NCBI RefSeq assembly: GCF_001854245.1 | Contig: NZ_CP015381.1 | Span: 212,001-276,000 of the forward strand | DNA from: Desulfococcus multivorans | GTDB lineage: Bacteria; Desulfobacterota; Desulfobacteria; Desulfobacterales; Desulfococcaceae | Direction: 5' to 3' | DNA: 64,000 nucleotides | In this document: in pieces, positions 1 through 64,000 of the stretch | Layout of the letters: each line of letters starts with the position of its first letter | Numbering within the stretch: position 1 is the stretch's first letter | Position numbers and translations under genes: made by a program | Notes under the pieces: generated by a model | Databases searched by the model: none | The model's input: only the letters and a program-made list of their open reading frames with translations | Told to the model about the DNA's origin: nothing

Positions 1-503
1 GCCGAAGCCTGGCGCTGCTTCAGGCCGCAGCGCCGAAAGGTACACTCCTTAAAGCCGATCTTCCCTCTTTAGGTCCGGTCATTCGTGCGAACCCAGGCCA
101 GATTCATCATATTCTGACCAATCTGGTCACCAATGCCTGGGAATCCGCCGATGGGAACGGACAAGGTATTTACCTCACCATCAAAACCGTTTCTCAGGCG
201 AATATGCTCGCATCAAAGCGTTTTCCCCTCGACTGGCAGCCTCGATCCCTTCCCTACGCCTGCCTGGAGGTTTCGGATGAGGGCTGCGGTATCGCTAAAA
301 AGGATTGCGAGAAGATCTTCGATCCGTTTTTCTCCACCAAGTTCATTGGTCGCGGTCTGGGTTTATCCGTGGTTCTTGGAATTGTAAAGGCACACCACGG
401 GGCTGTCACGGTGGAGAGTGAACCGAAGCGGGGGAGCATCTTCCGGGTCTTTTTCCCGGTATCGGTTGAAGAAGTCCCCCTGAATCCGGAACAAAGAGCC
501 TGA
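1..503 (+). CDS. Sensor histidine kinase, C-terminal ATPase end (partial)
   Basis: This is the 3' end of a two-component sensor kinase whose start lies before the window. The open frame (frame 3) shows the HATPase_c signature in order: an N-box NLVTNAWES, a G1 box SDEGCGIA, an F-box IFDPFFSTKF and a G2 box GRGLGLSVVLGI, followed by the usual GSIFRVFFP end. Together these bind ATP for His autophosphorylation. The phosphoacceptor His and sensor domains are outside the window, so the stimulus is unknown. The TGA at 501-503 is directly followed by a 47-nt leader sequence that also precedes the superoxide dismutase gene, which suggests a recombination junction right behind this gene. Confidence 0.85.
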   Translation, partial: RSLALLQAAAPKGTLLKADLPSLGPVIRANPGQIHHILTNLVTNAWESADGNGQGIYLTIKTVSQANMLASKRFPLDWQPRSLPYACLEVSDEGCGIAKKDCEKIFDPFFSTKFIGRGLGLSVVLGIVKAHHGAVTVESEPKRGSIFRVFFPVSVEEVPLNPEQRA

Positions 504-549
504 TGATCAGATGGAAAGCGGCGGACCGGTGCTGCCGGCCGCATACAAC
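503..549 (+). repeat. 47-nt leader repeat, copy A
   Basis: This 47-nt sequence matches 9976-10022 with one mismatch (G versus T in the middle). It starts with ATGATCAGATGGAAA and ends with GCCGCATACAAC. At 9976 it lies just before the ribosome-binding site of superoxide dismutase. Here it sits between a kinase stop codon and the start of the large 961-bp repeat. It is probably a 5' leader fragment moved by recombination. Confidence 0.8.
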
Positions 550-564
550 AAAGGAGGATAAGGA

Positions 565-1062
565 ATGGCTGAAAGAGAGCATCCCGGCAACGGAAAGGAA
601 GCGTTTATCGAACGCAGTTCCGAAGAGATACGTCAGGACATCGCAAAAGAAAAGGATGAGATTTCCCAGAAAGTCGATCAAATCGGCGAGCGGATCAAGG
701 AGAGCCTGGATTGGCGGGAATATGTGAAGGGCTCTCCATACTGGGCGATGGGGGCTGCCGCCGGCCTTGGGTATCTTGCCTCAAGGGTATTGAAGAGACG
801 CACCACGCCCATGGAGCGGATCATGGGTGCCATTGCCGGGGAGGTTCAAAACTCACTCGGCGGCCTGGTTGCCGGAGCCGCAGGCCCCGGCCTGATCAAG
901 GTAACCTTGCTGGGTATTGCCACCAAGGCTGCCGCCGGCTGGATCAGGAATGCAGCCTCGACGGAAGCGGCAGGCGGCGGCGGTCCTCAACCGCAGACAG
1001 GACGGGGTTCAATCGTCAGCCAAGGAATGGATACACAGCCCGTTGTTAACATCAACCCGTAA
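565..1062 (+). CDS. DUF3618/YqjD-like membrane-associated stress protein, copy 1
   Basis: A 165-residue protein of unknown function. The first 60 residues are charged and helical (RSSEEIRQDIAKEKDEISQK), resembling the N-terminus of DUF3618 proteins. Around residues 60-75 a short hydrophobic stretch (WAMGAAAGLGYLASRVL) and around 100-125 a second (GGLVAGAAGPGLIKVTLLGIA) suggest membrane association. The C-terminus is Gly/Gln-rich. The start is fixed by AAGGAGG ending 7 bases before ATG 565. It is followed after 26 bases by another small membrane-anchored protein, and the pair is duplicated exactly at 11631-12511. Proteins of this kind sit near ElaB/YqjD and holin-like genes; a role at the membrane under stress is inference. 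Confidence 0.75.
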   Translation: MAEREHPGNGKEAFIERSSEEIRQDIAKEKDEISQKVDQIGERIKESLDWREYVKGSPYWAMGAAAGLGYLASRVLKRRTTPMERIMGAIAGEVQNSLGGLVAGAAGPGLIKVTLLGIATKAAAGWIRNAASTEAAGGGGPQPQTGRGSIVSQGMDTQPVVNINP

Positions 1063-1088
1063 TGTTTACACTTCCTCAGGAGGTTGCC

Positions 1089-1445
1089 ATGAATACCGAA
1101 AAGAACAAAGACGAGACCCCCAAACAGCAAACGGCAGAAGGACCCGGCAGCGTCAATGTCGCAGCTCAAAACATCCTGGAAAGAAGCGGCGAGGTTTACG
1201 TGCAAGCGGAGCAGGCGGTAGGTGATGCGTATGATAAAACGACCGAGAAGGTAAGCGAAACCTATGAGAAGGCCAAAAGTTTTGGTAAGGAAAATCCGGG
1301 CAAGTCAATTCTCATCGCATTCGGGATAGGCATAGGGGTGGGGTTTCTCCTGGGTGCAAGCACTCGTCGCTCGGGTGTCACCGGCCGGCTTGCCCGACCC
1401 GTGGTCAACGCACTCTCCGACATCGCTCTGGACTTTTGGCGTTAA
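1089..1445 (+). CDS. YqjD/ElaB-like (DUF883-type) C-tail-anchored protein, copy 1
   Basis: A 118-residue protein. An amphipathic, Glu/Lys-rich region (roughly residues 20-75) is followed by ENPGKSILIAFGIGIGVGFL, the basic-Pro-Gly motif plus Gly-rich hydrophobic tail typical of DUF883/YqjD proteins. In Escherichia coli these are inner-membrane proteins that bind ribosomes in stationary phase; that function is known for the family and not shown here. The start at ATG 1089 is preferred over an upstream in-frame codon at 1062 because CAGGAGG lies just before it. It follows the DUF3618-like gene and belongs to the duplicated block. Confidence 0.75.
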   Translation: MNTEKNKDETPKQQTAEGPGSVNVAAQNILERSGEVYVQAEQAVGDAYDKTTEKVSETYEKAKSFGKENPGKSILIAFGIGIGVGFLLGASTRRSGVTGRLARPVVNALSDIALDFWR

Positions 1446-1529
1446 CACGGTCTCTTACCGGAAAAAGCATTCAAGAAACTGGAAAAAAACGCCAGGTCTG
1501 AAAGAGATGGAGGATCCCAAACAGGCTTT

Positions 1530-1739
1530 TTGGCTCTTGCAGGTAGATACGGGGGAGGCAGCATTCGCATGGAAAATGCACTGAACCCTGTCCGCAGCTA
1601 TCAGTATATCATGTGGAAACGTTGGCAAGATCATGACGAATTTCATGAACAACAATTCAGCCGGATCTTTGAACTATGTACCAGTTGCCTGGGGATGGTG
1701 GTAGAAGGCCCTTGGGAGCCTGTTTACAGAGCACACTGA
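1530..1739 (+). pseudogene. Short possible remnant of an antibiotic-biosynthesis-monooxygenase-like gene
   Basis: A 69-codon frame that begins just after the repeat boundary. Its last 50 residues (pattern W-x-D-H-D-E-F-H then V-V-E-G-P-W-E-P-V-Y) loosely resemble the end of ABM-type dimeric alpha/beta barrel proteins. There is no convincing ribosome-binding site and the N-terminal half of such a domain is missing. I treat it as a probable gene fragment left at a recombination junction; it may also be chance coding. Confidence 0.25.
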
Positions 1740-1837
1740 GCGGAGCATAGATGCGCTGAGGGCATATCTGGCGAGGCATCGCTCGCTGCGCGCAGAACTT
1801 CGGGTTACGTTTGTCGCAGTTTAAAAAGGAGTCTGAA

Positions 1838-2524
1838 ATGGCTGCTTTCCGATCGATTCGTCTGTGGTATTGGTGTATATCTCTGCTTGTTTTGCTTGCA
1901 CCGGGATGCGACCCATCGGGCCGCGAAAAGGTTATTGAACACCCGATCCCTCGTCTTTACGGGGCGGGAGATTCGCAATTTTCTCGCACGATGGGGACAT
2001 TGCTTGGCACGGGCATTCTGGATGGCAATCGAGTTGAGGCGTTTTTGAACGGTGACGAGATCTTCCCCGCGATGCTGCAAGCAATCCGCAGCGCCAAAAC
2101 AACCATCACGTTCGAAACCTTCATCTATTGGTCCGGGTCGATCGGCAGCGAATTTACGAACGCCCTTGCCGAACGTGCTCGTGTCGGCGTCAAGGTTCAT
2201 GTCCTGCTCGATTGGGTCGGCAGTGACAAGATGGACGCATCTCAACTCGTATTGATGGAGCAGGCCGGTGTGCAGGTGTGGAAATATCGTGAACCGCACT
2301 GGTATCAGTTAGGCCGATTAAACAATCGCACACACCGTAAGCTGTTGGTTGTCGACGGACAGACCGGTTTTACGGGCGGTGTTGGTATCGCAGATCAATG
2401 GACTGGCCATGCCCAAGATCCTGAGCATTGGCGCGATTCGCACTATCGTGTCCAAGGTCCCGTGGTGGCGCAGATGCAAGCGGTCTTTATGGACAACTGG
2501 ATCAAAGTCAGCGGTGATGTACTC
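1838..2524 (+). pseudogene. Phospholipase D/cardiolipin synthase-like gene, 5' half (split by IS)
   Basis: The first half of a PLD-superfamily lipoprotein. The start ATG 1838 follows AAAAAGGAG, and an upstream TTG at 1811 is less likely. Residues 1-24 form a lipoprotein signal peptide ending LLAPGC (Cys24). The first HKD motif is intact, HRKLLVVDGQTGFTGG, followed by the W-R-D substrate-loop region. At codon Leu229 an IS1634-type element interrupts the gene. Removing the element and one TACTC copy restores the frame as G-D-V-L-H-G-P-E-Y-F-P into the second half at 4505. As it stands, translation runs into the element and stops at 2593, giving an enzyme without the second HKD motif. Such enzymes need both motifs, so it is presumably inactive. 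Confidence 0.9.
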
Positions 2525-4504
2525 CTTGGGTTTGATTTTTGTAAGAACACAAAATCGCGCGAAGGCTTGACGCACGGGCATCCGCGCGAATGAACGAGAT
2601 TCAGCGTGTGTCTACGAAATCGGGCTGTTTTCAGGTCAGTTTTTCCAGCTCGATGACCTGCTTTGGAGGGGTGATCTTTAACAATTTAAGAATGTTGATG
2701 GTTTTGGCGGGCAGCTCGTTGCGCATGAGCACACGGAAATTTAAATTGAAAAATTCTGTGATCTGGAGCTCATCCAGCGCGCCTTGGATCTGGTGCCAGG
2801 GCCTGTCGCATGCCAGCTCGGCGACACGCTCGATCAGGAGCGCCAGGACACAGATTTTGACGTGGGCCTCGATGCGCCGGGATGCCCAGTGGTACATGGG
2901 CATCATCCTGATCTGGGTCCGCTTCAGGGAGCGGAAACAGCGTTCGATGACCATCAGGCCTTTATAGCCGCAGGCGGCGTCCTCCAGGCTGATGGTGTCG
3001 TCGTTGGTCTCGAGGACCCACTTGCCGTCATAGGTTTCCGCTTCCCGTATTTTGCCCCGGTCGATGCGGACCTTGTTGGTCTTGGTGACCTTCAGGTAGC
3101 GCTTGAAGCGGCGGGAGGCCAGCAGCTCGATGGCCCATTGGGCGGTTGCCGATGCATCCTTGTGGGACTCGAGCTCCTTCTCCAGGACGGCGACGGTCAT
3201 CTCCCGGTGCTTGCGCTGCCGTTCGGCCTCCCTGGGGTTGTAGCAGAGGATATAGCGCCTGCGGCGCTCGCCGTCGCCGACGACAACCTCCTTTGCATGG
3301 AGGTTGTCCTTGAAAACGGTGTAGCGGCCGCGCTTGCTCAGGACTTTTTTGCGGATCTCGGCCACGTTGGACATGCGGCAGGCCAGGAGGTACTTGCCGC
3401 AGGCCCTGGCCAGTTCCCTGCGGTTGTCCTCGGAGTTCATGCCCGAGTCGGCGACAAACATGGCACGGCCCAGGTTCCAGCCCCTCAGGTCCGCCCGAAC
3501 CTTCTCGACGGTCGCCACGTCGGAGGTGTTGCCCGGCAGCACCCAGCTGCGCACGGGGATGCCCTCGCGGGTCACCGCCAGGGCGACCACCACCTGGGGG
3601 CTCCACGTGCCCTCCTTGGAGTGGCCGAACTTGCGCAGGGTGGCATTGGCGTACCGGTCGGGGTCGTCCTCCTGGTCCACATGAAAAGACGCGGTGGTCG
3701 TATCATAGAAGATCAGGTCGACCTCCAGATTGAAGAGATCGGCGATATGAAAGAAGATGGCCTCCTCGATCTTGTCAGCATGTTCGTACAGCAGGTCCAT
3801 CGCCTCGTACATGTGTTTGAGTTGGAGACCGTCGCAGGAAGGGAGATAGACCCTGGAGAGCCAGCGGTCCCATACGCCAAGCTTGGACTCGGGATCGCAC
3901 AGCCGGTTGGCGGTCATGGCCATCAGGGCTCTTTCATAGGGAACCCGCAGGCCTTTGGCGTTGACGACGCCTTCCAGTGTCTTTTTCAGTCCGAGCCGCT
4001 CCCAGAGGGCCTCGATGACCATCGGGCAACCAAAGGCTCGGGTTTTCCGGATCTTCAGGTCTTCGAAGAAGCCCGCTTCGCCCGGCGGTGTGGCGCTCAG
4101 AACTTCATCATCAAGAGGATCGACGACGGTTATCCCGCATACCCGGGCGATGGATCTGCACAGCCGGATCAGCTCCTGCCGGTCGAGCTGGTCGGCACGG
4201 CCGAAGTTGTGGATGATTCTGGCAACCGGCTTGCGGGTATCCGGGTGGCGCTCGTTATGCGCCAGCTGGAAATATTCGACCACGGAGCCGTCTTTGTTCT
4301 TTCGCTTCGTAGACCGCAGATACATGTTTACGTTTATGGCATTTTATTCCCTTTGAGTCAATAGAAAATTGATAATTCGTGTGCCTACGCGTTTTTGAGA
4401 TTGAGAGAAGGCCGGGTAGGCACAATAGCTTGTAATTATTAGGGGCGGGTGGTGGCGGCGGGCCAATTTGGGGTGGTTTTCTGCCTACAAAAATCAAACC
4501 CAAG
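2525..4504 (-). mobile_element. IS1634-family insertion sequence, complete
   Basis: A 1,980-bp element with perfect 19-bp terminal inverted repeats (left 2525-2543 CTTGGGTTTGATTTTTGTA, right 4486-4504 its complement). It is flanked by a 5-bp target duplication TACTC at 2520-2524 and 4505-4509. It encodes one transposase on the minus strand. Ends beginning with C, 5-6 bp duplications and a length near 2 kb fit the IS1634 family. Perfect ends and duplication indicate a recent insertion, and the target gene is otherwise undamaged. Confidence 0.95.
2631..4325 (-). CDS. IS1634-family DDE transposase
   Basis: A 564-residue transposase that cuts and joins the ends of the surrounding element. The catalytic acidic residues are visible in an RNase-H-like arrangement: D208 in LIFYDTTTASF, D293 in FVADSGMNSEDNR, and E461 in LMVIERCFRSLKRTQIR (the Y-R/K-E type signature). 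The N-terminal 60 residues (YLRSTKRKNKDG, YFQLAHNER) match the usual IS1634 start. Full length is typical of the family and there is no frameshift, so the element may still be active. It lies opposite in direction to the gene it interrupts. Confidence 0.92.
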   Translation of the reverse strand: MYLRSTKRKNKDGSVVEYFQLAHNERHPDTRKPVARIIHNFGRADQLDRQELIRLCRSIARVCGITVVDPLDDEVLSATPPGEAGFFEDLKIRKTRAFGCPMVIEALWERLGLKKTLEGVVNAKGLRVPYERALMAMTANRLCDPESKLGVWDRWLSRVYLPSCDGLQLKHMYEAMDLLYEHADKIEEAIFFHIADLFNLEVDLIFYDTTTASFHVDQEDDPDRYANATLRKFGHSKEGTWSPQVVVALAVTREGIPVRSWVLPGNTSDVATVEKVRADLRGWNLGRAMFVADSGMNSEDNRRELARACGKYLLACRMSNVAEIRKKVLSKRGRYTVFKDNLHAKEVVVGDGERRRRYILCYNPREAERQRKHREMTVAVLEKELESHKDASATAQWAIELLASRRFKRYLKVTKTNKVRIDRGKIREAETYDGKWVLETNDDTISLEDAACGYKGLMVIERCFRSLKRTQIRMMPMYHWASRRIEAHVKICVLALLIERVAELACDRPWHQIQGALDELQITEFFNLNFRVLMRNELPAKTINILKLLKITPPKQVIELEKLT

Positions 4505-5100
4505 TACTCCACGGACCCGAGTATTTCCCTCCTTTGCAGCCGGTCGGCGCCGTCAAAGCGCACGTGTTCAGCAGCTCTCCGTCGGGGGGAAGCGAAAGCA
4601 TGCGGCTGATGTACCTGCTCGCAATCACTGCCGCCAGCCGCTCTATTTACCTCTCCACTCCGTACTTCATTCCCGATGCACCGGCGATCAAAGCGCTAAC
4701 CGATGCCGCAAAGCGCGGCGTAACCGTCCAGATCATTACAGTCGGCAACCACACAGACAGTGAGACGGTAAGGCGTGCATCCCGCGCGCGCTGGGGTGCC
4801 TTACTCGAGGCCGGCGTTGAAATACATGAATATCAGCCGACCATGTACCACTGCAAGGTGATGATCGTAGACGGGCTCTGGACAACGTTGGGCTCGACGA
4901 ATTTCGATCCCCGTTCATTTAGCCTGAATGACGAGGCTAATGTTAACTTTTACGATGTCGATTTTGCCAGACGTCATATCGGGATTTTTCAGGAAGATTT
5001 GGCGCATTCGCGACAGGTTACATTCCAGGAGTGGAAGGACCGGCCGCTTGCCGAAAAATCCTGGGAGCATGCTGCAACGCTTTTCGGTTCGCAGTTATGA
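4505..5100 (+). pseudogene. Phospholipase D/cardiolipin synthase-like gene, 3' half
   Basis: This is the continuation of the lipoprotein gene started at 1838. Reading from the second TACTC copy gives L-H-G-P-E-Y-F-P-P, then STPYFIPDAPAI, a typical PLD stretch, and the second HKD motif HCKVMIVDGLWTTLGSTNFD followed by DEANVNFYD. The end at TGA 5098-5100 is a normal C-terminus. Both halves together would give a protein of about 426 residues, ordinary for a ClsA/B-like enzyme without long membrane helices. It has no own start signal after the insertion, although an ATG-less frame opens inside the element at 4468. Confidence 0.88.
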
Positions 5101-5403
5101 CCCACGAAGCGTCAGGTTTGGTTTAGCCGGCATATCAGCATTAACCGGCCATGAGCGAAAGCAGGACGCTCTGCCAGAGGACCGAGAGCTGGAAAAGCGC
5201 TTGCTGGGTTTGATGCACAAGGTATGCAAAGGCGCGTCGGTCGGCTATCGGGTCGGACGGAAGCTACGCCGTCTCGTGCGCCTGAGGGCGTCAGCAAGCA
5301 GGGCGAAGTTGGCAGAGCCGCCGAGCACCGGCGAAGTCTGCTGACGATCACTTTGTGGAAGGAATGTCGCACAGAAGGTGACTCGAAAACAAAGGAGACT
5401 GCA
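5101..5403. other. Intergenic stretch, nothing recognised
   Basis: I see no gene, hairpin terminator or clear promoter here. Open frames on both strands lack ribosome-binding sites and look like chance coding in GC-rich DNA. Only the last bases (AAAGGAG at 5391-5397) serve the next gene. Confidence 0.5.
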
Positions 5404-6783
5404 GTGGCAATGTTCATGAAAACGCTTTACACGCCCGGAGTGGCGCACTTGTCGTACATTTTTGGAGACGGCGGCCAGGCATCGGTCATCGATCCCCGCC
5501 GTGATGTCAACGAGTATCTGGAAATCGCCCACCGCAGCGGGGCGAAGATCACCCACATCTTCGAGACGCATCGCAACGAGGACTACGTCATCGGCTCGCT
5601 CGAGTTGGCCCGGCGCACCGGAGCTGAAATCTACCATGGCAGTCAGCTCGACTTCCAATACGGCAACCCGGTGAACGAGGGTGATGAGTTCCAACTGGGC
5701 AACGTCAAGCTCTCGATCCTCCACACACCCGGCCATACGATGGAGAGCATCTCGATCGTCTACAGCGACTTAACGTTCAGCGATGACCCGCTGGGTATAT
5801 TCACCGGCGACGCCCTGTTCATCGGTGATGTGGGCCGGACCGATTTCTACCCCGATCGTGCTGAAGAAGTCTCGGGCATGCTTTACGACAGCATTTTTCA
5901 GAAGATCTTGCCGTTGGGCGAACATGTGCTCCTGTGGCCTGCTCACGGGGCGGGCTCGGTGTGTGGTTCCGGCATCGCGGAACGCAACTTTTCGACACTT
6001 GGCTACGAGCGAAAGCACAACCCTGTGTTGCAGAAGACGGATCGTGAAGAGTTCATCCGCTTCAAGGTCAATGAAGAACACTTCCAGCCTCCTTACTTCC
6101 GGCAGATGGAAAAATATAACCTGGAGGGTGCTCCGCGGCTGGACCAATTGCCGATTCCTAAACCTTTATCTTCGGATGAATTCGCCCGGGCTGCGGATGG
6201 CGGGATGCTTGTGGTCGATATTCGCAGTACCGAGGCCTATGCGGGCGCTCACGTGCCGAAGAGCTTTTCCCTTCCGCTGGACATGCTGCCCGCCTTTGCC
6301 GGCATGTTTCTCGCTTACGACCAGCCGCTCGGCTTGATTGTCGAAGACTACAGCCAGATCGAGGATGCGGTGCGCGGCTTGACTAGGATTGGCTACGACC
6401 AGGTCGACGGTTTCCTGGCCGGAGGGCTTCATGCCTGGGAGACGAGCGGACGGGGCTACGACAGGATCGAGGCCATTCACATCACGGATCTGGAACAGCG
6501 GATAGACGATGGCGATGGCTTCACGCTGCTGGATGCGCGCAGCAAGGAGGAATTCGAGTCCGGCCATCTTCGCACGGCGGTTCAAGTCTACTTGGGCGAT
6601 TTGCCCTCGAAGCTCGAACAGATCCCGAGACGCCGACCGATCACCACGTTTTGCGAGACCGGCGAGCGGGCTACGATCGCGGCGGCGTTCCTGAGACGCC
6701 AGGGCATGGAACGCGTCGAGGTTTGCCTCGGATCGATGTCCGCGTGCTCCCACGTGGCGTGTCAGGTGATTATTGGAGACTGA
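5404..6783 (+). CDS. MBL-fold hydrolase with two rhodanese domains (persulfide dioxygenase-like)
   Basis: A 459-residue protein. The metallo-beta-lactamase domain (about 1-235) shows ETHRNEDYVIGS (54-65, in place of the classical HxHxDH), HTPGHT (107-112), FTGDALFIGDVGRTD (133-147) and WPAHGAGS (178-185). It resembles ETHE1/Blh proteins, which oxidise persulfides to sulfite. Two rhodanese domains follow. The first (about 255-350) lacks the active Cys. The second (about 360-450) has Cys417 in TFCETGERATIAA, positioned to carry a persulfide. GTG 5404 is chosen because AAAGGAG ends 6 bases before it; ATG 5410 is the alternative. Two YeeE/YedE genes follow, as in BigR/Blh-type operons, supporting a role in sulfide or persulfide detoxification. 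Confidence 0.85.
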   Translation: MAMFMKTLYTPGVAHLSYIFGDGGQASVIDPRRDVNEYLEIAHRSGAKITHIFETHRNEDYVIGSLELARRTGAEIYHGSQLDFQYGNPVNEGDEFQLGNVKLSILHTPGHTMESISIVYSDLTFSDDPLGIFTGDALFIGDVGRTDFYPDRAEEVSGMLYDSIFQKILPLGEHVLLWPAHGAGSVCGSGIAERNFSTLGYERKHNPVLQKTDREEFIRFKVNEEHFQPPYFRQMEKYNLEGAPRLDQLPIPKPLSSDEFARAADGGMLVVDIRSTEAYAGAHVPKSFSLPLDMLPAFAGMFLAYDQPLGLIVEDYSQIEDAVRGLTRIGYDQVDGFLAGGLHAWETSGRGYDRIEAIHITDLEQRIDDGDGFTLLDARSKEEFESGHLRTAVQVYLGDLPSKLEQIPRRRPITTFCETGERATIAAAFLRRQGMERVEVCLGSMSACSHVACQVIIGD

Positions 6784-6819
6784 CGTGACATGTTAACCGA
6801 ACCATGAAGGAGTTGAAGA

Positions 6820-7416
6820 ATGTCAAGTCGCAACGTGCTTCACGTGATCGGGCTGATCGTCGCGACGCCGATGCTTGCCCTCGCCCAAACCGAGGCAGTT
6901 GACCCGGGCGCGACGGGCCCTGCCTGGTCGCCGTACCTGGTGGGGGTGTTGATCGGCGTGCTCAGCATGTTCACGTTTTACTTCAGTGCCAAGCCGCTCG
7001 GCGCGTCGACCGCTTTTGCCAACGTTGCCGGACTGATCGGCCGGCTGATCGCCCCGCGGCATACCGATTCCTTGCACTTCTACGCAGACAAGAAAGCTTC
7101 CAAGATTGACTGGCAAGTGGCGCTGGTGATCGGTGTGATCGCAGGTGCGTTCCTGGCGGCATGGAGCGGTGGCGAAATCACCGGCCGATGGCTGCCGCCG
7201 ATGTGGGCGGAGCGGTTCGGCGAAAGTGTCTGGTTGAGGATGGCTGTTGGCTTTCTCGGCGGCGCCCTGATGGCCTTTGGTGCGCGGATGGCAGGCGGTT
7301 GCACCAGCGGACACGGCATCAGCGGCGCGATGCAACTCTCCGTCGGCTCGTGGATAGCGCCGCTGGGCTCCTTCGTCGGCGGAGTTGCCACCGCGATGCT
7401 TCTGTTCTACGCCTGA
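6820..7416 (+). CDS. YeeE/YedE-family membrane protein (sulfur transport), first half
   Basis: A 198-residue membrane protein with about five hydrophobic segments. The YeeE/YedE signature with a conserved Cys is visible as AGGCTSGHGISGAMQL (about 165-180). In characterised relatives (YeeE, PmpA/PmpB) these cysteines hand thiosulfate or sulfane sulfur across the inner membrane. The start ATG 6820 has AAGGAG upstream. It begins 36 bases after the MBL-rhodanese gene and is followed 17 bases later by its partner. The pair together corresponds to one full-length YeeE protein. Confidence 0.85.
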   Translation: MSSRNVLHVIGLIVATPMLALAQTEAVDPGATGPAWSPYLVGVLIGVLSMFTFYFSAKPLGASTAFANVAGLIGRLIAPRHTDSLHFYADKKASKIDWQVALVIGVIAGAFLAAWSGGEITGRWLPPMWAERFGESVWLRMAVGFLGGALMAFGARMAGGCTSGHGISGAMQLSVGSWIAPLGSFVGGVATAMLLFYA

Positions 7417-7433
7417 AAAAAAGTGGTGAAATC

Positions 7434-8042
7434 ATGGCACAAGATGAAACCAAGAACCCGACCAGGAACGAAGATCCCCAGCCGGACGGTCCGCCGGAAA
7501 ACCGGGCAGCCCAGCTTGGACTTGGGTTCCTTTTCGGCATGATCTTCGGTTTTTTGTTGCAAAAAGGCGGCGTCGCGAAGTACGAGGTCCTGATCGGCAT
7601 GCTCTTGTTTGAGGATTTCACGGTCGTGAAGGTGATGATGTCGGCCGTGGTCGTGGGCATGATCGGTATCTACGCGCTGCACACTGCCGGGCTGGTCAAG
7701 CTCCACATCAAGCCCACCCGCTACGGAGCCAATACGCTGGGCGGGATTCTCTTCGGCATCGGTTTTGGTCTGGCAGCCTACTGTCCGGGTACCGGCGCTG
7801 CAGCCTTGGGACAAGGCAACTTCGATGCCATCGCCGTGCTTCTCGGCCTGATGGCCGGGTCCTACGTTTTCGCCGAGGCGTCGGGCTGGCTTGCTCGCAC
7901 GGTGAATCGCTGGGGCGATCGGGGCATGTTGACTCTTGACCGTGTGTTGAACCTGAAACCGCGAGTGTCGGTTCCCGTCGTCGCGACTGTGTTGGTTCTT
8001 GTACTGGCGGCAATTCACGTCTTCGTGGATCCGACGCCCTGA
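7434..8042 (+). CDS. YeeE/YedE-family membrane protein, second half
   Basis: A 202-residue membrane protein. After a hydrophilic 25-residue start come several hydrophobic helices and the motif AAYCPGTGAAALGQG (about 120-134) with the conserved Cys expected for the second half of a YeeE-type sulfur channel. ATG 7434 is the first good start after the preceding gene; AAAAGTGG upstream is only a weak ribosome-binding site, consistent with translational coupling. Together with the two genes before it, it forms a persulfide-handling operon. Confidence 0.85.
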   Translation: MAQDETKNPTRNEDPQPDGPPENRAAQLGLGFLFGMIFGFLLQKGGVAKYEVLIGMLLFEDFTVVKVMMSAVVVGMIGIYALHTAGLVKLHIKPTRYGANTLGGILFGIGFGLAAYCPGTGAAALGQGNFDAIAVLLGLMAGSYVFAEASGWLARTVNRWGDRGMLTLDRVLNLKPRVSVPVVATVLVLVLAAIHVFVDPTP

Positions 8043-8133
8043 GAAGATATGGTAAGAACATCTTCAAGCAGCGGGTCGATATGCAAAAGGCACTGAATAC
8101 CCTGAAAGACATAGAAACCTGACCACGAAAAAG

Positions 8134-8162
8134 CTGTCAGCTTTATCTCAAGTAGCTGACAG
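8134..8162. other. Hairpin between sulfur operon and DUF4112 gene
   Basis: A perfect 9-bp inverted repeat, CTGTCAGCT with AGCTGACAG, separated by 11 bases. No run of T follows, so it is not a classical terminator. It could be a processed terminator or an operator. Confidence 0.4.
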
Positions 8163-8191
8163 GTGACCGCTTCACATCAGAGGAGAATGCA

Positions 8192-8707
8192 ATGAATCCC
8201 AACAAGCAAAAGGAACTGCCGCACTCTTCGGTGCACTCCCGTATGCAGCGGCTCCGATCGCTCAGCAGGCTTCTGGACAGCGCCTTCCCGCTGCCGGGCG
8301 GCTTTCGCATCGGCCTCGACGGCATCATTGGGCTTATACCGGGTTTCGGCGACATTGCGGGCAGCATTGCCTCAAGCTATATCATCGTTGAGTCGGCCCG
8401 GCTCGGGGCCTCCACTGCGACTCTCCTCCGCATGGTCATGAACGTGCTGGTGGAGTCGCTGATCGGTTTAGTTCCTTTTCTCGGCGATCTGTTCGATATC
8501 GTCTGGAAGGCCAACGAGAAGAACATGGCCCTCATGGAAAAGCAGCTCGCGGCCGCGCCGCCTGGGAGCAGCCCGGAAACGCGGCTCAAGGCTGCGGTAT
8601 TCATTATCCTCGGCCTGATGCTTGCCGGCGTGGCTGCCATCGCTTATCTCGGATTCACACTTCTCTTCCGGTTGGTCGCCGCCCTGCAGGGGGCGGGCGG
8701 CGCTTGA
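8192..8707 (+). CDS. DUF4112 domain-containing membrane protein
   Basis: A 171-residue protein recognised as DUF4112 from the central block FRIGLDGIIGLIPGFGDIAG (about 34-53), followed by a second amphipathic/hydrophobic block with LIGLVPFLGDLFDIVWKAN and a C-terminal transmembrane helix (about 132-155). The function of the family is unknown. The start ATG 8192 follows AGAGGAG. The gene stands alone between the sulfur operon and a region of gene fragments. Confidence 0.8.
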   Translation: MNPNKQKELPHSSVHSRMQRLRSLSRLLDSAFPLPGGFRIGLDGIIGLIPGFGDIAGSIASSYIIVESARLGASTATLLRMVMNVLVESLIGLVPFLGDLFDIVWKANEKNMALMEKQLAAAPPGSSPETRLKAAVFIILGLMLAGVAAIAYLGFTLLFRLVAALQGAGGA

Positions 8708-8955
8708 CCGGGAAAGGCCTGGATCGGGTCGGACTGGTCCAAAGTGTGTCTGCATACAACCGGAGATTTTTTCCGGAAGCAACTGATGACCAAACCGGCG
8801 CATTACTATAAAGCCGATCAGGACGGACCCGAATGGACCCAGAGCGGCATAGCCGGGAGGATTTTGATGGTCCCCCCGGCTATGCCGCCCCTATACCGTG
8901 CTAAAAACGTTTTTCTTTCGGTAAAGTGTCCGGGAAGATCTTAACTTATTCAAAT

Positions 8956-9156
8956 TATTTTTATGTGCGGGTCAACTCGTGCGCTGTGTGGTCCTTCTTC
9001 ACTCAAAGCATAAAATGCACCCATAAATGGTTGAATCGCCGAAGCCAGAGGAAAAGCTGCAATTGGGAAAAGTTCAAGCGTATGCTTGAACAGGCCGGAA
9101 TTCCAAAACCGAAACCGACGGAAAAGAGACGAATGCATCAGGTTGCGCTGGGATAA
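8956..9156 (+). pseudogene. Group II intron reverse transcriptase/maturase, C-terminal remnant
   Basis: The frame carries HKWLNRRSQRKSCNWEKFKR, the very characteristic maturase/thumb motif (W-L-N-R-R-S-Q-[RK]-[RK]-S-x-x-W) found near the end of group II intron-encoded proteins, followed by a Pro-rich tail and a stop at 9156. The preceding residues (YFYVRVNS..FF) also fit the stretch before this motif. No reverse transcriptase domain or intron RNA ends are present, so this is a decayed fragment. Confidence 0.7.
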
Positions 9157-9177
9157 ACCGACGCGGTCAAATTCGAT

Positions 9178-9249
9178 TCACCCTTTGGGTTCGCTGTAGG
9201 CCCTCATCCACTTTCTGACGGCGTTATCGCTCACTCCATATTTTTCAGA
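9178..9249 (-). pseudogene. Helix-turn-helix C-terminal fragment
   Basis: On the minus strand a short frame reads SEKYGVSDNAVRKWMRAYSE and ends at a TGA. YGVSDNAVRKW is a typical helix-turn-helix used by small DNA-binding or HNH-associated proteins. There is no upstream coding continuation, and the fragment abuts and partly overlaps the sigma-54 activator remnant. It is probably a relic. Confidence 0.3.
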
Positions 9250-9359
9250 TTACCATTCCGTCGCTTCGCGATCGCATGGAAGACATTACGCTTCTTGTCG
9301 ATTTCTACGTTCATAAGATCTCCAAAAGGTTGTCACCTATCGTTTTTCCCAAAATTCAG
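9240..9359 (+). pseudogene. Sigma-54 activator (AAA+) fragment
   Basis: Translation gives IFQITIPSLRDRMEDITLLV then DFYVHKISKRL, closely matching residues of the intact NtrC-type activator encoded at 21660-23141 (IFPITMPPLRNRPDDIPLLV, DFYVDRISKRM). This is the AAA+ sensor-1/lid region. Walker motifs, GAFTGA and the DNA-binding domain are absent. The fragment therefore marks a lost paralog. An enhancer-like motif and a -24/-12-like box follow it, in the same order as after the intact gene. Confidence 0.65.
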
Positions 9360-9478
9360 GACGCCCTGCCTCCCGCATTCTCAGGGCCACACAATGACGA
9401 TGAAACTTCGGTTTCATCATCATGTCGGGATATGCCAACGCCTCCCAACGATACCGGATCGTCGGAATAAAAAGGCAT

Positions 9479-9499
9479 ATATGACCACTGATTAAATAT
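9479..9499. promoter_or_regulatory. Enhancer-like motif (copy of 23216-23236)
   Basis: The 21-bp sequence ATATGACCACTGATTAAATAT differs at four positions from the sequence at 23216-23236. Both are imperfect dyads, both lie after an NtrC-family gene or its remnant, and both precede a -24/-12-like box by about 125 bases. It is best read as an upstream activator site for a sigma-54 activator (inference). Confidence 0.45.
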
Positions 9500-9571
9500 G
9501 ACCTTTTTGCGCAGATGCCAGGGGCGACGCCGAAAATGCTTTTGTTCATTTATTTTCATATAATATCGATT

Positions 9572-9706
9572 CTATATGTTGCATGCCCCCGTGTATTGGA
9601 AACCTGGCATATAAATTGTATTGTTATAGCGTACTGAACAAGAAGCATCCACCCGGACGACGGGTATGTCGTATCGCTCGGTGGCCGTAAGGATCAGTTT
9701 GGCCAT
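9572..9706 (-). CDS. Small hypothetical protein, 44 residues
   Basis: A short frame beginning MAKLILTATERYDIPVVRV on the minus strand. It is supported mainly by a strong ribosome-binding site AAAAGGAG seven bases before the ATG at 9706. No family is recognised. It overlaps the sigma-54 promoter candidate in antisense, so at most one of the two readings may be functional. It could be the truncated start of a longer gene. Confidence 0.35.
   Translation of the reverse strand: MAKLILTATERYDIPVVRVDASCSVRYNNTIYMPGFQYTGACNI
9605..9620 (+). promoter_or_regulatory. Sigma-54 (-24/-12) promoter candidate
   Basis: TGGCAT-N5-TTGTA matches the consensus TGGCAC-N5-TTGCA except for one base in each box. 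It lies 126 bases after the start of the enhancer-like motif at 9479. What it would transcribe is unclear: the next convincing plus-strand gene is superoxide dismutase at 10042. Confidence 0.35.
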
Positions 9707-9975
9707 TCGAGTCTCCTTTTCGCTGATTCCCGCTGTTGAAGATGAAAAGCCGTGCATGCAGCACAGGTTGCTCAATATTTTGAGACGGTTCGTTAGGTTT
9801 TCAAACTCCGGCGCCGCTTATCGCCGCGATCGTTGTACCAGAGGTGTCCTTTCTGATCCCCAACTATTGGGATCTCAGATTTTGGCAATCATTCAAATTC
9901 TGAAGGAGTCCGGGCAATCGGATGCCGTTCCTTCAACGGAAAGATCATCCAGGATCCAGACAAAAAGAGTCTGAA

Positions 9976-10022
9976 ATGATCAGATGGAAATCGGCGGACC
10001 GGTGCTGCCGGCCGCATACAAC
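9976..10022 (+). repeat. 47-nt leader repeat, copy B
   Basis: This is the counterpart of 503-549 (one mismatch). Here it is directly followed by ACCCAAAAAGGAGA and the superoxide dismutase start, so it is likely part of that gene's original 5' leader. The bases ACAACCCAAAAAGGAGA recur once more at about 20777-20793, before another small gene. Confidence 0.75.
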
Positions 10023-10041
10023 CCAAAAAGGAGAAGAAAAA

Positions 10042-10662
10042 ATGGACACACCCAAATTGTATGTTCTACCGAAGCTTGCATACGACTACAACGCGCTTTC
10101 ACCGGTCATATCGGAAGACCTGTTGAGACTGCATCACGACAAGCACCATGCAGCTTACGTGAATGGGGCGAACACCATTCTCCAAAAAATGGACAAGGCC
10201 CGGACTGACAATGCCGATTTCGATACAAAGGCGACGTTCAAGGAACTCTCGTTCCACATCGGGGGGCACCTGCTCCATTCGCTCTTCTGGGAAAACCTCG
10301 CCCCGCAGGACAAAGGCGGGGGCGGGAGGCCGCCAGGAGCCATCGCGAAAGCAATCGACGAGGAATTCGGATCTCTCGACCGGTTCAAAAAACTGTTTTC
10401 ACAGGCTGCGGCAAGCGCCGAGGGCTCGGGCTGGGCTGCGCTCACGTTCTGCAGAAAGACGAACAGGCCCATCATCATGCAGGTCGAAAAGCACAACACG
10501 AACGTCTACCCCATGTTCAGGATTTTGATGGTTTTGGATGTGTGGGAACACGCCTATTACCTTGACTACAAGAACGACAGAGGCAAGTTCGTAGAAGCGT
10601 TCTGGAACATCGTGAACTGGCCTGCGGTAAACGAAAGGCTTGAGGATCTTCTGAAGGGTTAA
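10042..10662 (+). CDS. sod: Superoxide dismutase (Fe/Mn family)
   Basis: A 206-residue enzyme that converts superoxide to oxygen and hydrogen peroxide in the cytoplasm (no signal peptide). The four metal ligands are visible: His31 in [15 protein letters not shown], His79 in [10 protein letters not shown], and Asp166 and His170 in [21 protein letters not shown] and the C-terminal [10 protein letters not shown] are also typical. The [10 protein letters not shown] loop is common in anaerobe and archaeal enzymes. The Gly before HLLHS rather than FeSOD-type Gln leans to Mn or cambialistic use, but metal cannot be fixed by sequence alone. AAAAAGGAG ends 10 bases before the ATG. The gene is monocistronic within a stress gene region. 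Confidence 0.93.
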
Positions 10663-10869
10663 ACAGCCTTCGAGCTACCATCTGTCACGGTCTTCGGACA
10701 TGGATCCGCGCAGGGGGGGATAAAGGCAAAGCGCGCTGCCATGAAACGGCAGAGGCTCCGGATTGCCGGCGCTGACCCGAAATCGGGCATTGGTTTCAGG
10801 CAACAGAAAAGACTGGACGGCTTTGTCATCGCCGGCGATCATCGCTCTTTAACTTTTACGAGGTGACCT

Positions 10870-11223
10870 ATGGAAAAAAACAATACGGAAGTTGATGACA
10901 CTGAAGAAACGGCGGCATCGTTCCAAGGCTCAGGCAAGTCAACCGGCTTCGGAAATGTCAAAACCGTTATTGCCGATAAGCTGCATAAGGCTGCCGAGGC
11001 TATCGGCGAAAAAGCGGCGGATCCGGACGCACAATCCGGCATGGCTCCTTACGGAAATCAGATATCCGGTTGGCTGGACCAATCCGCCGAGTATGTTCGG
11101 CAATTCGACTATGAGCAGGCAGATGCCAGGGTCCGGGAATACGTCAGGCAGAAACCGGGTCGCAGCCTCTTGATCGCAGGAGGTATCGGCCTGATGATCG
11201 GAGCCATGTTACGCCGCAGATAA
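10870..11223 (+). CDS. YqjD/DUF883-like C-tail-anchored protein
   Basis: A 117-residue protein with an acidic, disordered-looking N-terminus, a helical middle (about 50-95) and the tail RQKPGRSLLIAGGIGLMIGA followed by RRR. The basic-Pro-Gly step and short Gly-rich hydrophobic anchor are the DUF883/ElaB/YqjD signature. A ribosome-binding site AGGTG precedes ATG 10870. It heads a run of four small membrane-protein genes (to 12511) with short gaps, consistent with one operon. Confidence 0.72.
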   Translation: MEKNNTEVDDTEETAASFQGSGKSTGFGNVKTVIADKLHKAAEAIGEKAADPDAQSGMAPYGNQISGWLDQSAEYVRQFDYEQADARVREYVRQKPGRSLLIAGGIGLMIGAMLRRR

Positions 11224-11239
11224 GGAGGGATTTTTCTCA

Positions 11240-11596
11240 ATGAGCAGCAACGTGGCAAACAAGGACACGACAACACAGCGCGACTCCCTCAGTGAACTGT
11301 TGGGACAGCTTGCCAACAACTCGGCTGCTGTGGTTCACGACGAGATCGAGCTCGTGATCCAGGGAATTCGCGAAAAGGCGGCGGCTGTCCGCAGCGGATT
11401 TTTCACCGCCGTGACAGGAGCGGCTATCGGTTTTGCCGGATTCTTGTCTCTTTGCACCGCATTGATTATCGGGCTTTCCGCTTATATGGCCCCCGTCATG
11501 GCGGCGCTTGTCACTGGAGCGGCGCTTGCTTTAATCGGAGCCGTCATTGCCTTCATGGGTTACAGGCAATTGAAGAAGTCGATCCGTAACCCATAG
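11240..11596 (+). CDS. Phage-holin-like/YqjE-type membrane protein
   Basis: A 118-residue protein. The N-terminal 40 residues are helical (SLSELLGQLANNSAAVVHDEIEL), followed by two transmembrane helices (about 50-75 and 80-105) and a basic end. This is the layout of the holin-X/YqjE family (DUF1469), which in enterobacteria is encoded next to yqjD. It begins 16 bases after the YqjD-like gene. TAAGGAGG lies upstream of ATG 11240, 11 bases away. Function is unknown; true holin activity is not implied. Confidence 0.78.
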   Translation: MSSNVANKDTTTQRDSLSELLGQLANNSAAVVHDEIELVIQGIREKAAAVRSGFFTAVTGAAIGFAGFLSLCTALIIGLSAYMAPVMAALVTGAALALIGAVIAFMGYRQLKKSIRNP

Positions 11597-11630
11597 AAGC
11601 CAATGCAAACACCGAAAAGGAGGATAAGGA

Positions 11631-12128
11631 ATGGCTGAAAGAGAGCATCCCGGCAACGGAAAGGAAGCGTTTATCGAACGCAGTTCCGAAGAGATACGTC
11701 AGGACATCGCAAAAGAAAAGGATGAGATTTCCCAGAAAGTCGATCAAATCGGCGAGCGGATCAAGGAGAGCCTGGATTGGCGGGAATATGTGAAGGGCTC
11801 TCCATACTGGGCGATGGGGGCTGCCGCCGGCCTTGGGTATCTTGCCTCAAGGGTATTGAAGAGACGCACCACGCCCATGGAGCGGATCATGGGTGCCATT
11901 GCCGGGGAGGTTCAAAACTCACTCGGCGGCCTGGTTGCCGGAGCCGCAGGCCCCGGCCTGATCAAGGTAACCCTGCTGGGTATTGCCACCAAGGCTGCCG
12001 CCGGCTGGATCAGGAATGCAGCCTCGACGGAAGCGGCAGGCGGCGGCGGTCCTCAACCGCAGACAGGACGGGGTTCAATCGTCAGCCAAGGAATGGATAC
12101 ACAGCCCGTTGTTAACATCAACCCGTAA
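11631..12128 (+). CDS. DUF3618/YqjD-like membrane-associated stress protein, copy 2
   Basis: Protein identical in sequence to that of 565-1062 (165 residues, charged helical N-terminus, hydrophobic stretches near 60-75 and 100-125, Gly-rich tail). The single base difference inside the gene is synonymous. AAGGAGG precedes the ATG. Here it forms the third gene of a YqjD-, YqjE-, DUF3618-, YqjD-like set, which makes an envelope or ribosome-tethering role plausible. Confidence 0.75.
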   Translation: MAEREHPGNGKEAFIERSSEEIRQDIAKEKDEISQKVDQIGERIKESLDWREYVKGSPYWAMGAAAGLGYLASRVLKRRTTPMERIMGAIAGEVQNSLGGLVAGAAGPGLIKVTLLGIATKAAAGWIRNAASTEAAGGGGPQPQTGRGSIVSQGMDTQPVVNINP

Positions 12129-12154
12129 TGTTTACACTTCCTCAGGAGGTTGCC

Positions 12155-12511
12155 ATGAATACCGAAAAGAACAAAGACGAGACCCCCAAACAGCAAACGG
12201 CAGAAGGACCCGGCAGCGTCAATGTCGCAGCTCAAAACATCCTGGAAAGAAGCGGCGAGGTTTACGTGCAAGCGGAGCAGGCGGTAGGTGATGCGTATGA
12301 TAAAACGACCGAGAAGGTAAGCGAAACCTATGAGAAGGCCAAAAGTTTTGGTAAGGAAAATCCGGGCAAGTCAATTCTCATCGCATTCGGGATAGGCATA
12401 GGGGTGGGGTTTCTCCTGGGTGCAAGCACTCGTCGCTCGGGTGTCACCGGCCGGCTTGCCCGACCCGTGGTCAACGCACTCTCCGACATCGCTCTGGACT
12501 TTTGGCGTTAA
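12155..12511 (+). CDS. YqjD/ElaB-like C-tail-anchored protein, copy 2
   Basis: Identical to the protein at 1089-1445 (118 residues; helical Glu/Lys-rich body and C-terminal Gly-rich anchor after NPGKS). The start at 12155 follows CAGGAGG. It is the last gene of the small-membrane-protein set; the copy boundary lies 65 bases beyond its stop. Confidence 0.75.
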   Translation: MNTEKNKDETPKQQTAEGPGSVNVAAQNILERSGEVYVQAEQAVGDAYDKTTEKVSETYEKAKSFGKENPGKSILIAFGIGIGVGFLLGASTRRSGVTGRLARPVVNALSDIALDFWR

Positions 12512-12624
12512 CACGGTCTCTTACCGGAAAAAGCATTCAAGAAACTGGAAAAAAACGCCAGGTTTGAAAGAGATGGGGGCAACAATACACAACAATTTGA
12601 TATCACAGCGTAAGGATGCAATCT

Positions 12625-13002
12625 ATGCGCACGATTACGACGAAAGACGGTACGCAGATCTACTACAAGGACTGGGGCGCGGGACAGTCCGTGGTGTTCA
12701 GCCACGGGTGGCCTCTCTGTGCGGACAGCTGGGAGGCTCAGATGATGTTTCTGGCCTCCAACGGCTATCGATGCATTGCCCATGACCGTCGCGGACACGG
12801 CCGGTCGAGCCAGCCCTGGAACGGCAACGAAATGGACGCCTACGCCGACGACCAGATCGTCCCGATCGGCGCCTCGGCCCTGGCCTCAGCGAAGCTCGTC
12901 AGGAACGCGACCCTGAAGATCTACGCAGGTGCGCCCCACGGTCTTGCGTACACGCACAAAGACCCGCTTAACGCCGATCTGCTTGCATTTCTTAAACCGT
13001 GA
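12625..13002 (+). pseudogene. Alpha/beta hydrolase (non-haem chloroperoxidase type) with internal deletion
   Basis: The frame starts like a Cpo-type alpha/beta hydrolase (MRTITTKDGTQIYYKDWG, oxyanion region FSHGWPL, then HDRRGHGRS) and ends like one (KIYAGAPHGLAYTHKDPLNA with the catalytic His). Between YADD and QIVPIG about 140-150 residues are missing, including the nucleophile GHS elbow and the catalytic Asp region. The reading frame is kept across the join. Family members have about 270-280 residues; this has 125. TAAGGA lies 8 bases before ATG 12625; the ATG at 12616 overlaps that site. It is presumably inactive. Confidence 0.8.
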
Positions 13003-13033
13003 TGCCGTTTTGCCGGTGCGGAGAATAAACCCT

Positions 13034-14275
13034 ATGCCAAATGAGCCGACAAGCGCCGTCCGGGCGGCACCCGGGCCAACCCGATTCTCACTGGCGGCGA
13101 ACTACGATCCGGAACTGGTTCCTGCGCTTGCTGCGTACCCGGTCGATGAAGTTTACGGCAAGTTCCCTTATGACGGTGTCAGCAGTGGCCGTCCCCGATA
13201 CATGGCGACACCGCTCACGGAAGCAGATCTGAGGCGTTACATTCGCCTGCTGGACCATCATGGCATTGCCTTCAATTACCTTTTAAACGGCGCCTGTTTC
13301 GGCAACCGCGAATGGACACGCCCCTGGCAGAAACGGGTGACCGCCCTGCTGACCAGACTGGGCGGCCTGGGCGTGCGCCGAGTCACCGTATCCACCCCGT
13401 TTCTTCTGGAACTGGTCAAACGCCGTTTCCCCGAGTTCAAGGTAAGGGTCGGGATTTACGCCCAGGTGGACACGCCCCGGCGCGCCCGCTTCTGGGAGGA
13501 TCTCGGGGCGGATGCCATCGTTCTGGAGAGCTTCTCGATCAACCGGAACTTCTCCCGCCTTGCGGCTATCCGCCAGGCCGTCCGATGCGATCTGGAACTG
13601 ATCGCAAATCACGTCTGCCTGATGAATTGTCCGATGCAAACCTATCATCAGAACGGTTTTGCACATGCATCTGACGAGACAGACACACTCTTCATCGATT
13701 ACTGCTTTATGCGCTGTTCCCGGCAGCGGCTGACGGATCCGTCGCAATTCATCAAGTCGGCCTGGATTCGGCCGGAGGACCTTGCCGTGTATGAAGCGAT
13801 GGGATACACGTCCTTCAAGCTTCTGGAACGGGGGATTCCGTCTGTGGAACTGCTGCGGCGCGTCAAAGCATACAGCGAGCGTCGGTTCAATGGCAATCTG
13901 GCCGAACTGCTGCTGTCGTATGGGTTTAAAAATCCGGTTCACAAGGAATCGCACTGGACCCTGCGCCATTTCTGCAAGCCTCGGCAGGTGAATCCGCTGA
14001 GATTGAAACCGCTGCTTGACCTGGCGCGCCTGCAAGGCTGGCTCTCGCCGCTGCCGGAATGTCCGATCCGGGTGGATGCGCAGCAGATTCCGAAGAATTT
14101 CCTGGACGGTTTTCGCGGCCGTGACTGCACCGCCATGGATTGTAAGGCTTGCGGCTATTGCGAGCGGATTGCCGGCCAGGCCGTTTCGATCTCGCCCGAG
14201 TACCGCACCGAGATGTTGAGAAGGTATGCGATCATGGACGATGCCATGGCAAAGGGAGGGCTCTGGGGTGTTTGA
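13034..14275 (+). CDS. U32-family (UbiU/V-, peptidase U32-like) protein
   Basis: A 413-residue cytoplasmic protein of the U32 family. Recognisable blocks are YLLNGACFGNREW (82-94), ANHVCLMNCPMQTYHQN (191-207), IDYCFMRCSR (221-230) and the substrate-barrel segment IRPEDLAVYEAMGYTSFKLL (245-264). Two CX3C pairs (C195/C199 and C224/C228) could hold a [4Fe-4S] cluster as in UbiU/UbiV, which perform oxygen-independent hydroxylation. A further Cys group lies near the end (C365, C370, C373, C376). ATG 13034 is chosen as the start of the compact domain; no strong ribosome-binding site is seen. Its stop overlaps the start of the methyltransferase gene and a type III polyketide synthase follows, so it may modify a polyketide. 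That role is inference. Confidence 0.75.
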   Translation: MPNEPTSAVRAAPGPTRFSLAANYDPELVPALAAYPVDEVYGKFPYDGVSSGRPRYMATPLTEADLRRYIRLLDHHGIAFNYLLNGACFGNREWTRPWQKRVTALLTRLGGLGVRRVTVSTPFLLELVKRRFPEFKVRVGIYAQVDTPRRARFWEDLGADAIVLESFSINRNFSRLAAIRQAVRCDLELIANHVCLMNCPMQTYHQNGFAHASDETDTLFIDYCFMRCSRQRLTDPSQFIKSAWIRPEDLAVYEAMGYTSFKLLERGIPSVELLRRVKAYSERRFNGNLAELLLSYGFKNPVHKESHWTLRHFCKPRQVNPLRLKPLLDLARLQGWLSPLPECPIRVDAQQIPKNFLDGFRGRDCTAMDCKACGYCERIAGQAVSISPEYRTEMLRRYAIMDDAMAKGGLWGV

Positions 14276-14990
14276 CTCACGCGCCACGGCGATGGAGCTT
14301 CTGGACCGGCCGGACTGCGATCCGTCGCTGGCCGCCGCCAGCTACCGGTTCATGGAGTTGGTCAATTACAGCTTCGGCGGCATCCGGTTGGTTCGGCGTT
14401 TTCTGGCCGCTGAAACTGCTGAGCGCCATGCCTGCGCCCCCCTGCGCATCCTCGATATCGGCTCGGGAAGCTGCGACATCCCGCTGGCGGTGATCCGCTG
14501 GGCGCGCTCCTGCGGCATCCCCATACACTTCACCTGCCTGGAATTGGCCGGCCACGCAATTGACATTGCACGCGGACAGCTCGTCCGGGCGGGAAATCCG
14601 CCGGTGAAACTGCTTCAGGAGGATGCCTTTACCCATCAACCCGTCGAACCGTATGATTATGCCCTGACCTCCATGTGCTTCCATCATTTCAGTAATGCTC
14701 AGATCCTGATGCTGCTGCACAGGCTCCGCGGTTTCGTGCGAAGCAGCATGCTCATCAACGATCTCCGCCGCTCGCGCCTGGCGTCTCTGGCGGCAAGACT
14801 GCTGCTGGCCGCCACCGACGCGCCGGAAGGGGTCCGGCATGACGCTCTGCTCTCGATCCGGCGCGGCTTCAAAATCGATGAACTGAGAACCTTGTTGCGG
14901 CAACTCGACGACGTCTCGGTTTCCGTGGAGCCGGCCCACTGGTTTCGGATTGCCGCCATCGTCCGATTCAAACAAGGAGAAAAGTCGTGA
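14268..14990 (+). CDS. Class I SAM-dependent methyltransferase
   Basis: A 240-residue methyltransferase. The SAM-binding glycine motif is LRILDIGSGSCDIPLAV, followed by the acidic post-II position (CLELAG) and motif IV-like DYALTSMCFHHF. It resembles the methyltransferases found beside type III polyketide synthases and UbiE/G-like enzymes. GTG 14268 is preferred because GGGAGGG ends about 8 bases before it and because it overlaps the U32 stop by 8 bases. Its own TGA overlaps the next GTG by 4 bases. Tight coupling on both sides means the three proteins are made together; it probably O- or C-methylates the polyketide product. Confidence 0.82.
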   Translation: MFDSRATAMELLDRPDCDPSLAAASYRFMELVNYSFGGIRLVRRFLAAETAERHACAPLRILDIGSGSCDIPLAVIRWARSCGIPIHFTCLELAGHAIDIARGQLVRAGNPPVKLLQEDAFTHQPVEPYDYALTSMCFHHFSNAQILMLLHRLRGFVRSSMLINDLRRSRLASLAARLLLAATDAPEGVRHDALLSIRRGFKIDELRTLLRQLDDVSVSVEPAHWFRIAAIVRFKQGEKS

Positions 14991-16057
14991 AAACCATCAT
15001 CCTCAGAGGGCTGGGCACCGCCACCCCGCCATTTTATGCAACGCAAGAGGATGCGTACGAATACTTCTTCACGCATTTCTCCCTGAAACCGGCCGAACGG
15101 GATCTGTATCGCCGCATTCTCCTGGACGGCAAAATCAAAGGCCGTTATCTGGGAATGGATGCGAAGGCGGATGTCCTTGAGACCGATCCCGACCGTTTGT
15201 TGGCGCGCTTTCTCAAGTTTGGTCGCAGCACAGCCGTTGCCGCCGCTCGCCGCGCATTGGCGGAGGCCGGCGTGGGACCCGCCGAGATATCCGGATTGGT
15301 TTTCAACACCTGCACCGGCTACCTCTGCCCCGGACTCTGCTCATATATCGCTGAAGATCTGGGGCTCAAGACAACGATTCGTTTCCTGGACTTGATGGGG
15401 ATGGGTTGCGGTGCGGCGATTCCGAATCTCGAAGCCGCTGCCGGCATGCTGATTCGAAGCGGGGAAGGTCCGGTTCTCAGCCTTGCCGTGGAAATCTGTT
15501 CAGCCACCATTTTCCCCGGCCATGAGCCGGAACTGGTGGTGAGCAATTCCATTTTCGGTGACGGCGCCGCCGCCGTCGTTCTCGATCTGTCGCGGGAGAA
15601 CTCTCAGGACGGACTGGCGAAAATGGTGGACTTTGCGGCGGGTCTTTTCCCCCGGTACCGCGAAGATCTGCATTACCGGACGGCAGGCGGCCGCCTGCGG
15701 AACCATCTGAGCAGGCGGGTGCCGGTTATCGGCGCGCGCACTGTGACGGAGGTCGCCTCCGGGCTTCTGGACCGGCACGGACTCACCCGGAATGACATTG
15801 CCTGGTGGGCGGTTCATCCAGGAGGCACGGCGGTGCTGGCCCAAGTCGCCAAAACACTGGGACTTGCCGACGATGTCCTGCGCTTTTCATACCGCATTTT
15901 CAAGAACTACGGCAACATGTCGTCACCCTCCGTTCTGTTTGTCTTGCGGGAGATTCTGGACAGCGGTCGGCCGCAGCCCGGCCAAAAAGGGATGCTGCTG
16001 GCATTCGGTGCCGGCTTCTCCGCTTTTGCGGCGCTCATTGAATTTGCGTCCGGTTGA
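14987..16057 (+). CDS. Type III polyketide synthase (chalcone/alkylpyrone synthase-like)
   Basis: A 356-residue homodimeric ketosynthase that would extend an acyl-CoA starter with malonyl-CoA. The catalytic triad is visible: Cys141 in MGMGCGAAIPNL, His277 in WAVHPGG and Asn310 in KNYGNMSSPSVLF. Other thiolase-fold blocks are NTCTGYLCPGL (107-117) and NSIFGDGAAAVVL (187-199). The Asn in the YGNMSS context and Cys in GCGAA favour type III PKS over FabH. The GTG start overlaps the methyltransferase stop (GTGA), so the genes are translationally coupled. The product is likely an alkylresorcinol, alkylpyrone or related small phenolic lipid; the exact one cannot be read from sequence. Confidence 0.85.
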   Translation: MKTIILRGLGTATPPFYATQEDAYEYFFTHFSLKPAERDLYRRILLDGKIKGRYLGMDAKADVLETDPDRLLARFLKFGRSTAVAAARRALAEAGVGPAEISGLVFNTCTGYLCPGLCSYIAEDLGLKTTIRFLDLMGMGCGAAIPNLEAAAGMLIRSGEGPVLSLAVEICSATIFPGHEPELVVSNSIFGDGAAAVVLDLSRENSQDGLAKMVDFAAGLFPRYREDLHYRTAGGRLRNHLSRRVPVIGARTVTEVASGLLDRHGLTRNDIAWWAVHPGGTAVLAQVAKTLGLADDVLRFSYRIFKNYGNMSSPSVLFVLREILDSGRPQPGQKGMLLAFGAGFSAFAALIEFASG

Positions 16058-16331
16058 CAGCATGAAACCGGAACCACCGGAAATCAAGAAAGGCGAAGGC
16101 GATGCCCATCTTTTCAGTTTCGGTCGCTGAGAGGGGATAGCGTTGCGTCTTGAAACCGGCACAGCCCGAAGCGGGTTTGAATTAAGACCGGGTGTCAATG
16201 GGAGGCCTTGCCCAAAGACGGGGCCATGGTCAAGGCTCCGCTGGCCAGAGAGGCGGTTGGTCGCAATCCGACCGACAGGGGGAAAAACTTGAATGCAAAC
16301 TGGAATAAACGCTAATCATGGGAGGCATCAC

Positions 16332-18005
16332 ATGATGGAGGATCTGAATGTGGTCATCGCCGGTGCGGCCGGTGAAGGCGTGCAGACCGTCGGAGAAGTG
16401 CTTGGGGAAACCATCGCGGGTCATGGCTATGCCGTATTCGCCTGGCAGGAATTCGAATCCAGAATCCGGGGAGGCCAGAACAGTTATTGCATCCGGATCA
16501 GCGAAAAACCGGCCAACGCACCGGCCATGAGAGCGGATATCCTTCTGGCGTTGAATGACGACGCGGCCGTGAAATACGGGCCTCTGATTCAACCGGACGG
16601 CATTCTCATCGCGGAGAAAAAGATTCGGGACCGGATGATTTCCATTCCATTTTCGGATATCGCCCGGAAGGAACTGGGCAACAAGATATACGTCAACACC
16701 CTGGCCATCGGCGCACTTGCGGCAGCGATCGGCATGAATCCCGGCATTCTCCATGCGGTTCTCGCCCGGAAATTCGCTAAAAAAGGGGATCCCGTCGTGG
16801 CGGCCAATCGTGTTGCGGCCGAGAAGGGCTATCTCCTCGCCCGTGAAGGCTGTCAGGGCATCTGTCCCTGGCAGCTTCCGGAACGGGACACCCGGTACCT
16901 GCTCGTCTCGGGAACAGAAGCCCTCGCCATGGCGGCCGCTCTGGCCGGGTGCCGGTTCATGGCGGCGTATCCCATGTCGCCTGCGACCGATACCATCACC
17001 TTTCTGGCCGAAAACGAGAAGGAATTCGAAGTGTTCACCGAGCAGGCGGAAGACGAGATATCGGCCGTCAACATGGCCATCGGCGCCAGTTTCGCCGGAG
17101 CCCGGGCCATGACGGCCACCTCCGGGGGCGGCTTCGCGCTGATGGTGGAAGCCGTCAGTCTGGCCGGGATGATCGAAACACCCCTGGTGATTGTCCTGGG
17201 CCAGCGACCGGGGCCTGCCACCGGGCTTCCGACCCGCACCGCCCAGGGCGATCTCCTGTTCGCCGTTCATGCCGGACATGGCGAATTTTCCAAAGCGGTG
17301 CTGGCGCCCGCCGATGCAAAAGACATCTTCAGGCAAACCGTACGCGCCTTCAATCTGGCCGACCGCTATCAGATACCGGTCATCGTTCTTACCGATCAGT
17401 TCCTTCTGGATTCTCTCTTTTCCGTGGCGGACATCCGTCTGGAGCAATATGCTCCCGAATTCCATCTGGCCGACCCGTCCGTCATCGACGATTACCATCG
17501 CTATCGGGTGACGCAAACCGGTATATCTCCGCGTCTGTACCCCGGCCAGAGCCTGCATCTGGTGACGGCGGACAGCGATGAACACGATTCCCGGGGCCAC
17601 ATCACCGAAGACCTTGCTGGAACCGTTCCGGAGATGGTGGAAAAACGCCTCGCGAAGCATCGGGCACTGAAAGCCGCCATCCAACCGCCCGAGGAGGTCG
17701 ATGTCGAGGGCGCAGAGCGGATTCTGGTGGGCTGGGGCTCCTCGCGCCCGGCCCTGTTGGAAGCCCTTGAACGGCTCAACAAAAATGGAATCCGGACGGG
17801 CTTGATCCATTTCAGGGAAATATGGCCCCTGCCGGCATACCGGTTTCCCGAAGGCAAGGCTTACTGGACCGTTGAAAACAACGCCACCGGCCAACTTGCG
17901 ACGTTGCTGCGCTCCGAATACGGAATTACGTTCGCAGGCCAGGTCCATCGCTATGACGGCCTGCCGTTGACCGGACTCTACATTCAGGAGGTGCTGCAAT
18001 GGTGA
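16332..18005 (+). CDS. 2-oxoacid:ferredoxin oxidoreductase, fused gamma-alpha subunit
   Basis: A 557-residue subunit of a CoA-dependent 2-oxoacid oxidoreductase that passes electrons to ferredoxin. Residues 1-185 are the gamma domain (VVIAGAAGEGVQTVGEVLGE near the start, RIRGGQNSY). From about 195 comes the alpha/pyrimidine-binding domain (AAYPMSPATD, TATSGGGFALMVEAV, GQRPGPATGLPTRTAQGDLL), ending with a transketolase-C-like domain. This KorA-type fusion pairs with a short beta subunit. ATG 16332 has GGGAGG 7 bases upstream. The stop overlaps the beta gene by 7 bases. No ferredoxin-domain subunit is present nearby. The substrate is open (2-oxoglutarate, branched or aromatic oxoacids). Confidence 0.88.
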   Translation: MMEDLNVVIAGAAGEGVQTVGEVLGETIAGHGYAVFAWQEFESRIRGGQNSYCIRISEKPANAPAMRADILLALNDDAAVKYGPLIQPDGILIAEKKIRDRMISIPFSDIARKELGNKIYVNTLAIGALAAAIGMNPGILHAVLARKFAKKGDPVVAANRVAAEKGYLLAREGCQGICPWQLPERDTRYLLVSGTEALAMAAALAGCRFMAAYPMSPATDTITFLAENEKEFEVFTEQAEDEISAVNMAIGASFAGARAMTATSGGGFALMVEAVSLAGMIETPLVIVLGQRPGPATGLPTRTAQGDLLFAVHAGHGEFSKAVLAPADAKDIFRQTVRAFNLADRYQIPVIVLTDQFLLDSLFSVADIRLEQYAPEFHLADPSVIDDYHRYRVTQTGISPRLYPGQSLHLVTADSDEHDSRGHITEDLAGTVPEMVEKRLAKHRALKAAIQPPEEVDVEGAERILVGWGSSRPALLEALERLNKNGIRTGLIHFREIWPLPAYRFPEGKAYWTVENNATGQLATLLRSEYGITFAGQVHRYDGLPLTGLYIQEVLQW

Positions 18006-18907
18006 AAATCGACGACTACAAGAACGATGTCCCTTCCCAGTGGTGCCCCGGATGCCCGAATTTCGGAATCCTGAACGCCCTCAAGACGGCTTTGGCAGCA
18101 TTGGGAAAACAGCCCCACGAATGTTGCCTCGTCTCCGGCATCGGACAGGCCGCCAAATTGCCTCACTATCTCAAATGTAATTTTTTTAATGGATTGCACG
18201 GAAGAGCCCTTCCGGCGGCCCTGGGCATCCATGTAGCCAATCCACGCCTGACAACCATCGTCGTCACCGGGGAAGGAGACTGTTACGGAGAAGGCGGCAA
18301 CCATTTCCTCCATGCGCTGCGTCGCAATCCCGATATCACGGTAGTGGTCCATAACAACGGGTTTTATGCCCTTACCAAAGGCCAGGCTTCCCCGACCACG
18401 AGGCTCGGAGAGAAACGAAGCCTTCAGATCAGCGGCGTGGAAATCGCGCCCCTGAACATGCCGGCCATCGCCATCGTCCATGACTGTACGCTTGTGGCCC
18501 GGGGCTTTGCAGGGGACGGCGATCATTTGAAATCGCTTTTGATGGAAGCCGTCAGTCATCCCGGCTTGTCCGTTGTAGAGGTCATCCAGCCGTGCATCAC
18601 CTGGGGGACGCATCCGTTGAGCTGGTATCGGGAAAGGGTATACATACTGGGTGACGATTATGACCCGACCGACCGAAAAACGGCCTTGGAAAAAACCATG
18701 GAAACGGGAGAAAGGATCCCTACCGGAATCCTGTTCCGCGCCGCGCCGCGCAAACCCTTCGCCGACCGTTTCCGGAAAGAGATCACGGATCGGCCCTTTG
18801 CGGAGTTAACCCCGGTTTCTCCGGAAAAAATGGCGGGCTTTCTGTCCGATTTGAGAAAAGGCTACATGCCTGAAGACGATTCCCATCCTCCCCGGATCGG
18901 GACGTGA
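17999..18907 (+). CDS. 2-oxoacid:ferredoxin oxidoreductase, beta (TPP-binding) subunit
   Basis: A 302-residue catalytic subunit. QWCPGCPNFGILNAL (residues 14-28) carries the CxxC plus Cys typical of a cluster ligand set in short KorB subunits. The thiamine-diphosphate/Mg motif is GEGDCYGEGGNHFLHALRRN followed by VVHNNGFYALTKGQASPTT. Its start overlaps the alpha gene (CAATGGTGA), so the two are made in a fixed ratio. The protein gives acyl-CoA and CO2 from a 2-oxoacid. An acyl-CoA starter for the nearby type III PKS is a possible but unproven link. Confidence 0.88.
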   Translation: MVKIDDYKNDVPSQWCPGCPNFGILNALKTALAALGKQPHECCLVSGIGQAAKLPHYLKCNFFNGLHGRALPAALGIHVANPRLTTIVVTGEGDCYGEGGNHFLHALRRNPDITVVVHNNGFYALTKGQASPTTRLGEKRSLQISGVEIAPLNMPAIAIVHDCTLVARGFAGDGDHLKSLLMEAVSHPGLSVVEVIQPCITWGTHPLSWYRERVYILGDDYDPTDRKTALEKTMETGERIPTGILFRAAPRKPFADRFRKEITDRPFAELTPVSPEKMAGFLSDLRKGYMPEDDSHPPRIGT

Positions 18908-18975
18908 ATATGAGGATTCTCTATGAAACAGACGGAAGAACCAGAACCATAGCGGGAAGGCAACCAGGAATGATA

Positions 18976-20304
18976 ATGAAACTGAACCATTGGTGGCAGG
19001 AACTCAGGTCGAGCTTCTGGTTCGTACCGGCAGCGATCGTGCTGAGCGCCGTGGTGCTCGCCACCGTTCTGATTACTGTGGACGCGACCGTCGATCTGCG
19101 TGCTGTCGAGCGTTGGCCGCTGCTCTTCGGCGCCGGCGCTGCCGGTGCCCGCGGCCTGCTCACGAGCGTCGCCGGCTCGATGATCACGGTGGCCGGGGTG
19201 GTGTTCTCCATCACCCTCGTTGCCATCTCTCTGACGTCCAGTGAGTATTCGTCGCGGGTCATTCGCAATTTCATGCGTGATCGCGTCAACCAGGTGGTGC
19301 TCGGCGTGTTCGTCGGCATCTTCGCATACTGTCTGGTGGTGCTTCGAACGATTCGCGGGGGGGGCGAAGGGGGGTTCGTCCCTTCGCTGGCGGTGCTGGC
19401 CGGCTTGATCCTTGCCTTCGTCGGGATCGCCTTTCTGATCTACTTCATTCACCACATCTCGATGTCCATCCAGGCGTCGAACATCATTGCCAGGGCCGCA
19501 CAGGAGACCCTCTCGGCCGTGGATCACCTGTTTCCCGGAGAGTTGGCTGAAGACGAGGACGAAAACGTGGACGGCGACCTCGCAACGTCCCTTGCGAATC
19601 AGCCCTGGTCTGTCGTCCCGGCCCGGCATACCGGTTACATCGAGAGTGTCGACGCGGACGCCCTCCTGGATGCGGCCCGGGAACGCGGGACGATCCTGCG
19701 GATGGAACGCGGCATCGGGGAGTTTGTCGTCGAGGGCGCGCCGCTGGTTTCGCTGCTTGCCCCGGGCGATCCGGACGACGAGACAACGGCCGGGTTGAAC
19801 GCGGCCTATGTCGTCAGCCGTCAGCGCATGGTGGAAGCGGATGCTGCGTACGGGATCCGGCAGATCGTGGATATCGCCATGAAAGCGCTGTCGCCCGGCA
19901 TCAACGACACCACGACCGCGGTGATGTGTGTGGACTATCTGACGGCCATCCTGGTACGGCTCGCGGCCCGCCGGATTGGGCCCTCCCACGGCCTGGACCA
20001 GGGAGAACTGCGCGTGATTGCCCGAGGCCCGAGCTTCGAGAGCCTGCTGGCCAAAGCCTTCGACCAGATCCGTCAGAATGCCGCGGGTAACGTCGCCATC
20101 ATGTCGCGAATGATAGACGCCCTTCAAACCATCGCCGGTATGACAGCCGGACCAGGCCGGCGACGGGTGCTCCGTAACCAGGTGCAATGGATCGCCGATC
20201 TGGCCGAACGCACCATCGGATCCCCTTACGACCTGGCACGATTTGAGCGCCGGCTTGCGCATGTATTGGAAGCAATGGAAGCAATGGAAGCGGACAAACG
20301 ATGA
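18976..20304 (+). CDS. DUF2254 family membrane protein
   Basis: A 442-residue predicted inner-membrane protein. Helices lie at about 13-35, 55-80, 105-130 and 145-170, then a soluble C-terminal half. The family hallmark ALSPGINDTTTAVMCVDYL is seen around 305-325 with YGIRQIVDIAM just before. The function of DUF2254 is unknown. Two ATGs (18970 and 18976) and an upstream GTG (18904) are possible; 18976 is chosen because CAGGA lies 6 bases before it. The coding style is more GC-rich than the neighbouring fragments. The next frame (PRC-barrel fragment) follows in close order. Confidence 0.82.
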   Translation: MKLNHWWQELRSSFWFVPAAIVLSAVVLATVLITVDATVDLRAVERWPLLFGAGAAGARGLLTSVAGSMITVAGVVFSITLVAISLTSSEYSSRVIRNFMRDRVNQVVLGVFVGIFAYCLVVLRTIRGGGEGGFVPSLAVLAGLILAFVGIAFLIYFIHHISMSIQASNIIARAAQETLSAVDHLFPGELAEDEDENVDGDLATSLANQPWSVVPARHTGYIESVDADALLDAARERGTILRMERGIGEFVVEGAPLVSLLAPGDPDDETTAGLNAAYVVSRQRMVEADAAYGIRQIVDIAMKALSPGINDTTTAVMCVDYLTAILVRLAARRIGPSHGLDQGELRVIARGPSFESLLAKAFDQIRQNAAGNVAIMSRMIDALQTIAGMTAGPGRRRVLRNQVQWIADLAERTIGSPYDLARFERRLAHVLEAMEAMEADKR

Positions 20305-20310
20305 GGAACT

Positions 20311-20604
20311 GTGCGGCGTTATCTCCAGCCTCGAAAGGCTGAGCCCATAAAACGCCTGTCGCCTTCGGCAAACCAGAATATTCATGCAGTTGACGGCGAA
20401 ATCGGTCATGTGGAAGATTTTATGGTTGACGACGAAACGTGGAGGATTCATTTTCTGGTTGTGGATACCGCCGACTGGCTGCCGGGGAAGACAGTTCTTT
20501 TGTCGCCCCAATGGATCAAACGTGTGGAATGGGCCGATTCCAGCGTGCACTTCAATCTCATGCGGGAATCCGTCAAAAACAGTCGGGAGTTCGACCCTTC
20601 TTAA
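20311..20604 (+). pseudogene. PRC-barrel domain fragment
   Basis: The frame reads DGEIGHVEDFMVDDETWRIH, FLVVDTADWLPGKTVLLSPQ and ends with a VHFNL/SREFDPS pattern. This is the second half of a PRC-barrel protein of the kind that usually has two such halves (about 250 residues) and ends DPS. Here only about 75 matching residues remain, and the GTG start lies in unrelated sequence. I read it as a truncated gene; expression as a small protein cannot be excluded. Confidence 0.6.
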
Positions 20605-20739
20605 GCCGTGAACCGGGGGAGTATGAGGCATAGTCAGAATGGCTGCAAACCATGCATGGACAGCCTGCCGGGGTCAGAAGGCTTCATTCTCGATTGCGCG
20701 GCTGGAAAAACGCTCAACTGCAAGCAGTACAACAGATCG

Positions 20740-20754
20740 GTCAGGGTCCCTGAC
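20740..20754. other. Perfect 15-bp palindrome
   Basis: GTCAGGGTCCCTGAC is self-complementary around its central T. It lies 47 bases before the first possible start of the Met-rich protein gene. It may be an operator or a small hairpin; no family is assigned. Confidence 0.3.
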
Positions 20755-20881
20755 AATAATGGCTCAGCAACAACCCACAACCCAAAAAGGAGATGAGAAA
20801 ATGAAAACACCCAGATACCCGCTGTCTTTCCAAAAGGGGAAATATGCTGCAACTGATTTTATGGCAAAGAAGGAGATGGCC

Positions 20882-21286
20882 ATGAAAATACTGATGTCGT
20901 TCATGCTCGTGCTGGCTGTTTTGATGGTGCCGCTCGGTTTATCCGCTCAACAGGAAAAAGCGCAACCTCCTGCCGATCCGGCGCAGGTCCGGACGCCTCT
21001 CGAACATAAACAGGGGATGCCGAAGATGTCAGAGATGCAGATGAAAGAATGCGACGAGATGATGTCAAGGATGAAGGAAATGGATGCGCGGCTTGACGCA
21101 AAAGTAGCAGACATGGATGCAGCGGAGGGGGATCAAAAAGTGGCAGCCATGGCAGCCGTCATCAAGGAAATGGTCTCCCAGAGAAAGGAGATGCAAGCGC
21201 ATATGATGAAGATGCATGACATGAGGAAGGGGCACATGATGGACCATATGAAACCCGAGATGGGAAATAACGCAGACAAGGAATAG
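20882..21286 (+). CDS. Methionine-rich exported protein, function unknown
   Basis: A 134-residue protein. Residues 1-23 (MKILMSFMLVLAVLMVPLGLSA) are a cleavable signal peptide, so the mature protein is periplasmic. The mature part is unusually rich in Met, Lys and Glu with many M-x-x-M and H-M steps (MQMKECDEMMSRMKEMD, HMMKMHDM), the pattern of copper- or metal-binding or Met-sacrificial proteins. ATG 20882 has AAGGAG upstream. An alternative start at 20801 has its own AAAAAGGAG, but that leader is a copy of the superoxide-dismutase leader (see findings) and would add a non-signal N-terminus. Confidence 0.65.
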   Translation: MKILMSFMLVLAVLMVPLGLSAQQEKAQPPADPAQVRTPLEHKQGMPKMSEMQMKECDEMMSRMKEMDARLDAKVADMDAAEGDQKVAAMAAVIKEMVSQRKEMQAHMMKMHDMRKGHMMDHMKPEMGNNADKE

Positions 21287-21659
21287 GCGGCATATGGTTC
21301 TTTTTCAGTCAAATGATCTCAAAAAAGGCCCCTCTCTGACCCGTGAAGTGATTGAAGAATTTCAAAAAGGCAGCATCGGTTATTCACGAGTCTGAAGGGG
21401 CTTCCGTTGTCGGACGTTCCCTGAAAAGAGCGTTTCATCCCGCCCTGTTTTCCGCAGCAGCCGGTTTTAACGGTATCCTCCCAATATCCCTGTGCCGCCG
21501 CCGTGACCGCCCCTGGTGGGTGCGCTCCGGACCTGATTCTTATGCCCCTTGAATTTCAATCACAGCCATATTAAACTAAAAATGTATTATAATGGATGCC
21601 CAACAACTCTTTGATAGAATCAAGGCAAACAGGTCATGCGGATCGAGTGAGATAACCAC
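21287..21659. other. Intergenic region before the NtrC-type regulator
   Basis: I see no gene with a ribosome-binding site here. An imperfect inverted repeat (GGCCCCTCTCTGAC at about 21326 and GTCTGAAGGGGCT at about 21390) is present but lacks a T run. No clear promoter was found for the regulator. Confidence 0.4.
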
Positions 21660-23141
21660 ATGAAAAAGGCTTTTATGGAAATTTTTGATCGCATCATGGG
21701 GTCGATCCGTGAACCCATCGTGGTGCTTGATTCTGATCTGAAAGTTTTAAAAGCCAACCATTCTTTTTATCAGACCTTCAGCGTAAGCCCCGAGCAGACC
21801 GAGGGGGTCTTGATATACGACATTGGCAACCGGCAGTGGAACATCCCCAAGCTTCGGGAATTACTTGAAGATATTATTCCTCAGAATACCAGATTCCATG
21901 ATTTTGAGGTGGAACACAACTTTGAAACCATTGGCCCCAAGATCATGCATTTGAATGCGAGCCGGATTTATAGAAAGGGCAAGCAAGTCCAGCTGATTCT
22001 TCTGGCCATCGAGGATGTGACGGAGCGTGAAGGCTACAAACGGAATCTTGAAAAGATTGTTGAAAATCGGACGGCCGAACTCAATGCAGCAAGGGAAGTG
22101 GCGGAAAAAAGCAAAAATCGTGCCGAAACTGCTCTTCAGCAGATAGAAAAATTAAAAGAGCAACTTGAAGCTGAGAGAACGTATCTTCAGGAAGAAATCA
22201 AGCTGGAATTTAACCATGAGAATATTGTCGGTCAAAGCAATGAGATCAAGTACGTTTTCTACAAGATTGAGCAGATCGCCGGCACGGATACCAATGTGCT
22301 GATTCTCGGCGAAACCGGAACCGGCAAAGAGCTGGTGGCGAGAGCGATTCACAGCCTGAGCCTGCGCAAGGATCGTGCACTGGTCAAAATGAATTGTGCC
22401 GCACTGCCCTCAAACCTGATTGAAAGCGAACTCTTCGGGCATGAGAGAGGTGCGTTCACCGGTGCGCTTTGCAGACGGTTGGGGCGGTTTGAGATCGCCG
22501 ACGGCGCTACCCTGTTTCTGGATGAGATCGGCGAACTGCCGTTGGACCTGCAGCCCAAGCTGCTCCAGGTGGTGCAGACGGGTGAGTTCGAGCGTCTGGG
22601 CAGCTCTGAAACGATAAAAGCCGATGTTCGTATCATCGCCGCCACTAATCGCAATCTGGAAGAGGAAGTCCGCATGGGAAGATTCCGGGAGGATCTCTGG
22701 TACCGGCTGAATATCTTTCCGATCACTATGCCGCCGCTTCGAAACCGCCCGGATGACATTCCCCTGCTGGTCGATTTCTATGTTGATAGGATATCAAAAA
22801 GAATGGGCAAATCCATCAAGCTGATCCCGGTGAGTGTCATGAACGCGTTGCGGGCGTATCACTGGCCTGGGAACGTCCGTGAACTGGAAAATATCCTCGA
22901 ACGGGCGGTGATCAACTCCTCCGGACCCAAACTCCATCTGGCGGATGAGCTGAAAACGCCCCGGAAGGATTTCATCCGGTCCGGAAAAACCCTGGCGGAG
23001 GTTGAACGGGAGTATATTGTTCAGGTGCTGGAACAGGTCCAGTGGAAAGTGAGCGGCAAAAACAGTGCGGCTGAAATCCTTGGTCTGAACCGCAGCACAC
23101 TGCGCGCCCGCATGCGCAAACTCCATATCCGCAAACCCTGA
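21660..23141 (+). CDS. PAS domain sigma-54-dependent transcriptional activator (NtrC/Fis family)
   Basis: A 493-residue enhancer-binding protein. An N-terminal PAS domain (about 8-125: EPIVVLDSDLKVLKANHSF, IEDVTERE) senses an unknown signal. A coiled linker (125-185) leads to the AAA+ domain with Walker A GETGTGKE (217-224), the sigma-54 contact loop GAFTGA (264-269), Walker B LFLDEIGEL (285-293) and the arginine-rich FREDLWYRLN. A C-terminal Fis-type helix-turn-helix follows (AAEILGLNRSTLRARMRKL, about 468-486). There is no receiver domain, so it is not phosphorylated in the usual way. An enhancer-like dyad and a -24/-12-like box lie downstream, before a stress gene run it probably controls. 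Confidence 0.92.
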   Translation: MKKAFMEIFDRIMGSIREPIVVLDSDLKVLKANHSFYQTFSVSPEQTEGVLIYDIGNRQWNIPKLRELLEDIIPQNTRFHDFEVEHNFETIGPKIMHLNASRIYRKGKQVQLILLAIEDVTEREGYKRNLEKIVENRTAELNAAREVAEKSKNRAETALQQIEKLKEQLEAERTYLQEEIKLEFNHENIVGQSNEIKYVFYKIEQIAGTDTNVLILGETGTGKELVARAIHSLSLRKDRALVKMNCAALPSNLIESELFGHERGAFTGALCRRLGRFEIADGATLFLDEIGELPLDLQPKLLQVVQTGEFERLGSSETIKADVRIIAATNRNLEEEVRMGRFREDLWYRLNIFPITMPPLRNRPDDIPLLVDFYVDRISKRMGKSIKLIPVSVMNALRAYHWPGNVRELENILERAVINSSGPKLHLADELKTPRKDFIRSGKTLAEVEREYIVQVLEQVQWKVSGKNSAAEILGLNRSTLRARMRKLHIRKP

Positions 23142-23215
23142 TTATAATTTCATATCCCATTTGTGTTCTGCGATGCTCCTTCGTCCCACAGACGTCGTTT
23201 TTTAATAATGGTCGT

Positions 23216-23236
23216 ATATGGCCATTGGTCAAATAT
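23216..23236. promoter_or_regulatory. Enhancer-like motif downstream of the activator gene
   Basis: ATATGGCCATTGGTCAAATAT, an imperfect dyad, 75 bases after the activator stop. A copy with four differences is found at 9479-9499. It precedes a sigma-54 promoter candidate by about 125 bases, the usual distance for an activator binding site (inference). Confidence 0.5.
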
Positions 23237-23339
23237 CCCCCTGTTCATGCGTCTGATGATCCCCTTTCCTGTCACCGTTTTCCAAACAAGTTATTTATAA
23301 ATCAAACTGTTATTCAATAAAAATCAAATGTTCGAATCA

Positions 23340-23355
23340 TGGCATGAAGATTGGA
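23340..23355 (+). promoter_or_regulatory. Sigma-54 (-24/-12) promoter candidate
   Basis: TGGCAT-N5-TTGGA; GG and TTG are in correct spacing, with the -12 C replaced by G. It would drive the ABM-domain gene and perhaps the small stress genes to 25077. A truncated inverted-repeat element (23383-23453) sits between it and the first gene. Confidence 0.4.
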
Positions 23356-23382
23356 TATATATCTGAATAGAAAAAAATCTTA

Positions 23383-23453
23383 CTCAACTTTCGCCTTTCA
23401 TAGGCCGGTGCCGGGAGGATACGGCCCGCGGCCCACGCGATTTCGTTCAAGTG
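23383..23453 (-). repeat. MITE-like element, truncated copy (copy 5)
   Basis: Begins with the terminal sequence CTCAACTTTCGCC, then the conserved GCCGGTGCCGGGAGGATACGG and TTCGTTCAAGTG. It matches one end of the 238-bp element at 25211-25448 in reverse orientation. The other end is missing after 23453, so no target duplication can be seen. Confidence 0.8.
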
Positions 23454-23573
23454 TCGCGCCCCCGGCGCACTGCGAATCATAGACAAGCTTTGATTCGGCT
23501 GAAGCAGACTATCCCAAAGTGTTCGAAATCGTCGAATCGTCAAAAGTTCAGATAGTGCCGAAAGGTGGCCGCA

Positions 23574-23912
23574 ATGATCGTTGTTAAAATTACCATGGAC
23601 GTACTTCAGGAAAAGCAGAAAGAACTGGTGCAGACGCTTCTTTCGATGGTCGGGGCAATGGAAAAGGAGGTGGGCTGTCTGAGCTATGCGCTCTTCTGTT
23701 ACATCGATGACAGAAACCTTCTGAACCTTTTAGAGGAGTGGCGAACGCGAAAAGATCTGGATCGTCATTTGAAGTCCGAAATGTTCGGGGTTTTACTTGG
23801 GACAAGGAGTCTTTTAAAAAAACCGCATGGGATCCATATCTATACCATCCAGCAATCGGAAGGCATGGAAGCCGTTCTTGGCGCCCGGGGGAAAGACCAA
23901 GACCGCGCCTGA
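23574..23912 (+). CDS. Antibiotic biosynthesis monooxygenase (ABM) domain protein
   Basis: A 112-residue protein with the dimeric alpha/beta-barrel pattern: VVKITMDVLQEKQKELVQTL, then EVGCLSYALFCYIDD, LLNLLEEWRTRKDLDRHL and a final beta strand. Family members are small oxygenases or ligand-binding proteins; the specific substrate is unknown. ATG 23574 follows AAAGGTGG. The gene lies first behind the sigma-54 promoter candidate. Confidence 0.75.
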   Translation: MIVVKITMDVLQEKQKELVQTLLSMVGAMEKEVGCLSYALFCYIDDRNLLNLLEEWRTRKDLDRHLKSEMFGVLLGTRSLLKKPHGIHIYTIQQSEGMEAVLGARGKDQDRA

Positions 23913-23974
23913 GCATCGGCTTCCGGAGGAGGGATATCCCGGCATGGGCCGAATCATTTCAGAAAGGAAATGCC

Positions 23975-24253
23975 ATGGAAACGAACCACAGACCTGAAAA
24001 AATCGAAGGCATTTTATCCGAGGCCGATGAATTGCTCGACCAGCTGAACTCCGGGCTCATCGAAGATATGGATGAAACCCTGCGAACCCAGATCGAAATC
24101 CATGCCGATGAATTAAAAAAACAAAGGCTTGTGCTACAGGAAAGCATCGAAAAGGGCGAACGCGCAGACGCCGGTTCCTTCAGCGAAGGAATCCACAAGG
24201 CGATCGATGATATTGTGACGGCCATGAAGGCCCTGACACGCTATCTGACCTGA
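23975..24253 (+). CDS. Small helical hypothetical protein
   Basis: A 92-residue, strongly charged, all-helical protein (ILSEADELLDQLNSGLIEDM; LRTQIEIHADELKKQRLVLQ) with no membrane segment. No family is recognised. It has a ribosome-binding site AGAAAGGA before ATG 23975. It sits in a chain of small stress-type genes with spacings of 60-80 bases, suggesting co-transcription with them. Confidence 0.6.
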   Translation: METNHRPEKIEGILSEADELLDQLNSGLIEDMDETLRTQIEIHADELKKQRLVLQESIEKGERADAGSFSEGIHKAIDDIVTAMKALTRYLT

Positions 24254-24332
24254 TTCTCGTCGAGGGCCTTTCCGTTGTTTCTATACCCATACAAGAATGC
24301 GTCCGGATAATGCATTCAGAAAGGAGTCGAAC

Positions 24333-24482
24333 ATGCTCTGGACAGTATTTGTGATTCTTTTAGTTCTGTGGGGGCTGGGATTGGTGACCGGCTACACCAT
24401 GGGCGGCATCATTCATGCCCTCCTGGTCATCGCCATCATCGTGGTGCTGGTCCAGGTCATTCAGGGACGAAGAAGGATGTAA
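24333..24482 (+). CDS. lmo0937-type small membrane protein
   Basis: A 49-residue protein with two hydrophobic segments separated by GYTMGGIIHALLVIA and a basic end GRRRM. This is the pattern of the lmo0937 family (LW.ifvil..LW.lG...y..gg.iH.LLviAii). AAGGAG precedes ATG 24333. Function is unknown; such genes are often found with BON and CsbD genes, as here. Confidence 0.75.
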   Translation: MLWTVFVILLVLWGLGLVTGYTMGGIIHALLVIAIIVVLVQVIQGRRRM

Positions 24483-24536
24483 CCATCTGGACGCTTGCCG
24501 GAAAAGGCAGGGTGTTCGCAGAAAGGAGTAGAGGTT

Positions 24537-24851
24537 ATGAAAAAATGGAACAGGTTTGTCGGTTATGTTGTGCTTGTCATGTTCATCGCCACATTCTTGG
24601 CCTGTGCATCGACGCCCAAACAGTCCAGCACAGGTGAGCTCGTTGATGATTCGGTCATTACGACCAAAGTCAAATCGCTGCTCGCGACTGACGATTTTCT
24701 CAAGTCCTTCCAGGTCAGTGTCGAAACCTACAAGGGGACCGTTCAATTGAGCGGCTTTGTCAATTCTCAAGAGGCTGCCGACAGGGCGAGTCAAATCGCA
24801 AAAAGTGTTAAGGGCGTCCAGGCCGTAAAGAACGATCTGATCGTGAAATAA
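24537..24851 (+). CDS. BON-domain lipoprotein
   Basis: A 104-residue lipoprotein. The signal peptide ends FLACAS (lipid-modified Cys23). Residues 34-104 form one BON domain (DDSVITTKVKSLLATDD, GTVQLSGFVNSQEAADRAS, VKGVQAVKNDLIVK), a fold that binds phospholipids or peptidoglycan-associated ligands, as in OsmY. It would be anchored in the outer or inner membrane facing the periplasm. AAAGGAGTAGAGGTT precedes the ATG. It belongs to the same short-gene run; osmotic-stress use is inference from OsmY. Confidence 0.85.
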   Translation: MKKWNRFVGYVVLVMFIATFLACASTPKQSSTGELVDDSVITTKVKSLLATDDFLKSFQVSVETYKGTVQLSGFVNSQEAADRASQIAKSVKGVQAVKNDLIVK

Positions 24852-24879
24852 GGGGGTAGAAAAAGAAAAGGAGCAAGTC

Positions 24880-25077
24880 ATGAAATGGGATAAAGTCGCA
24901 GGGAACTGGACGCAACTCAGAGGCAACGTCAGAGAAAAACTGGGTAAGCTCACTGACAATGATGCTGTCATCCTTGCCGGACGGCGAGATCAACTCCTCG
25001 GACAGATTCAAATAACCTGCGGCCTCAAACCCCGTGAGGCGGCAAAGGCGCTGCAGGACTGGGGCGTTTTAAAGTAG
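24880..25077 (+). CDS. CsbD-like stress protein
   Basis: A 65-residue cytoplasmic protein matching the CsbD pattern: MKWDKVAGNWTQLRGNVREK, LGKLTDND, and a second half GRRDQLLGQIQ. CsbD is a general-stress protein in Bacillus subtilis; the molecular role is unknown. AAAAGGAG precedes ATG 24880. It ends the small stress run before the inverted-repeat element. Confidence 0.78.
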   Translation: MKWDKVAGNWTQLRGNVREKLGKLTDNDAVILAGRRDQLLGQIQITCGLKPREAAKALQDWGVLK

Positions 25078-25210
25078 GGGGATACAACACTGTCAAGAAC
25101 TGCGAGGCGTTCGATTCTGATCATTCATGTCAATGAGATCGATATGCCAATGTCTAATTGCATTAACCCGAAGTTTTTGTTTTAAAAAACAGCATTTTTT
25201 AATTAATTGA

Positions 25211-25448
25211 CTCAACTTTCGACTTTCATGATGGTAACCGGAAAGCGGTGCCGGGAGGATACGGCCCGGGCCCCTTCAGCGGTGAGTTTTAGTGCCGCTT
25301 AAGCGCCGCGGAGGATCAGCGGCCCGGACTGTTTGAGCGCAGCGAGTTTCCGGGCCGCCCGGAGCAAGCTTTAGCGGCACTTGAACGAAACCGCGCAGGG
25401 CGCGGGCCGTATCCTCCCGGCACCGGCCTATGAAAGTCGAAAGTTGAG
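25211..25448. repeat. MITE-like inverted-repeat element, full copy (copy 1)
   Basis: A 238-bp element with long terminal inverted repeats (CTCAACTTTCGACTTTCAT at the left, its complement at the right), nested inner repeats (AGTGCCGCT/AGCGGCACT) and a central GC-rich stem around TTTGAGCGCAGCGAGT. It is flanked by the 7-bp duplication TAATTGA (25204-25210 and 25449-25455). It carries no gene. It lies 33 bases before the start codon of a BON lipoprotein gene, so that gene's promoter must be in or beyond it. Confidence 0.9.
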
Positions 25449-25481
25449 TAATTGAGCGATCATCGCGGAAGGAGATCGAAA

Positions 25482-25889
25482 ATGAGTTTATTACACAGGG
25501 GATTTTTCATCGTTCTTTTATTGTCCTTTGCTCTCGTACTGTCCGGTTGCCAACAAGAGGGGACCGCCGAAAAGGCCGGGGAAAAAGTGGATCAAGCGGC
25601 TGAAAAAATCGGCGAACAAGCTGAAGAAGCAGGGGAAGTGGTAAGCGAAAAAGCAGAAAGCGCAGGGGAATACATGGATGATGCCGCAATTACAGCCAAG
25701 ATCAAGATGGATATTCTGAGTGATCCGTTGCTTAAAGTGTCCCAGATCAGCGTGACCACGACAAACGGCGCGGTCAATCTGAGCGGGGTTGTTGAGTCTC
25801 AGCAAAGTATCGACAGGGCGATGGAAATCGTCGGCAGTGTCAAGAGTGTCAAATCGGTGAAAAACGATCTTGTCGTCAAGGCCGACTGA
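25482..25889 (+). CDS. BON-domain lipoprotein with helical linker
   Basis: A 135-residue lipoprotein. Signal peptide with lipobox VLSGC (Cys23), an apolipoprotein-like helical repeat (EKAGEKVDQAAEKIGEQAEE, about 29-60), then one BON domain (DDAAITAKIKMDILSDPLL to VKSVKNDLVVK). The helical linker may span peptidoglycan or lie on the membrane. ATG 25482 has AAGGAG upstream, overlapping the right flank of the inverted-repeat element. It is a paralog of the BON lipoprotein at 24537. Confidence 0.83.
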   Translation: MSLLHRGFFIVLLLSFALVLSGCQQEGTAEKAGEKVDQAAEKIGEQAEEAGEVVSEKAESAGEYMDDAAITAKIKMDILSDPLLKVSQISVTTTNGAVNLSGVVESQQSIDRAMEIVGSVKSVKSVKNDLVVKAD

Positions 25890-25963
25890 TACAAGAGGAC
25901 GCATTGCAGTCTGATCCTTCAATGCGAAAATTTACGCGCACACACTGTGTAAAAGGAAGTCTA

Positions 25964-26004
25964 TTTCCCGTCGTTCCCGGATTTTTCACGGGAACGACGG
26001 GAAA
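25964..26004. terminator. Strong hairpin, probable terminator
   Basis: A perfect 16-bp stem (TTTCCCGTCGTTCCCG with its complement) with a 9-base loop, located 75 bases after the BON gene. No long T run follows on the plus strand, so an intrinsic terminator is likely but not certain. Confidence 0.55.
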
Positions 26005-26084
26005 AAGGTGTGCATCCAACCGTCTTTCCCGGGGGAAACACACCCAGAGATTTCAGCATAAAGGAAAGACAATATCTTATACCG

Positions 26085-26201
26085 ATGGATCATAACATCA
26101 AGAACATCTTGAATGTCGTCGTGGTGATTGCCGTGATCCTTTGGTTGTTGAATATCTTTGGAGTCCTTGGTTCGCTTTCCGGGCTCCGTATCGGCAGGTA
26201 A
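26085..26201 (+). CDS. Very small membrane protein, 38 residues
   Basis: The frame encodes [20 protein letters not shown] then [10 protein letters not shown] and a basic end. It is a single-helix protein resembling small Thivi_2564-type membrane proteins. AAAGGAAAG lies about 14 bases upstream of ATG 26085. It is close before the giant glucan-synthase gene and may be co-transcribed with it. Confidence 0.45.
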
Positions 26202-26214
26202 GGAAACATCAGGA

Positions 26215-29200
26215 ATGAAGGTGAACAGCGCGACTGTCAGGGGAACCTTGTTTCATTTAATAGAGTATCTCCGCAGAAAAGATCTGACGCAAAAGTGCGT
26301 GGCTTGTGAGCCGCCGTTGCGGGCGGAGCTGTTCAGCAGCGACCAGATGAAGCAGCATGGCAAGACCTTGGCCGGTACGCACGAGCTGAGTCACGGGCAC
26401 GCACCGGATCGGCTTCTATCGCGGCTGGGCGAGAATGAAGTCGTTCTGATCGGCGCCTGCGATCTGCTGACGGAGGCGGTCAAGGCGAAACGCCTGATCG
26501 CACCGGCCGGGGAATGGCTGCTCGACAATTTCTATCTGATTGAGGAACAGATTCGAACGGCGAAACGGCATTTGCCGAAGGCCTACAGCCGTGAGCTGCC
26601 GCGTTTGAAAAACGGTCCATCGGCGGGACTCCCGCGGGTGTATGACATCGCCCTGGAGACGATCTCGCACAACGACGGTCGGGTCGATCCGGAAAACCTC
26701 AGCAGTTTCGTAGCCGCCTATCAGTCGATGACCACTTTGAAATTGGGAGAACTCTGGGCCATTCCCATCATGCTGCGTCTGGCTTTGATCGAGAACCTTC
26801 GGCGGGTTGCGGCCCGGATCGCCGTGGACAGAATCGATCGAAACCGCGCCAACTATTGGGCCGACCAGATGACGGAGATCGCCGGGAAGGATCCGAAGAA
26901 TCTGATTCTTGCGGTCGCCGATATGGCACGGTCGAATCCCCCTATGGCGAGCGCGTTTGTTGCGGAGTTCTCGCGCCGTCTGCAGAGCCAGGGGCCTGCA
27001 CTGTTGTTGCCCCTCACCTGGATTGAGCAGCGGTTGTCTGAATCCGGCTTGACCATCGAGCAGCTGGTGGGTGCTGAGAATCAACAACAGGCTGCGGATC
27101 AGGTCTCGATGAGCAACAGTATCGGCAGCCTCCGTTTCCTGGCTGCCAGGGACTGGTGCGATTTCGTCGAGACGATGAGCAGGGTCGAGCAGATCCTGGG
27201 TGAAGATCCCGGCGATGTTTACAGCAAAATGGATTTTGCCACCCGGGATCACTACCGCCATGTCGTGGAGAAAATTGCGAAGCACAGTCCGTTCTCCGAA
27301 AGCGAGGTGGCCCGAAAAGCGATCCAGCTCGCGCAGGAGGGAGCGGCTCGAAACGGCGGCGACGACCGCGAAGCCCACGTCGGGTTCTACCTGATCGACA
27401 AGGGATTCGGGCAGCTCGAACGGATGGTGGAGGCGCATGTATCGCTTATCCGGGGTTTATGCAGACTCAGCCGTCATTCTCCTTTGCTGCTGTATGGCGG
27501 CACTATCCTGATGATGACGGCGGTTTTCGGTGCGGGTTTAACGGCGAAAGCCCATGCCGACGGGCTGCATGGCTGGGCCCTCGGCCTGGTCGGTCTGCTG
27601 ACGCTTCTGTGCGCCGGCCATCTGTCGGTAGCCCTGGTCAACTGGCTGGCGACGCTGCTGGCGACGCCGCGCCCGCTGCCACGCATGGATTTCTCCAAAG
27701 GAATCCCGCAGGCGTTGCGAACCCTGGTCGTGGTGCCGACGATGCTTACAAGCGCGCAGAACATCGAGGACCTGATCGAGGGCCTGGAAGTCCGCTTCCT
27801 GGCAAATCGGGATGACCACCTCCACTTTGGTCTGCTCACGGATTTTCGCGACGCCGCCGAAGAAACGCTGCCGGAGGACGAACGCCTGCTGCGACTGGCC
27901 CGGGAGAGAATCGAAGCGCTGAACAAAAACTACCGGAGTTCGGAAAACGAACCCTTCTTCCTGTTTCATCGCCCGCGTCGTTGGAATCCGCAGGACCGGA
28001 TCTGGATGGGTTACGAACGCAAGCGCGGCAAACTCGCGGATTTGAATGGACTTCTGCGAGGCGGATCCCGTGACCGCTTCGCGCTCGTCGTCGGTGACAC
28101 GTCGGTCCTGTCGGATGTGACGTACGTGATTACCCTGGATACCGATACGCAAATGGCGCGCGATTCGGCGTGGCGGTTTGTGGGTGCCATGGCGCATCCG
28201 CTCAATCGTGCGCGCTATGACGAAAATCGGCAGCGTGTCGTTGCGGGCTACGGCATTCTTCAGCCGCGGGTGGCGGTGAGCCTGTCCGGCGCGAACCGAA
28301 CCCGGTATGCCCGCCTGTGCGCCAGTGAGTTCGGTATCGACCCCTATACCCGCGCTGTTTCCGATGTTTATCAGGACCTGTTCGGCGAAGGCTCCTTTAT
28401 CGGCAAGGGTGTCTATGAGGTGGATGCTTTTGAGCGGGCGATGGGGGGGCGTTTTCCCGACAACCGGATCCTCAGCCACGATCTTCTGGAAGGCTGTTAC
28501 GCCCGTTCCGGCCTGTTGACCGACGTGCAGGTATACGAGGAATACCCATCCCGCTACAGCGAAGATGTAAGCCGTCGGCATCGTTGGATTCGCGGCGATT
28601 GGCAGATTGCGCGCTGGCTGTTGCCGGGTATTCCCGGCCCCGATGCGCGCCGGCGGAAAAATCCGATTTCGATGCTGTCCCGCTGGAAGATTTTGGACAA
28701 CCTGCGGCGCAGCCTGACGGCTGCGGCGTTTATGCTTCTGTTGCTGCTGGGCTGGACCGCGCTGCCATCGCCCTGGTTCTGGACCGCGGCGGTGATCGGC
28801 ATCATCTTGCTTCCTTCCGTGATGGCCTCTGCTCTGAGTCTGTTTCAGAAGCCGGTCGATGTGACCCTGGCGCAGCACCTCGTTGCATCCGCACGCTCGG
28901 CCCGCCGGCATTTGGCGCAAGCTGCATTCACGATCGCATGCCTGCCATACGAAGCGTTTTTCAGCCTGGATGCGGTGATGCGAACGGTCTGGCGGATGCT
29001 GATCACGCGCAGACGACTTCTCCAATGGATTCCGTCGCACGACTCGAATCGCGAGAGCCGCACGGACCTCGCCGGCTCTTTTCGAACGATGTGGATCGCC
29101 CCGGTCATCGCCGCTGTCGCGGCGATGTCTCTCTCGCTGTGGCGGCCGACCGCACTGGTCTCGGCCGGGCCCTTACTGGGCCTCTGGTTTGTCTCCCCCG

Positions 29201-32200
29201 CCATCGCCTGGTGGATCAGCCGCCCGCTCGTTCACCGCAGAGAGAAGCTGACGACGGAGCAGATCCGCTTTCTGCGGAAGCTCTCCCGGAAAACCTGGGC
29301 ATTCTTCGAAACCTTCATCGGCCCGGAAGATCACTGGCTGCCGCCGGACAACCATCAGGAGCATCCCACTGCGGTGACCGCCCATCGCACCTCGCCCACC
29401 AACATAGGCCTTGCGCTGCTGGCGAATGTATCTGCGGCCGATTTTGGCTACATCTCCGCCGGCCGGCTCATTGAACGCACTGCAAACACCCTCCGCACCA
29501 TGGATGCCCTGGCGCGATACCGGGGTCATTTTTACAACTGGTACGACACGCAATCCCTGAAGCCGCTGTTGCCGCTCTACATTTCGTCGGTGGACAGCGG
29601 CAATCTTGGAGGTCATCTCCTGACACTGCGGCAGGCCCTCCTGGCGCTCCTCGATGAAAAAATCCTGAAAACGCAATTCTTTGAAGGCTTGAGCGACACG
29701 TTCGGGATTGTCATGGACGCGGCGGCGGAAGCCGCTCCGGACATACGCGCTCGGCTCGCTCAACTTGAGCAGGATCTGGCGTCCGCGATCCGATCCCATC
29801 CCCCCACACTCTCGGCTTCGCGGCTGTGCCTGGATCGGTTGACAGCGTCCGCAGAGGGGCTGGTCGCCGGCATCGAGGCGCTCGATGCGGACCCTGAATG
29901 CCCATTGCGGTGCTGGGCCGGTGCGTTTGTCGCACAATGCCGGGACGCCGCAGATGAACTCATGTTTCTCGCGCCATGGACAGAACGCCTGTCTGCCCGG
30001 ACCCGCCTCGGAGATTTTCCCGATTTCGACGAGATCCCCACACTTCGCGAACTGGCGGCGCTCGATGCAAAACGCCTCCCTGCAGTCAGAGACCGGCAAG
30101 ACGCTGCCGCCACGCCGGCGGAAAGCGCCCGGCTTGACGAACTTCAACCCCTCATCACGGCAGCCGGCCGGCGCGCCGAAGCCAGAATTGCGGCTGTCAA
30201 AAAGCTTGCCCTGCAATGCGACGCACTCGCCCGGATGGAATATGACTTTCTGTATGATGAGACGCGTCATCTGCTGGCGATCGGCTACAATGTCGGTGAC
30301 TCTCGATTGGACGCCAGTTACTACGATCTTCTGGCTTCGGAAGCGCGGTTTTCCACTTTCGTGGCGATCGCACAGGGACAGCTCCCACAGGAGAGCTGGT
30401 TCGCCCTGGGGCGTCTGCTCACCATCGCCGGAGGAGAACCGATCCTCCTTTCGTGGAGTGGTTCGATGTTCGAATACCTGATGCCGCTTCTGGTGATGCC
30501 GACCTACGAACACACCCTGCTCGACCAGACCTGCAAGGCGGCTGTCGCCAGGCAGATCGACTACGGGGAAATGCGCGCCGTCCCGTGGGGCATTTCGGAA
30601 TGCGGCTACAATGCCGTCGATGTGCACCTCAACTACCAGTACCGCGCCTTCGGTGTGCCCGGCCTCGGGCTTAAACGAGGGCTCGCCGAGGACCTGGTGA
30701 TTGCGCCCTATGCCTCAGCCCTGGCGCTGATGGTGGCGCCCGGGGCGGCGTGTCGGAATCTCGAGCGGCTGGCTGCCGAAGGCTTTGAAACCCGGTATGG
30801 CCTCTATGAGGCGATCGATTACACGCCGTCGCGTCTGCCCCGAGGCCAGTCGAAGGCCGTAATCCGATCCTTCATGTCCCATCACCAGGGAATGAGCTTC
30901 CTGGCGTTGACCCATTTTCTCTTAGACCGTCCGATGCAGAAACGATTCTCGTCGGAACCCATGTTCCAGGCGACCCTGCTCCTGCTTCAGGAGCGAGTCC
31001 CCAAGGCGACAGCGATCTATGCGCACACATCCGAGTTTTCGGAACACCCCTGGCGCTCCGGCGCCGAGGAGAAGCCGATACGTGTCTTCAGCAGTCCCGA
31101 CACGCAGAATCCGGAAGTGCAATTGCTGTCGAACGGCAGATACCACGTCATGATCACCAATGCCGGCGGTGGTTACAGTCGCTGGAAGGATCTCTCCGTC
31201 ACCCGTTGGCGCGAAGACCGCACCTGCGACAACTGGGGCACCTTCTGTTACATCTCCGATGCGGCCAGCCGCGAGTTCTGGTCAATCGCTTATCAGCCGA
31301 CGCTCAAACGATCGAAGTCTTTTGAGGCGATCTTCTCGGAAGGGCGAGCCGAATTCCGTTGCAGCAACCACGACTATGATACCCATACCGAAATCGCTGT
31401 CTCGCCCGAGGATGACATCGAGCTGCGGCGCGTCCGCATTACCAACCGTGCGCGGACACGCCGGGCGATCGACGTGACCAGTTACGCGGAAGTGGTTCTG
31501 GCTGCCCCGGCCGCGGATGCCCAGCATCCGGCCTTCAGCAATCTCTTTGTGCAGACCGAGATCATCCGGCGACAACGGGCGATTCTCTGCACTCGCCGGC
31601 CCCGTTCCCAGGAGGATCAGGTGCCCTGGATGTTCCACCTCATGGCCGTGCATGGGGCGGAGATCGGAGAAGTCTCGTACGAAACCGATCGCATGCAGTT
31701 CATCGGCCGCGGAAACACCGCCTCTGATCCCCAGGCGATGGGCGGAGGGGGTGCTTTTTTCACGGGGGCGCTCTCAGGAAGCGAGGGTTCCGTGATCGAT
31801 CCGATTGTCGCCATCCGCACCCGGATAACCCTGGATCCTGACGCATCGACAACGATCAACATGGTCTCCGGCATCGGTGAAACCCGTGATGCCGCCTTGA
31901 ACCTGGTGAAAAAATACCAGGATCGGCGGCTGGCGGGTCGCGTCTTTGACCTGGCATGGACCCATGGCCAGGTGCTGCTCCGCCAGTTCAATGCCTCGGA
32001 AACCGATGCGCAGCTCTACGGGCGCCTTGCCGGCGCCATTCTCTACGCCGATGCAGCGCTTCGCGCCGACCCCCGCGTCCTCATCAAGAACCGCCGGGGG
32101 CAGTCCGGTCTCTGGGGATACGCCATCTCAGGCGATTTGCCGATTGTACTGCTGAAGATTGAAGATCCGGCCAATATCGACCTGGTGCGCCAACTCGTTC

Positions 32201-34968
32201 AGGCTCACGGATATTGGCGTCTCAAAGGTCTGGCGGTGGACCTGGTGATCTGGAACGAGGATCACGCTGGTTACCGGCAGCTCCTTCACGACCAGATCAT
32301 GGCGCTCATTGCCGCAAGCTTCGAAGCGGGCGTTGCCGATCGACCCGGAGGCATTTTCGTGAGATCCGCGGACCAGATAGGGGAGGAGGACCGCATCCTG
32401 TTCCAGGCGGTCGCCCGCGCCATCATCGCCGACAGCCGGGGGTCGCTGGCGGATCAGATCAACGGCCGCATTCTGGTGGAAGCGTCCGTGCCTTTGCTTA
32501 CCCCGACCCGAACCCACCGCTCCGAGCCCCTGTCGGTCGTACCCAAGCCGCGCCACGATCTGACGTTCTTCAACGGGCTGGGCGGATTCACCCCGGATGG
32601 GCGCGAGTATGTGATGACCACGGCAGCAGGGCAGTTGACGCCGGCACCCTGGGTGAATGTGCTGGCCAACCCTCATTTCGGAAGCGTGGTCTCGGAGAGC
32701 GGTCTTGCCGCCACTTGGAGCGAGAATGCCCACGAGTTCCGCCTCACCCCCTGGGGAAACGATCCCGTGAGCGATTCGAGAGGAGAGGCATTTTACCTTC
32801 GGGATGAGGAGCGCGGCCACTACTGGTCCCCTGCGCCGCTGCCCTGTCGGGGGGCGACGCCTTACGTGACCCGGCATGGATTCGGCTACAGCGTCTTCGA
32901 ACATACCGAGCGCGGCATCCGCTCGGAGATGTGGGTATATGTTGCTCTGGACGCACCGATCAAATTCACGGTGCTGAGGGTGCGAAACGAGTCGGAAAGG
33001 CCCCGCCGGATCTCCGCTACCGGATATGTGGAATGGGTGCTTGGCGACCTGCGGCCGAAATCGGCCATGCACGTCATCACCGAAATCGACCCGGCGAGCG
33101 GCGCCCTCTTTGCACGAAACCCATACAACACCGAGTTTCCCGACCGAGCTGCGTTCTTCGACGTGGACGATACGACCCGCACCGTGAGCGGCGATCGGAC
33201 GGAATTCCTGGGGCGCAACGGGTCTCTCGGTGCTCCCGCCGCCATGATGCGTGCGCGCCTTTCCGGGAAGGTGGGGGCATCACTCGATCCCTGCGCCGTG
33301 ATGCAGGTCAGCTTCGATCTGGCCGCCGGCCAGGAACATGAAATCGTCTTCAAGCTCGGTGCGGGGCGAGACGCCGTTGATGCCGGAAACCTGGTCCATC
33401 GCTTTCGCGGTTCGACCGCTGCCCGCAGTGCCCTCGAAACGGTCTGGCAGCACTGGACCCACACTCTCGGCGCGATCAATGTGGAAACACCCGATTTGTC
33501 CTTGAACGTTCTGACCAACGGCTGGCTTCTGTACCAGACTCTGGCGTGCCGCCTCTGGGCGCGAAATGCAACCTACCAGTCGGGGGGCGCCTTCGGTTTC
33601 CGCGACCAGTTGCAGGACGTGATGGCGCTCATCTACGCCAGGCCGCATCTCGTGCGCGAACACCTGCTCCTGTGCGCATCCCGTCAATTCGTGGAAGGAG
33701 ATGTGCAGCATTGGTGGCATCCCCCAAAAGGGCGGGGTGCGCGAACGCATTGCTCTGACGATTACCTCTGGCTGCCGCTGGCAACGTGCCGCTATGTCGT
33801 CGCCACCGGGGACACCGGAGTATTGGACGAGCCCGTTCACTTCCTTCATGGCCGCCCGGTCAATGCGGATGAAGAATCCTATTACGATCTTCCCGGACGC
33901 TCTGAAGCGTCGGCGAGCCTTTATGAACACTGTGTCCGGGCCATCCTGAACGGCCTCAAATTCGGTGCGCACGGCCTGCCGCTCATGGGCTCCGGTGACT
34001 GGAACGACGGTATGAACCTGGTAGGCGAGCAGGGCAAAGGCGAAAGTGTGTGGCTGGGATTTTTCCTGTATGAAGTGCTCTGCCGCTTCACCGAGGTTGC
34101 CCGGACGCATGGCGACGCGGCTTTTGCCGAGCGTTGTGAGGGAGAGGCGGCCGGGCTGCGTCGCAATATCGAGAAGCATGGCTGGGATGGCGAGTGGTAC
34201 CGCCGAGCCTGGTTCGACGACGGTTCATTGCTTGGGTCTTCGACCAACCCCGAATGCCGGATTGATTCGATTGCACAAAGCTGGTCCGTTCTATCGGGTG
34301 CGGGGGATCATGAGCGATCACGCATGGCCATGGCAGCAGTGGATGAGCGCCTCGTTCGCCGCGAGCATGGACTGGTCCAACTTCTGGATCCGCCCTTTGA
34401 CACGTCGGAGATGAATCCCGGCTATATTAAAGGTTACGTCCCGGGAGTTCGAGAAAACGGCGGTCAGTACACCCATGCGGCTATCTGGGCGGCCATGGCC
34501 TTCGCCCGCCTGGGAGACAACCGCCGCGCATGGGAGCTCTTTACCATGATCAACCCGGTGAACCATGCCAGGACAGCCGAGGAGACGGCCGTCTACAAGG
34601 TGGAACCCTACGTCGTTGCCGCCGATGTCTATGCCGTGCCGCCGCACACTGGCCGCGGCGGCTGGACATGGTACACGGGCTCGGCCGCCTGGATGTACCG
34701 GCTGATTGTGGAATCCCTCCTGGGGCTCACACTCGAAGTGGATAAACTGCGTATTGTGCCGTGCCTCCCAGCGGACTGGAAGGGTTTCAAGATGCACTAC
34801 CGCCATCGGGAAACGGTCTACCACATCGACGTCCTGCAGACACCCGCCGCAGACGGAGATATACGCGTCCGCGTGGACGGGGTCGACCAACCCGACAAGT
34901 CCATCCCTCTGGTTGACGACCATAATGAACACTCGGTCGAGGTGTGGGTGCCTGTTGCATCCGATTGA
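26215..34968 (+). CDS. Cyclic beta-1,2-glucan synthase-like giant membrane protein (NdvB/ChvB type)
   Basis: A 2,917-residue protein, the normal size for NdvB. After an N-terminal region come hydrophobic segments (about 420-480). A family-84 glycosyltransferase region follows, with [20 protein letters not shown] near 505 and the nucleotide-sugar motif [10 protein letters not shown] near 640. More membrane helices lie near 830-1000. A glucoamylase-like domain shows [11 protein letters not shown] near 1427 and [10 protein letters not shown] near 1550. The C-terminal third is a GH94/GT36 phosphorylase-like domain with [19 protein letters not shown] near 2592. Such enzymes make, trim and cyclise beta-1,2-glucan at the inner membrane, for periplasmic osmoprotection or surface interaction. 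ATG 26215 follows AGGAAACATCAGGA. There is no frameshift. A strong hairpin follows the stop. Confidence 0.9.
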
Positions 34969-34987
34969 TCGTTCGTTTGGGGAATTG

Positions 34988-35033
34988 CTTCCCCCGGTTC
35001 GCCGGGGGTGTCTGTCCGGCGAACCGGGGGAAG
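34988..35033. terminator. Bidirectional hairpin terminator
   Basis: A perfect 18-bp GC-rich stem (CTTCCCCCGGTTCGCCGG and its complement) with a 10-base loop sits between two convergent genes, 20 bases after the glucan synthase stop and just beyond the regulator stop. It lacks long T runs but its position suits termination from both sides. Confidence 0.7.
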
Positions 35034-35035
35034 GA

Positions 35036-35923
35036 TTATGGTCTGGGGTCATGGGAGTGGGGATTGAACAGGATGTCGTTCTCGAGGTAGGCCTGTTCGA
35101 GGCGTTCCTGGTGGTGCTTCATGGCGACATCGTTCCGGCCGGCCAATTCGAGGATGAGGCAGTTGATAATACTGGAGATGGCCGCTGAATAACCGATCAG
35201 GGGAATCGACCGGGACGGGGCGATAAGTGTTCTGTCGGCGAATTGAATCAAGGGGCAGAGTTTGCTGTCGGTGATAACCAGAAGTGTCTGATGAAACCGC
35301 CGGGAGACCCGGGCCAGCTTGATAAGTTCGTTGGGGTAGCGGGAGGTGGCGATGATGATCACAAGCGCGCCGTCCGGAGCGTTGGAGAGGCAGTCGATGG
35401 CGGTGCTGTCGCTTCCTTTGAGAATATGGACCCCTTTCCGGACTTTGGTCAGGGACCACCCCAGATAATAGGCAAAGGTGTAAGAGAGCCGTGACCCTAT
35501 TACGTAAACCGAATGGCTCGAGGCCAATTTTTCCACAAACAGGGCGATGGCTTCCACGTCGGTCGATTCATAAAGGTGCTGCAGGTTATTGATCTCCTCC
35601 ACCAGAACCCGGTGTAAACAGTTCGTCCCGGCGCCTTTTATGCCCGGAAGATCGACCCGATCCGGCAGGCTGAGGCCGGTGTCGACAAAGTCCCTGAGGG
35701 CTTGAAGAAAATCCCCGTAGCCGGCGTACCCCAGTTTTCCAACAAATCGTACCACTGTCGCTTCGCTGACCCCGCAGGCCTCTGCAAGCTCCTTGGTGGT
35801 CATGAACACCGCTTTTCGAGGATTCTGTATGATATAGTCGCCCAGGATGCGGCCTTTTGGGGTGAGGGCGCTCATGTGTTCGGTGATATCCTTGATGACG
35901 GGATGTGACAAGTGGGTGTTCAT
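35036..35923 (-). CDS. RpiR/MurR-family transcriptional regulator
   Basis: A 295-residue regulator. The N-terminal RpiR helix-turn-helix is clear (TTKELAEACGVSEATVVRFVGKLGYAGYGDF, about 42-72 in two motifs), followed by a SIS sugar-phosphate-binding domain (about 125-260; VYVIGSRLSYTFAYYLG, IIIATSRYPNELIKLA). The second of two nearby ATGs (35923) is chosen because GAGGA lies 7 bases before it. It is divergent from the sarcosine oxidase-like operon, so control of that operon is likely, even though the classical ligand class is sugar phosphates. RpiR relatives also regulate amine and amino-acid use. Confidence 0.88.
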   Translation of the reverse strand: MNTHLSHPVIKDITEHMSALTPKGRILGDYIIQNPRKAVFMTTKELAEACGVSEATVVRFVGKLGYAGYGDFLQALRDFVDTGLSLPDRVDLPGIKGAGTNCLHRVLVEEINNLQHLYESTDVEAIALFVEKLASSHSVYVIGSRLSYTFAYYLGWSLTKVRKGVHILKGSDSTAIDCLSNAPDGALVIIIATSRYPNELIKLARVSRRFHQTLLVITDSKLCPLIQFADRTLIAPSRSIPLIGYSAAISSIINCLILELAGRNDVAMKHHQERLEQAYLENDILFNPHSHDPRP

Positions 35924-35950
35924 GATCATGTCCTCAACAGTATAAATATG

Positions 35951-35972
35951 AAATGAAACAAATTTTTCATTT
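35951..35972. promoter_or_regulatory. Dyad operator candidate upstream of the RpiR gene
   Basis: AAATGAAA and TTTCATTT, a perfect 8-bp inverted repeat with a 6-base spacer, lie 28 bases before the regulator start. TGAAA/TTTCA arms are common in RpiR sites. A further half-site GTTTCATTATA occurs near 36054. Autoregulation is inferred. Confidence 0.5.
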
Positions 35973-36199
35973 TGAATCGCCAGATACTTTAGTGTTTAAA
36001 TAATGTCATGTCAATATCTTAATACTAAAATGCGGTTGTTCGTGTTTGTTTCTGTTTCATTATAATTTTTTTGCTTGACATGATTTATTGCATTTAGGAT
36101 ACATGGCTTACTCAAAGGCCCTGTCGCCTGAGGTTCTACGGGAAGAGGAGGGCTTCCTTTTTTTCGGGAACGGTTCGGGACGGTTCCATAGATGAAAAA

Positions 36200-36435
36200 T
36201 TCAACTTTCGACTTTCATGATGGTAACCGGAAAGCGGTGCCGGGAGATACGGCCCGGGCCCCTTCAGCGGTGAGTTTTAGTGCCGCTTAAGCGCCGCGGA
36301 GGATCAGCGGCCCGGACTGTTTGAGCGCAGCGAGTTTCCGGGCCGCCCGGAGCAAACTTTAGCGGCACTTGAACGAAACCGCGTGGGGCGCGGGCCGTAT
36401 CCTCCCGGCACCAGCCTATCTAAGTCGAAAGTTGA
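36200..36435. repeat. MITE-like inverted-repeat element, full copy (copy 2)
   Basis: A 236-bp element nearly identical to 25211-25448 and in the same orientation. Small changes include one G lost near 36247 and CTATCTAAG instead of CTATGAAAG near the right end. The flanking duplication is TGAAAAA (36193-36199 and 36436-36442). It has inserted between the RpiR-side control region and the soxB-like gene, about 95 bases before its start. Confidence 0.9.
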
Positions 36436-36529
36436 GTGAAAAATATTTTTCTTTTCAGCGCCCTCGCGGCAGGATGTCCGAACAGAATGATTTTTTAACG
36501 TTTTTATCAATTCATCAAGGGGGAACCTA

Positions 36530-37753
36530 ATGTTTGGCAAGTACAAACCCCTGTGGGGGAACAAGACCCGCCTGAAATCCAGCTATGACGCGGTGATCAT
36601 CGGCGGCGGACTTCACGGCCTGGCGACGGCCTATTTTCTGGCCAAGGAACACGGCATGAAAAACGTGGCCGTCATCGAAAAGAATTTCATCGGGTTCGGG
36701 GGCGCCGGCCGCAACACGGCCATTGTTCGGGCCAATCAACGGACTCAGATCAACGTTCCGCTCTACAAGGAGGCATTGGATCTCTGGCCGGTGCTGACCC
36801 GGGATCTTGATTTCAACCTCATGTTCAACAACTGCGGCAACCTGAATCTGATGCACAGCGAAGCCGCCATGAATGCGGCCCGTATGAACATCGCCACGGC
36901 CCAGTTCCACGGCGTCGAGAGTCACCTTCTCGACGCAAAACAGGTCAAGGAGATGGTGCCGGCCCTCAACATCTCGCCCGACATCACCTATCCGATCCAC
37001 GGCGCCATGTTCCACCCCCCGGGGGGCATCGTCCGTCACGACGCCGTCGTCTGGGGCCTGGCCAAGGGTGCCGTCAAGCTTGGCGCCGAGATCCATCAGC
37101 AGACCGAGGCCACGGCCATCAACACCGAAAACGGCAGGATCACCGGGGTGGAGACCAGCCGGGGCAAGATCCATTCCCCCCGGGTTCTGGTGTCCGCAGG
37201 CGGGTATTCGGCCGGCATCATCAACAAGATGCTCGGTATCAAGCTGCCCATCAGTGTTCTGACGATCCAGGCAATGGTCACCCAGCCTCTCAAGCCGATT
37301 CTGAACCATGTCGTCTCCTCGGGCGCCTATCACGCCTACGCCAACCAGACCCTGAAGGGCGAGATCGCCACCGGCGCCCACATGGACCCGTGGCCCAACT
37401 ATACGACCCTGACCACCGCCTATTACATCAAGCACCAGGCCCAGGCCCTCTCGGAATTTCTGCCCTGCCTCCGAGGGGTCAAATTCATGCGCCACTGGGG
37501 CGGTCTGGCCGATATGACCCCCGACATGGCGCCGATCATGGACGGCAACGATCCCATCGACGGATTCTACATGAACTGCGGCTGGGGCTACTTCGGCTTC
37601 AAGTCCTGTTCGGCCGCGGGCAGGCATTTGGCGGCCTTCATGGCCACCGGCAACTGTCCCGACATCCTCGAACCCTTCAACCTGCGCCGGTACGAAAAGC
37701 ACCAGTTGATGGGCGAAACCGCCGCGCTGGTGAGCTATACTCCGGACAATTAA
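36530..37753 (+). CDS. soxB: Sarcosine oxidase beta subunit-like FAD oxidoreductase
   Basis: A 407-residue flavoprotein. The FAD-binding start is YDAVIIGGGLHGLATAYFLA (19-38), followed by FGGAGRNTAIVRANQR and CGNLNLMHS, which match the beta subunit of heterotetrameric sarcosine oxidase. The flavin C-terminal part has MDGNDPIDGFYMNCGWGYFGFKS. It would demethylate sarcosine or a related N-methyl amine, giving glycine and a one-carbon unit for the alpha subunit. GGGGGA lies about 9 bases before ATG 36530. It heads the gene order B-D-A-G typical of tetrameric sarcosine oxidase. In this setting the electron acceptor is more likely EtfAB than oxygen. Confidence 0.9.
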   Translation: MFGKYKPLWGNKTRLKSSYDAVIIGGGLHGLATAYFLAKEHGMKNVAVIEKNFIGFGGAGRNTAIVRANQRTQINVPLYKEALDLWPVLTRDLDFNLMFNNCGNLNLMHSEAAMNAARMNIATAQFHGVESHLLDAKQVKEMVPALNISPDITYPIHGAMFHPPGGIVRHDAVVWGLAKGAVKLGAEIHQQTEATAINTENGRITGVETSRGKIHSPRVLVSAGGYSAGIINKMLGIKLPISVLTIQAMVTQPLKPILNHVVSSGAYHAYANQTLKGEIATGAHMDPWPNYTTLTTAYYIKHQAQALSEFLPCLRGVKFMRHWGGLADMTPDMAPIMDGNDPIDGFYMNCGWGYFGFKSCSAAGRHLAAFMATGNCPDILEPFNLRRYEKHQLMGETAALVSYTPDN

Positions 37754-37818
37754 GGGCTGATCATTCAAAAAACGACTGGGGCGGACCCCGCCACAGCATT
37801 TTATAAGGAGATTTGGCA

Positions 37819-38079
37819 ATGTCATTGACACTCACGTGCCCCATTTGCGGAAAGCGTAACGGCTACGAGTTCCGGTACGGCGGCGAGGACAAGGGCCCCC
37901 GGCCCGCCGAGGATGGGCTCACCCCGCGCAGCTGGTGCGACTACGTCCATATGAACAAATGCGTTGCGGGCGTTCAGAAGGAATGGTGGTTCCATCGGGA
38001 TGGCTGCGGTTCCTGGTTCACCACCTATCGCAACACTGTCACCAACCTTGAAGTGGAAGCACCGGAGGCAAAAGAATGA
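37819..38079 (+). CDS. soxD: Sarcosine oxidase delta subunit
   Basis: An 86-residue subunit. It has the zinc-site pattern CPICGKRNGYEFRYGGED at the start, then HRDGCGSWF, and W-Y/H residues typical of SoxD. It binds zinc and is structural in the complex. ATG 37819 has AAGGAG upstream. Its stop overlaps the alpha gene by 4 bases (ATGA). Confidence 0.9.
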   Translation: MSLTLTCPICGKRNGYEFRYGGEDKGPRPAEDGLTPRSWCDYVHMNKCVAGVQKEWWFHRDGCGSWFTTYRNTVTNLEVEAPEAKE

Positions 38080-40994
38080 ACAGGCTTAACACACTGCCGA
38101 CACTGCGGATCAACCCTTCGGAGAAGTTGACCCTGAGTTACAAGGGCCGAACCATTCAGGGGGTTAAAGGCGATACGGTGGCGACGGCCCTGTATGCGAA
38201 CGGCGTCCGGGTATTCGCCAGAAGCTTGAAATACCATCGCCCCAGGGGGCTCTACAGTCTTGACGGGGAATGCAGCAACACCATGATGGCGGTGGACGGC
38301 ATTCCCAACCAGCGGACCGAGAACCTGCCCCTCAAGGAGGGGATGACGGTCGCCGAGCAGAATGTCGTTGGCTCCGCCGAACGGGACTGGATGGCCTTCA
38401 TGGACAAGCTTGACTGGACGATGCCCGCGGGATTCTATTACAAGACCCTGCACAAGCCGGCGTGGGTGTGGCCCATCGCCATGAAGCAGGTGCGGCAGGC
38501 GGCCGGGCTCGGAAAGATTTCCCCCGACTTCGAGATGAAGGGATCTTACACCGATGTTTTCACCACGGCGGATGTCTGTGTGCTCGGCGGCGGCGCCGCC
38601 GGCATGACGGCCGCCCTGGCGGCGGCGGGAAAGGGACTCCGGGTCGTCCTCCTCGAAGCCCGACCATGGCTCGGCGGCTGCTTTGAGTACCGGGCAGCCC
38701 TCTACAACGGTGAAAAACCCCTGTATGAGCGCGCCCGCGAGCTCGCGGCCGCAGTGGAGAAGACCGCCAACATCCGCGTGTTCGCCCATGCTTCCGTCAT
38801 CGGGACCTACAACAACAACCTGGTCACGGCCTTCCAGGTGGGCAATGAGAAGGACGGCTTCGACGAGCGATACATCGAGATCCGTGCCGCCGGCATTGTC
38901 GTGGCGACCGGCTGCATCGAACGACCGCTCCTGTTTGACAACAACGAACGCCCCGGCGTGATGCAGGTGGCCTGTGCCCATCGTCTGGCCCGGACCTACG
39001 GTCTGCTGCCGGGCACCCAGGCGGTCTTCAGCGTCGGCCATGACCTGGGACTGGAGGCGGCCGTCGACCTTTTTGACCTGGGGCTCAAGATCAACTGTAT
39101 TGCCGACATTCGGGAAGACGGACAGAATCCCGAATTGATGCTGGCCCTGAAGGAACGAAAAATCCCCGTGTTCCCGGGATGGGTGGCCGTCAAGGCCCAC
39201 GGATGCAAGACGGTCAACAAGGTTTCTCTGGCCACCGTCAACGGCACTGTCACCCGGGATTTCGATTGTGACGTGCTGGTGGCTTCGGCGGGTCTGACCC
39301 CGGTTACGGGTCCGGCGACCCTGGCTCAGGCCAGGACGCGTTATGATCAGCATACCGGATATTTCCTGCCCACCACTCTGCCGGCGAAAATGCATGTGGC
39401 CGGTCGGATGACGGGCCTGGGCGATGCCTTGGCCATCGAGGCTTCGGGGCATCTGGCCGGACTTCTGGCAGCCGCCGATACCGGGGTCGACGCAGCGTCC
39501 GAGATCGAGGATGCCAAGGTCCGTCTGGCGGAACTGCCCGGCCCCGAACGAGGGACCAAGCTGGTTACGGCACCGGTAAAGGGCCGGAAGACTTACATTT
39601 GCTTCGATGAGGACACCACCGTCAAGAACATCAAGCAGGCCATGGCCATGGGCTTTGACGTGCCCGAGCTCATCAAGCGGTTCACCTCGGCCGGCACCGG
39701 CCCCGGACAGGGCGGCATCCCCGGCCACAACCTGCCGCTTTTCGTGGCCAAATACGGTGCCTCCCCGACCAGGCCGCCGCAGCCGACCACGGTCCGGGTG
39801 CCCCTGGTCCCGACATTCCTGGCCACCTATGCCGGCGCCAACCACGACATGCACAAACGGACGCCGGTGGCGGAGTCCCAGAAGGCGGCCGGCGGTGTAT
39901 TCCGCCGTATCGGCGTGTGGCGCCGAGCGCGGTACTTTTCGGATGACTTCTCCTGCCGGGAGGAAATTCTGAACGTTCGGAACAACGTGGGCATGCTGGA
40001 CGGCTCGACCCTCGGCAAGTTCCGGATCCACGGGCCCGACGCCCTCAAGGCACTGCAGCGGGTATATGTCTCGGACATGAGCAAGGTCAAGGCGGGACGC
40101 GTCAAGTACTCCGCCATGTGCAATGACGACGGGTGCGTCATCGACGACGGCGTGGTTGTCAAACAGGGTGAAAACGACTATTATTTCACCACCTCCACCG
40201 CCCGCGCCGGTGCCACGGTCGAGTGGTTCCGCTACCACACCCGGTACGACGGGTGGTCCTACAACCTGGTCAACCTCACGGATGCCATGGGCGTCATCAA
40301 CCTTTCGGGCCCCAACGCCCGGAAGGTGCTGGAGAAGGTCACCGATGCCGACGTCTCCAACGAGGCCTTCCCCTTCAGCGGCTATCGGGAGTTCACCGTG
40401 GCCGGAGCGATTCCGGTCCGGGCCATGCGCCTCGGATTCGTGGGCGAACTCTCATACGAGCTCCACGTGGGGTCGTCTTATATGCAGGCCCTGTGGGACA
40501 TTCTCTGGGAGGCCGGGAAAGCGTTCAATATCGCCCACTTCGGCGTCGAGGCCCAGAACGTGCTCCGGATGGAAAAATGCCACATCATCCTGGGGGCGGA
40601 GTCCGAACAGCGGACCAATCTTCTGGATGTGGGCCTGGGCTTTCTCTGGGATCGCCAAAAGACCGATGCCAGGACGGTGGGTGCCGTGGCGCTCCGACAG
40701 GCTGAAGGCGACACCGGCCGTTTGACCCTGGTCGGCTTCAAGATGGAGAACCCGGAGCGGGCGCCCAAGGACGGATCCATCATCGTGGACACACGGGTCC
40801 GGGGTTACGTCTGCACGGCGAGGAAGAGTTTCTCGCTGAACGAGGCTGTGGGCATGGCCCTGGTCGAATCGCAGCTGTCGGACATCGGCTCGCGGCTCGA
40901 AATTTTCGAAGACGAATGCAACGGCAAGCGCCTGTATGCCAAGGTCGTGCCCATGCCGTTCTATGACCCCGATGGCAAACGGATGAAAATGTGA
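38076..40994 (+). CDS. soxA: Sarcosine oxidase alpha subunit
   Basis: A 972-residue subunit. The N-terminal ferredoxin-like region without cluster cysteines (YKGRTIQGVKGDTVATALYA, LKYHRPRGLYSLDGEC) is followed by a pyridine-nucleotide/FAD-type fold (VCVLGGGAAGMTAALAAAGK near 167) and, from about residue 620, a GcvT-like folate-binding domain (LDGSTLGKFRIHGPDA, LRMEKCHIILGAE, KSFSLNEAVGMALV). In the known complex this domain transfers the methylene group to tetrahydrofolate. It overlaps soxD and is followed after 10 bases by the gamma gene. Length and domain order are normal, so the complex should be complete. Confidence 0.92.
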   Translation: MNRLNTLPTLRINPSEKLTLSYKGRTIQGVKGDTVATALYANGVRVFARSLKYHRPRGLYSLDGECSNTMMAVDGIPNQRTENLPLKEGMTVAEQNVVGSAERDWMAFMDKLDWTMPAGFYYKTLHKPAWVWPIAMKQVRQAAGLGKISPDFEMKGSYTDVFTTADVCVLGGGAAGMTAALAAAGKGLRVVLLEARPWLGGCFEYRAALYNGEKPLYERARELAAAVEKTANIRVFAHASVIGTYNNNLVTAFQVGNEKDGFDERYIEIRAAGIVVATGCIERPLLFDNNERPGVMQVACAHRLARTYGLLPGTQAVFSVGHDLGLEAAVDLFDLGLKINCIADIREDGQNPELMLALKERKIPVFPGWVAVKAHGCKTVNKVSLATVNGTVTRDFDCDVLVASAGLTPVTGPATLAQARTRYDQHTGYFLPTTLPAKMHVAGRMTGLGDALAIEASGHLAGLLAAADTGVDAASEIEDAKVRLAELPGPERGTKLVTAPVKGRKTYICFDEDTTVKNIKQAMAMGFDVPELIKRFTSAGTGPGQGGIPGHNLPLFVAKYGASPTRPPQPTTVRVPLVPTFLATYAGANHDMHKRTPVAESQKAAGGVFRRIGVWRRARYFSDDFSCREEILNVRNNVGMLDGSTLGKFRIHGPDALKALQRVYVSDMSKVKAGRVKYSAMCNDDGCVIDDGVVVKQGENDYYFTTSTARAGATVEWFRYHTRYDGWSYNLVNLTDAMGVINLSGPNARKVLEKVTDADVSNEAFPFSGYREFTVAGAIPVRAMRLGFVGELSYELHVGSSYMQALWDILWEAGKAFNIAHFGVEAQNVLRMEKCHIILGAESEQRTNLLDVGLGFLWDRQKTDARTVGAVALRQAEGDTGRLTLVGFKMENPERAPKDGSIIVDTRVRGYVCTARKSFSLNEAVGMALVESQLSDIGSRLEIFEDECNGKRLYAKVVPMPFYDPDGKRMKM

Positions 40995-41004
40995 GGTAAC
41001 GATT

Positions 41005-41646
41005 ATGGCGGACATTCAAAGAAAATCCCCCGTTCAATTTCCTGAGGTGCCGATCCAGACCGAAATCCGGGACCACTGGAAAGTAGCTCTGGCCTATGAC
41101 GACGAGGGCAGCGGACCCTACCTGGTCGACTTGAGTCACAAGGTTCGGCTTGATCTCCAGAGCGCCAACCTGGCCGACTTTCGCCCCTACGACATTCCGG
41201 TGCCGGAGACGCCCGGGCAGTGCGCGCTGGAAAACGGTGTACTGATCAACCGGATGAACCGCACCCAGGCGGCGATATGGCAGCTCACCGGCATTCCCGG
41301 GCCCATGCCGGAGGACCCGGCATACACCGACGTCTCCGAGGCGACGGTCTTTCTGGCGCTCTTCGGGCCCAACGCCTTCTTCATCACGGAGAAGCTCTCG
41401 GCCCTCGATTTCCTCGATCCTGGAAAATCGGCGCCGTTTCTGCTGCAGGGCCCCTTCTCCCACGTTCCCTGCCAGATCGTGACCCTGGAGAAGAACGCCG
41501 ACGGCAACGGCGGCATCATTTTCACCTGCTCCCGGGGATACGGCCACGCCATGGTCCACGCCATCATGGAGGCCGGACAGGAATTCGGGATCCGACCCGC
41601 GGGTGAGAATCGTTTTAACCACTGGCTGGGGACCCTGGCCGGATAG
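41005..41646 (+). CDS. soxG: Sarcosine oxidase gamma subunit-like protein
   Basis: A 213-residue protein in the position of SoxG. It is diverged from the classical subunit but shows the GcvT-like small-domain pattern (LALFGPNAFFITEKLSALDF; QGPFSHVPCQIVTL; GYGHAMVHAIMEAGQEFGI). The GAGGTAACG before ATG 41005 is a reasonable ribosome-binding site, and the spacing to soxA is 10 bases. It is probably structural. Assignment depends on operon order as much as on sequence. Confidence 0.75.
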   Translation: MADIQRKSPVQFPEVPIQTEIRDHWKVALAYDDEGSGPYLVDLSHKVRLDLQSANLADFRPYDIPVPETPGQCALENGVLINRMNRTQAAIWQLTGIPGPMPEDPAYTDVSEATVFLALFGPNAFFITEKLSALDFLDPGKSAPFLLQGPFSHVPCQIVTLEKNADGNGGIIFTCSRGYGHAMVHAIMEAGQEFGIRPAGENRFNHWLGTLAG

Positions 41647-41731
41647 TGCTGCGGCCGGGCGCGCGCCTTCGGGCGTATCCGGACCGACAGACGCTCTTTA
41701 ATTCAAGTGATCTGCAGAAGGAGTAGACAAT

Positions 41732-43072
41732 ATGCCTAAAACTTATGATGCCATCATTATCGGGGCAGGTGTGATCGGCACCCCCATCGCTTATGAATTG
41801 GCCAAAAAGGGATACAAGACACTGAACGTGGACAAGCAGCCCGACGCGGGTGAAGGCTCCACGGCCGGCTCCTGCGCCATCGTCCGCGCCCATTACTCCA
41901 CCGAGGACGGCGTGGCCTTTGCCTACGAGGGATTCAAGTACTGGAACGACTGGGAGAATTATCTGGAGAACGCAGCGGATGAAAAGGGGTTGGCCAGGTT
42001 CATGAAAACCGGCTCCCTTCTCATCAAATCCCAGGGTCATGACTGGCGGAAGGTCAAGAAGCACTACGACGCCGTGGGCGTGGAATACAAGGAGCTGACC
42101 AACGAAGAAGTCCTGAAGATGGTGCCGGTGGTCGATCTTCATGAATTCTGGCCGGTGAAGCGTCCGGAGGACCCCTCCTTTTTCGATGAGCCGACCGGAA
42201 TGCTCGAAGGCGCCATTTTCTGCCCCGAGGGCGGTTATGTGAACGATCCGGCCCTCTCCGCCCACAACATCATGCGGGCGGCCGAGAAGTACGGGGCCGA
42301 GTTCATGTTCAACGCAGAGGTGGTGGACATCCGGAGCCGGGACGGCCGGGTGACGGGCATCACCCTGAAGGACGGCACCCAGTTCGACGCTCCCGTCGTG
42401 GTCAACGTGGGCGGCCCCCATTCCTTCAAGATCAACCAGATGGCCGAAGGCGTCTGGGAAGGATGCAACATCAAGACCAGGGCTCTCCGGCACGAGGTCA
42501 TGCATTGCCCCTCCCCCGAAGGCTACGACTACCTGAACGACGGCTACCACATGTCCGACGGCGACATCGGGTGCTATTACCGTCCCGAGGTGGGCAACAT
42601 GTTTCTCATCGGGAGCGAGGACCCCGAGTGTGACCCTAAGGAATGGGTCGATCCCGACGCGTTCTATGCCGGCAAGGGCGGCCCCGGCCGGGACAACCAG
42701 CTGACCGAAGCGCAGTGGAAGGCCCAGTGCTACCGTCTGGCAAGAAGGATCCCGACCCTTCCGGTTCCGAATCAGCCCAGGGGCGTATGCGATCTCTACG
42801 ACGTTTCCGACGACTGGATTCCCATCTATGACAAGTCGGATTTGGGCGGCTTCTACATGGCCGTCGGCACCAGCGGCAACCAGTACAAGAACGCGCCGGT
42901 GGTCGGCGCCATGATGGCGGAGCTCATCGATGCCTGTGAGAAGCAAGGGCTCGACCACGACAAAACGCCCTTCCAGTTCAAGATGCGCTACACCGGCCGG
43001 GTCCTGGATGTGGGCTTTTTCTCCCGAAAGCGTGAGATCAATTACGACTCCAGCTTCTCCGTCAACGGGTGA
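41732..43072 (+). CDS. FAD-dependent amine oxidoreductase (DAO family; dimethylglycine dehydrogenase-like)
   Basis: A 446-residue flavoprotein, second of this type in the operon. It opens with YDAIIIGAGVIGTPIAYELA (5-24), then STAGSCAIVRAHYS where related enzymes attach or position flavin, and ends with DLGGFYMAVGTSGNQYKNAPV. It has no folate domain. A likely substrate is another N-methyl amine such as dimethylglycine, or a partner step for the tetramer. AGAAGGAG precedes ATG 41732. A clear terminator follows at 43114. Electrons could pass to the EtfBA encoded next. Confidence 0.82.
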   Translation: MPKTYDAIIIGAGVIGTPIAYELAKKGYKTLNVDKQPDAGEGSTAGSCAIVRAHYSTEDGVAFAYEGFKYWNDWENYLENAADEKGLARFMKTGSLLIKSQGHDWRKVKKHYDAVGVEYKELTNEEVLKMVPVVDLHEFWPVKRPEDPSFFDEPTGMLEGAIFCPEGGYVNDPALSAHNIMRAAEKYGAEFMFNAEVVDIRSRDGRVTGITLKDGTQFDAPVVVNVGGPHSFKINQMAEGVWEGCNIKTRALRHEVMHCPSPEGYDYLNDGYHMSDGDIGCYYRPEVGNMFLIGSEDPECDPKEWVDPDAFYAGKGGPGRDNQLTEAQWKAQCYRLARRIPTLPVPNQPRGVCDLYDVSDDWIPIYDKSDLGGFYMAVGTSGNQYKNAPVVGAMMAELIDACEKQGLDHDKTPFQFKMRYTGRVLDVGFFSRKREINYDSSFSVNG

Positions 43073-43113
43073 TCCCGTGGGGACACCCTTGACAAAGCGC
43101 GCTGAATGAATTT

Positions 43114-43143
43114 AAAAATGGCCTGTTTTTACAGGCCATTTTT
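43114..43143 (+). terminator. Intrinsic terminator
   Basis: A perfect 12-bp stem AAAAATGGCCTG and its complement with a 6-base loop, ending in TTTTT. Placed 41 bases after the amine oxidoreductase stop, it should end the operon or reduce read-through into etfBA. The A and T ends make it work from either side. Confidence 0.85.
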
Positions 43144-43245
43144 GCATGCAAAACCGTTGTTGACCAGATCGTCTCACGGTTTCCGGCGGTTTTGCCGCGA
43201 ATCGCCGCGGGACGGGAAAACAATTGAACCAACGGGATGGGATTC

Positions 43246-44013
43246 ATGAAAATCTATGTCTGCGTCAAACATGTGCCGGACTCGGCGGCCACCATCACCA
43301 TTCGGGACCGGAACCGGATCGAGGAGAACATCACCTTCCTGATGAACCCCTACGACGAGCACGCCGTCACCGAGGCGGCCAAACTGAGAAGCCGGCTTCC
43401 GGGATCCGAGGTGATCGCCGTCTGCGTGGCCGGGCCTGCCGCCGAAAACACCCTGAGATCGGCCATGGCCATGGGGGCCGATCGCAGCATTCTCGTCTGT
43501 ACCGACGGACCCGTCGACAGCATGCTGGCGGCCCGGGCGCTCGCAGCGGCCATCAAAGGCGATGGATCACCCCACCTGATCCTGACGGGGAAGGAATCCA
43601 TCGACGCCGAGGGCATGCAGACCATGTTCCGTCTGGCCCGCCATTTCGGGGCGCCGGCGGCCGTCAATGCAGTGAAGATCACCCTGGTGGAGGACGGTGT
43701 TGTGGTGGAGTGCGAGAAGGAGGCGGGCTCCCGGGACGTTCTGCGCCTGACGACCCCATGCATCGTCGCTGTCGGACGGGGCCTGAACACCCCCCGGTAT
43801 CCCACCTTGCCGGATATTCTCAAGGCCCGCAAGCGGGAGATCAGGAAAATCGGCTTGGAGCAGCTTGCCGCGGCATCGCCCGGCGGAAGCACGAAAGTCC
43901 TTTCGCTTGCGCCGGTGGTGGAGCGCCGCGCCCCCAAAGAGATCACCGGAAACCCAGCGGCTGCGGCCCGGGAGCTGGTTCGCATCCTCAGAGAAGCGGC
44001 CAGGGTCCTGTAG
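43246..44013 (+). CDS. etfB: Electron transfer flavoprotein beta subunit
   Basis: A 255-residue subunit: MKIYVCVKHVPDS at the start, NPYDEHAVTEAAKLR, ALAAAIKGDG, LTGKESIDAEGMQT and TPCIVAVGRGLNTPRYPTL are all EtfB landmarks. It binds AMP and forms the electron acceptor with EtfA. The start at 43246 is the canonical family start; an ATG at 43237 is also in frame. Lying directly behind two amine-oxidising flavoenzymes, it is likely their electron acceptor. Confidence 0.9.
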   Translation: MKIYVCVKHVPDSAATITIRDRNRIEENITFLMNPYDEHAVTEAAKLRSRLPGSEVIAVCVAGPAAENTLRSAMAMGADRSILVCTDGPVDSMLAARALAAAIKGDGSPHLILTGKESIDAEGMQTMFRLARHFGAPAAVNAVKITLVEDGVVVECEKEAGSRDVLRLTTPCIVAVGRGLNTPRYPTLPDILKARKREIRKIGLEQLAAASPGGSTKVLSLAPVVERRAPKEITGNPAAAARELVRILREAARVL

Positions 44014-44089
44014 CGGACTGGTGCCAACGTGCCGTCAGACGCCTGTTCCCGGCGCGATCAACGCAACCTCATGAAGATGGAATGACGCC

Positions 44090-45040
44090 ATGAAAAAGAT
44101 CGGACTGCTCATTGAAATCAAGGATGACGAGATCAAGCCCGCCAACTACGGGATGATCACCATGGCCCACGGCGACGAACACCAACTGTTCGCCCTGGTG
44201 GTGAATGCCGACACTCCGGCGTACCGGGATGCGCTTTCGGGATCCGGCGTCACCGACATTGTCGACATTTCCACCCCGCAAGGCGCGTGGCACCCCGATG
44301 AATGGGCCGATGCCGTCGTTCACGCCATGGACCGCTTCGGGATCGGGACGCTTCTGGGGCTGACGAGCCCCCAGGGTCGAGACCTGTTGCCGCGCATCGC
44401 GGCCCAGCTCGATGCGCCGTTGGTCATGGATTGCCTGACCGTTGACCTGGACCGGAACGTGGCGCGAACCACACAGTATTCCGGGAAGGCCATGGCCGAC
44501 ATCCAACTGACGGGCGGTCATTACATCTACGGCGTCCGGGCCAACGCCGTCCCTCCTGTTCCCTTGCTCCGGACGGCCGGGATCCACCCCTTCGCCGCGC
44601 CTGAATCCCCGGCCTCGGGACTCACGGTCCTGGCCACGCGGCCCGGCAAAGCCGGCACCGTCGACCTGGCCGAGGCCGACGTCATCATCTCAGGGGGCCG
44701 GGGGATGAAAAGCGGTGAGAACTTCAAGGTGCTCCATGACTGCGCCCGGGCCATGGGGGCCGCCGTCGGCGCCTCACGGGTCGCCGTGGACGAGGGGTGG
44801 GTGCCCTATACCTACCAGGTGGGCCAGACCGGGACCAAGGTCAACCCAAAGGTTTACATCGCCTGCGGCATCTCCGGGTCGGTCCAGCATTTTGCTGGGA
44901 TGAAGTCCTCGGAGATGATCATCGCCGTCAACACGGACCCTGATGCCGCCATTATCGGCAAATGCGACTACTACATCATTGGGGATCTTTTTGACATCAT
45001 CCCCGAGGTGACCCGTGTCCTCGAAGGCGGCGGCCGTTAG
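44090..45040 (+). CDS. etfA: Electron transfer flavoprotein alpha subunit
   Basis: A 316-residue subunit. The FAD-binding C-terminal domain shows VISGGRGMKSGENFKVL, VGASRVAVDEGWVPYTYQVG, QTGTKVNPKVYIACGISGSV, HFAGMKSSEMIIAVNTDPDA and ends normally. Electrons from the demethylases would pass through this FAD to a membrane quinone oxidoreductase or another acceptor encoded elsewhere. It starts 76 bases after etfB. A convergent transporter gene follows after only 8 bases. Confidence 0.9.
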   Translation: MKKIGLLIEIKDDEIKPANYGMITMAHGDEHQLFALVVNADTPAYRDALSGSGVTDIVDISTPQGAWHPDEWADAVVHAMDRFGIGTLLGLTSPQGRDLLPRIAAQLDAPLVMDCLTVDLDRNVARTTQYSGKAMADIQLTGGHYIYGVRANAVPPVPLLRTAGIHPFAAPESPASGLTVLATRPGKAGTVDLAEADVIISGGRGMKSGENFKVLHDCARAMGAAVGASRVAVDEGWVPYTYQVGQTGTKVNPKVYIACGISGSVQHFAGMKSSEMIIAVNTDPDAAIIGKCDYYIIGDLFDIIPEVTRVLEGGGR

Positions 45041-45048
45041 AAAGCGCT

Positions 45049-45972
45049 TCAGGCTTTTCCGGGCCGGCGCCGGCGCGACCGGGATAGGATTTGGGGGTAG
45101 ATTTGGGAAACCAGCATACCGAACAGCATGAGGCCGCAGCCGAACAGCGTCCTTCCGCTCATCATCTCATCGAGAAGGAGCCAACCGCCCAACGCGGCAA
45201 AGGGTGATTCCATGCACAGGATGATGGCGGCGTGGGACGCCTTGGCGTGTTTCTGTGCCACCACCTGCAAGGTATAGGCGATCCCAACGGAGCCGATCCC
45301 GCCGTACAGGATGGCCGGCATCGCTTCCGCAAGACCTTGCAGGGTCACCGTCTCGGTGGCGGCCGCCGTTGCGAGACTCAGCCCCGAACAGACCATGAAC
45401 TGGATGAATGACAGGCGTATCGCGCTGATTTTTGGGGAAAACCATCCGATCAGCAGCACATGGCCGGCCCACACCACAGCGCCAAGAAGCTCTAAGAAGT
45501 CCCCGAAAGAGATGGTGAACTGCTCGGTAACACTCAGAAAATAAAGACCCACCGCCGCCAGAAACGCCCCCAACCATGTGCCGACGTCGGTGGATTGTTT
45601 CCAGACGAGACCGACGATGGGAACGAGAACCACGTAAAGACCGGTGATGAACCCCGCCTTGCCGGCGGTGGTATACAAGAGGCCCACCTGCTGAAGGGAC
45701 GCACCGGCAAACAGAGCGACTCCGGCCAGAACGCCGCCGGTCATCAGCATTGTTGATCCGGACCGAAAGGACGGGTGAGCGATGTCCCGATGTGGCCGTC
45801 CCGCGGCGATCATCACCGGAATGAGGGACAGCCCTCCCAGAGCGAAACGGATGCCGTTGAAGGTGAAGGGGCCGACATGGGCCATGCCGATGCGCTGGGC
45901 GACGAATGCAAATCCCCAGATCATGGCCGTCAGCATCAGGAGCGTGTTGGCGCGCAGCGTTCGGGAATCCAT
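45049..45972 (-). CDS. EamA/DMT-family transporter
   Basis: A 307-residue inner-membrane protein with ten predicted helices in two EamA repeats. Landmarks are MIWGFAFVAQRIGMAHVGPF (first repeat), LYTTAGKAGFITGLYVVLVP, and the second-repeat pattern GIGSVGIAYTLQVVAQKHAK with ESPFAALGGWLLLDE. Such proteins export or import amino acids and metabolites; substrate is unknown. ATG 45972 is preferred over the GTG at 45984. Convergence with etfA leaves almost no space for a terminator. Confidence 0.87.
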   Translation of the reverse strand: MDSRTLRANTLLMLTAMIWGFAFVAQRIGMAHVGPFTFNGIRFALGGLSLIPVMIAAGRPHRDIAHPSFRSGSTMLMTGGVLAGVALFAGASLQQVGLLYTTAGKAGFITGLYVVLVPIVGLVWKQSTDVGTWLGAFLAAVGLYFLSVTEQFTISFGDFLELLGAVVWAGHVLLIGWFSPKISAIRLSFIQFMVCSGLSLATAAATETVTLQGLAEAMPAILYGGIGSVGIAYTLQVVAQKHAKASHAAIILCMESPFAALGGWLLLDEMMSGRTLFGCGLMLFGMLVSQIYPQILSRSRRRRPGKA

Positions 45973-46171
45973 TTTCTTTTCCACTCGGGTCGGGTTCAGG
46001 TCGTTGCCGTTTTATTCCGGAAGCTGCGTCTTCCTACCAGAGAATCTTTTTTTTGACAACAGGTCATCAAGCGGATAAAAAAGAAGGCACGTTCTCGCCG
46101 GCTCCGGCCAACCATTTACGATTTATTCGAATATTCGAGGTGCCCATGCGCCTTCCCGAAATGTATTTGAA

Positions 46172-46247
46172 CTCAACTTTCGACTTTCATAGGCCGTATC
46201 CTCCCGGCACCTCTTTCCGGTCATTATCATGAAAGTCGAAAGTTGAA
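46172..46247. repeat. MITE-like element, short deletion copy (copy 3)
   Basis: Only 76 bp: both terminal repeats (CTCAACTTTCGACTTTCAT and its complement) joined by GGCCGTATCCTCCCGGCAC and TTTCCGGTCATTATC, with the middle of the 238-bp element lost. The 8-bp flanking duplication TATTTGAA (46164-46171 and 46248-46255) indicates that the short form itself may have moved. Confidence 0.88.
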
Positions 46248-46338
46248 TATTTGAAGATTCCGGAGAACAATGATTGTCTGAGTAAACCTTTTGTTCTCCC
46301 ATGCGTCTAAATGTTTGAAATCGAATGAAAGGACGATC

Positions 46339-46413
46339 ATGATACCCCCGAACCGAATTTCCGTTACCGACAGGGCGACAGCGGCGCTGCGCCGGGCGTT
46401 CGGGGGCGCCTGA
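46339..46413 (+). CDS. Possible 24-residue leader peptide
   Basis: A short frame (MIPPNRISVTDRATAALRRA plus four residues) preceded by GAAAGGACGATC. It is followed by a hairpin GGGCG...CGCCC with TTT that overlaps its stop. It may be a leader or a relic upstream of the sigma factor gene; no family is assigned. Confidence 0.25.
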   Translation: MIPPNRISVTDRATAALRRAFGGA

Positions 46414-46507
46414 GGGCATCGGACGCCCTTTCGTGATGTGTGCATCCACCAAACCCGCGAACGCCGAAACACGGTGCGCCGACAATGAGGAGGATTGCCA
46501 GGTCCCG

Positions 46508-47110
46508 ATGGACGAAGTGTTGGTGCGGCGGATTCGCCGGGGTGATCGGCCGGCGGCGGAGCTGTTGATCCTGCGCTATCAGTCCAAGGCCTTTGCCATC
46601 GCCTGCACCCTGTGCGACGGAGATCGGGAAGCCGCCCTGGACTGCACCCAGGAGGCGTTTGTGAAAGTCCTGGGGGGCATCGGCGCTTTCAAGGGTAAAT
46701 CTTCCTTCTACACATGGTTTTATCGAATCCTTGTCAACACATGCCTGGATCGCCGAAGAAAGCGCATTCGGTGGGAGCGTCTCTTCCCGGGGAGGGGGCT
46801 TCGGTTTGGCGGGAAGCCGTCTGATGAACCCGCTATCGAGGAATTGGCGACGACGGACGAGGCCGACGATCCCCAAGCTGCCGTTTTCGGGAGCGTTCTT
46901 TCACAAGATCTGGAAAAGGCGCTCACGGCGCTTCCGGAAAAGCAACGAACGGTCTTTCAACTCAAGGTGTTTCACGGGTTGACGCTGTCGGAGATCGCCC
47001 GTATGACGGGGGCGGCCCAAGGAACGGTCAAAACCCACCTGTTCAGGGCGACCCGCGCCCTCAGAGCGGCGTTGAGGGAATGGGGGGAGGATGAAAGAAT
47101 CGAAAGATGA
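46508..47110 (+). CDS. ECF RNA polymerase sigma factor (RpoE-like)
   Basis: A 200-residue sigma factor. Region 2 is AFAIACTLCDGDREAALDCT with QEAFVKVLGGIGAF and FYTWFYRILVNTCLDRRRK. After a longer linker than usual, region 4 is ALTALPEKQRTVFQLKVFHG and LTLSEIARMTGAAQGTVKTH. ATG 46508 gives the standard family N-terminus (MDEVLVRRIRRGDR). GAGGAGG lies 14 bases before it; ATG 46436 is an alternative. It overlaps the anti-sigma gene by 4 bases, so the pair is translationally coupled. It likely directs an envelope-stress regulon. Confidence 0.88.
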   Translation: MDEVLVRRIRRGDRPAAELLILRYQSKAFAIACTLCDGDREAALDCTQEAFVKVLGGIGAFKGKSSFYTWFYRILVNTCLDRRRKRIRWERLFPGRGLRFGGKPSDEPAIEELATTDEADDPQAAVFGSVLSQDLEKALTALPEKQRTVFQLKVFHGLTLSEIARMTGAAQGTVKTHLFRATRALRAALREWGEDERIER

Positions 47111-47688
47111 AGCCTTGCAATGCATATCAAAAACGGCTGTGGCTGGATGTCTACGGTGAGTTGAAACCGAAGGAGAAATACGGCCTGGAGCGACACCTGT
47201 CGGTTTGTCCCGAGTGCCGGGGTGAACGGGATACGCTTTTGAATCTTATCGGTCGGGTATCAAAGACCCATTCGGTTTCGGTCCTGACGACAGGAGAGGC
47301 TGCACGGTTGTCGGGGAACATCATGCGCACCCTGGAAGCGGAGAAGCTCGGGCGCCGTGGCAGGGGAGCGATGTTTTCCGGGTTGGCTTTGGGATGGGCC
47401 CGGGCTGCGGCGGTCTGCCTGATAATCATCGTTATCGGGGGGATCTGGGCATGGCGAAGCGCACCGCTTCCGTTCCAGATGGCGGTCGGGTCCGGCAAGG
47501 AAGAACGGATCCTCATGGAGGACCTGGAAGTGATCCGGAACCTGGATCTACTGGAGGAATTCGAGGATCTCGAGAAGCTCGTACAGATGACGGCGGCCCC
47601 GGAGACCGGCACCGTTGAGCCGGCAAGCCACTCCATTATGGGCGACGACCGGCGGTCGAATGAAACGAGGCGACGACATGTGGTGTGA
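47107..47688 (+). CDS. Anti-sigma factor with zinc-finger (ZAS) domain
   Basis: A 193-residue single-pass membrane protein. The cytoplasmic ZAS motif H30-x3-C34-x2-C37 (RHLSVCPECRGE) with Cys4 upstream would bind zinc and hold the sigma factor. The transmembrane helix is AAAVCLIIIVIGGIWAW (about 98-114), leaving an acidic 75-residue periplasmic tail (LLEEFEDLEKL). ATG 47107 overlaps the sigma stop. Signal release in this family is by redox/zinc change or proteolysis. Confidence 0.85.
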   Translation: MKPCNAYQKRLWLDVYGELKPKEKYGLERHLSVCPECRGERDTLLNLIGRVSKTHSVSVLTTGEAARLSGNIMRTLEAEKLGRRGRGAMFSGLALGWARAAAVCLIIIVIGGIWAWRSAPLPFQMAVGSGKEERILMEDLEVIRNLDLLEEFEDLEKLVQMTAAPETGTVEPASHSIMGDDRRSNETRRRHVV

Positions 47689-48106
47689 TACGGCTAAATG
47701 GACGGCCGCATTTCTGATCTGCGTCGTTTTTCAGTTCGATCCGGGGGGAACAGTGTTGGCCGTGACCGATCCCACCGAGGTCAGTCTTCACGAATCCACT
47801 CTGCTGGCAAAGCGGGGTGGAAAAAGCCGGGAACGATACGAAAGACTCTCACCTGAGGAAAAGGCTGGCCTTCAGAAGAAACTCCGCCAATGGCGATCTC
47901 TGTCACCGGAAGAGCAGCAGAAGATGCGGAGAAAGATGGATCGGCTGAACCGGATGCCGCCGGAATCTCAGAGGCTCTATCAGAAACGATTCAAACAGTG
48001 GCGGGAGCTTTCTCCGCAGGAACGGCAGCGGATCAAACGGCAGCTGAAGGATTGGGAGTCCCTTTCCGGGGAGGAAAAACGATCCATCCGGGGACGATTC
48101 AAGTAG
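47678..48106 (+). CDS. DUF3106 domain-containing exported protein
   Basis: A 142-residue protein. A signal peptide-like start (AAFLICVVFQFDPGGTVLA) is followed by four charged helical repeats of the type RLSPEEKAGLQKKLRQWRSL, SPEEQQKMRRKMDRLNRM, the DUF3106 signature. Periplasmic relatives near ECF systems resemble ZraP/CpxP-like sensors of envelope damage. The start overlaps the anti-sigma stop; GAGG lies 7 bases before ATG 47678, and ATG 47660 is possible. Third gene of the sigma operon. Confidence 0.82.
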   Translation: MWCDTAKWTAAFLICVVFQFDPGGTVLAVTDPTEVSLHESTLLAKRGGKSRERYERLSPEEKAGLQKKLRQWRSLSPEEQQKMRRKMDRLNRMPPESQRLYQKRFKQWRELSPQERQRIKRQLKDWESLSGEEKRSIRGRFK

Positions 48107-48185
48107 GTTTCGACAGGCCGTCCGATATCAGATCCGATTCCGGAAGCGTGAGGGTGGCCCGGGCCGGGAAGGTGACGGTGGGCGC

Positions 48186-48557
48186 TCACGTGGATGTCGA
48201 CACCGCCTGGGCTTCGGAAATGAAGCGCCGGACATCTTCATAGGCCGCGACCAGGTTCTCGAAGGCGCGTTGGGCGGCCGCCAGGTTCCCCGTCCTGCCG
48301 ATCTCCTCCAGTGCCGATGCGCATGCGATGGCTTCTTCGGCGGCGAGATACCTGAGGCTGCCTTTCAGTTTGTGCGCATGGCGTCGGATGCCGTCGGCAT
48401 CCCGAGCCTCGACGGCAATCTTGATATCCGACAGAATCTGGGGAGAGTTCCGCATGAAGTCCCTGAAAAATCGGCCCAATAATTCCTGGTTGTTGCCGAA
48501 GATCTCTTGAACGATTTTCATGTCGACGGATTTGGCCGCCGGTTTGGACCTGTTCAT
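48186..48557 (-). CDS. Histidine phosphotransfer (Hpt) domain protein
   Basis: A 123-residue single-domain Hpt protein. The phosphorylated histidine is His62 in RRHAHKLKGSLRYLAAEEA. The rest is a helical bundle typical of Hpt (FRDFMRNSPQILSDIKIA). GGAGG lies 6 bases before ATG 48557. It is encoded right behind a hybrid histidine kinase on the same strand, 45 bases apart, and is probably its phosphorelay partner, although the kinase already ends in its own Hpt domain. Confidence 0.87.
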   Translation of the reverse strand: MNRSKPAAKSVDMKIVQEIFGNNQELLGRFFRDFMRNSPQILSDIKIAVEARDADGIRRHAHKLKGSLRYLAAEEAIACASALEEIGRTGNLAAAQRAFENLVAAYEDVRRFISEAQAVSTST

Positions 48558-48602
48558 GGTTTGCCTCCGCCACCCTCGCATTCAGTTGATTAAGGAAAGA
48601 TC

Positions 48603-51407
48603 TTATAAAATACGCTTGTCGACCAGAATCTTTTTCAATCGGGTAAAGTCGGCCTGCAGCTGATCGATACATCCGGAGATCATTTTCATATTTCCATTTT
48701 TGCCGGCGTCTTCCACCGCCATGGCCGTTTTCATGATCGCCGTCGCCCCGGCGGTTCCGGATGATCCTTTGATATTGTGGCCCACCGCACGAATTTTTTC
48801 ACCGTCCCGACTTTGATAGGCGGCGGTCAACTCGGCGATTCGTTCCGGAAAGCTGGCGATGAAGCTTCGCATGACGACCTGGATCAGGTCATCACAGTCG
48901 TCAAGCCGCTCCCGAATGCCGGCCTCGTCAAAGATGTCCTCGTCTGAAACAGGCGTCTCGACGACGACCACCGATGTCGTCTCCGGAATTTCGTCCACGT
49001 ACTTCTTGAGAATCGCGGCCAGATTCTGCTTTTTGACCGGCTTGGTCAGATAGCCGTCCATCCCGGCGTCCATGCAGCGGTCCAGGTCCCGCTGCATGGC
49101 ATGGGCCGTCATGGCGATAATGGGAATCTCCGGGTTCAATACAGGTGACCCTTTTCCACGAATGGTCCTGGTGGCCGCGTATCCATCCATGACCGGCATC
49201 TCCACGTCCATGAGAACCAGTCGGTAATTTTTTTTCTTGAGGGCATCGATGGCTTCTCTGCCGTTTTTCGCCAGGTCCGCCGTGTATCCCAGGTTTTTGA
49301 GAAGCCCCAGGCTGACCAACTGGATCGTTTCGTTGTCTTCAACGAGCAAGATGGGGGCGCCGTCCGCCGCTGTCCGTTTTTCCGGCGGCGCCGTCAGTTG
49401 GGGAAAATTCTCGACGGATTCAGCTACGGAAGGGGTGTGCTCCCGGCGAGGGGGCGGGGCGGATGCCCCGGCGGGGCGTTGCTTTTCCAGCAGAACGGTC
49501 AGGTGAAATCGACTCCCCTTTCCCGCCTCGCTCTCTACGTGAATTTCACCGCCCATCATTTCGCAGAGTTGCTTCGAAATGGCGAGCCCCAGTCCCGTGC
49601 CGCCATACTTACGGGTGGTCGACATATCCAGTTGGGTAAATTTCTCGAACAATCGCTCGGCTTGACCTTCGGGAATGCCGATGCCGGTGTCGGCCACCAC
49701 GAAGCCGATCCTCGCTTGAATGTCGTTTTCCGTTTTGCATGAAACCTCGAGGGTGATGCCGCCGTCCGAAGTGAATTTGACGGCATTGCCGATGAGGTTG
49801 ATGAGGACCTGCCGGAGTCGACCGGGATCGCCTCTCAGCAGGGACGGCACGTCCGGATCGATGACGCATCGGTAGGAAAGAGATTTTTCAGCGGCCTTGA
49901 CGGCCATGAGACCGTTCATATCCCTGAGGATGCCCCTCAGGTCGAAGTCGATGGTCTCGAGCTCGATTTTTCCGGCCTCGATCTTGGAGATGTCAAGAAT
50001 ATCATTGATGATGGAAAGCAGGGAGTGGGCGCTGTTGTGGATCAGTTCCAGCCCCTTTGCCTGCTCGGGATCGAGGTTTGTCTCCATCAGAAGCTCCGTC
50101 ATACCGATAACCCCGCTCATGGGGGTCCGGATTTCATGGCTCATCCCCGCCAGAAATTCGCTTTTGGTCTGATTGGCTTTTTCGGCGCTCTCCTTGGCTC
50201 TTTTCAGTTCTTCCTGCATCTGCTTCCGGTCCGTCACGTCGCGACTGATGCCGACGAGACCCAGAATTTCGCCGTAGGGTCCGAAATAGGGCGTTCTGAG
50301 GGTTTCCAGGAGCACCCGGCGGCCATCGGGGTAGTCCACCCATTCCTCGTTGCTGCGGGGTTGACCGGAGGCGAGCATCAGCCGATCCTGCTCCCTGAAG
50401 AAGTCGGCCATCTCCTTGGAAAACAGATCATAATCGGTTTTTTCCACCACATCCTGCCGATGGAAGCCGACAAATTTTCCGAAAGCCGGATTACACCCCA
50501 GATAGACCCCTTTCAGGTCCTTGTAGAAAATCAGATCGGGGATCGAATCGATGAGGGAATAGAGGAGCGCCCGCTGACGTTTGAGATCCCTTTCGAAGAG
50601 TTTGCGCTCGCTGATGTCCATGTGGGTTCCGGCCACCTTGAGGACCCGGCCGTCGGCATCCCATTCGACGACCTGCCCCCGGGCCAGGATCCACTTCCAA
50701 TCCCCGTTCCGGGTCCGCATCCTGAATTCCGCTTCGTACAAAGGCGCGTCCCATGCGAAATGGGCCTCTATCCGTTTTCGGACATAGGGCAGGTCTTCGG
50801 TGTGAACCATCTGTTCCCACGCCTTGATATCACGATCGATTTCGTTATGGGTATACCCCAGCATCTCGGCCCATCGGCTGTTGATGGTCTGGGTGCGGGT
50901 CTCCAGGTTCCAGTACCAAAGGCCGATGTTGGCGCCTTCCAGCGCGGCGTCCAGGCTCTGGATCCGGTCGTTCAGGCGGCTGGTGCTGTTCCATCCCCGG
51001 ATCAGGGTGGTGACGAGAATGAAAAACAGATAGCCGTCGAAGGGTTTCCTGACGCAATAGAGATTGTCGGGAATGGCATAGTTGGCTTCCAGTGCGTCGA
51101 TCAAAGGGTCTTCGGCGGTGACAATGACCGCGACCCGAGGGTCGATCACCGCGAGCTTATCAAAAATCCGAAGTGGGTTCAAATTGTTGTCGGCTACGTC
51201 GATGATGCAGAGCGGGGTAGCTTCGCCACGTTCGAAACCGCTCCTGAAATTCTGGAGGAGGGCGTCTCCGTCTGGGAAAAAGAGCAGCTGAAAGCGTTCG
51301 GTTGCCGGATCTTTCGGATTGACGGCGGTTCGGGCCCCGGCCAGAATATCCATATACCGGTCGACGGATTTCGGATCGTTATCCGCTATCAAAATTCTTC
51401 TGTTCAT
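48603..51407 (-). CDS. Hybrid sensor histidine kinase with REC, PAS, kinase, REC and Hpt domains
   Basis: A 934-residue cytoplasmic phosphorelay protein with no clear membrane helix. In order: a degenerate receiver (1-130, [11 protein letters not shown]), a PAS domain (about 155-265, [20 protein letters not shown]), a second PAS (about 275-390, [20 protein letters not shown]), HisKA with [14 protein letters not shown] near 425, HATPase with [10 protein letters not shown] and [13 protein letters not shown] near 600, a receiver with [14 protein letters not shown] near 735, and a C-terminal Hpt with [11 protein letters not shown] near 880. CCGGAGGA precedes ATG 51407. The output regulator is not encoded nearby. 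Confidence 0.9.
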
Positions 51408-51748
51408 GACGTTTCCTCCGGGGATATCGCCATTGCCGCCCGTGTCTATCCGTGTCGGTGTCATGGGACCGATAAGGTTGGGCTGTTTGATCGGTGTCCC
51501 TTATTTTCCGGGGTATCCGTTTCCTTTTTTTGCGTTCTTCGCGGCTGTGCTCGTGTACGCAGGTTCTTGAGGGAAATCATGTATGGGTGGTCGCGGATCA
51601 CATGCGGATCTTTATCGTCGCTGTGTCCGGGCCGCTTTGATACCATTACGGCAAGTTATATTATTACCGGTTCCGATGTCAAAGCCAAATGTGGAGACAG
51701 GGATGGATATCGCGGGCATTTCAGGCGTCCGGACGCGGGTGGAATCCG
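51408..51748. other. Intergenic stretch, nothing recognised
   Basis: Upstream region of the hybrid kinase. I see no gene, hairpin or clear promoter. It may hold the kinase promoter. Confidence 0.4.
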
Positions 51749-52165
51749 TCATCCATTGGATGCAGCGTCAAAGGCTTCATCGATCCGGGATTCGATGTAC
51801 CCGATTTGCGCATCGTCCCACTCCTCGATATCGAAGCAAATGGCGTCTTCCCCCAAAAGCCCTTCGGGCACGAAATCTCCCAACTCATCGGGATCGGTGA
51901 TCATTTCGCCGTAAAAGCAGACAGAGATCCACCGGGGGGCGTCTTCGATGACGTCGACCATCACGAAGAGGGATTTGTCGGTCTGCCGCGGGTGCGTGCC
52001 CCTCAGGGAATAGGTAACGCCCTTTCGGGGAATGAAGGTCAGTACGGCGCCGTCTTTTGCGGCCAGGTGGGCTTTGAGCCTCAGAAAGGCCTTTCGGTTC
52101 CCTTCGGAAGTTTCTTCCCAATTGTCGATGAATTCCGCTAGGGTGGGTTGGGCTTCGGTTGTCAT
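51749..52165 (-). CDS. Hypothetical protein, 138 residues
   Basis: An acidic soluble protein. It begins MTTEAQPTLAEFIDNWEETS, contains FIPRKGVTYSLRGTHP and VMVDVIEDAPRWISVCFYGE, and ends with an acidic stretch around EEWDD. No family is recognised with certainty. A good ribosome-binding site AAAGGAG precedes ATG 52165, and codon use matches the neighbours, so it should be a real gene. It stands alone, with the short inverted-repeat element directly upstream. Confidence 0.7.
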   Translation of the reverse strand: MTTEAQPTLAEFIDNWEETSEGNRKAFLRLKAHLAAKDGAVLTFIPRKGVTYSLRGTHPRQTDKSLFVMVDVIEDAPRWISVCFYGEMITDPDELGDFVPEGLLGEDAICFDIEEWDDAQIGYIESRIDEAFDAASNG

Positions 52166-52204
52166 ATAATCTCCTTTCTCGACATGATGGATATCACTAT
52201 ATTG

Positions 52205-52277
52205 TTCAACTTTCGACTTTCACAGGCCGGTGCCGGGAGGATACACCCGCGCCCCATCATGAAGGTCGAAAGTTGAA
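52205..52277. repeat. MITE-like element, short deletion copy (copy 4)
   Basis: A 73-bp version: TTCAACTTTCGACTTTCAC and its imperfect complement at the other end, joined by GGCCGGTGCCGGGAGGATAC and a short remainder. The flanking duplication is TATATTG (52198-52204 and 52278-52284). It lies in the space between two divergently transcribed genes. Confidence 0.85.
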
Positions 52278-52476
52278 TATATTGGATATAGCACAAAAAC
52301 ACTACACCGGGCGGCTGACAACTTCAAGCGCTTTTTGCGGCAGCGACTGCAGGATACGGAATGTTCGGGAGCGCCGATGGTGCCCTGGATCCCCTTTACA
52401 AAACCCTTCGGGTGTGAGATACCCACAAAAAGAACCTCATTGACCAGTATTTCAAGATTGTTATTGCGCTTCAGCC

Positions 52477-54177
52477 ATGCTTCGGGAACTTTCCATCAAA
52501 AATTTCGCGATTATTGATGACTTACGGATCCGCTTCGATGCCGGTTTGACCATCATGAGTGGTGAAACCGGCGCCGGAAAGTCGATCATCATCAATGCTA
52601 TGAATCTCATATTGGGTAGCCGGGCCGCCACGGCCTTTATCCGGACCGGAGAGGAATCAGCTGAAATTGAAGCGTTTTTTGACGTCGACGAAAGCAGCTC
52701 AACGGCGAATGTCATGGCGGCGAACGATCTCGATCCCGCTGAAGGCCTATTGATTCGCCGCATTATCGCTCAAAACAACCGGCATCGGATCTACATCAAC
52801 CATCGTCTCGCTACCATCCGGTTGCTTACCGCCATATCGGAGAACCTGGCGAGCATTTCAGGTCAACACGCTCATCAGGGTCTGCTCGATGCCACGCAAC
52901 ACCTCCTTATCCTCGATCGGTTCGGCGGCCTCATGTCTCTCCGGAAGGTCGTGGCAGAACGGTTTGGCCGGATCCAGCCCCTCATCCGGAAGGTGGCGGC
53001 GCTCAAGGCAAAACAGGCACGACGGACCGAAGAGATCGATCTTCTGACCTTCCAACGGCAGGAGATTCTGTCGGCCGATATCCAGGCCGACGAGGATGTG
53101 CGGCTGGAACGGGAACTGCTGCTGTTAAAGAACAAAGAGATGCTTTTTGAGACGGTGAACTCCGGCATCGAAGCGCTCTACAGCGGTCAGGGCGCCGTTG
53201 TGGAACGCCTGATCGAAATCAGGAAACAGCTCGAGAAGGTTGCGCGGATCGATCCGGAGCTGATACCGCGGGCGGAAGGGCTTGCCGATGCAACCTTCCG
53301 TATCGAGGATATCGTGGAAGGGTTGAGAGGCTACCTGAGCGCGATCAATGTGGATGAGGGGCGGCTTGAAGCCGTGGACGACCGTCTCAACCGTCTCCGC
53401 CTTCTCATGCGCAAGTATGGCGGCTCCCTCGCTTCAGTGACGGAGCGTCTGACCGAAATCGACAGGGCGCTTGCAGGAATAGACGGCTTGAGCGATGAGA
53501 TCGCGGCAGCGGAGGAAAGATTGGTCCGGGATCGACAGGTATTGTTGACGACGGCACGGGAACTTTCCCGGAGGCGGGCCGATATCGGTCGTGATCTGGC
53601 AGGGAAGGTCGAGGCGGAACTTGAGCGGCTCAGGATGGCCGGCACCCGATTCCAGGTTGAGATGAGCCGCATTCCGACAACTGAGGCGACCCATCCCGAG
53701 CTGGTCTGGGAGGAAGGGGCCGTGGGGGAGACCGGTATCGACCGCGCGGTTTTTATGATGGCGCCCAACGTGGGAGAGGCGCTGAAGCCGCTCTCGTCCA
53801 TTGCGTCGGGGGGTGAACTGTCGCGGGTTGTCCTGGCGCTCAAGGCGATCCTCGCCGCAACGGCGTCTGTGGAGACGCTTATTTTTGACGAGGTAGACGC
53901 CGGCGTCGGCGGCGGCGTAGCCGAGATCGTGGGCCGAAAGCTCGCTGCCCTGGCCGGGCATCATCAGGTCCTCTGTATCACCCATCTCCCCCAGATTGCC
54001 AAGTTTGGCGATCACCATTTCGCCATTGCCAAGAACGTCCACGAAGGCCGAACGCGAACGGTCATCCAGCCTCTGAACGAAGCGGAGCGGATCCGGGAAC
54101 TCGCTCGTATGCTGGGCGGCGTGGAAATGACCCAGGCCACCCTCGACCATGCCCGGGAGATGTTTGAAAACCGATAG
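52477..54177 (+). CDS. recN: DNA repair protein RecN
   Basis: A 566-residue SMC-like ATPase for double-strand-break repair. Start MLRELSIKNFAIIDDL, Walker A GETGAGKS (29-36), RISGQHAHQ-type loop (SISGQHAHQGLLD), long coiled-coil flanks around a short hinge, the ABC signature ASGGELSRVVLALKAIL and Walker B TLIFDEVDAGVGGGVAE with the His loop CITHLPQIAKFGDHH. Length is usual. No strong ribosome-binding site is visible before ATG 52477, but this is the canonical family start. Confidence 0.95.
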   Translation: MLRELSIKNFAIIDDLRIRFDAGLTIMSGETGAGKSIIINAMNLILGSRAATAFIRTGEESAEIEAFFDVDESSSTANVMAANDLDPAEGLLIRRIIAQNNRHRIYINHRLATIRLLTAISENLASISGQHAHQGLLDATQHLLILDRFGGLMSLRKVVAERFGRIQPLIRKVAALKAKQARRTEEIDLLTFQRQEILSADIQADEDVRLERELLLLKNKEMLFETVNSGIEALYSGQGAVVERLIEIRKQLEKVARIDPELIPRAEGLADATFRIEDIVEGLRGYLSAINVDEGRLEAVDDRLNRLRLLMRKYGGSLASVTERLTEIDRALAGIDGLSDEIAAAEERLVRDRQVLLTTARELSRRRADIGRDLAGKVEAELERLRMAGTRFQVEMSRIPTTEATHPELVWEEGAVGETGIDRAVFMMAPNVGEALKPLSSIASGGELSRVVLALKAILAATASVETLIFDEVDAGVGGGVAEIVGRKLAALAGHHQVLCITHLPQIAKFGDHHFAIAKNVHEGRTRTVIQPLNEAERIRELARMLGGVEMTQATLDHAREMFENR

Positions 54178-54305
54178 GCAACGCATGGCGGTCTCATCGC
54201 AAAGCGCATGAAGCGGGACGGCGCCCCATCGGCGACGATGACAACGGCCGCTTGCGACCGGATATGGGGTTCCATCGGATGACGCCCCTGAAAAACAGGA
54301 ACGGC

Positions 54306-54827
54306 ATGAAAAAAAATCTGTTGATGATCAACACCGGCAATGGAAAAGGAAAGACCACCGCAGCCCTGGGGCTTGCCTTCAGGGCTGTCGGGCATGGGTT
54401 CAAGGTGTCCATAATTCAGTTTATCAAGGGCAGTTGGGCCTGTGGTGAGATCGAAACGGCCGCTCGCCTGGCCGACCTGATCGATTTCAACGTGATGGGC
54501 CGGGGGTTCACCTGGAAATCCGACGACCTTAAAAAAGACACCGCCCTGGCTTTGTCGGCCTGGGAGACGGCCAAGGAAAGAATCGCTTCCGGCAAATATC
54601 GGCTGGTGATCCTGGATGAAATGACCTATTTGTTCAAGTACGGTATGCTCGATGAAGACACAGTCATCGCGTTTCTTCAACAACGGCCCGAAAACGTGCA
54701 TGTTCTGATCACCGGACGGGATGCGCCTGAAAAACTCCTGGCCGCGGCGGATATGGTGACGGAGATGCATCCGGTCAAACACCCTTTCGCCGAAGGTGTT
54801 TCGGCCCAGAAGGGGATTGAATATTGA
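54306..54827 (+). CDS. cobO: Cob(I)alamin adenosyltransferase (CobO/BtuR type)
   Basis: A 173-residue enzyme that transfers the adenosyl group of ATP to corrinoids to give adenosylcobalamin. The P-loop is NTGNGKGKTTAA (9-20). FIKGSWACGEIE, VMGRGFTWKSDD, LVILDEMTYLFKYGML and LITGRDAPEKLLAAADMVTE are typical CobA/CobO blocks. ATG 54306 has AGGA five bases before it and gives the standard P-loop position; longer starts at 54252 and 54279 exist. Its presence fits the corrinoid-dependent methyltransferase system further along. Confidence 0.9.
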   Translation: MKKNLLMINTGNGKGKTTAALGLAFRAVGHGFKVSIIQFIKGSWACGEIETAARLADLIDFNVMGRGFTWKSDDLKKDTALALSAWETAKERIASGKYRLVILDEMTYLFKYGMLDEDTVIAFLQQRPENVHVLITGRDAPEKLLAAADMVTEMHPVKHPFAEGVSAQKGIEY

Positions 54828-54845
54828 TGACTGTCGATTATTTGC

Positions 54846-54874
54846 TTGACTTTATTTCGAGCAGGCACTAATAT
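54846..54874 (+). promoter_or_regulatory. Sigma-70-type promoter for the cold-shock gene
   Basis: TTGACT, a 17-base spacer and TAATAT. Transcription would start near 54881, giving a leader of about 130 bases before the cold-shock gene. Such long leaders are usual for cspA-type genes, where they act as RNA thermosensors (known for Escherichia coli; not shown here). Confidence 0.7.
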
Positions 54875-55010
54875 AGTTTAACTCAAAAATGGCCGGGATA
54901 ATGGTGCGGCCAGTTTCATTACTGAAGGAAGACCCATTTGTCAAAGTGGCATCCCGAGGTTAGGAACATGAGGAACATCAATTTTTTTTTAGTTTAAGGA
55001 GCAAGTCACG

Positions 55011-55211
55011 ATGGCGAATGGTATCGTAAAATGGTTTAACAGCAGCAAGGGTTATGGTTTCATCGAGCAGGAAAACGGACCGGATGTATTTGTACATCAC
55101 TCGGGAATCAATGCCACCGGTTTCAAATCCCTCAATGAAGGCGACCGCGTCACCTTTGACATCGAGCAGGGCCAGAAAGGTCCCGCCGCGGTGAACGTCA
55201 AGACCGTGTAA
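55011..55211 (+). CDS. Cold-shock protein, CspA family
   Basis: A 66-residue single OB-fold protein that binds single-stranded RNA and DNA. The RNP1 motif KGYGFIEQ and RNP2 motif VFVHHSGI are intact, and the start [17 protein letters not shown] is typical. TAAGGAG lies 9 bases before ATG 55011. It has its own promoter, long leader and terminator, so it is a single-gene unit. Confidence 0.95.
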
Positions 55212-55243
55212 CCTGCGGGCTGACTGATTTTTCGATTTTAGAA

Positions 55244-55275
55244 GGGCATTCCCCGAAGCGGGGGGTGCCCTTTTG
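55244..55275 (+). terminator. Intrinsic terminator of the cold-shock gene
   Basis: GGGCATTCCCCG / CGGGGGGTGCCC forms a GC-rich stem with one small internal mismatch and a GAAG-type loop, followed by TTTTGTCGTTTT. It lies 32 bases after the stop. Confidence 0.85.
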
Positions 55276-55319
55276 TCGTTTTACGGGGTACCGTTGCCGA
55301 ATTCCATTCCGATGAGGCC

Positions 55320-56201
55320 TCAGGCGCCCTTTCGAGCGAGATGCCGCTCCAAGCGATGGACGGCCATGGACAGCATCAGGCAGATGACGAGATACATGGC
55401 GGTGATGGTAAGCCAGACCTCGATGGTGACATGGGTGGCGGCCATAATTTGCAGCCCCTGGAACGTGAGTTCCTGGATGGAGATGACCGATGCGATGGAT
55501 GAATACTTGATGGTGTTGATGAATTCGTTGGCCAGGGGCGGCAGCACCTGTTTGACGGCCTGAGGCAGAATGACGTGGCGCATCTTCTGGACCCAGGAAA
55601 ATCCCAAGGCCTCGGCGGCCTCCCACTGACCCCTCTCGATGCCCTGGATACCGGATCTGACGATTTCGGTGATATAGGCCCCCTGAAATACCGCGATGGT
55701 GACGACGCCGGAAACAAAGGCGGTGAAGCGATTGGGTTCGGCCAAAAAGACTGCCAGCCATTTCTGGGTTTGCGGGGAGCGGGACCGGATGAACGCGTCA
55801 ACCCCCAAAATCGGCATGATTTGATCGCTGACGAAAAAGTAGAAGATAAAGATCAGAACCAGCGGCGGCATATTGCGGATCAGCTCCACGTAGGTGCGGG
55901 CGATCAGGCGGTTGAAAAGCCTTCGGGTTGTCCGCATGATACCCATGAACCATCCGAGAATCGCCGCAAGCAGGGTGGCCCAGATGCTGAGGCGAAGCGT
56001 CGTCCAGAGCCCTTCCAGGAGGATATTGGCGACCCAATGGCCGTCGGTATCGCGCCGGACGAGATAGGTGGGGATGATGCCCCAATTCCATTTGTAGTTG
56101 AGCTGCATGGTCAGTCGCCAGACGATGTACCCCGCAAGGGTCGCGATGATGAGAATGACTGTGATGTCGAGAAGAGAGATCTTGGATGGTTTTTTGTGCA
56201 C
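55320..56201 (-). CDS. Polar amino acid ABC transporter permease (second)
   Basis: A 293-residue inner-membrane permease of the PAAT/HisMQ family. The first helix (SLLDITVILIIATLAGYIVW) is followed after a periplasmic loop by the conserved permease region: TLRLSIWATLLAAILGWFMG, RTYVELIRNMPPLVLIFIFY and the EAA loop GIERGQWEAAEALGFSWVQK. It starts with GTG (56201) and lacks a strong ribosome-binding site. It lies behind the binding protein gene and ends the minus-strand methyltransferase operon. No ATPase gene is present in the window. Confidence 0.88.
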   Translation of the reverse strand: MHKKPSKISLLDITVILIIATLAGYIVWRLTMQLNYKWNWGIIPTYLVRRDTDGHWVANILLEGLWTTLRLSIWATLLAAILGWFMGIMRTTRRLFNRLIARTYVELIRNMPPLVLIFIFYFFVSDQIMPILGVDAFIRSRSPQTQKWLAVFLAEPNRFTAFVSGVVTIAVFQGAYITEIVRSGIQGIERGQWEAAEALGFSWVQKMRHVILPQAVKQVLPPLANEFINTIKYSSIASVISIQELTFQGLQIMAATHVTIEVWLTITAMYLVICLMLSMAVHRLERHLARKGA

Positions 56202-56340
56202 AGGGGAATCGTTTCCGTTTCAGGCGGTTTCAGACGAACAGCCGCGTCTTTGAAGTAAGGGAATGCGGTCGAATCGCCCCATCCCTGGTACGGATCGCCG
56301 CCGCCGGCCTCCATCGTCGGGAGGCCGGAGACGATGCGGC

Positions 56341-57174
56341 TCATTGAATCAGGTTCGCCCAGTCCCGGGTATCGAACCAGTAATGGTGTTTTTCGGCCAA
56401 CCACCCCTCATCGGTGACATGAGTGATCCAGCTGTTGAAGAAGGTGAGGGTGTCGAAATCGCCCTTGCGCAGGGCAAAACCGATGGGCTCCTTGGTGAAG
56501 GTCCCCTGGATCGGCAGAAACAGGGTGTCCGAATATGCCAGTGTTTCATAGGCGGGTCGGGGCGCGGACCCGACCACTGCATGGACGTTCCCGTTCCGCA
56601 GCTCCTGATAGGCCTGGGCCTCGTCGTCGAACAGGCGCAGGGTCGCTTTGGGGATGAATTTCTTCGCGGCCATTACGGCGGTGGTGCCCAGCTTGCAAGC
56701 GATCTGGACCTCGGGCTTGTTGAAGTCCTCCAGAGACTTGAAGCCGGCTGCCTTTTCCTTGTGGGCGACGATCGCCATGCCCGAGTAATCGTAAGGAATG
56801 GAGAAGTTGACTTTGAGCGCGCGCTGGGGACGAATGCCCATCCCGCCGATGATCACGTCGAATTTTCCGGTCAGGAGGGCGGGGATGATACCCGACCATT
56901 TCGTGGGTACGAATTCCACTTTTACACCCATGTCCTCGGCCAGCCGTTTGGCGACATCGATCTCGAATCCGATGAAGTTGCCGTTCTTATCCTTCATGGC
57001 CCAAGGTTCGAAGGTATCCATGCCGACCCGAAGGACGCCTCGTTTCAGAACCTGCTCCAGTGTGCTTTCCTGAACCAGTTCCTGCTGGAGTTTACCGGCT
57101 GCGGCGGAGCCGGCCATGCCGGCCGCCAGAACGAGCAATAGTGCCGCTTGCAGAAAAATCGTCGTTTTTTTCAT
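56341..57174 (-). CDS. Amino acid ABC transporter substrate-binding protein
   Basis: A 277-residue periplasmic binding protein. Signal peptide MKKTTIFLQAALLLVLAAGM to about residue 26 (SAAA). The SBP_bac_3 domain shows RGVLRVGMDTFEPWAMKDKN, GNFIGFEIDVAKRLAEDMGV, GKFDVIIGGMGIRPQRALKV and PYDYSGMAIVAHKE. Ligands are usually amino acids or their methylated or betaine derivatives. AAAGGAG precedes ATG 57174. Placement in the methyltransferase operon suggests it brings in the methylated substrate. Confidence 0.9.
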   Translation of the reverse strand: MKKTTIFLQAALLLVLAAGMAGSAAAGKLQQELVQESTLEQVLKRGVLRVGMDTFEPWAMKDKNGNFIGFEIDVAKRLAEDMGVKVEFVPTKWSGIIPALLTGKFDVIIGGMGIRPQRALKVNFSIPYDYSGMAIVAHKEKAAGFKSLEDFNKPEVQIACKLGTTAVMAAKKFIPKATLRLFDDEAQAYQELRNGNVHAVVGSAPRPAYETLAYSDTLFLPIQGTFTKEPIGFALRKGDFDTLTFFNSWITHVTDEGWLAEKHHYWFDTRDWANLIQ

Positions 57175-57341
57175 GTGTTCTCCTTTCAATGCATCCTCCC
57201 GTGGGGGATGGTATCGTCCCGCCGGCCGCGACATCGCCTTCCGGCTGTCGATCCGTACGGGGTGGGGTTGCTGAAAATCAATGCGCCCCGTGACGCCGTG
57301 GTATTCACGAACTGCCGTTCCACGCCTGTCCTTTCCGGAGA

Positions 57342-58163
57342 TCAGGTGATCACCTTGAAGCGCTTCTCCATGATGTTGACGATGACGGAAAGGGTCACCG
57401 TCACTGCCAGATACATGGCGGCCACGGTGAACCAGAGTTCAAAGGTGAGAAATGTTTCGGAGATAATGGCCTGGGCTTGCATGGTCAGATCGTAAATGGC
57501 GATGGTGCTGACCAGCGCCGAGTCTTTGATCAACGAAATGGCCTGGCTGGTCAAGGGGGGCAGCGTCCGTCGGACGGCCTGGGGAAGAACGATGGTTCGG
57601 TATATCTGAAACCTACTGAGACCCAGGCTGTATCCTGCCTCCCACTGACCGCGGGGAATGGAGACGATCCCCGCTCTGAAGATTTCAGAGGCGTAGGCGC
57701 CTTCGAAGAGGCTGAGCGCCAGAACCGCGGACGGGAATCGTCCCAAACCCAGAACCGGTCCCGCGACAAAATAGATGAAGAAAAGCTGAATCAAGAGAGG
57801 GGTGTTGCGGCTCGTTTCCAGATAGAACCGCGCCAGAATCTGGGCCACGAAGGCATTCGAGAGACGGAACAGGGCCGTCGCCAACCCGATGGCAAAGGCC
57901 AGCACCAGACTGACGGCCGAGATGTGGAAGGTGACCACGAGTCCCTGGAGCAATGGCCCCGCCTGTAGACCGCTGTCGCTTCGGGTGACGATATATTGGG
58001 GAATTTGGTACCATTGCCAGTTGTACCCAAGATTCCCCGTGCTCTCGGTAAAAAACCAGACAACGACGATCATCAGAACGGCGAACTGGAAAACATCGAA
58101 CAGGGGGGATCGGATGATTCTTCGCCGGTCTTTGTTTCGTAGGTGGAGGGGTGCCGTTGTCAT
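57342..58163 (-). CDS. Polar amino acid ABC transporter permease (first)
   Basis: A 273-residue permease paralogous to the one at 55320. It has an N-terminal helix (VFQFAVLMIVVVWFFTEST), then VTFHISAVSLVLAFAIGLAT, RFYLETSRNTPLLIQLFFIY and the EAA loop SIPRGQWEAGYSLGLSRFQI. The two permeases with the binding protein between them form one uptake system that still needs an ATPase. It follows the CobW-type gene after a gap of about 250 bases. Confidence 0.88.
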   Translation of the reverse strand: MTTAPLHLRNKDRRRIIRSPLFDVFQFAVLMIVVVWFFTESTGNLGYNWQWYQIPQYIVTRSDSGLQAGPLLQGLVVTFHISAVSLVLAFAIGLATALFRLSNAFVAQILARFYLETSRNTPLLIQLFFIYFVAGPVLGLGRFPSAVLALSLFEGAYASEIFRAGIVSIPRGQWEAGYSLGLSRFQIYRTIVLPQAVRRTLPPLTSQAISLIKDSALVSTIAIYDLTMQAQAIISETFLTFELWFTVAAMYLAVTVTLSVIVNIMEKRFKVIT

Positions 58164-58414
58164 CTCTGCCCGTTTGTCGACTGCCAGTGGTTAAGCACCT
58201 GTAGGATCTCCGAGCGCCTGATGTGCCGGGCTTCCCGATGTCACAAGATGCGCCGATCCGCGGATGCCGTCCATGTAAATCCCGGCCGTTGATCGGGGAT
58301 TATCCGCCCGCCCCCGAACGAAACAGCTTTTATCTTGGCCAGAATACCCATTCTTGTCAAGATGTTTTTCAGAACATGGACCGCGCGCCCGCAGGGACGT
58401 CGCGAAACTCCGGA

Positions 58415-59410
58415 TCAGGCCGGTTCCAGAACGAGGGGGTGATGTCGGCCGAGCGTCGACAACTCACGGAGAACGTCGGCCGATCCGATGAAGACCAGGC
58501 GGCCCAGGATGTGATCCGGGATTTCCCGGGTGTCGGCCGCTATAATCTCCGGCCGGCCCATAACCCAGTTGAAGAGGCGGATCTCTCCGTTCAGGCGAAC
58601 GAATCCTTTGGCCCTCAAGAGTCGGGACGGCAGTTGTCGAACCAGGGCGTGGAAGGCTTCCGTCGTCGCTTCCTTCAGGGTCCAGACGGTGGAAGAGAGC
58701 GCATCCGGCGGGAGAGTGACCCGGAACGGGTCTTTCAGCAGCGCTGCTATGGCCGCCTCGACGTCTGCCTCGCGGCGGATCGTTTTGGCGAAGGATGTCT
58801 TCGCATCCGCTTCATTTCGACATGTCGTGAACCGCCCGACGGGGATCCTTCCGAAGACGGTTTCGAAGACGGTCGGATCCGGATGATGCCTGTGGATGAT
58901 CTCCCGGATGCGTTCAATCTCCAGTGTTTTGGCCAGATCGATCTTGTTGACGACGAAGCAGGTGGCGGCGGTCATCTGCTTTTCCACCGAAGCGAAGGTC
59001 TCGTATACGGCCGGAAAGCTCGCGGCGTCGATGATGCAGATCTGGTCCCGGAAGTGAAACCGGTTTCGGAAAATCGGCAGCCTGAGATCCCGTTTCATGT
59101 CTCCGGGATCCGCCGTTCCGGTGGCCTCGATGACCAGAATGTCGGGCTGGATATCCTCAAGGATCCTGACGAGCCCCTTGATGAAGTCGGTCTTGACGCA
59201 GGCGCAGAAAATCGAGCCTCGATTGATTTCCAGGATGTCCAGATCGTCCCCTTCGACGAGGATGCCGTCGATGCCGATCTCCCCGAATTCGTTCATGAGG
59301 ATCGTGAGTTTTCGCTCCGGCGGGAACGCATCTATGAAATGGTTCAGAAACGTCGTCTTGCCGCTGCCCAGAAAACCGGTGATCAGGAAAACATCGATGA
59401 CGGTGTTCAT
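58415..59410 (-). CDS. CobW/G3E-family GTPase
   Basis: A 331-residue P-loop GTPase. Walker A is GFLGSGKTTFLNH (12-24). A CxC-type metal motif GSIFCACVKTD (C69, C71) stands where CobW/Yjia proteins have CxCC. IEATGTADPGDMKRDL and VVNKIDLAKTLE (the NKxD motif) follow, with a C-terminal CobW_C-like domain. Such proteins deliver metal (Zn, Co, Fe) to client enzymes. Here it is encoded with corrinoid methyltransferases, so a role in cobalt/corrinoid or zinc supply or reactivation is likely. AAGGAG precedes ATG 59410. Confidence 0.85.
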   Translation of the reverse strand: MNTVIDVFLITGFLGSGKTTFLNHFIDAFPPERKLTILMNEFGEIGIDGILVEGDDLDILEINRGSIFCACVKTDFIKGLVRILEDIQPDILVIEATGTADPGDMKRDLRLPIFRNRFHFRDQICIIDAASFPAVYETFASVEKQMTAATCFVVNKIDLAKTLEIERIREIIHRHHPDPTVFETVFGRIPVGRFTTCRNEADAKTSFAKTIRREADVEAAIAALLKDPFRVTLPPDALSSTVWTLKEATTEAFHALVRQLPSRLLRAKGFVRLNGEIRLFNWVMGRPEIIAADTREIPDHILGRLVFIGSADVLRELSTLGRHHPLVLEPA

Positions 59411-59482
59411 GACGGAGAGCTCCTTGATTCAGGTGGATAGATTGAAAACCGAAGATCGAGGGGGCGGATGCTGCGTCGGCTT

Positions 59483-59803
59483 TCAGATCCCGGTATTCAG
59501 CCTGTCTTCAATGGCCGCCTCCAGATCGTCCTGAGGGGGTATGATGTCGAAGGCAAGCCGACCGTTCATGAACAGGCCTGGAATGGGTGCCAGCTTGAGA
59601 CCCCGGAATACGGCCGTTTCGCCGAACAGGTCGACGGAGAGGCGCAGAAATCGATCCCGACCGGCGGGTGATCCAAGGTCCACCGGCCGATAGGCCACCC
59701 GATCCCCGTAGCGGGGCAGCACGGCCGATACGGCGTCGCTCATGAGCCGACTGGGAAGATAGGCCTGGTGTTTGAACGTCACCTCGATCAGCAGTGCCGC
59801 CAT
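59483..59803 (-). CDS. Thioredoxin-fold-like protein without CxxC
   Basis: A 106-residue protein: LLIEVTFKHQAYLPSRLMSD, RFLRLSVDLFGETAVFRGLK and the cis-Pro-like loop APIPGLFMNGRLAFDI. The pattern suggests a thioredoxin fold, but the usual redox cysteines are absent. It starts immediately after the stop of the CxxC-containing neighbour (TGACATG), so the two are translationally coupled and may work as a pair. Function is unknown; I infer a redox or scaffold role for the methyltransferase system. Confidence 0.6.
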   Translation of the reverse strand: MAALLIEVTFKHQAYLPSRLMSDAVSAVLPRYGDRVAYRPVDLGSPAGRDRFLRLSVDLFGETAVFRGLKLAPIPGLFMNGRLAFDIIPPQDDLEAAIEDRLNTGI

Positions 59804-59804
59804 G

Positions 59805-60197
59805 TCATTTCCCGGTTCGGGTGTTGCGGCCGGCCCCGGCCTTCTCCAGATTCTCCTTGATCCGATCAAAATCGAATCCGGCATCCCGCAGGGAGAGAAG
59901 CCGATCCCGGACAGCCTCGCCGGGGGCCCGTGCGGCCAGAGCGTCGATGAGCTCCTCGTATTGAGGGATGATGCTCTGGAAGACGAGATCGCCCTCGATA
60001 CAGATGGTGGGCAGCACCTTGCCCCTGAGGGCGGTGAAGCGGGCGACGCCTTCGGCGGTTTTGACGGACCACTCCCGATATTCGATCAGCGTCTGGATTT
60101 GGGGGGGCAGAGCGGCGATGGACTCCATCATGTAGCCGCAGGCGGCGCACTGGACGCTGTCCAGCGTGAGGACGTCAATATGGATTTTTTCCGTCAT
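59805..60197 (-). CDS. Thioredoxin-like protein with CxxC motif
   Basis: A 130-residue protein: IHIDVLTLDSVQCAACGYMM carries a CAAC redox motif at the usual N-terminal place (Cys17 and Cys20), and VLPTICIEGDLVFQSIIPQY supplies the cis-Pro loop. It is a small thiol-disulfide protein. Relatives are often found beside corrinoid methyltransferase genes; one possible task is keeping a catalytic thiol or selenol of the partner reduced (inference). CAGGAG precedes ATG 60197, 29 bases beyond the TAA of the extended upstream gene. Confidence 0.75.
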   Translation of the reverse strand: MTEKIHIDVLTLDSVQCAACGYMMESIAALPPQIQTLIEYREWSVKTAEGVARFTALRGKVLPTICIEGDLVFQSIIPQYEELIDALAARAPGEAVRDRLLSLRDAGFDFDRIKENLEKAGAGRNTRTGK

Positions 60198-60226
60198 GGC
60201 AGGGCGCTCCTGGATGCGGGACCGGA

Positions 60227-61258
60227 TTACGGCGCCGGATACTTGGGATAATATTCGTCGAAAAATGTCCGGGCTTCAACAGCCTGAATGAGATGCTCCG
60301 CCGGAGTATCGAAGGGGATGTCTCAGCCGGGAGCGAATGTGTAGCCGTGGGTCCCCCCTGCCGCCAGGCTGATAAGGGCATCCTCCCTGGGGGAAATGAG
60401 CCCGAGGCTCAATGCCAGGGTGAGCTTGAGGTTGCCGCCGAAACCTTTTCCGTGTTTCCGGGCGATGTCACGGATGAAATTGAGATTCATCTGTTCGTCC
60501 ACGGCAAAGGCATGCGTGCCGACGTCGCATACCGCCTCCACCACCTTGGTGCAGTCGCCGCAGATGAAGAAGGAGGAGGCGCGCCCTCCTGCGTGGATGG
60601 TTCGGACACTGGCGGCGCAATTGGGCGTGACGAACTCCCGAAAGGTCTCGGGACGGATCTGGGAGGCTACCGGGTCGACGATGGCGATGACGTCGCAGCC
60701 CATCTCCACATAGAACGCCGCTGCACGCGCGCCGATCTCTCCGGCGAAGCGAATGACCGCATGGGCGAAAGCCGGATCCTTTTTGACGGCGGTGAAGATG
60801 CGGACTCCGGCCAGGTGGGAGGCCAGGGTCAGGGGACCGGTCATGAGGCCCAGCATGGCGCAGTCCATTGCATCGAGTTGCGGCCTGGCGATTTTTGCCG
60901 CCTCGAAAACCACGGGCCAACGGCCGCTGTCTTTTTCGGGCAGGGCGAGGCCCACCACCTCAGGGGGCTGCTTGTCGCAGGGGTGGGTCCGCACCGAGGG
61001 AACGTTGTCCTCCCAATACTCCACCCCGCACCCCACGGATTCGGCTTCCAGAGAGAGGTCGAAGAGGAGGGGGATGCCGTCGGCCCGGTAGGTCCGGGCC
61101 GCTTCCACTACGCCTTTGGCCATCAGATCGGGATTCCTGAAATAGCGGTCCGCCTTTTCCCGGATGAGGTGGGCGCAGTTGACGCCGGCATACGGCACCC
61201 AGGGCGGTATGGCGGTCCGTCGTCCCAGGGTGGCGTCGATGAGCAGCTGTTTGGCCAT
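60227..61258 (-). CDS. MtaA/UroD-family corrinoid methyltransferase with in-frame TGA (possible selenoprotein)
   Basis: Read to the TGA at 60323-60325 this gives 311 residues; read through it gives 343, the usual length of MtaA/MtbA enzymes. The barrel shows DGIPLLFDLSLEAESVGCGV, LGLMTGPLTLASHLAG, VIAIVDPVASQIRPETFREF and, where MtaA has its H-x-C zinc site, SSFFICGDC (C233; His is replaced by Phe). After FAPG comes TGA, then DIPFDTPAEHLIQAVEAR and 13 more residues to TAA 60227. Homologs read GCD-[LI]-P there, with the zinc-ligand Cys, so the TGA stands exactly for that Cys. A hairpin of bacterial SECIS type follows. A nonsense mutation is the alternative. GAAGGAG precedes ATG 61258. The enzyme would move the methyl group from the corrinoid protein to a thiol or folate-type acceptor. 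Confidence 0.75.
60292..60310 (-). promoter_or_regulatory. SECIS-like hairpin after the in-frame TGA
   Basis: On the minus-strand RNA, 12 bases after the UGA, GAUACUCC pairs with GGAGCAUC (one A-C mismatch) around a GGC loop. The loop begins 20 bases after the UGA and has G in its first two positions. These values agree with the published consensus for bacterial SECIS elements (spacing 16-37, stem 4-16 bp, loop 3-14 with an early G). The stem is short, so chance cannot be excluded. Confidence 0.45.
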
Positions 61259-61271
61259 GATCACTCCTTCT

Positions 61272-62654
61272 TCAATAAGGGAATGGGACGCCCAGGGCTG
61301 CGATTTCGTCTTTGACCCGCCGGTACATGTCCAGATGTTCCATGGTCGGGACGGCCCTGTCGACGTCGTAGCACTCGGCGTATTCAGCACCCATGGGCGC
61401 TTCGGCCGCCTGGTCCTCATAGGTCGCGAGCAGCCTGAGGGCGATCTCGTTCACCTGCTCCCGGGTGAGTCCTCCGTGGGCTACGGCGTGTCCGGCCTCG
61501 CATCCCAACCGGGCCTCCAGGGGCGTGGCCCGGTTCCGGTATTTGTTCCGGGCGGAGGCCATCTCCCAGAGGTTCCATCCGCAGACCGTCGATACCATGG
61601 CATGGACGGCGGTCTCCCGAAAAAGCATCTCGGTCATGGGGCCGGCGTTGGCGAATCCGTTGGATGTGTAGATGAGCTTGCTGTTTCGGGACAGGGCCTG
61701 TCCGGCCATGGCGATGGCCCATAGCAGTTCCCGGGTGGTGTTGGCGCCGAGATTGAGATGGAACGGGAAATGCTGATTGAATATGGCGCCGTGAACCACA
61801 AGCCCGATGAGGCTGTAAGCCACGATGGTGACGGCCGTGCCTTCGGAACCCATGCACCAGCCGCCGTAGATGGGGCCGGTGAGATGGCCGGTGTAGCAGC
61901 CGTACTGGGCGTAATGGAGGGATCGGTTGAGAAGGGTATCGGCGGTCTTGAACTCGGTGAGCCCTCCCACCAGCCGGGCATCGGTTTTTTGAACGCCCCA
62001 CTGCTCGTTGGAGACGGCGATCTGGCCGGTGTCGTGCTCGGCGGTGCCGACGGCCACCATGAAGATGTCCGGACGGCCCAGGAGCCGAGCTGCCATCTTC
62101 TGGTTGTAGATGTGTTGGATGCAGCCGCTGATCTCCGTCGGCCCGGCGGATTCGATGAGGCGGCCGAAGGTCTCTTCCAGGATGGGGCCGCAGAGCCCGT
62201 CCAAAAGCGGCTCTTTCAGGTAGGCCATGCACATGGAGGCGTGGTATTTTTCATCCACCGTGATGTCCGGGCTCATGATGCAAAAGGGCGGGGTCCGATC
62301 CTCCACCTTGCGATGGGCGAAGCGCCGACCGTCCCTGCCGGCCCCCACCCAATAGCAATCCCGGGCGGTGTAGAGGGCCTCGCCGATCTCTTCGTCCGAC
62401 ACCTGAATGATGCGATGGGTGTCGGTATTGTAGTATCCCACCTCACGGAAAAGCTCCCAGCCTGCCTGCCATATGCGGTCGGCCATGGCGTCGTCGGCGG
62501 GGCATGGGGTCGCCGGATCGTATCGGATTTCGTATTTTTTGATCAGCCTCCTGAGGGTGGGGGTGAAGCGTTTCGGGAGAAACGCCTCCTCTTCCATGAA
62601 GGGCCCGGTTTTGGCCCGGTCCAGGATCTCCCACATGCGATAGGCGGTCGACAT
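61272..62654 (-). CDS. MtmB-family methyltransferase lacking pyrrolysine
   Basis: A 460-residue protein matching monomethylamine methyltransferase MtmB along its length: ILDRAKTG near the start, EVGYYNTDTHRIIQVSDEEI (71-90), WVGAGRDGRR, HLTGPIYGGWCMGSEGTAV and the end ECYDVDRAVPTMEHLDMYRR. MtmB has pyrrolysine (TAG) at about residue 202 in GRPGMGV-O-GPE. Here the same place reads GRPDIFMVAVGTAEHDTG with no stop codon. It is therefore a non-pyrrolysine homolog, as MtgB is to MttB, and the substrate is probably not monomethylamine. AAGGAGG precedes ATG 62654. It would methylate the corrinoid protein encoded upstream. Confidence 0.85.
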   Translation of the reverse strand: MSTAYRMWEILDRAKTGPFMEEEAFLPKRFTPTLRRLIKKYEIRYDPATPCPADDAMADRIWQAGWELFREVGYYNTDTHRIIQVSDEEIGEALYTARDCYWVGAGRDGRRFAHRKVEDRTPPFCIMSPDITVDEKYHASMCMAYLKEPLLDGLCGPILEETFGRLIESAGPTEISGCIQHIYNQKMAARLLGRPDIFMVAVGTAEHDTGQIAVSNEQWGVQKTDARLVGGLTEFKTADTLLNRSLHYAQYGCYTGHLTGPIYGGWCMGSEGTAVTIVAYSLIGLVVHGAIFNQHFPFHLNLGANTTRELLWAIAMAGQALSRNSKLIYTSNGFANAGPMTEMLFRETAVHAMVSTVCGWNLWEMASARNKYRNRATPLEARLGCEAGHAVAHGGLTREQVNEIALRLLATYEDQAAEAPMGAEYAECYDVDRAVPTMEHLDMYRRVKDEIAALGVPFPY

Positions 62655-62778
62655 CTTGTGTCCTCCTTGGATATGTGCGGCGCAACGCGGATTTCAGGTG
62701 CCGGCGGTCGCGGGGATTGACGGCGCCGCTCCCGAGGTCGTCTCTGCCGTCAGCCAGACATCTTTCAGGCCGAGGGCA

Positions 62779-63408
62779 TTATTTCAGCAGTTCGGCGATG
62801 AGGTCCGGGGTGGACCGCGCATCGGGGCAGTAAAGGTCTGCGCCGATCCTGTCGGCCCAGAGCCGCGAGGTCGGCGCGCCGCCGATAATCACCTTGTAGC
62901 GATCGCGGAGGCCCATCTCCTTCAGAATATCGATGATCTCCTTCTGTCGGGGCATGGTCGTCGTCATCAAAGACGAGGCGCCGATGATGTCCGCGCCCAT
63001 GGCCTCCGCTTCTTTGACGAAGGTCAGCGCATCGACATTGTAGCCCAGGTCCTTGACCTGAAATCCGTTGGTCTCCAGGATGAGCTTGACGATATTTTTG
63101 CCGATTTCATGGAGATCTCCCTTGACCACCCCCAACACCACCTTGCCCTTGATCTGGCGTCCCCCGGCCTTTTCGAGGTGGGGCGCCATTTCATCAACCA
63201 CGGCGGACAGGGCCTCGCCGGCGAGCATGATCTCCGGCAGGAAGATTTCGAGCCGTGCGAACCGGTCTCCGACGCGGGCCATGGTTCGGGTCATGCATTC
63301 GATCATCTCGAGGGGATCACGCCCCCCCGACAGCAGCTGCTTCGCCGCTTCCCGGGCGTCCTCGCTCTCCCCGTCTTCGACGAGCTTGCTCAGGGCTTCC
63401 AGTGACAT
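62779..63408 (-). CDS. Corrinoid-binding methyltransferase protein (MtmC/MtbC type)
   Basis: A 209-residue protein with a helical cap (about 1-85) and a B12-binding domain with the cobalt-ligand motif D98-L-H100-E-I-G103 in VVKGDLHEIGKNIVKLIL. The base-binding parts are IGASSLMTTTMPRQKEI and VIIGGAPTSRLWADRIGAD. It shuttles the methyl group from the MtmB-like enzyme to the UroD-like enzyme. It is the first gene after the palindromic operator and promoter. Its ribosome-binding site (AAAGGGAACGG) is moderate. Confidence 0.93.
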   Translation of the reverse strand: MSLEALSKLVEDGESEDAREAAKQLLSGGRDPLEMIECMTRTMARVGDRFARLEIFLPEIMLAGEALSAVVDEMAPHLEKAGGRQIKGKVVLGVVKGDLHEIGKNIVKLILETNGFQVKDLGYNVDALTFVKEAEAMGADIIGASSLMTTTMPRQKEIIDILKEMGLRDRYKVIIGGAPTSRLWADRIGADLYCPDARSTPDLIAELLK

Positions 63409-63488
63409 CGTCCGTTCCCTTTCAGAGAAGGTTGATCGGCGACCGGGCCGGATTGGGCGCGATCGTCAGTGATTGGATTGGGTTGCTC

Positions 63489-63504
63489 AGCTGTATATAC
63501 AGCT
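63489..63504. promoter_or_regulatory. Palindromic operator (GntR/HutC type)
   Basis: AGCTGTATATACAGCT is a perfect 16-bp palindrome. The core GTATATAC fits operators of GntR regulators of the HutC subfamily. It lies at the expected start point of the promoter 63511-63540, about 80 bases before the corrinoid protein gene, and next to the regulator gene at 63722. Repression by the neighbouring regulator is inferred. Confidence 0.7.
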
Positions 63505-63510
63505 TGCGTA

Positions 63511-63540
63511 TTCATAGATGGACGGCGGCGGGTTTGTCAA
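63511..63540 (-). promoter_or_regulatory. Sigma-70-type promoter of the methyltransferase operon
   Basis: On the minus strand TTGACA (63535-63540), an 18-base spacer and TATGAA (63511-63516). The operator follows directly downstream and would cover the transcription start. Confidence 0.6.
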
Positions 63541-63721
63541 TATCTTTTTCTGAAAGACGGGAGGGACCGATGTCGTCGAGGGCGTCGAAGCGGGAAAAGC
63601 CTTCCAAACCTCCCGCTCTCGATATGGATGGACTTGAAATCTCAGCCGTGCGGTGTTTCCCGGAAGGTCTCTCCGCCCTCGGAGAGCGGACGCTGCCTGA
63701 TTATACAGCCGAGGCGGGGGG

Positions 63722-64000
63722 TCAGGACGTCTCCGGATGGAAATCCCCCGCTTCGAGCATGGGGGTGAAGGTATCCTTGAAGGCCATGTCGCCCCGCATG
63801 AAATACTCTACGTAGGTCACGGGAGATTCGCAGGAATAGACGGTGCGCTGAAAATAAAAGACCGGATATCCCGGTTTTTCACCGAACAGGTCGGAGAGGT
63901 TTTCCGGCAACCCGACTGCGGTCATGCACTGGCTGATCCGTGTCAGCGGCAGGCGATATTTGTTGATGAGAATGTCGTGAATGGAGTTTTCGGCCAGGTT
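63722..64000 (-). CDS. GntR-family regulator with UTRA domain, C-terminal part (partial)
   Basis: The 3' end of a regulator that starts beyond the window. The frame is open from 64000 and shows a UTRA ligand domain end: SIHDILINKYRLPLTRISQC, LPENLSDLFGEKPGYPVFYF, QRTVYSCESPVTYVEYFMRG. UTRA domains of HutC/FarR-type regulators bind the pathway substrate or product. It is transcribed in the same direction as the methyltransferase operon and lies next to the palindromic operator, so it is the likely controller and its ligand may be the methylated substrate. Confidence 0.85.
   Translation of the reverse strand, partial: NLAENSIHDILINKYRLPLTRISQCMTAVGLPENLSDLFGEKPGYPVFYFQRTVYSCESPVTYVEYFMRGDMAFKDTFTPMLEAGDFHPETS

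Follow-up and report, generated by a model that had tools for sequence, protein, structure and literature searches.

A gene for a UroD/MtaA-like protein in Desulfococcus multivorans, a marine sulfate-reducing bacterium, carries an in-frame UGA at codon 312 whose decoding as selenocysteine (Sec) is strongly supported by the comparative evidence, and which would almost certainly put selenium into the active site of a protein related to B12-dependent methyltransferases. The predicted product, here called UroD-Sec, is probably the second methyltransferase (MT2) of a corrinoid system. Our full reading, to which we assign a probability of about 0.7, is that the UGA is decoded as Sec and that the protein would serve as the MT2 of a corrinoid amine-demethylation system, with Sec acting as a metal ligand or as a selenolate that activates the methyl acceptor. 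Conservation of the UGA, coding after it, a downstream hairpin, Cys forms, the Sec machinery, gene partners and a fusion in a sister family were each observed computationally. The window, that is the whole stretch of 64,000 nucleotides analysed, belongs to a genome consisting of a single contig of 4,455,399 bases, and holds the following features:

60227..61258, minus strand: UroD/MtaA-like predicted selenoprotein, 343 aa with Sec312 (PF01208; best PDB sequence match 4AY7, MtaA; TGA column in orthologs)
60323..60325, minus strand: in-frame UGA, predicted Sec codon, residue 312 (conserved TGA; Cys forms in orthologs)
60292..60310, minus strand: SECIS-like hairpin, 13th to 31st base after the UGA (own fold; ortholog consensus; shuffled controls)
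59805..60197, minus strand: thioredoxin-like partner Trx1, CAACGYM motif (follows the methyltransferase gene; fused in the sister family)
59483..59884, minus strand: second thioredoxin-like protein Trx2, CxxC lost (YLPS), start probably internal
58415..59410, minus strand: CobW/COG0523-type GTPase, putative metallochaperone (PF02492, 126.5 bits)
61272..62654, minus strand: MtmB-like methyltransferase without pyrrolysine, Val200 at the Pyl position (PF05369, 275.7 bits; alignment to 1L2Q)
62779..63408, minus strand: methyltransferase-cognate corrinoid protein (TIGR02370, 186.2 bits, below the cut-off of 215.3; PF02310 and PF02607 over cut-off)
63722..64000, minus strand: GntR/UTRA regulator, extending past the window (L074:13722-14624; PF07702, PF00392)
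57342..58163, minus strand: ABC permease, amino-acid type, possibly for substrate uptake (PF00528)
56341..57234, minus strand: family-3 solute-binding protein (PF00497, 121.2 bits)
55320..56201, minus strand: ABC permease, amino-acid type (PF00528)

The reading frame runs on the minus strand from an ATG at 61258 to a TAA at 60229-60227, with a single in-frame TGA (60325-60323) directly after FAPG and 31 codons between TGA and TAA, yielding 343 residues with the TGA counted; termination at the TGA would give 311 residues followed by 125 bases to the next gene (60197). These particulars, on which the initial annotation had based its proposal of a candidate selenoprotein, were all confirmed in the sequence, and the proposal itself is strongly supported by the TGA column, coding past the TGA, the hairpin, the Cys forms and the sel genes. 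The annotation had named beforehand outcomes that would speak against it, among them missing sel genes, a TGC on resequencing and homologs ending at FAPG, and none was found. The protein scored 165.6 bits with PF01208 (UroD superfamily; gathering cut-off 23.9), 139.4 bits with TIGR01463 (MtaA/CmuA; curated cut-off 235.4), and fell below the cut-offs of all four MtaA/MtbA/CmuA-type models that it matched.

We searched 389 genomes of the same order, 50 of which contained a total of 53 full-length orthologs (64-100% identity), and 395 genomes of the phylum, 12 of which matched at E <= 1e-30. Fragments from the order searches (two in G007, one of them with the TGA, and one each in G032 and G127) were left out of the ortholog counts. 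Codon 312 of the order orthologs was an in-register TGA in 50 cases, a TGA displaced by one codon in one (L109) and TGC in two (L044 and L045). The 12 phylum matches comprised two genomes known already (G000 and G134), seven with new full-length orthologs (57-67% identity) and three more distant proteins (L137-L139), with six of the seven new orthologs carrying TGA and the seventh TGT (L136). Aligning homologs at this column, as the initial annotation had suggested, thus gave 57 TGA codons and 3 Cys codons among the 60 full-length orthologs of both draws, and the three Cys genes all read through to the same length. The orthologs were spread over 57 genomes, 54 of them with the Sec form, within the window's phylum, to which both draws were confined. 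When GTDB genomes were scanned by pattern for close relatives, seven loci came up, labelled Desulfococcus, Desulfosarcina, Desulfobacteraceae or Deltaproteobacteria.

A TGA is ordinarily a stop, and this is the sole point in favour of a protein that ends at residue 311, through a true stop or a sequence error. We find that reading barely credible, given a TGA column common to nearly all orthologs, Cys forms that extend to the same length, and a coding signal that runs on past the TGA. Comparing every pair among the 50 in-register TGA genes gave differences at codon positions 1/2/3 of 0.195/0.114/0.560 before the TGA (codons 2-311) and 0.213/0.182/0.481 after it (codons 313-341, hairpin codons excluded), and flat values past the final stop (20 codons; 0.690/0.698/0.707). 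Because this periodicity persists after the TGA and disappears past the final stop, the intervening stretch appears to be translated. As a control we counted in-frame stops among neighbouring-gene matches with at least 90% coverage in the ortholog loci, a cut that excludes shorter Trx1 paralogs, some of them TGA-bearing: there were none in Trx1 (0/50), the corrinoid protein (0/22), CobW (0/19) or the MtmB-like protein (0/10), and one in the GntR fragment (1/6). Since the TGA occupies one column throughout and the neighbours are nearly free of in-frame stops, its conservation exceeds chance. On the same grounds of column and coding signal we discarded a stop codon or sequencing error, and a reassigned genetic code appears unlikely in view of the neighbours and of TGA as the final stop in 10 of the 57 Sec genes.

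The initial annotation had also claimed a hairpin downstream of the TGA, and a SECIS-like hairpin is indeed present and conserved in step with the TGA. The consensus stem of the 50 Sec orthologs spans bases 14 to 30 past the UGA, with 7 pairs and a 3-base loop at bases 21-23; all 7 pairs form in 43 of these genes and 6 pairs in the other 7, compared with 3 and 1 in the TGC genes L044 and L045. Over the hairpin codons 317-322, differences between pairs of the 50 Sec genes were 0.050/0.119/0.060, the third position being frozen. GTT accounted for 47/47 Val codons at 318 and CCG for 50/50 Pro codons at 319, and these two, which contribute to the stem, had the lowest entropies of all 108 four-fold codons (residue common to at least 35 sequences; median 1.685 bits). 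Changes on both sides of a pair occurred from U-A to C-G in 3 genes and from A-U to G-C in 2. Covariation as scored by RNAalifold was not favourable (+0.06), a value close to zero because most stems are identical in sequence, so that the SECIS argument rests on the lack of synonymous change in the stem and on the few pairs altered on both sides. None of 1000 control alignments yielded a consensus structure (500 column-swapped and 500 with independently drawn synonymous codons). More distant Sec genes (L134 and L135) retained a stem with changed pairing, and the stem was weaker in the Cys gene L136 (-3.1 kcal/mol, versus -7.2 in L130-L132). The window's own copy folds at -6.1 kcal/mol with one A.C mismatch, and within 48 nt including the UGA a different fold has lower energy; the mismatch and the competing fold count mildly against a SECIS. 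A search of the window against Rfam at gathering thresholds yielded no match. Overall, the comparison strongly supports the hairpin as the predicted SECIS of UGA 312, conserved in Sec forms and degraded in Cys forms.

The search for sel genes that the initial annotation had proposed found the complete set in the D. multivorans genome: tRNA-Sec (77.2 bits, anticodon TCA), selA (619 bits), selB (361 bits) and selD in two copies, both of which carry a TGA in frame (G000:C1:392680-393600 and 2844887-2845810). SelB scored over the cut-off in 40 of the 50 order genomes, the other ten being drafts of about 290 to 950 contigs, among which G001 and G104 are 97-98% complete. The Cys form is not confined to Sec-lacking genomes, since one Cys genome (G143) has SelB over the cut-off; another (G226, 73% complete) gave no such match. 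The D. multivorans contig also contains, at about 1714442-1716502 of C1, a second tRNA-Sec-like gene (anticodon TCA) that scores 45.6 bits, under the Rfam cut-off of 47, with a second SelB-like gene immediately behind it (L142:1443-3518 and L002:1497-1588); the two could possibly form a second Sec-decoding set.

A sister family of 12 proteins (447-450 aa from the aligned start) has Cys at position 312 in 12/12 and a Trx match 46-121 nt past the UroD match in 12/12; for L117, L121 and L113, BLASTP or Pfam confirmed a UroD-Trx fusion in one frame. In a quickly built tree of 72 proteins, in which X stood for Sec, the sister family and the Cys ortholog L136 fell outside the Sec clade and L044/L045 inside it. 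SH-aLRT, the only support computed, was 96 for the Sec clade and 82 for the L044/L045 pair, with long branches flagged among L133, L045 and the sister family. This topology suggests that Cys would be ancestral, with one gain of Sec and one reversion; two changes suffice.

In the phmmer alignment to 4AY7, position 312 aligns with the Cys of MtaA APGC, and it also aligns with a His of bacterial UROD 6W2O, which we take to be the UROD active-site His. His148 is invariant (72/72) and aligns with Asp in MtaA and with a Tyr of tobacco UROD, presumably the active-site Tyr164 of human UROD; Cys233 is likewise invariant (72/72). Sec had been placed at the zinc-Cys column of MtaA by the initial annotation, and this column assignment stands; the standard zinc set does not, its His being missing. 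The Phe noted at the His of H-x-C is real (Phe231) and is not linked to Sec: Phe occupies the position in 71 of the 72 aligned sequences (Leu in one), including all 12 Cys-bearing sister proteins, and we therefore rejected a His-to-Phe change tied to Sec. The zinc set stated for S-methyltransferases of the UroD superfamily is His-Cys-Cys (PMC10418091, in the part consulted), and UroD-Sec has Phe231, Cys233 and Sec312 instead, so with Phe in place of His its metal site would be non-standard. A metal or acceptor-activating set of His148, Cys233 and Sec312 is offered as a proposal only. We also rejected a CxxC redox pair of Cys233 and Cys236 as the key site, Cys236 being Ala in 15 of 57 Sec forms. 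An AlphaFold model built with 8 sequences recovered the fold, with 4AY8/4AY7 as best PDB hits (25-27% identity in the structural alignment); pLDDT was below 50 at residues 276-319, which makes the region around Sec312 unreliable.

Trx1 is the next gene after UroD-Sec in 51 of the 58 orthologs with at least 700 nt of downstream sequence, the remaining 7 having no recognised Trx1. CobW lies within 3.5 kb downstream in 16/17 testable orthologs, and upstream the corrinoid gene is found in 11/13 and the MtmB-like gene in 10/38. The window thus encodes a candidate MT1, the MtmB-like protein, and a corrinoid protein alongside UroD-Sec, and a search of the D. multivorans genome for the MtrH family gave no match; the MT2 role in an amine-demethylation system is drawn from these partners and from this negative search. 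Two counts weigh against it, the scarcity of the MtmB-like gene upstream and the 7 orthologs without a recognised Trx1.

We infer the following course of events, from selenium insertion to the MT2 role, metal, acceptor and substrate. The SECIS hairpin with SelA, SelB, SelD and tRNA-Sec would decode UGA 312 as Sec. The MtmB-like enzyme, a candidate demethylase of another N-methyl compound, would demethylate a small imported N-methyl substrate and methylate the corrinoid protein, and UroD-Sec would pass the methyl group from methyl-Co(III) to an acceptor. The metal or acceptor-activating site may consist of Sec312 and Cys233, perhaps joined by His148; the CobW GTPase may load the metal, and the Trx-like CAAC protein may either maintain the selenol/thiol pair in reduced form or present the acceptor. 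It is also conceivable, though rather improbable, that Sec312 is itself the methyl acceptor, with the methyl group moving from cobalt to the selenolate (giving Se-methylselenocysteine) and then to a small acceptor or to a thiol on the Trx-like partner. This would amount to a selenium methyl relay in corrinoid chemistry, and we know of no such catalysis.

The constancy of the Trx-like partner, adjoining in most orthologs and fused in the sister family, would equally suit a redox or maintenance component, in which a Cys233-Sec312 selenenylsulfide is recycled by that partner; the corrinoid, or an organo-selenium or metal(loid) substrate, might for instance be handled reductively in this way. The loss of one zinc ligand to Phe, and the UxxC and HUIPC-type frames and a thioredoxin reductase-like gene (recognised by eye) in several clusters, point the same way. 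We nonetheless hold this reading unlikely, MtaA being the closest relative in fold and sequence and the CobW neighbour suggesting a metal; COG0523 GTPases have been reported beside mtaA, mtaB and mtaC (PMC2770081, as far as consulted). It is more doubtful still that UroD-Sec is the substrate-side demethylase (MT1), methylating the corrinoid from a methyl-S/Se or O-methyl compound. Demethylase activity occurs among UroD relatives, and the Mlps have been proposed as demethylases of methyl-selenium compounds (PMC10418091, consulted sections); against this, the MtmB-like protein is the natural MT1 of the window, no MtrH-type MT2 was found in the genome, and UroD-Sec lacks the full ligand set of the S-methyltransferases in the same source.

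The MT2 assignment may not extend to every locus. A second gene-order type (e.g. L083 and L088; family scans on L088 only) has MtrH, another UroD, a corrinoid protein, a RACo activase and DUF6951 upstream, and another role is possible there because the adjoining UroD and MtrH could already be MT1 and MT2. The cluster of the DUF6951 protein (L088:8252-8671) was present in 9 of the 20 loci compared. The sister cluster L113 encodes an MttB-family protein, a BCCT transporter, a RACo activase, a CobW-like protein and a corrinoid protein that resembles MtgC while scoring under the MtgC cut-offs; its MttB-family protein lacks a pyrrolysine codon, since it reads without interruption. Most of this content is shared with the glycine betaine MtgB/MtgC/MtgA systems, from which L113 differs by UroD-Trx and the CobW-like gene; no MtgA or MtrH was among the six identified of its seven ORFs (ORF 8865-9779 being outside these).

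UroD-Sec resembles the MtaA/MtbA methylcobamide:coenzyme M methyltransferases in its fold, its best PDB matches and the C-terminal APGC-type ligand column, and differs from them in Sec for Cys, Phe for the His of H-x-C and its low identity. To our knowledge, coenzyme M is not to be expected in D. multivorans. An MtmB-like, a corrinoid and a UroD gene found together are reminiscent of the methylamine genes of methanogens, a trio whose CoM methylase is MtbA (PMC8318568). Like UroD-Sec, the Mlp proteins of type 1 mlp gene clusters are bacterial UroD-family corrinoid methyltransferases, often in Sec-using genomes; unlike it, they have the His-Cys-Cys zinc set, with some exceptions, and the consulted portion of PMC10418091 makes no mention of Sec within an Mlp itself. 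UGA/Sec, a downstream SECIS and Cys homologs are traits shared with known prokaryotic selenoprotein families. The 2026 review of 119 such families includes HgcA (corrinoid), a CobW-related and a HUIPC Trx-like family, and has no entry for UroD/PF01208 in the parts of its table and text consulted (PMC13188914). The genome paper for D. multivorans DSM 2059 gives, in the part consulted, five Sec genes (HdrA, MvhD, FdhA, a peroxiredoxin and BamE; PMC5109826), and the UroD-Sec gene is absent from these five. NCBIfam release 20 gave five matches to the protein with no selenoprotein model among them, and literature searches combining Sec or selenoprotein with UroD, corrinoid, methylcobalamin or MtaA, covering mostly open-access titles and abstract beginnings, returned no such description among the matches listed. 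Against the inventories checked, Sec in a UroD/MtaA-like family does not seem to have been described.

Most selenoproteins have been attributed redox functions (PMC13188914, consulted in part), and here Sec would occupy the position of the zinc-ligand Cys in a fold that transfers methyl groups; the ancestral form of the enzyme probably had Cys, and it has a Trx partner of its own. Comparing its Cys and Sec forms would be a natural experiment on what selenium adds to methyl transfer from cobalt to an acceptor. Gene calling that terminates at UGA would truncate the protein, and the system may be relevant to how sulfate reducers in sediments turn over methylated compounds.

The thioredoxin-like genes of these loci vary. 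Trx1 and Trx2 of the window scored 37.0 and 41.5 bits with NF047660 (HUIPC thioredoxin-like), below its cut-off of 105, and Trx2, which overlaps the end of Trx1, has YLPS where several homologs have CLPC. TGA-bearing Trx1 paralogs with the motif [R/K/H]QUxACVYM lie near UroD-Sec in L041, L053, L054, L058, L060, L067, L068, L086, L094 and L098, making them candidate UxxC thioredoxin-like selenoproteins, and L053 and L054 also have a GEHUIPC (HUIPC-type) frame.
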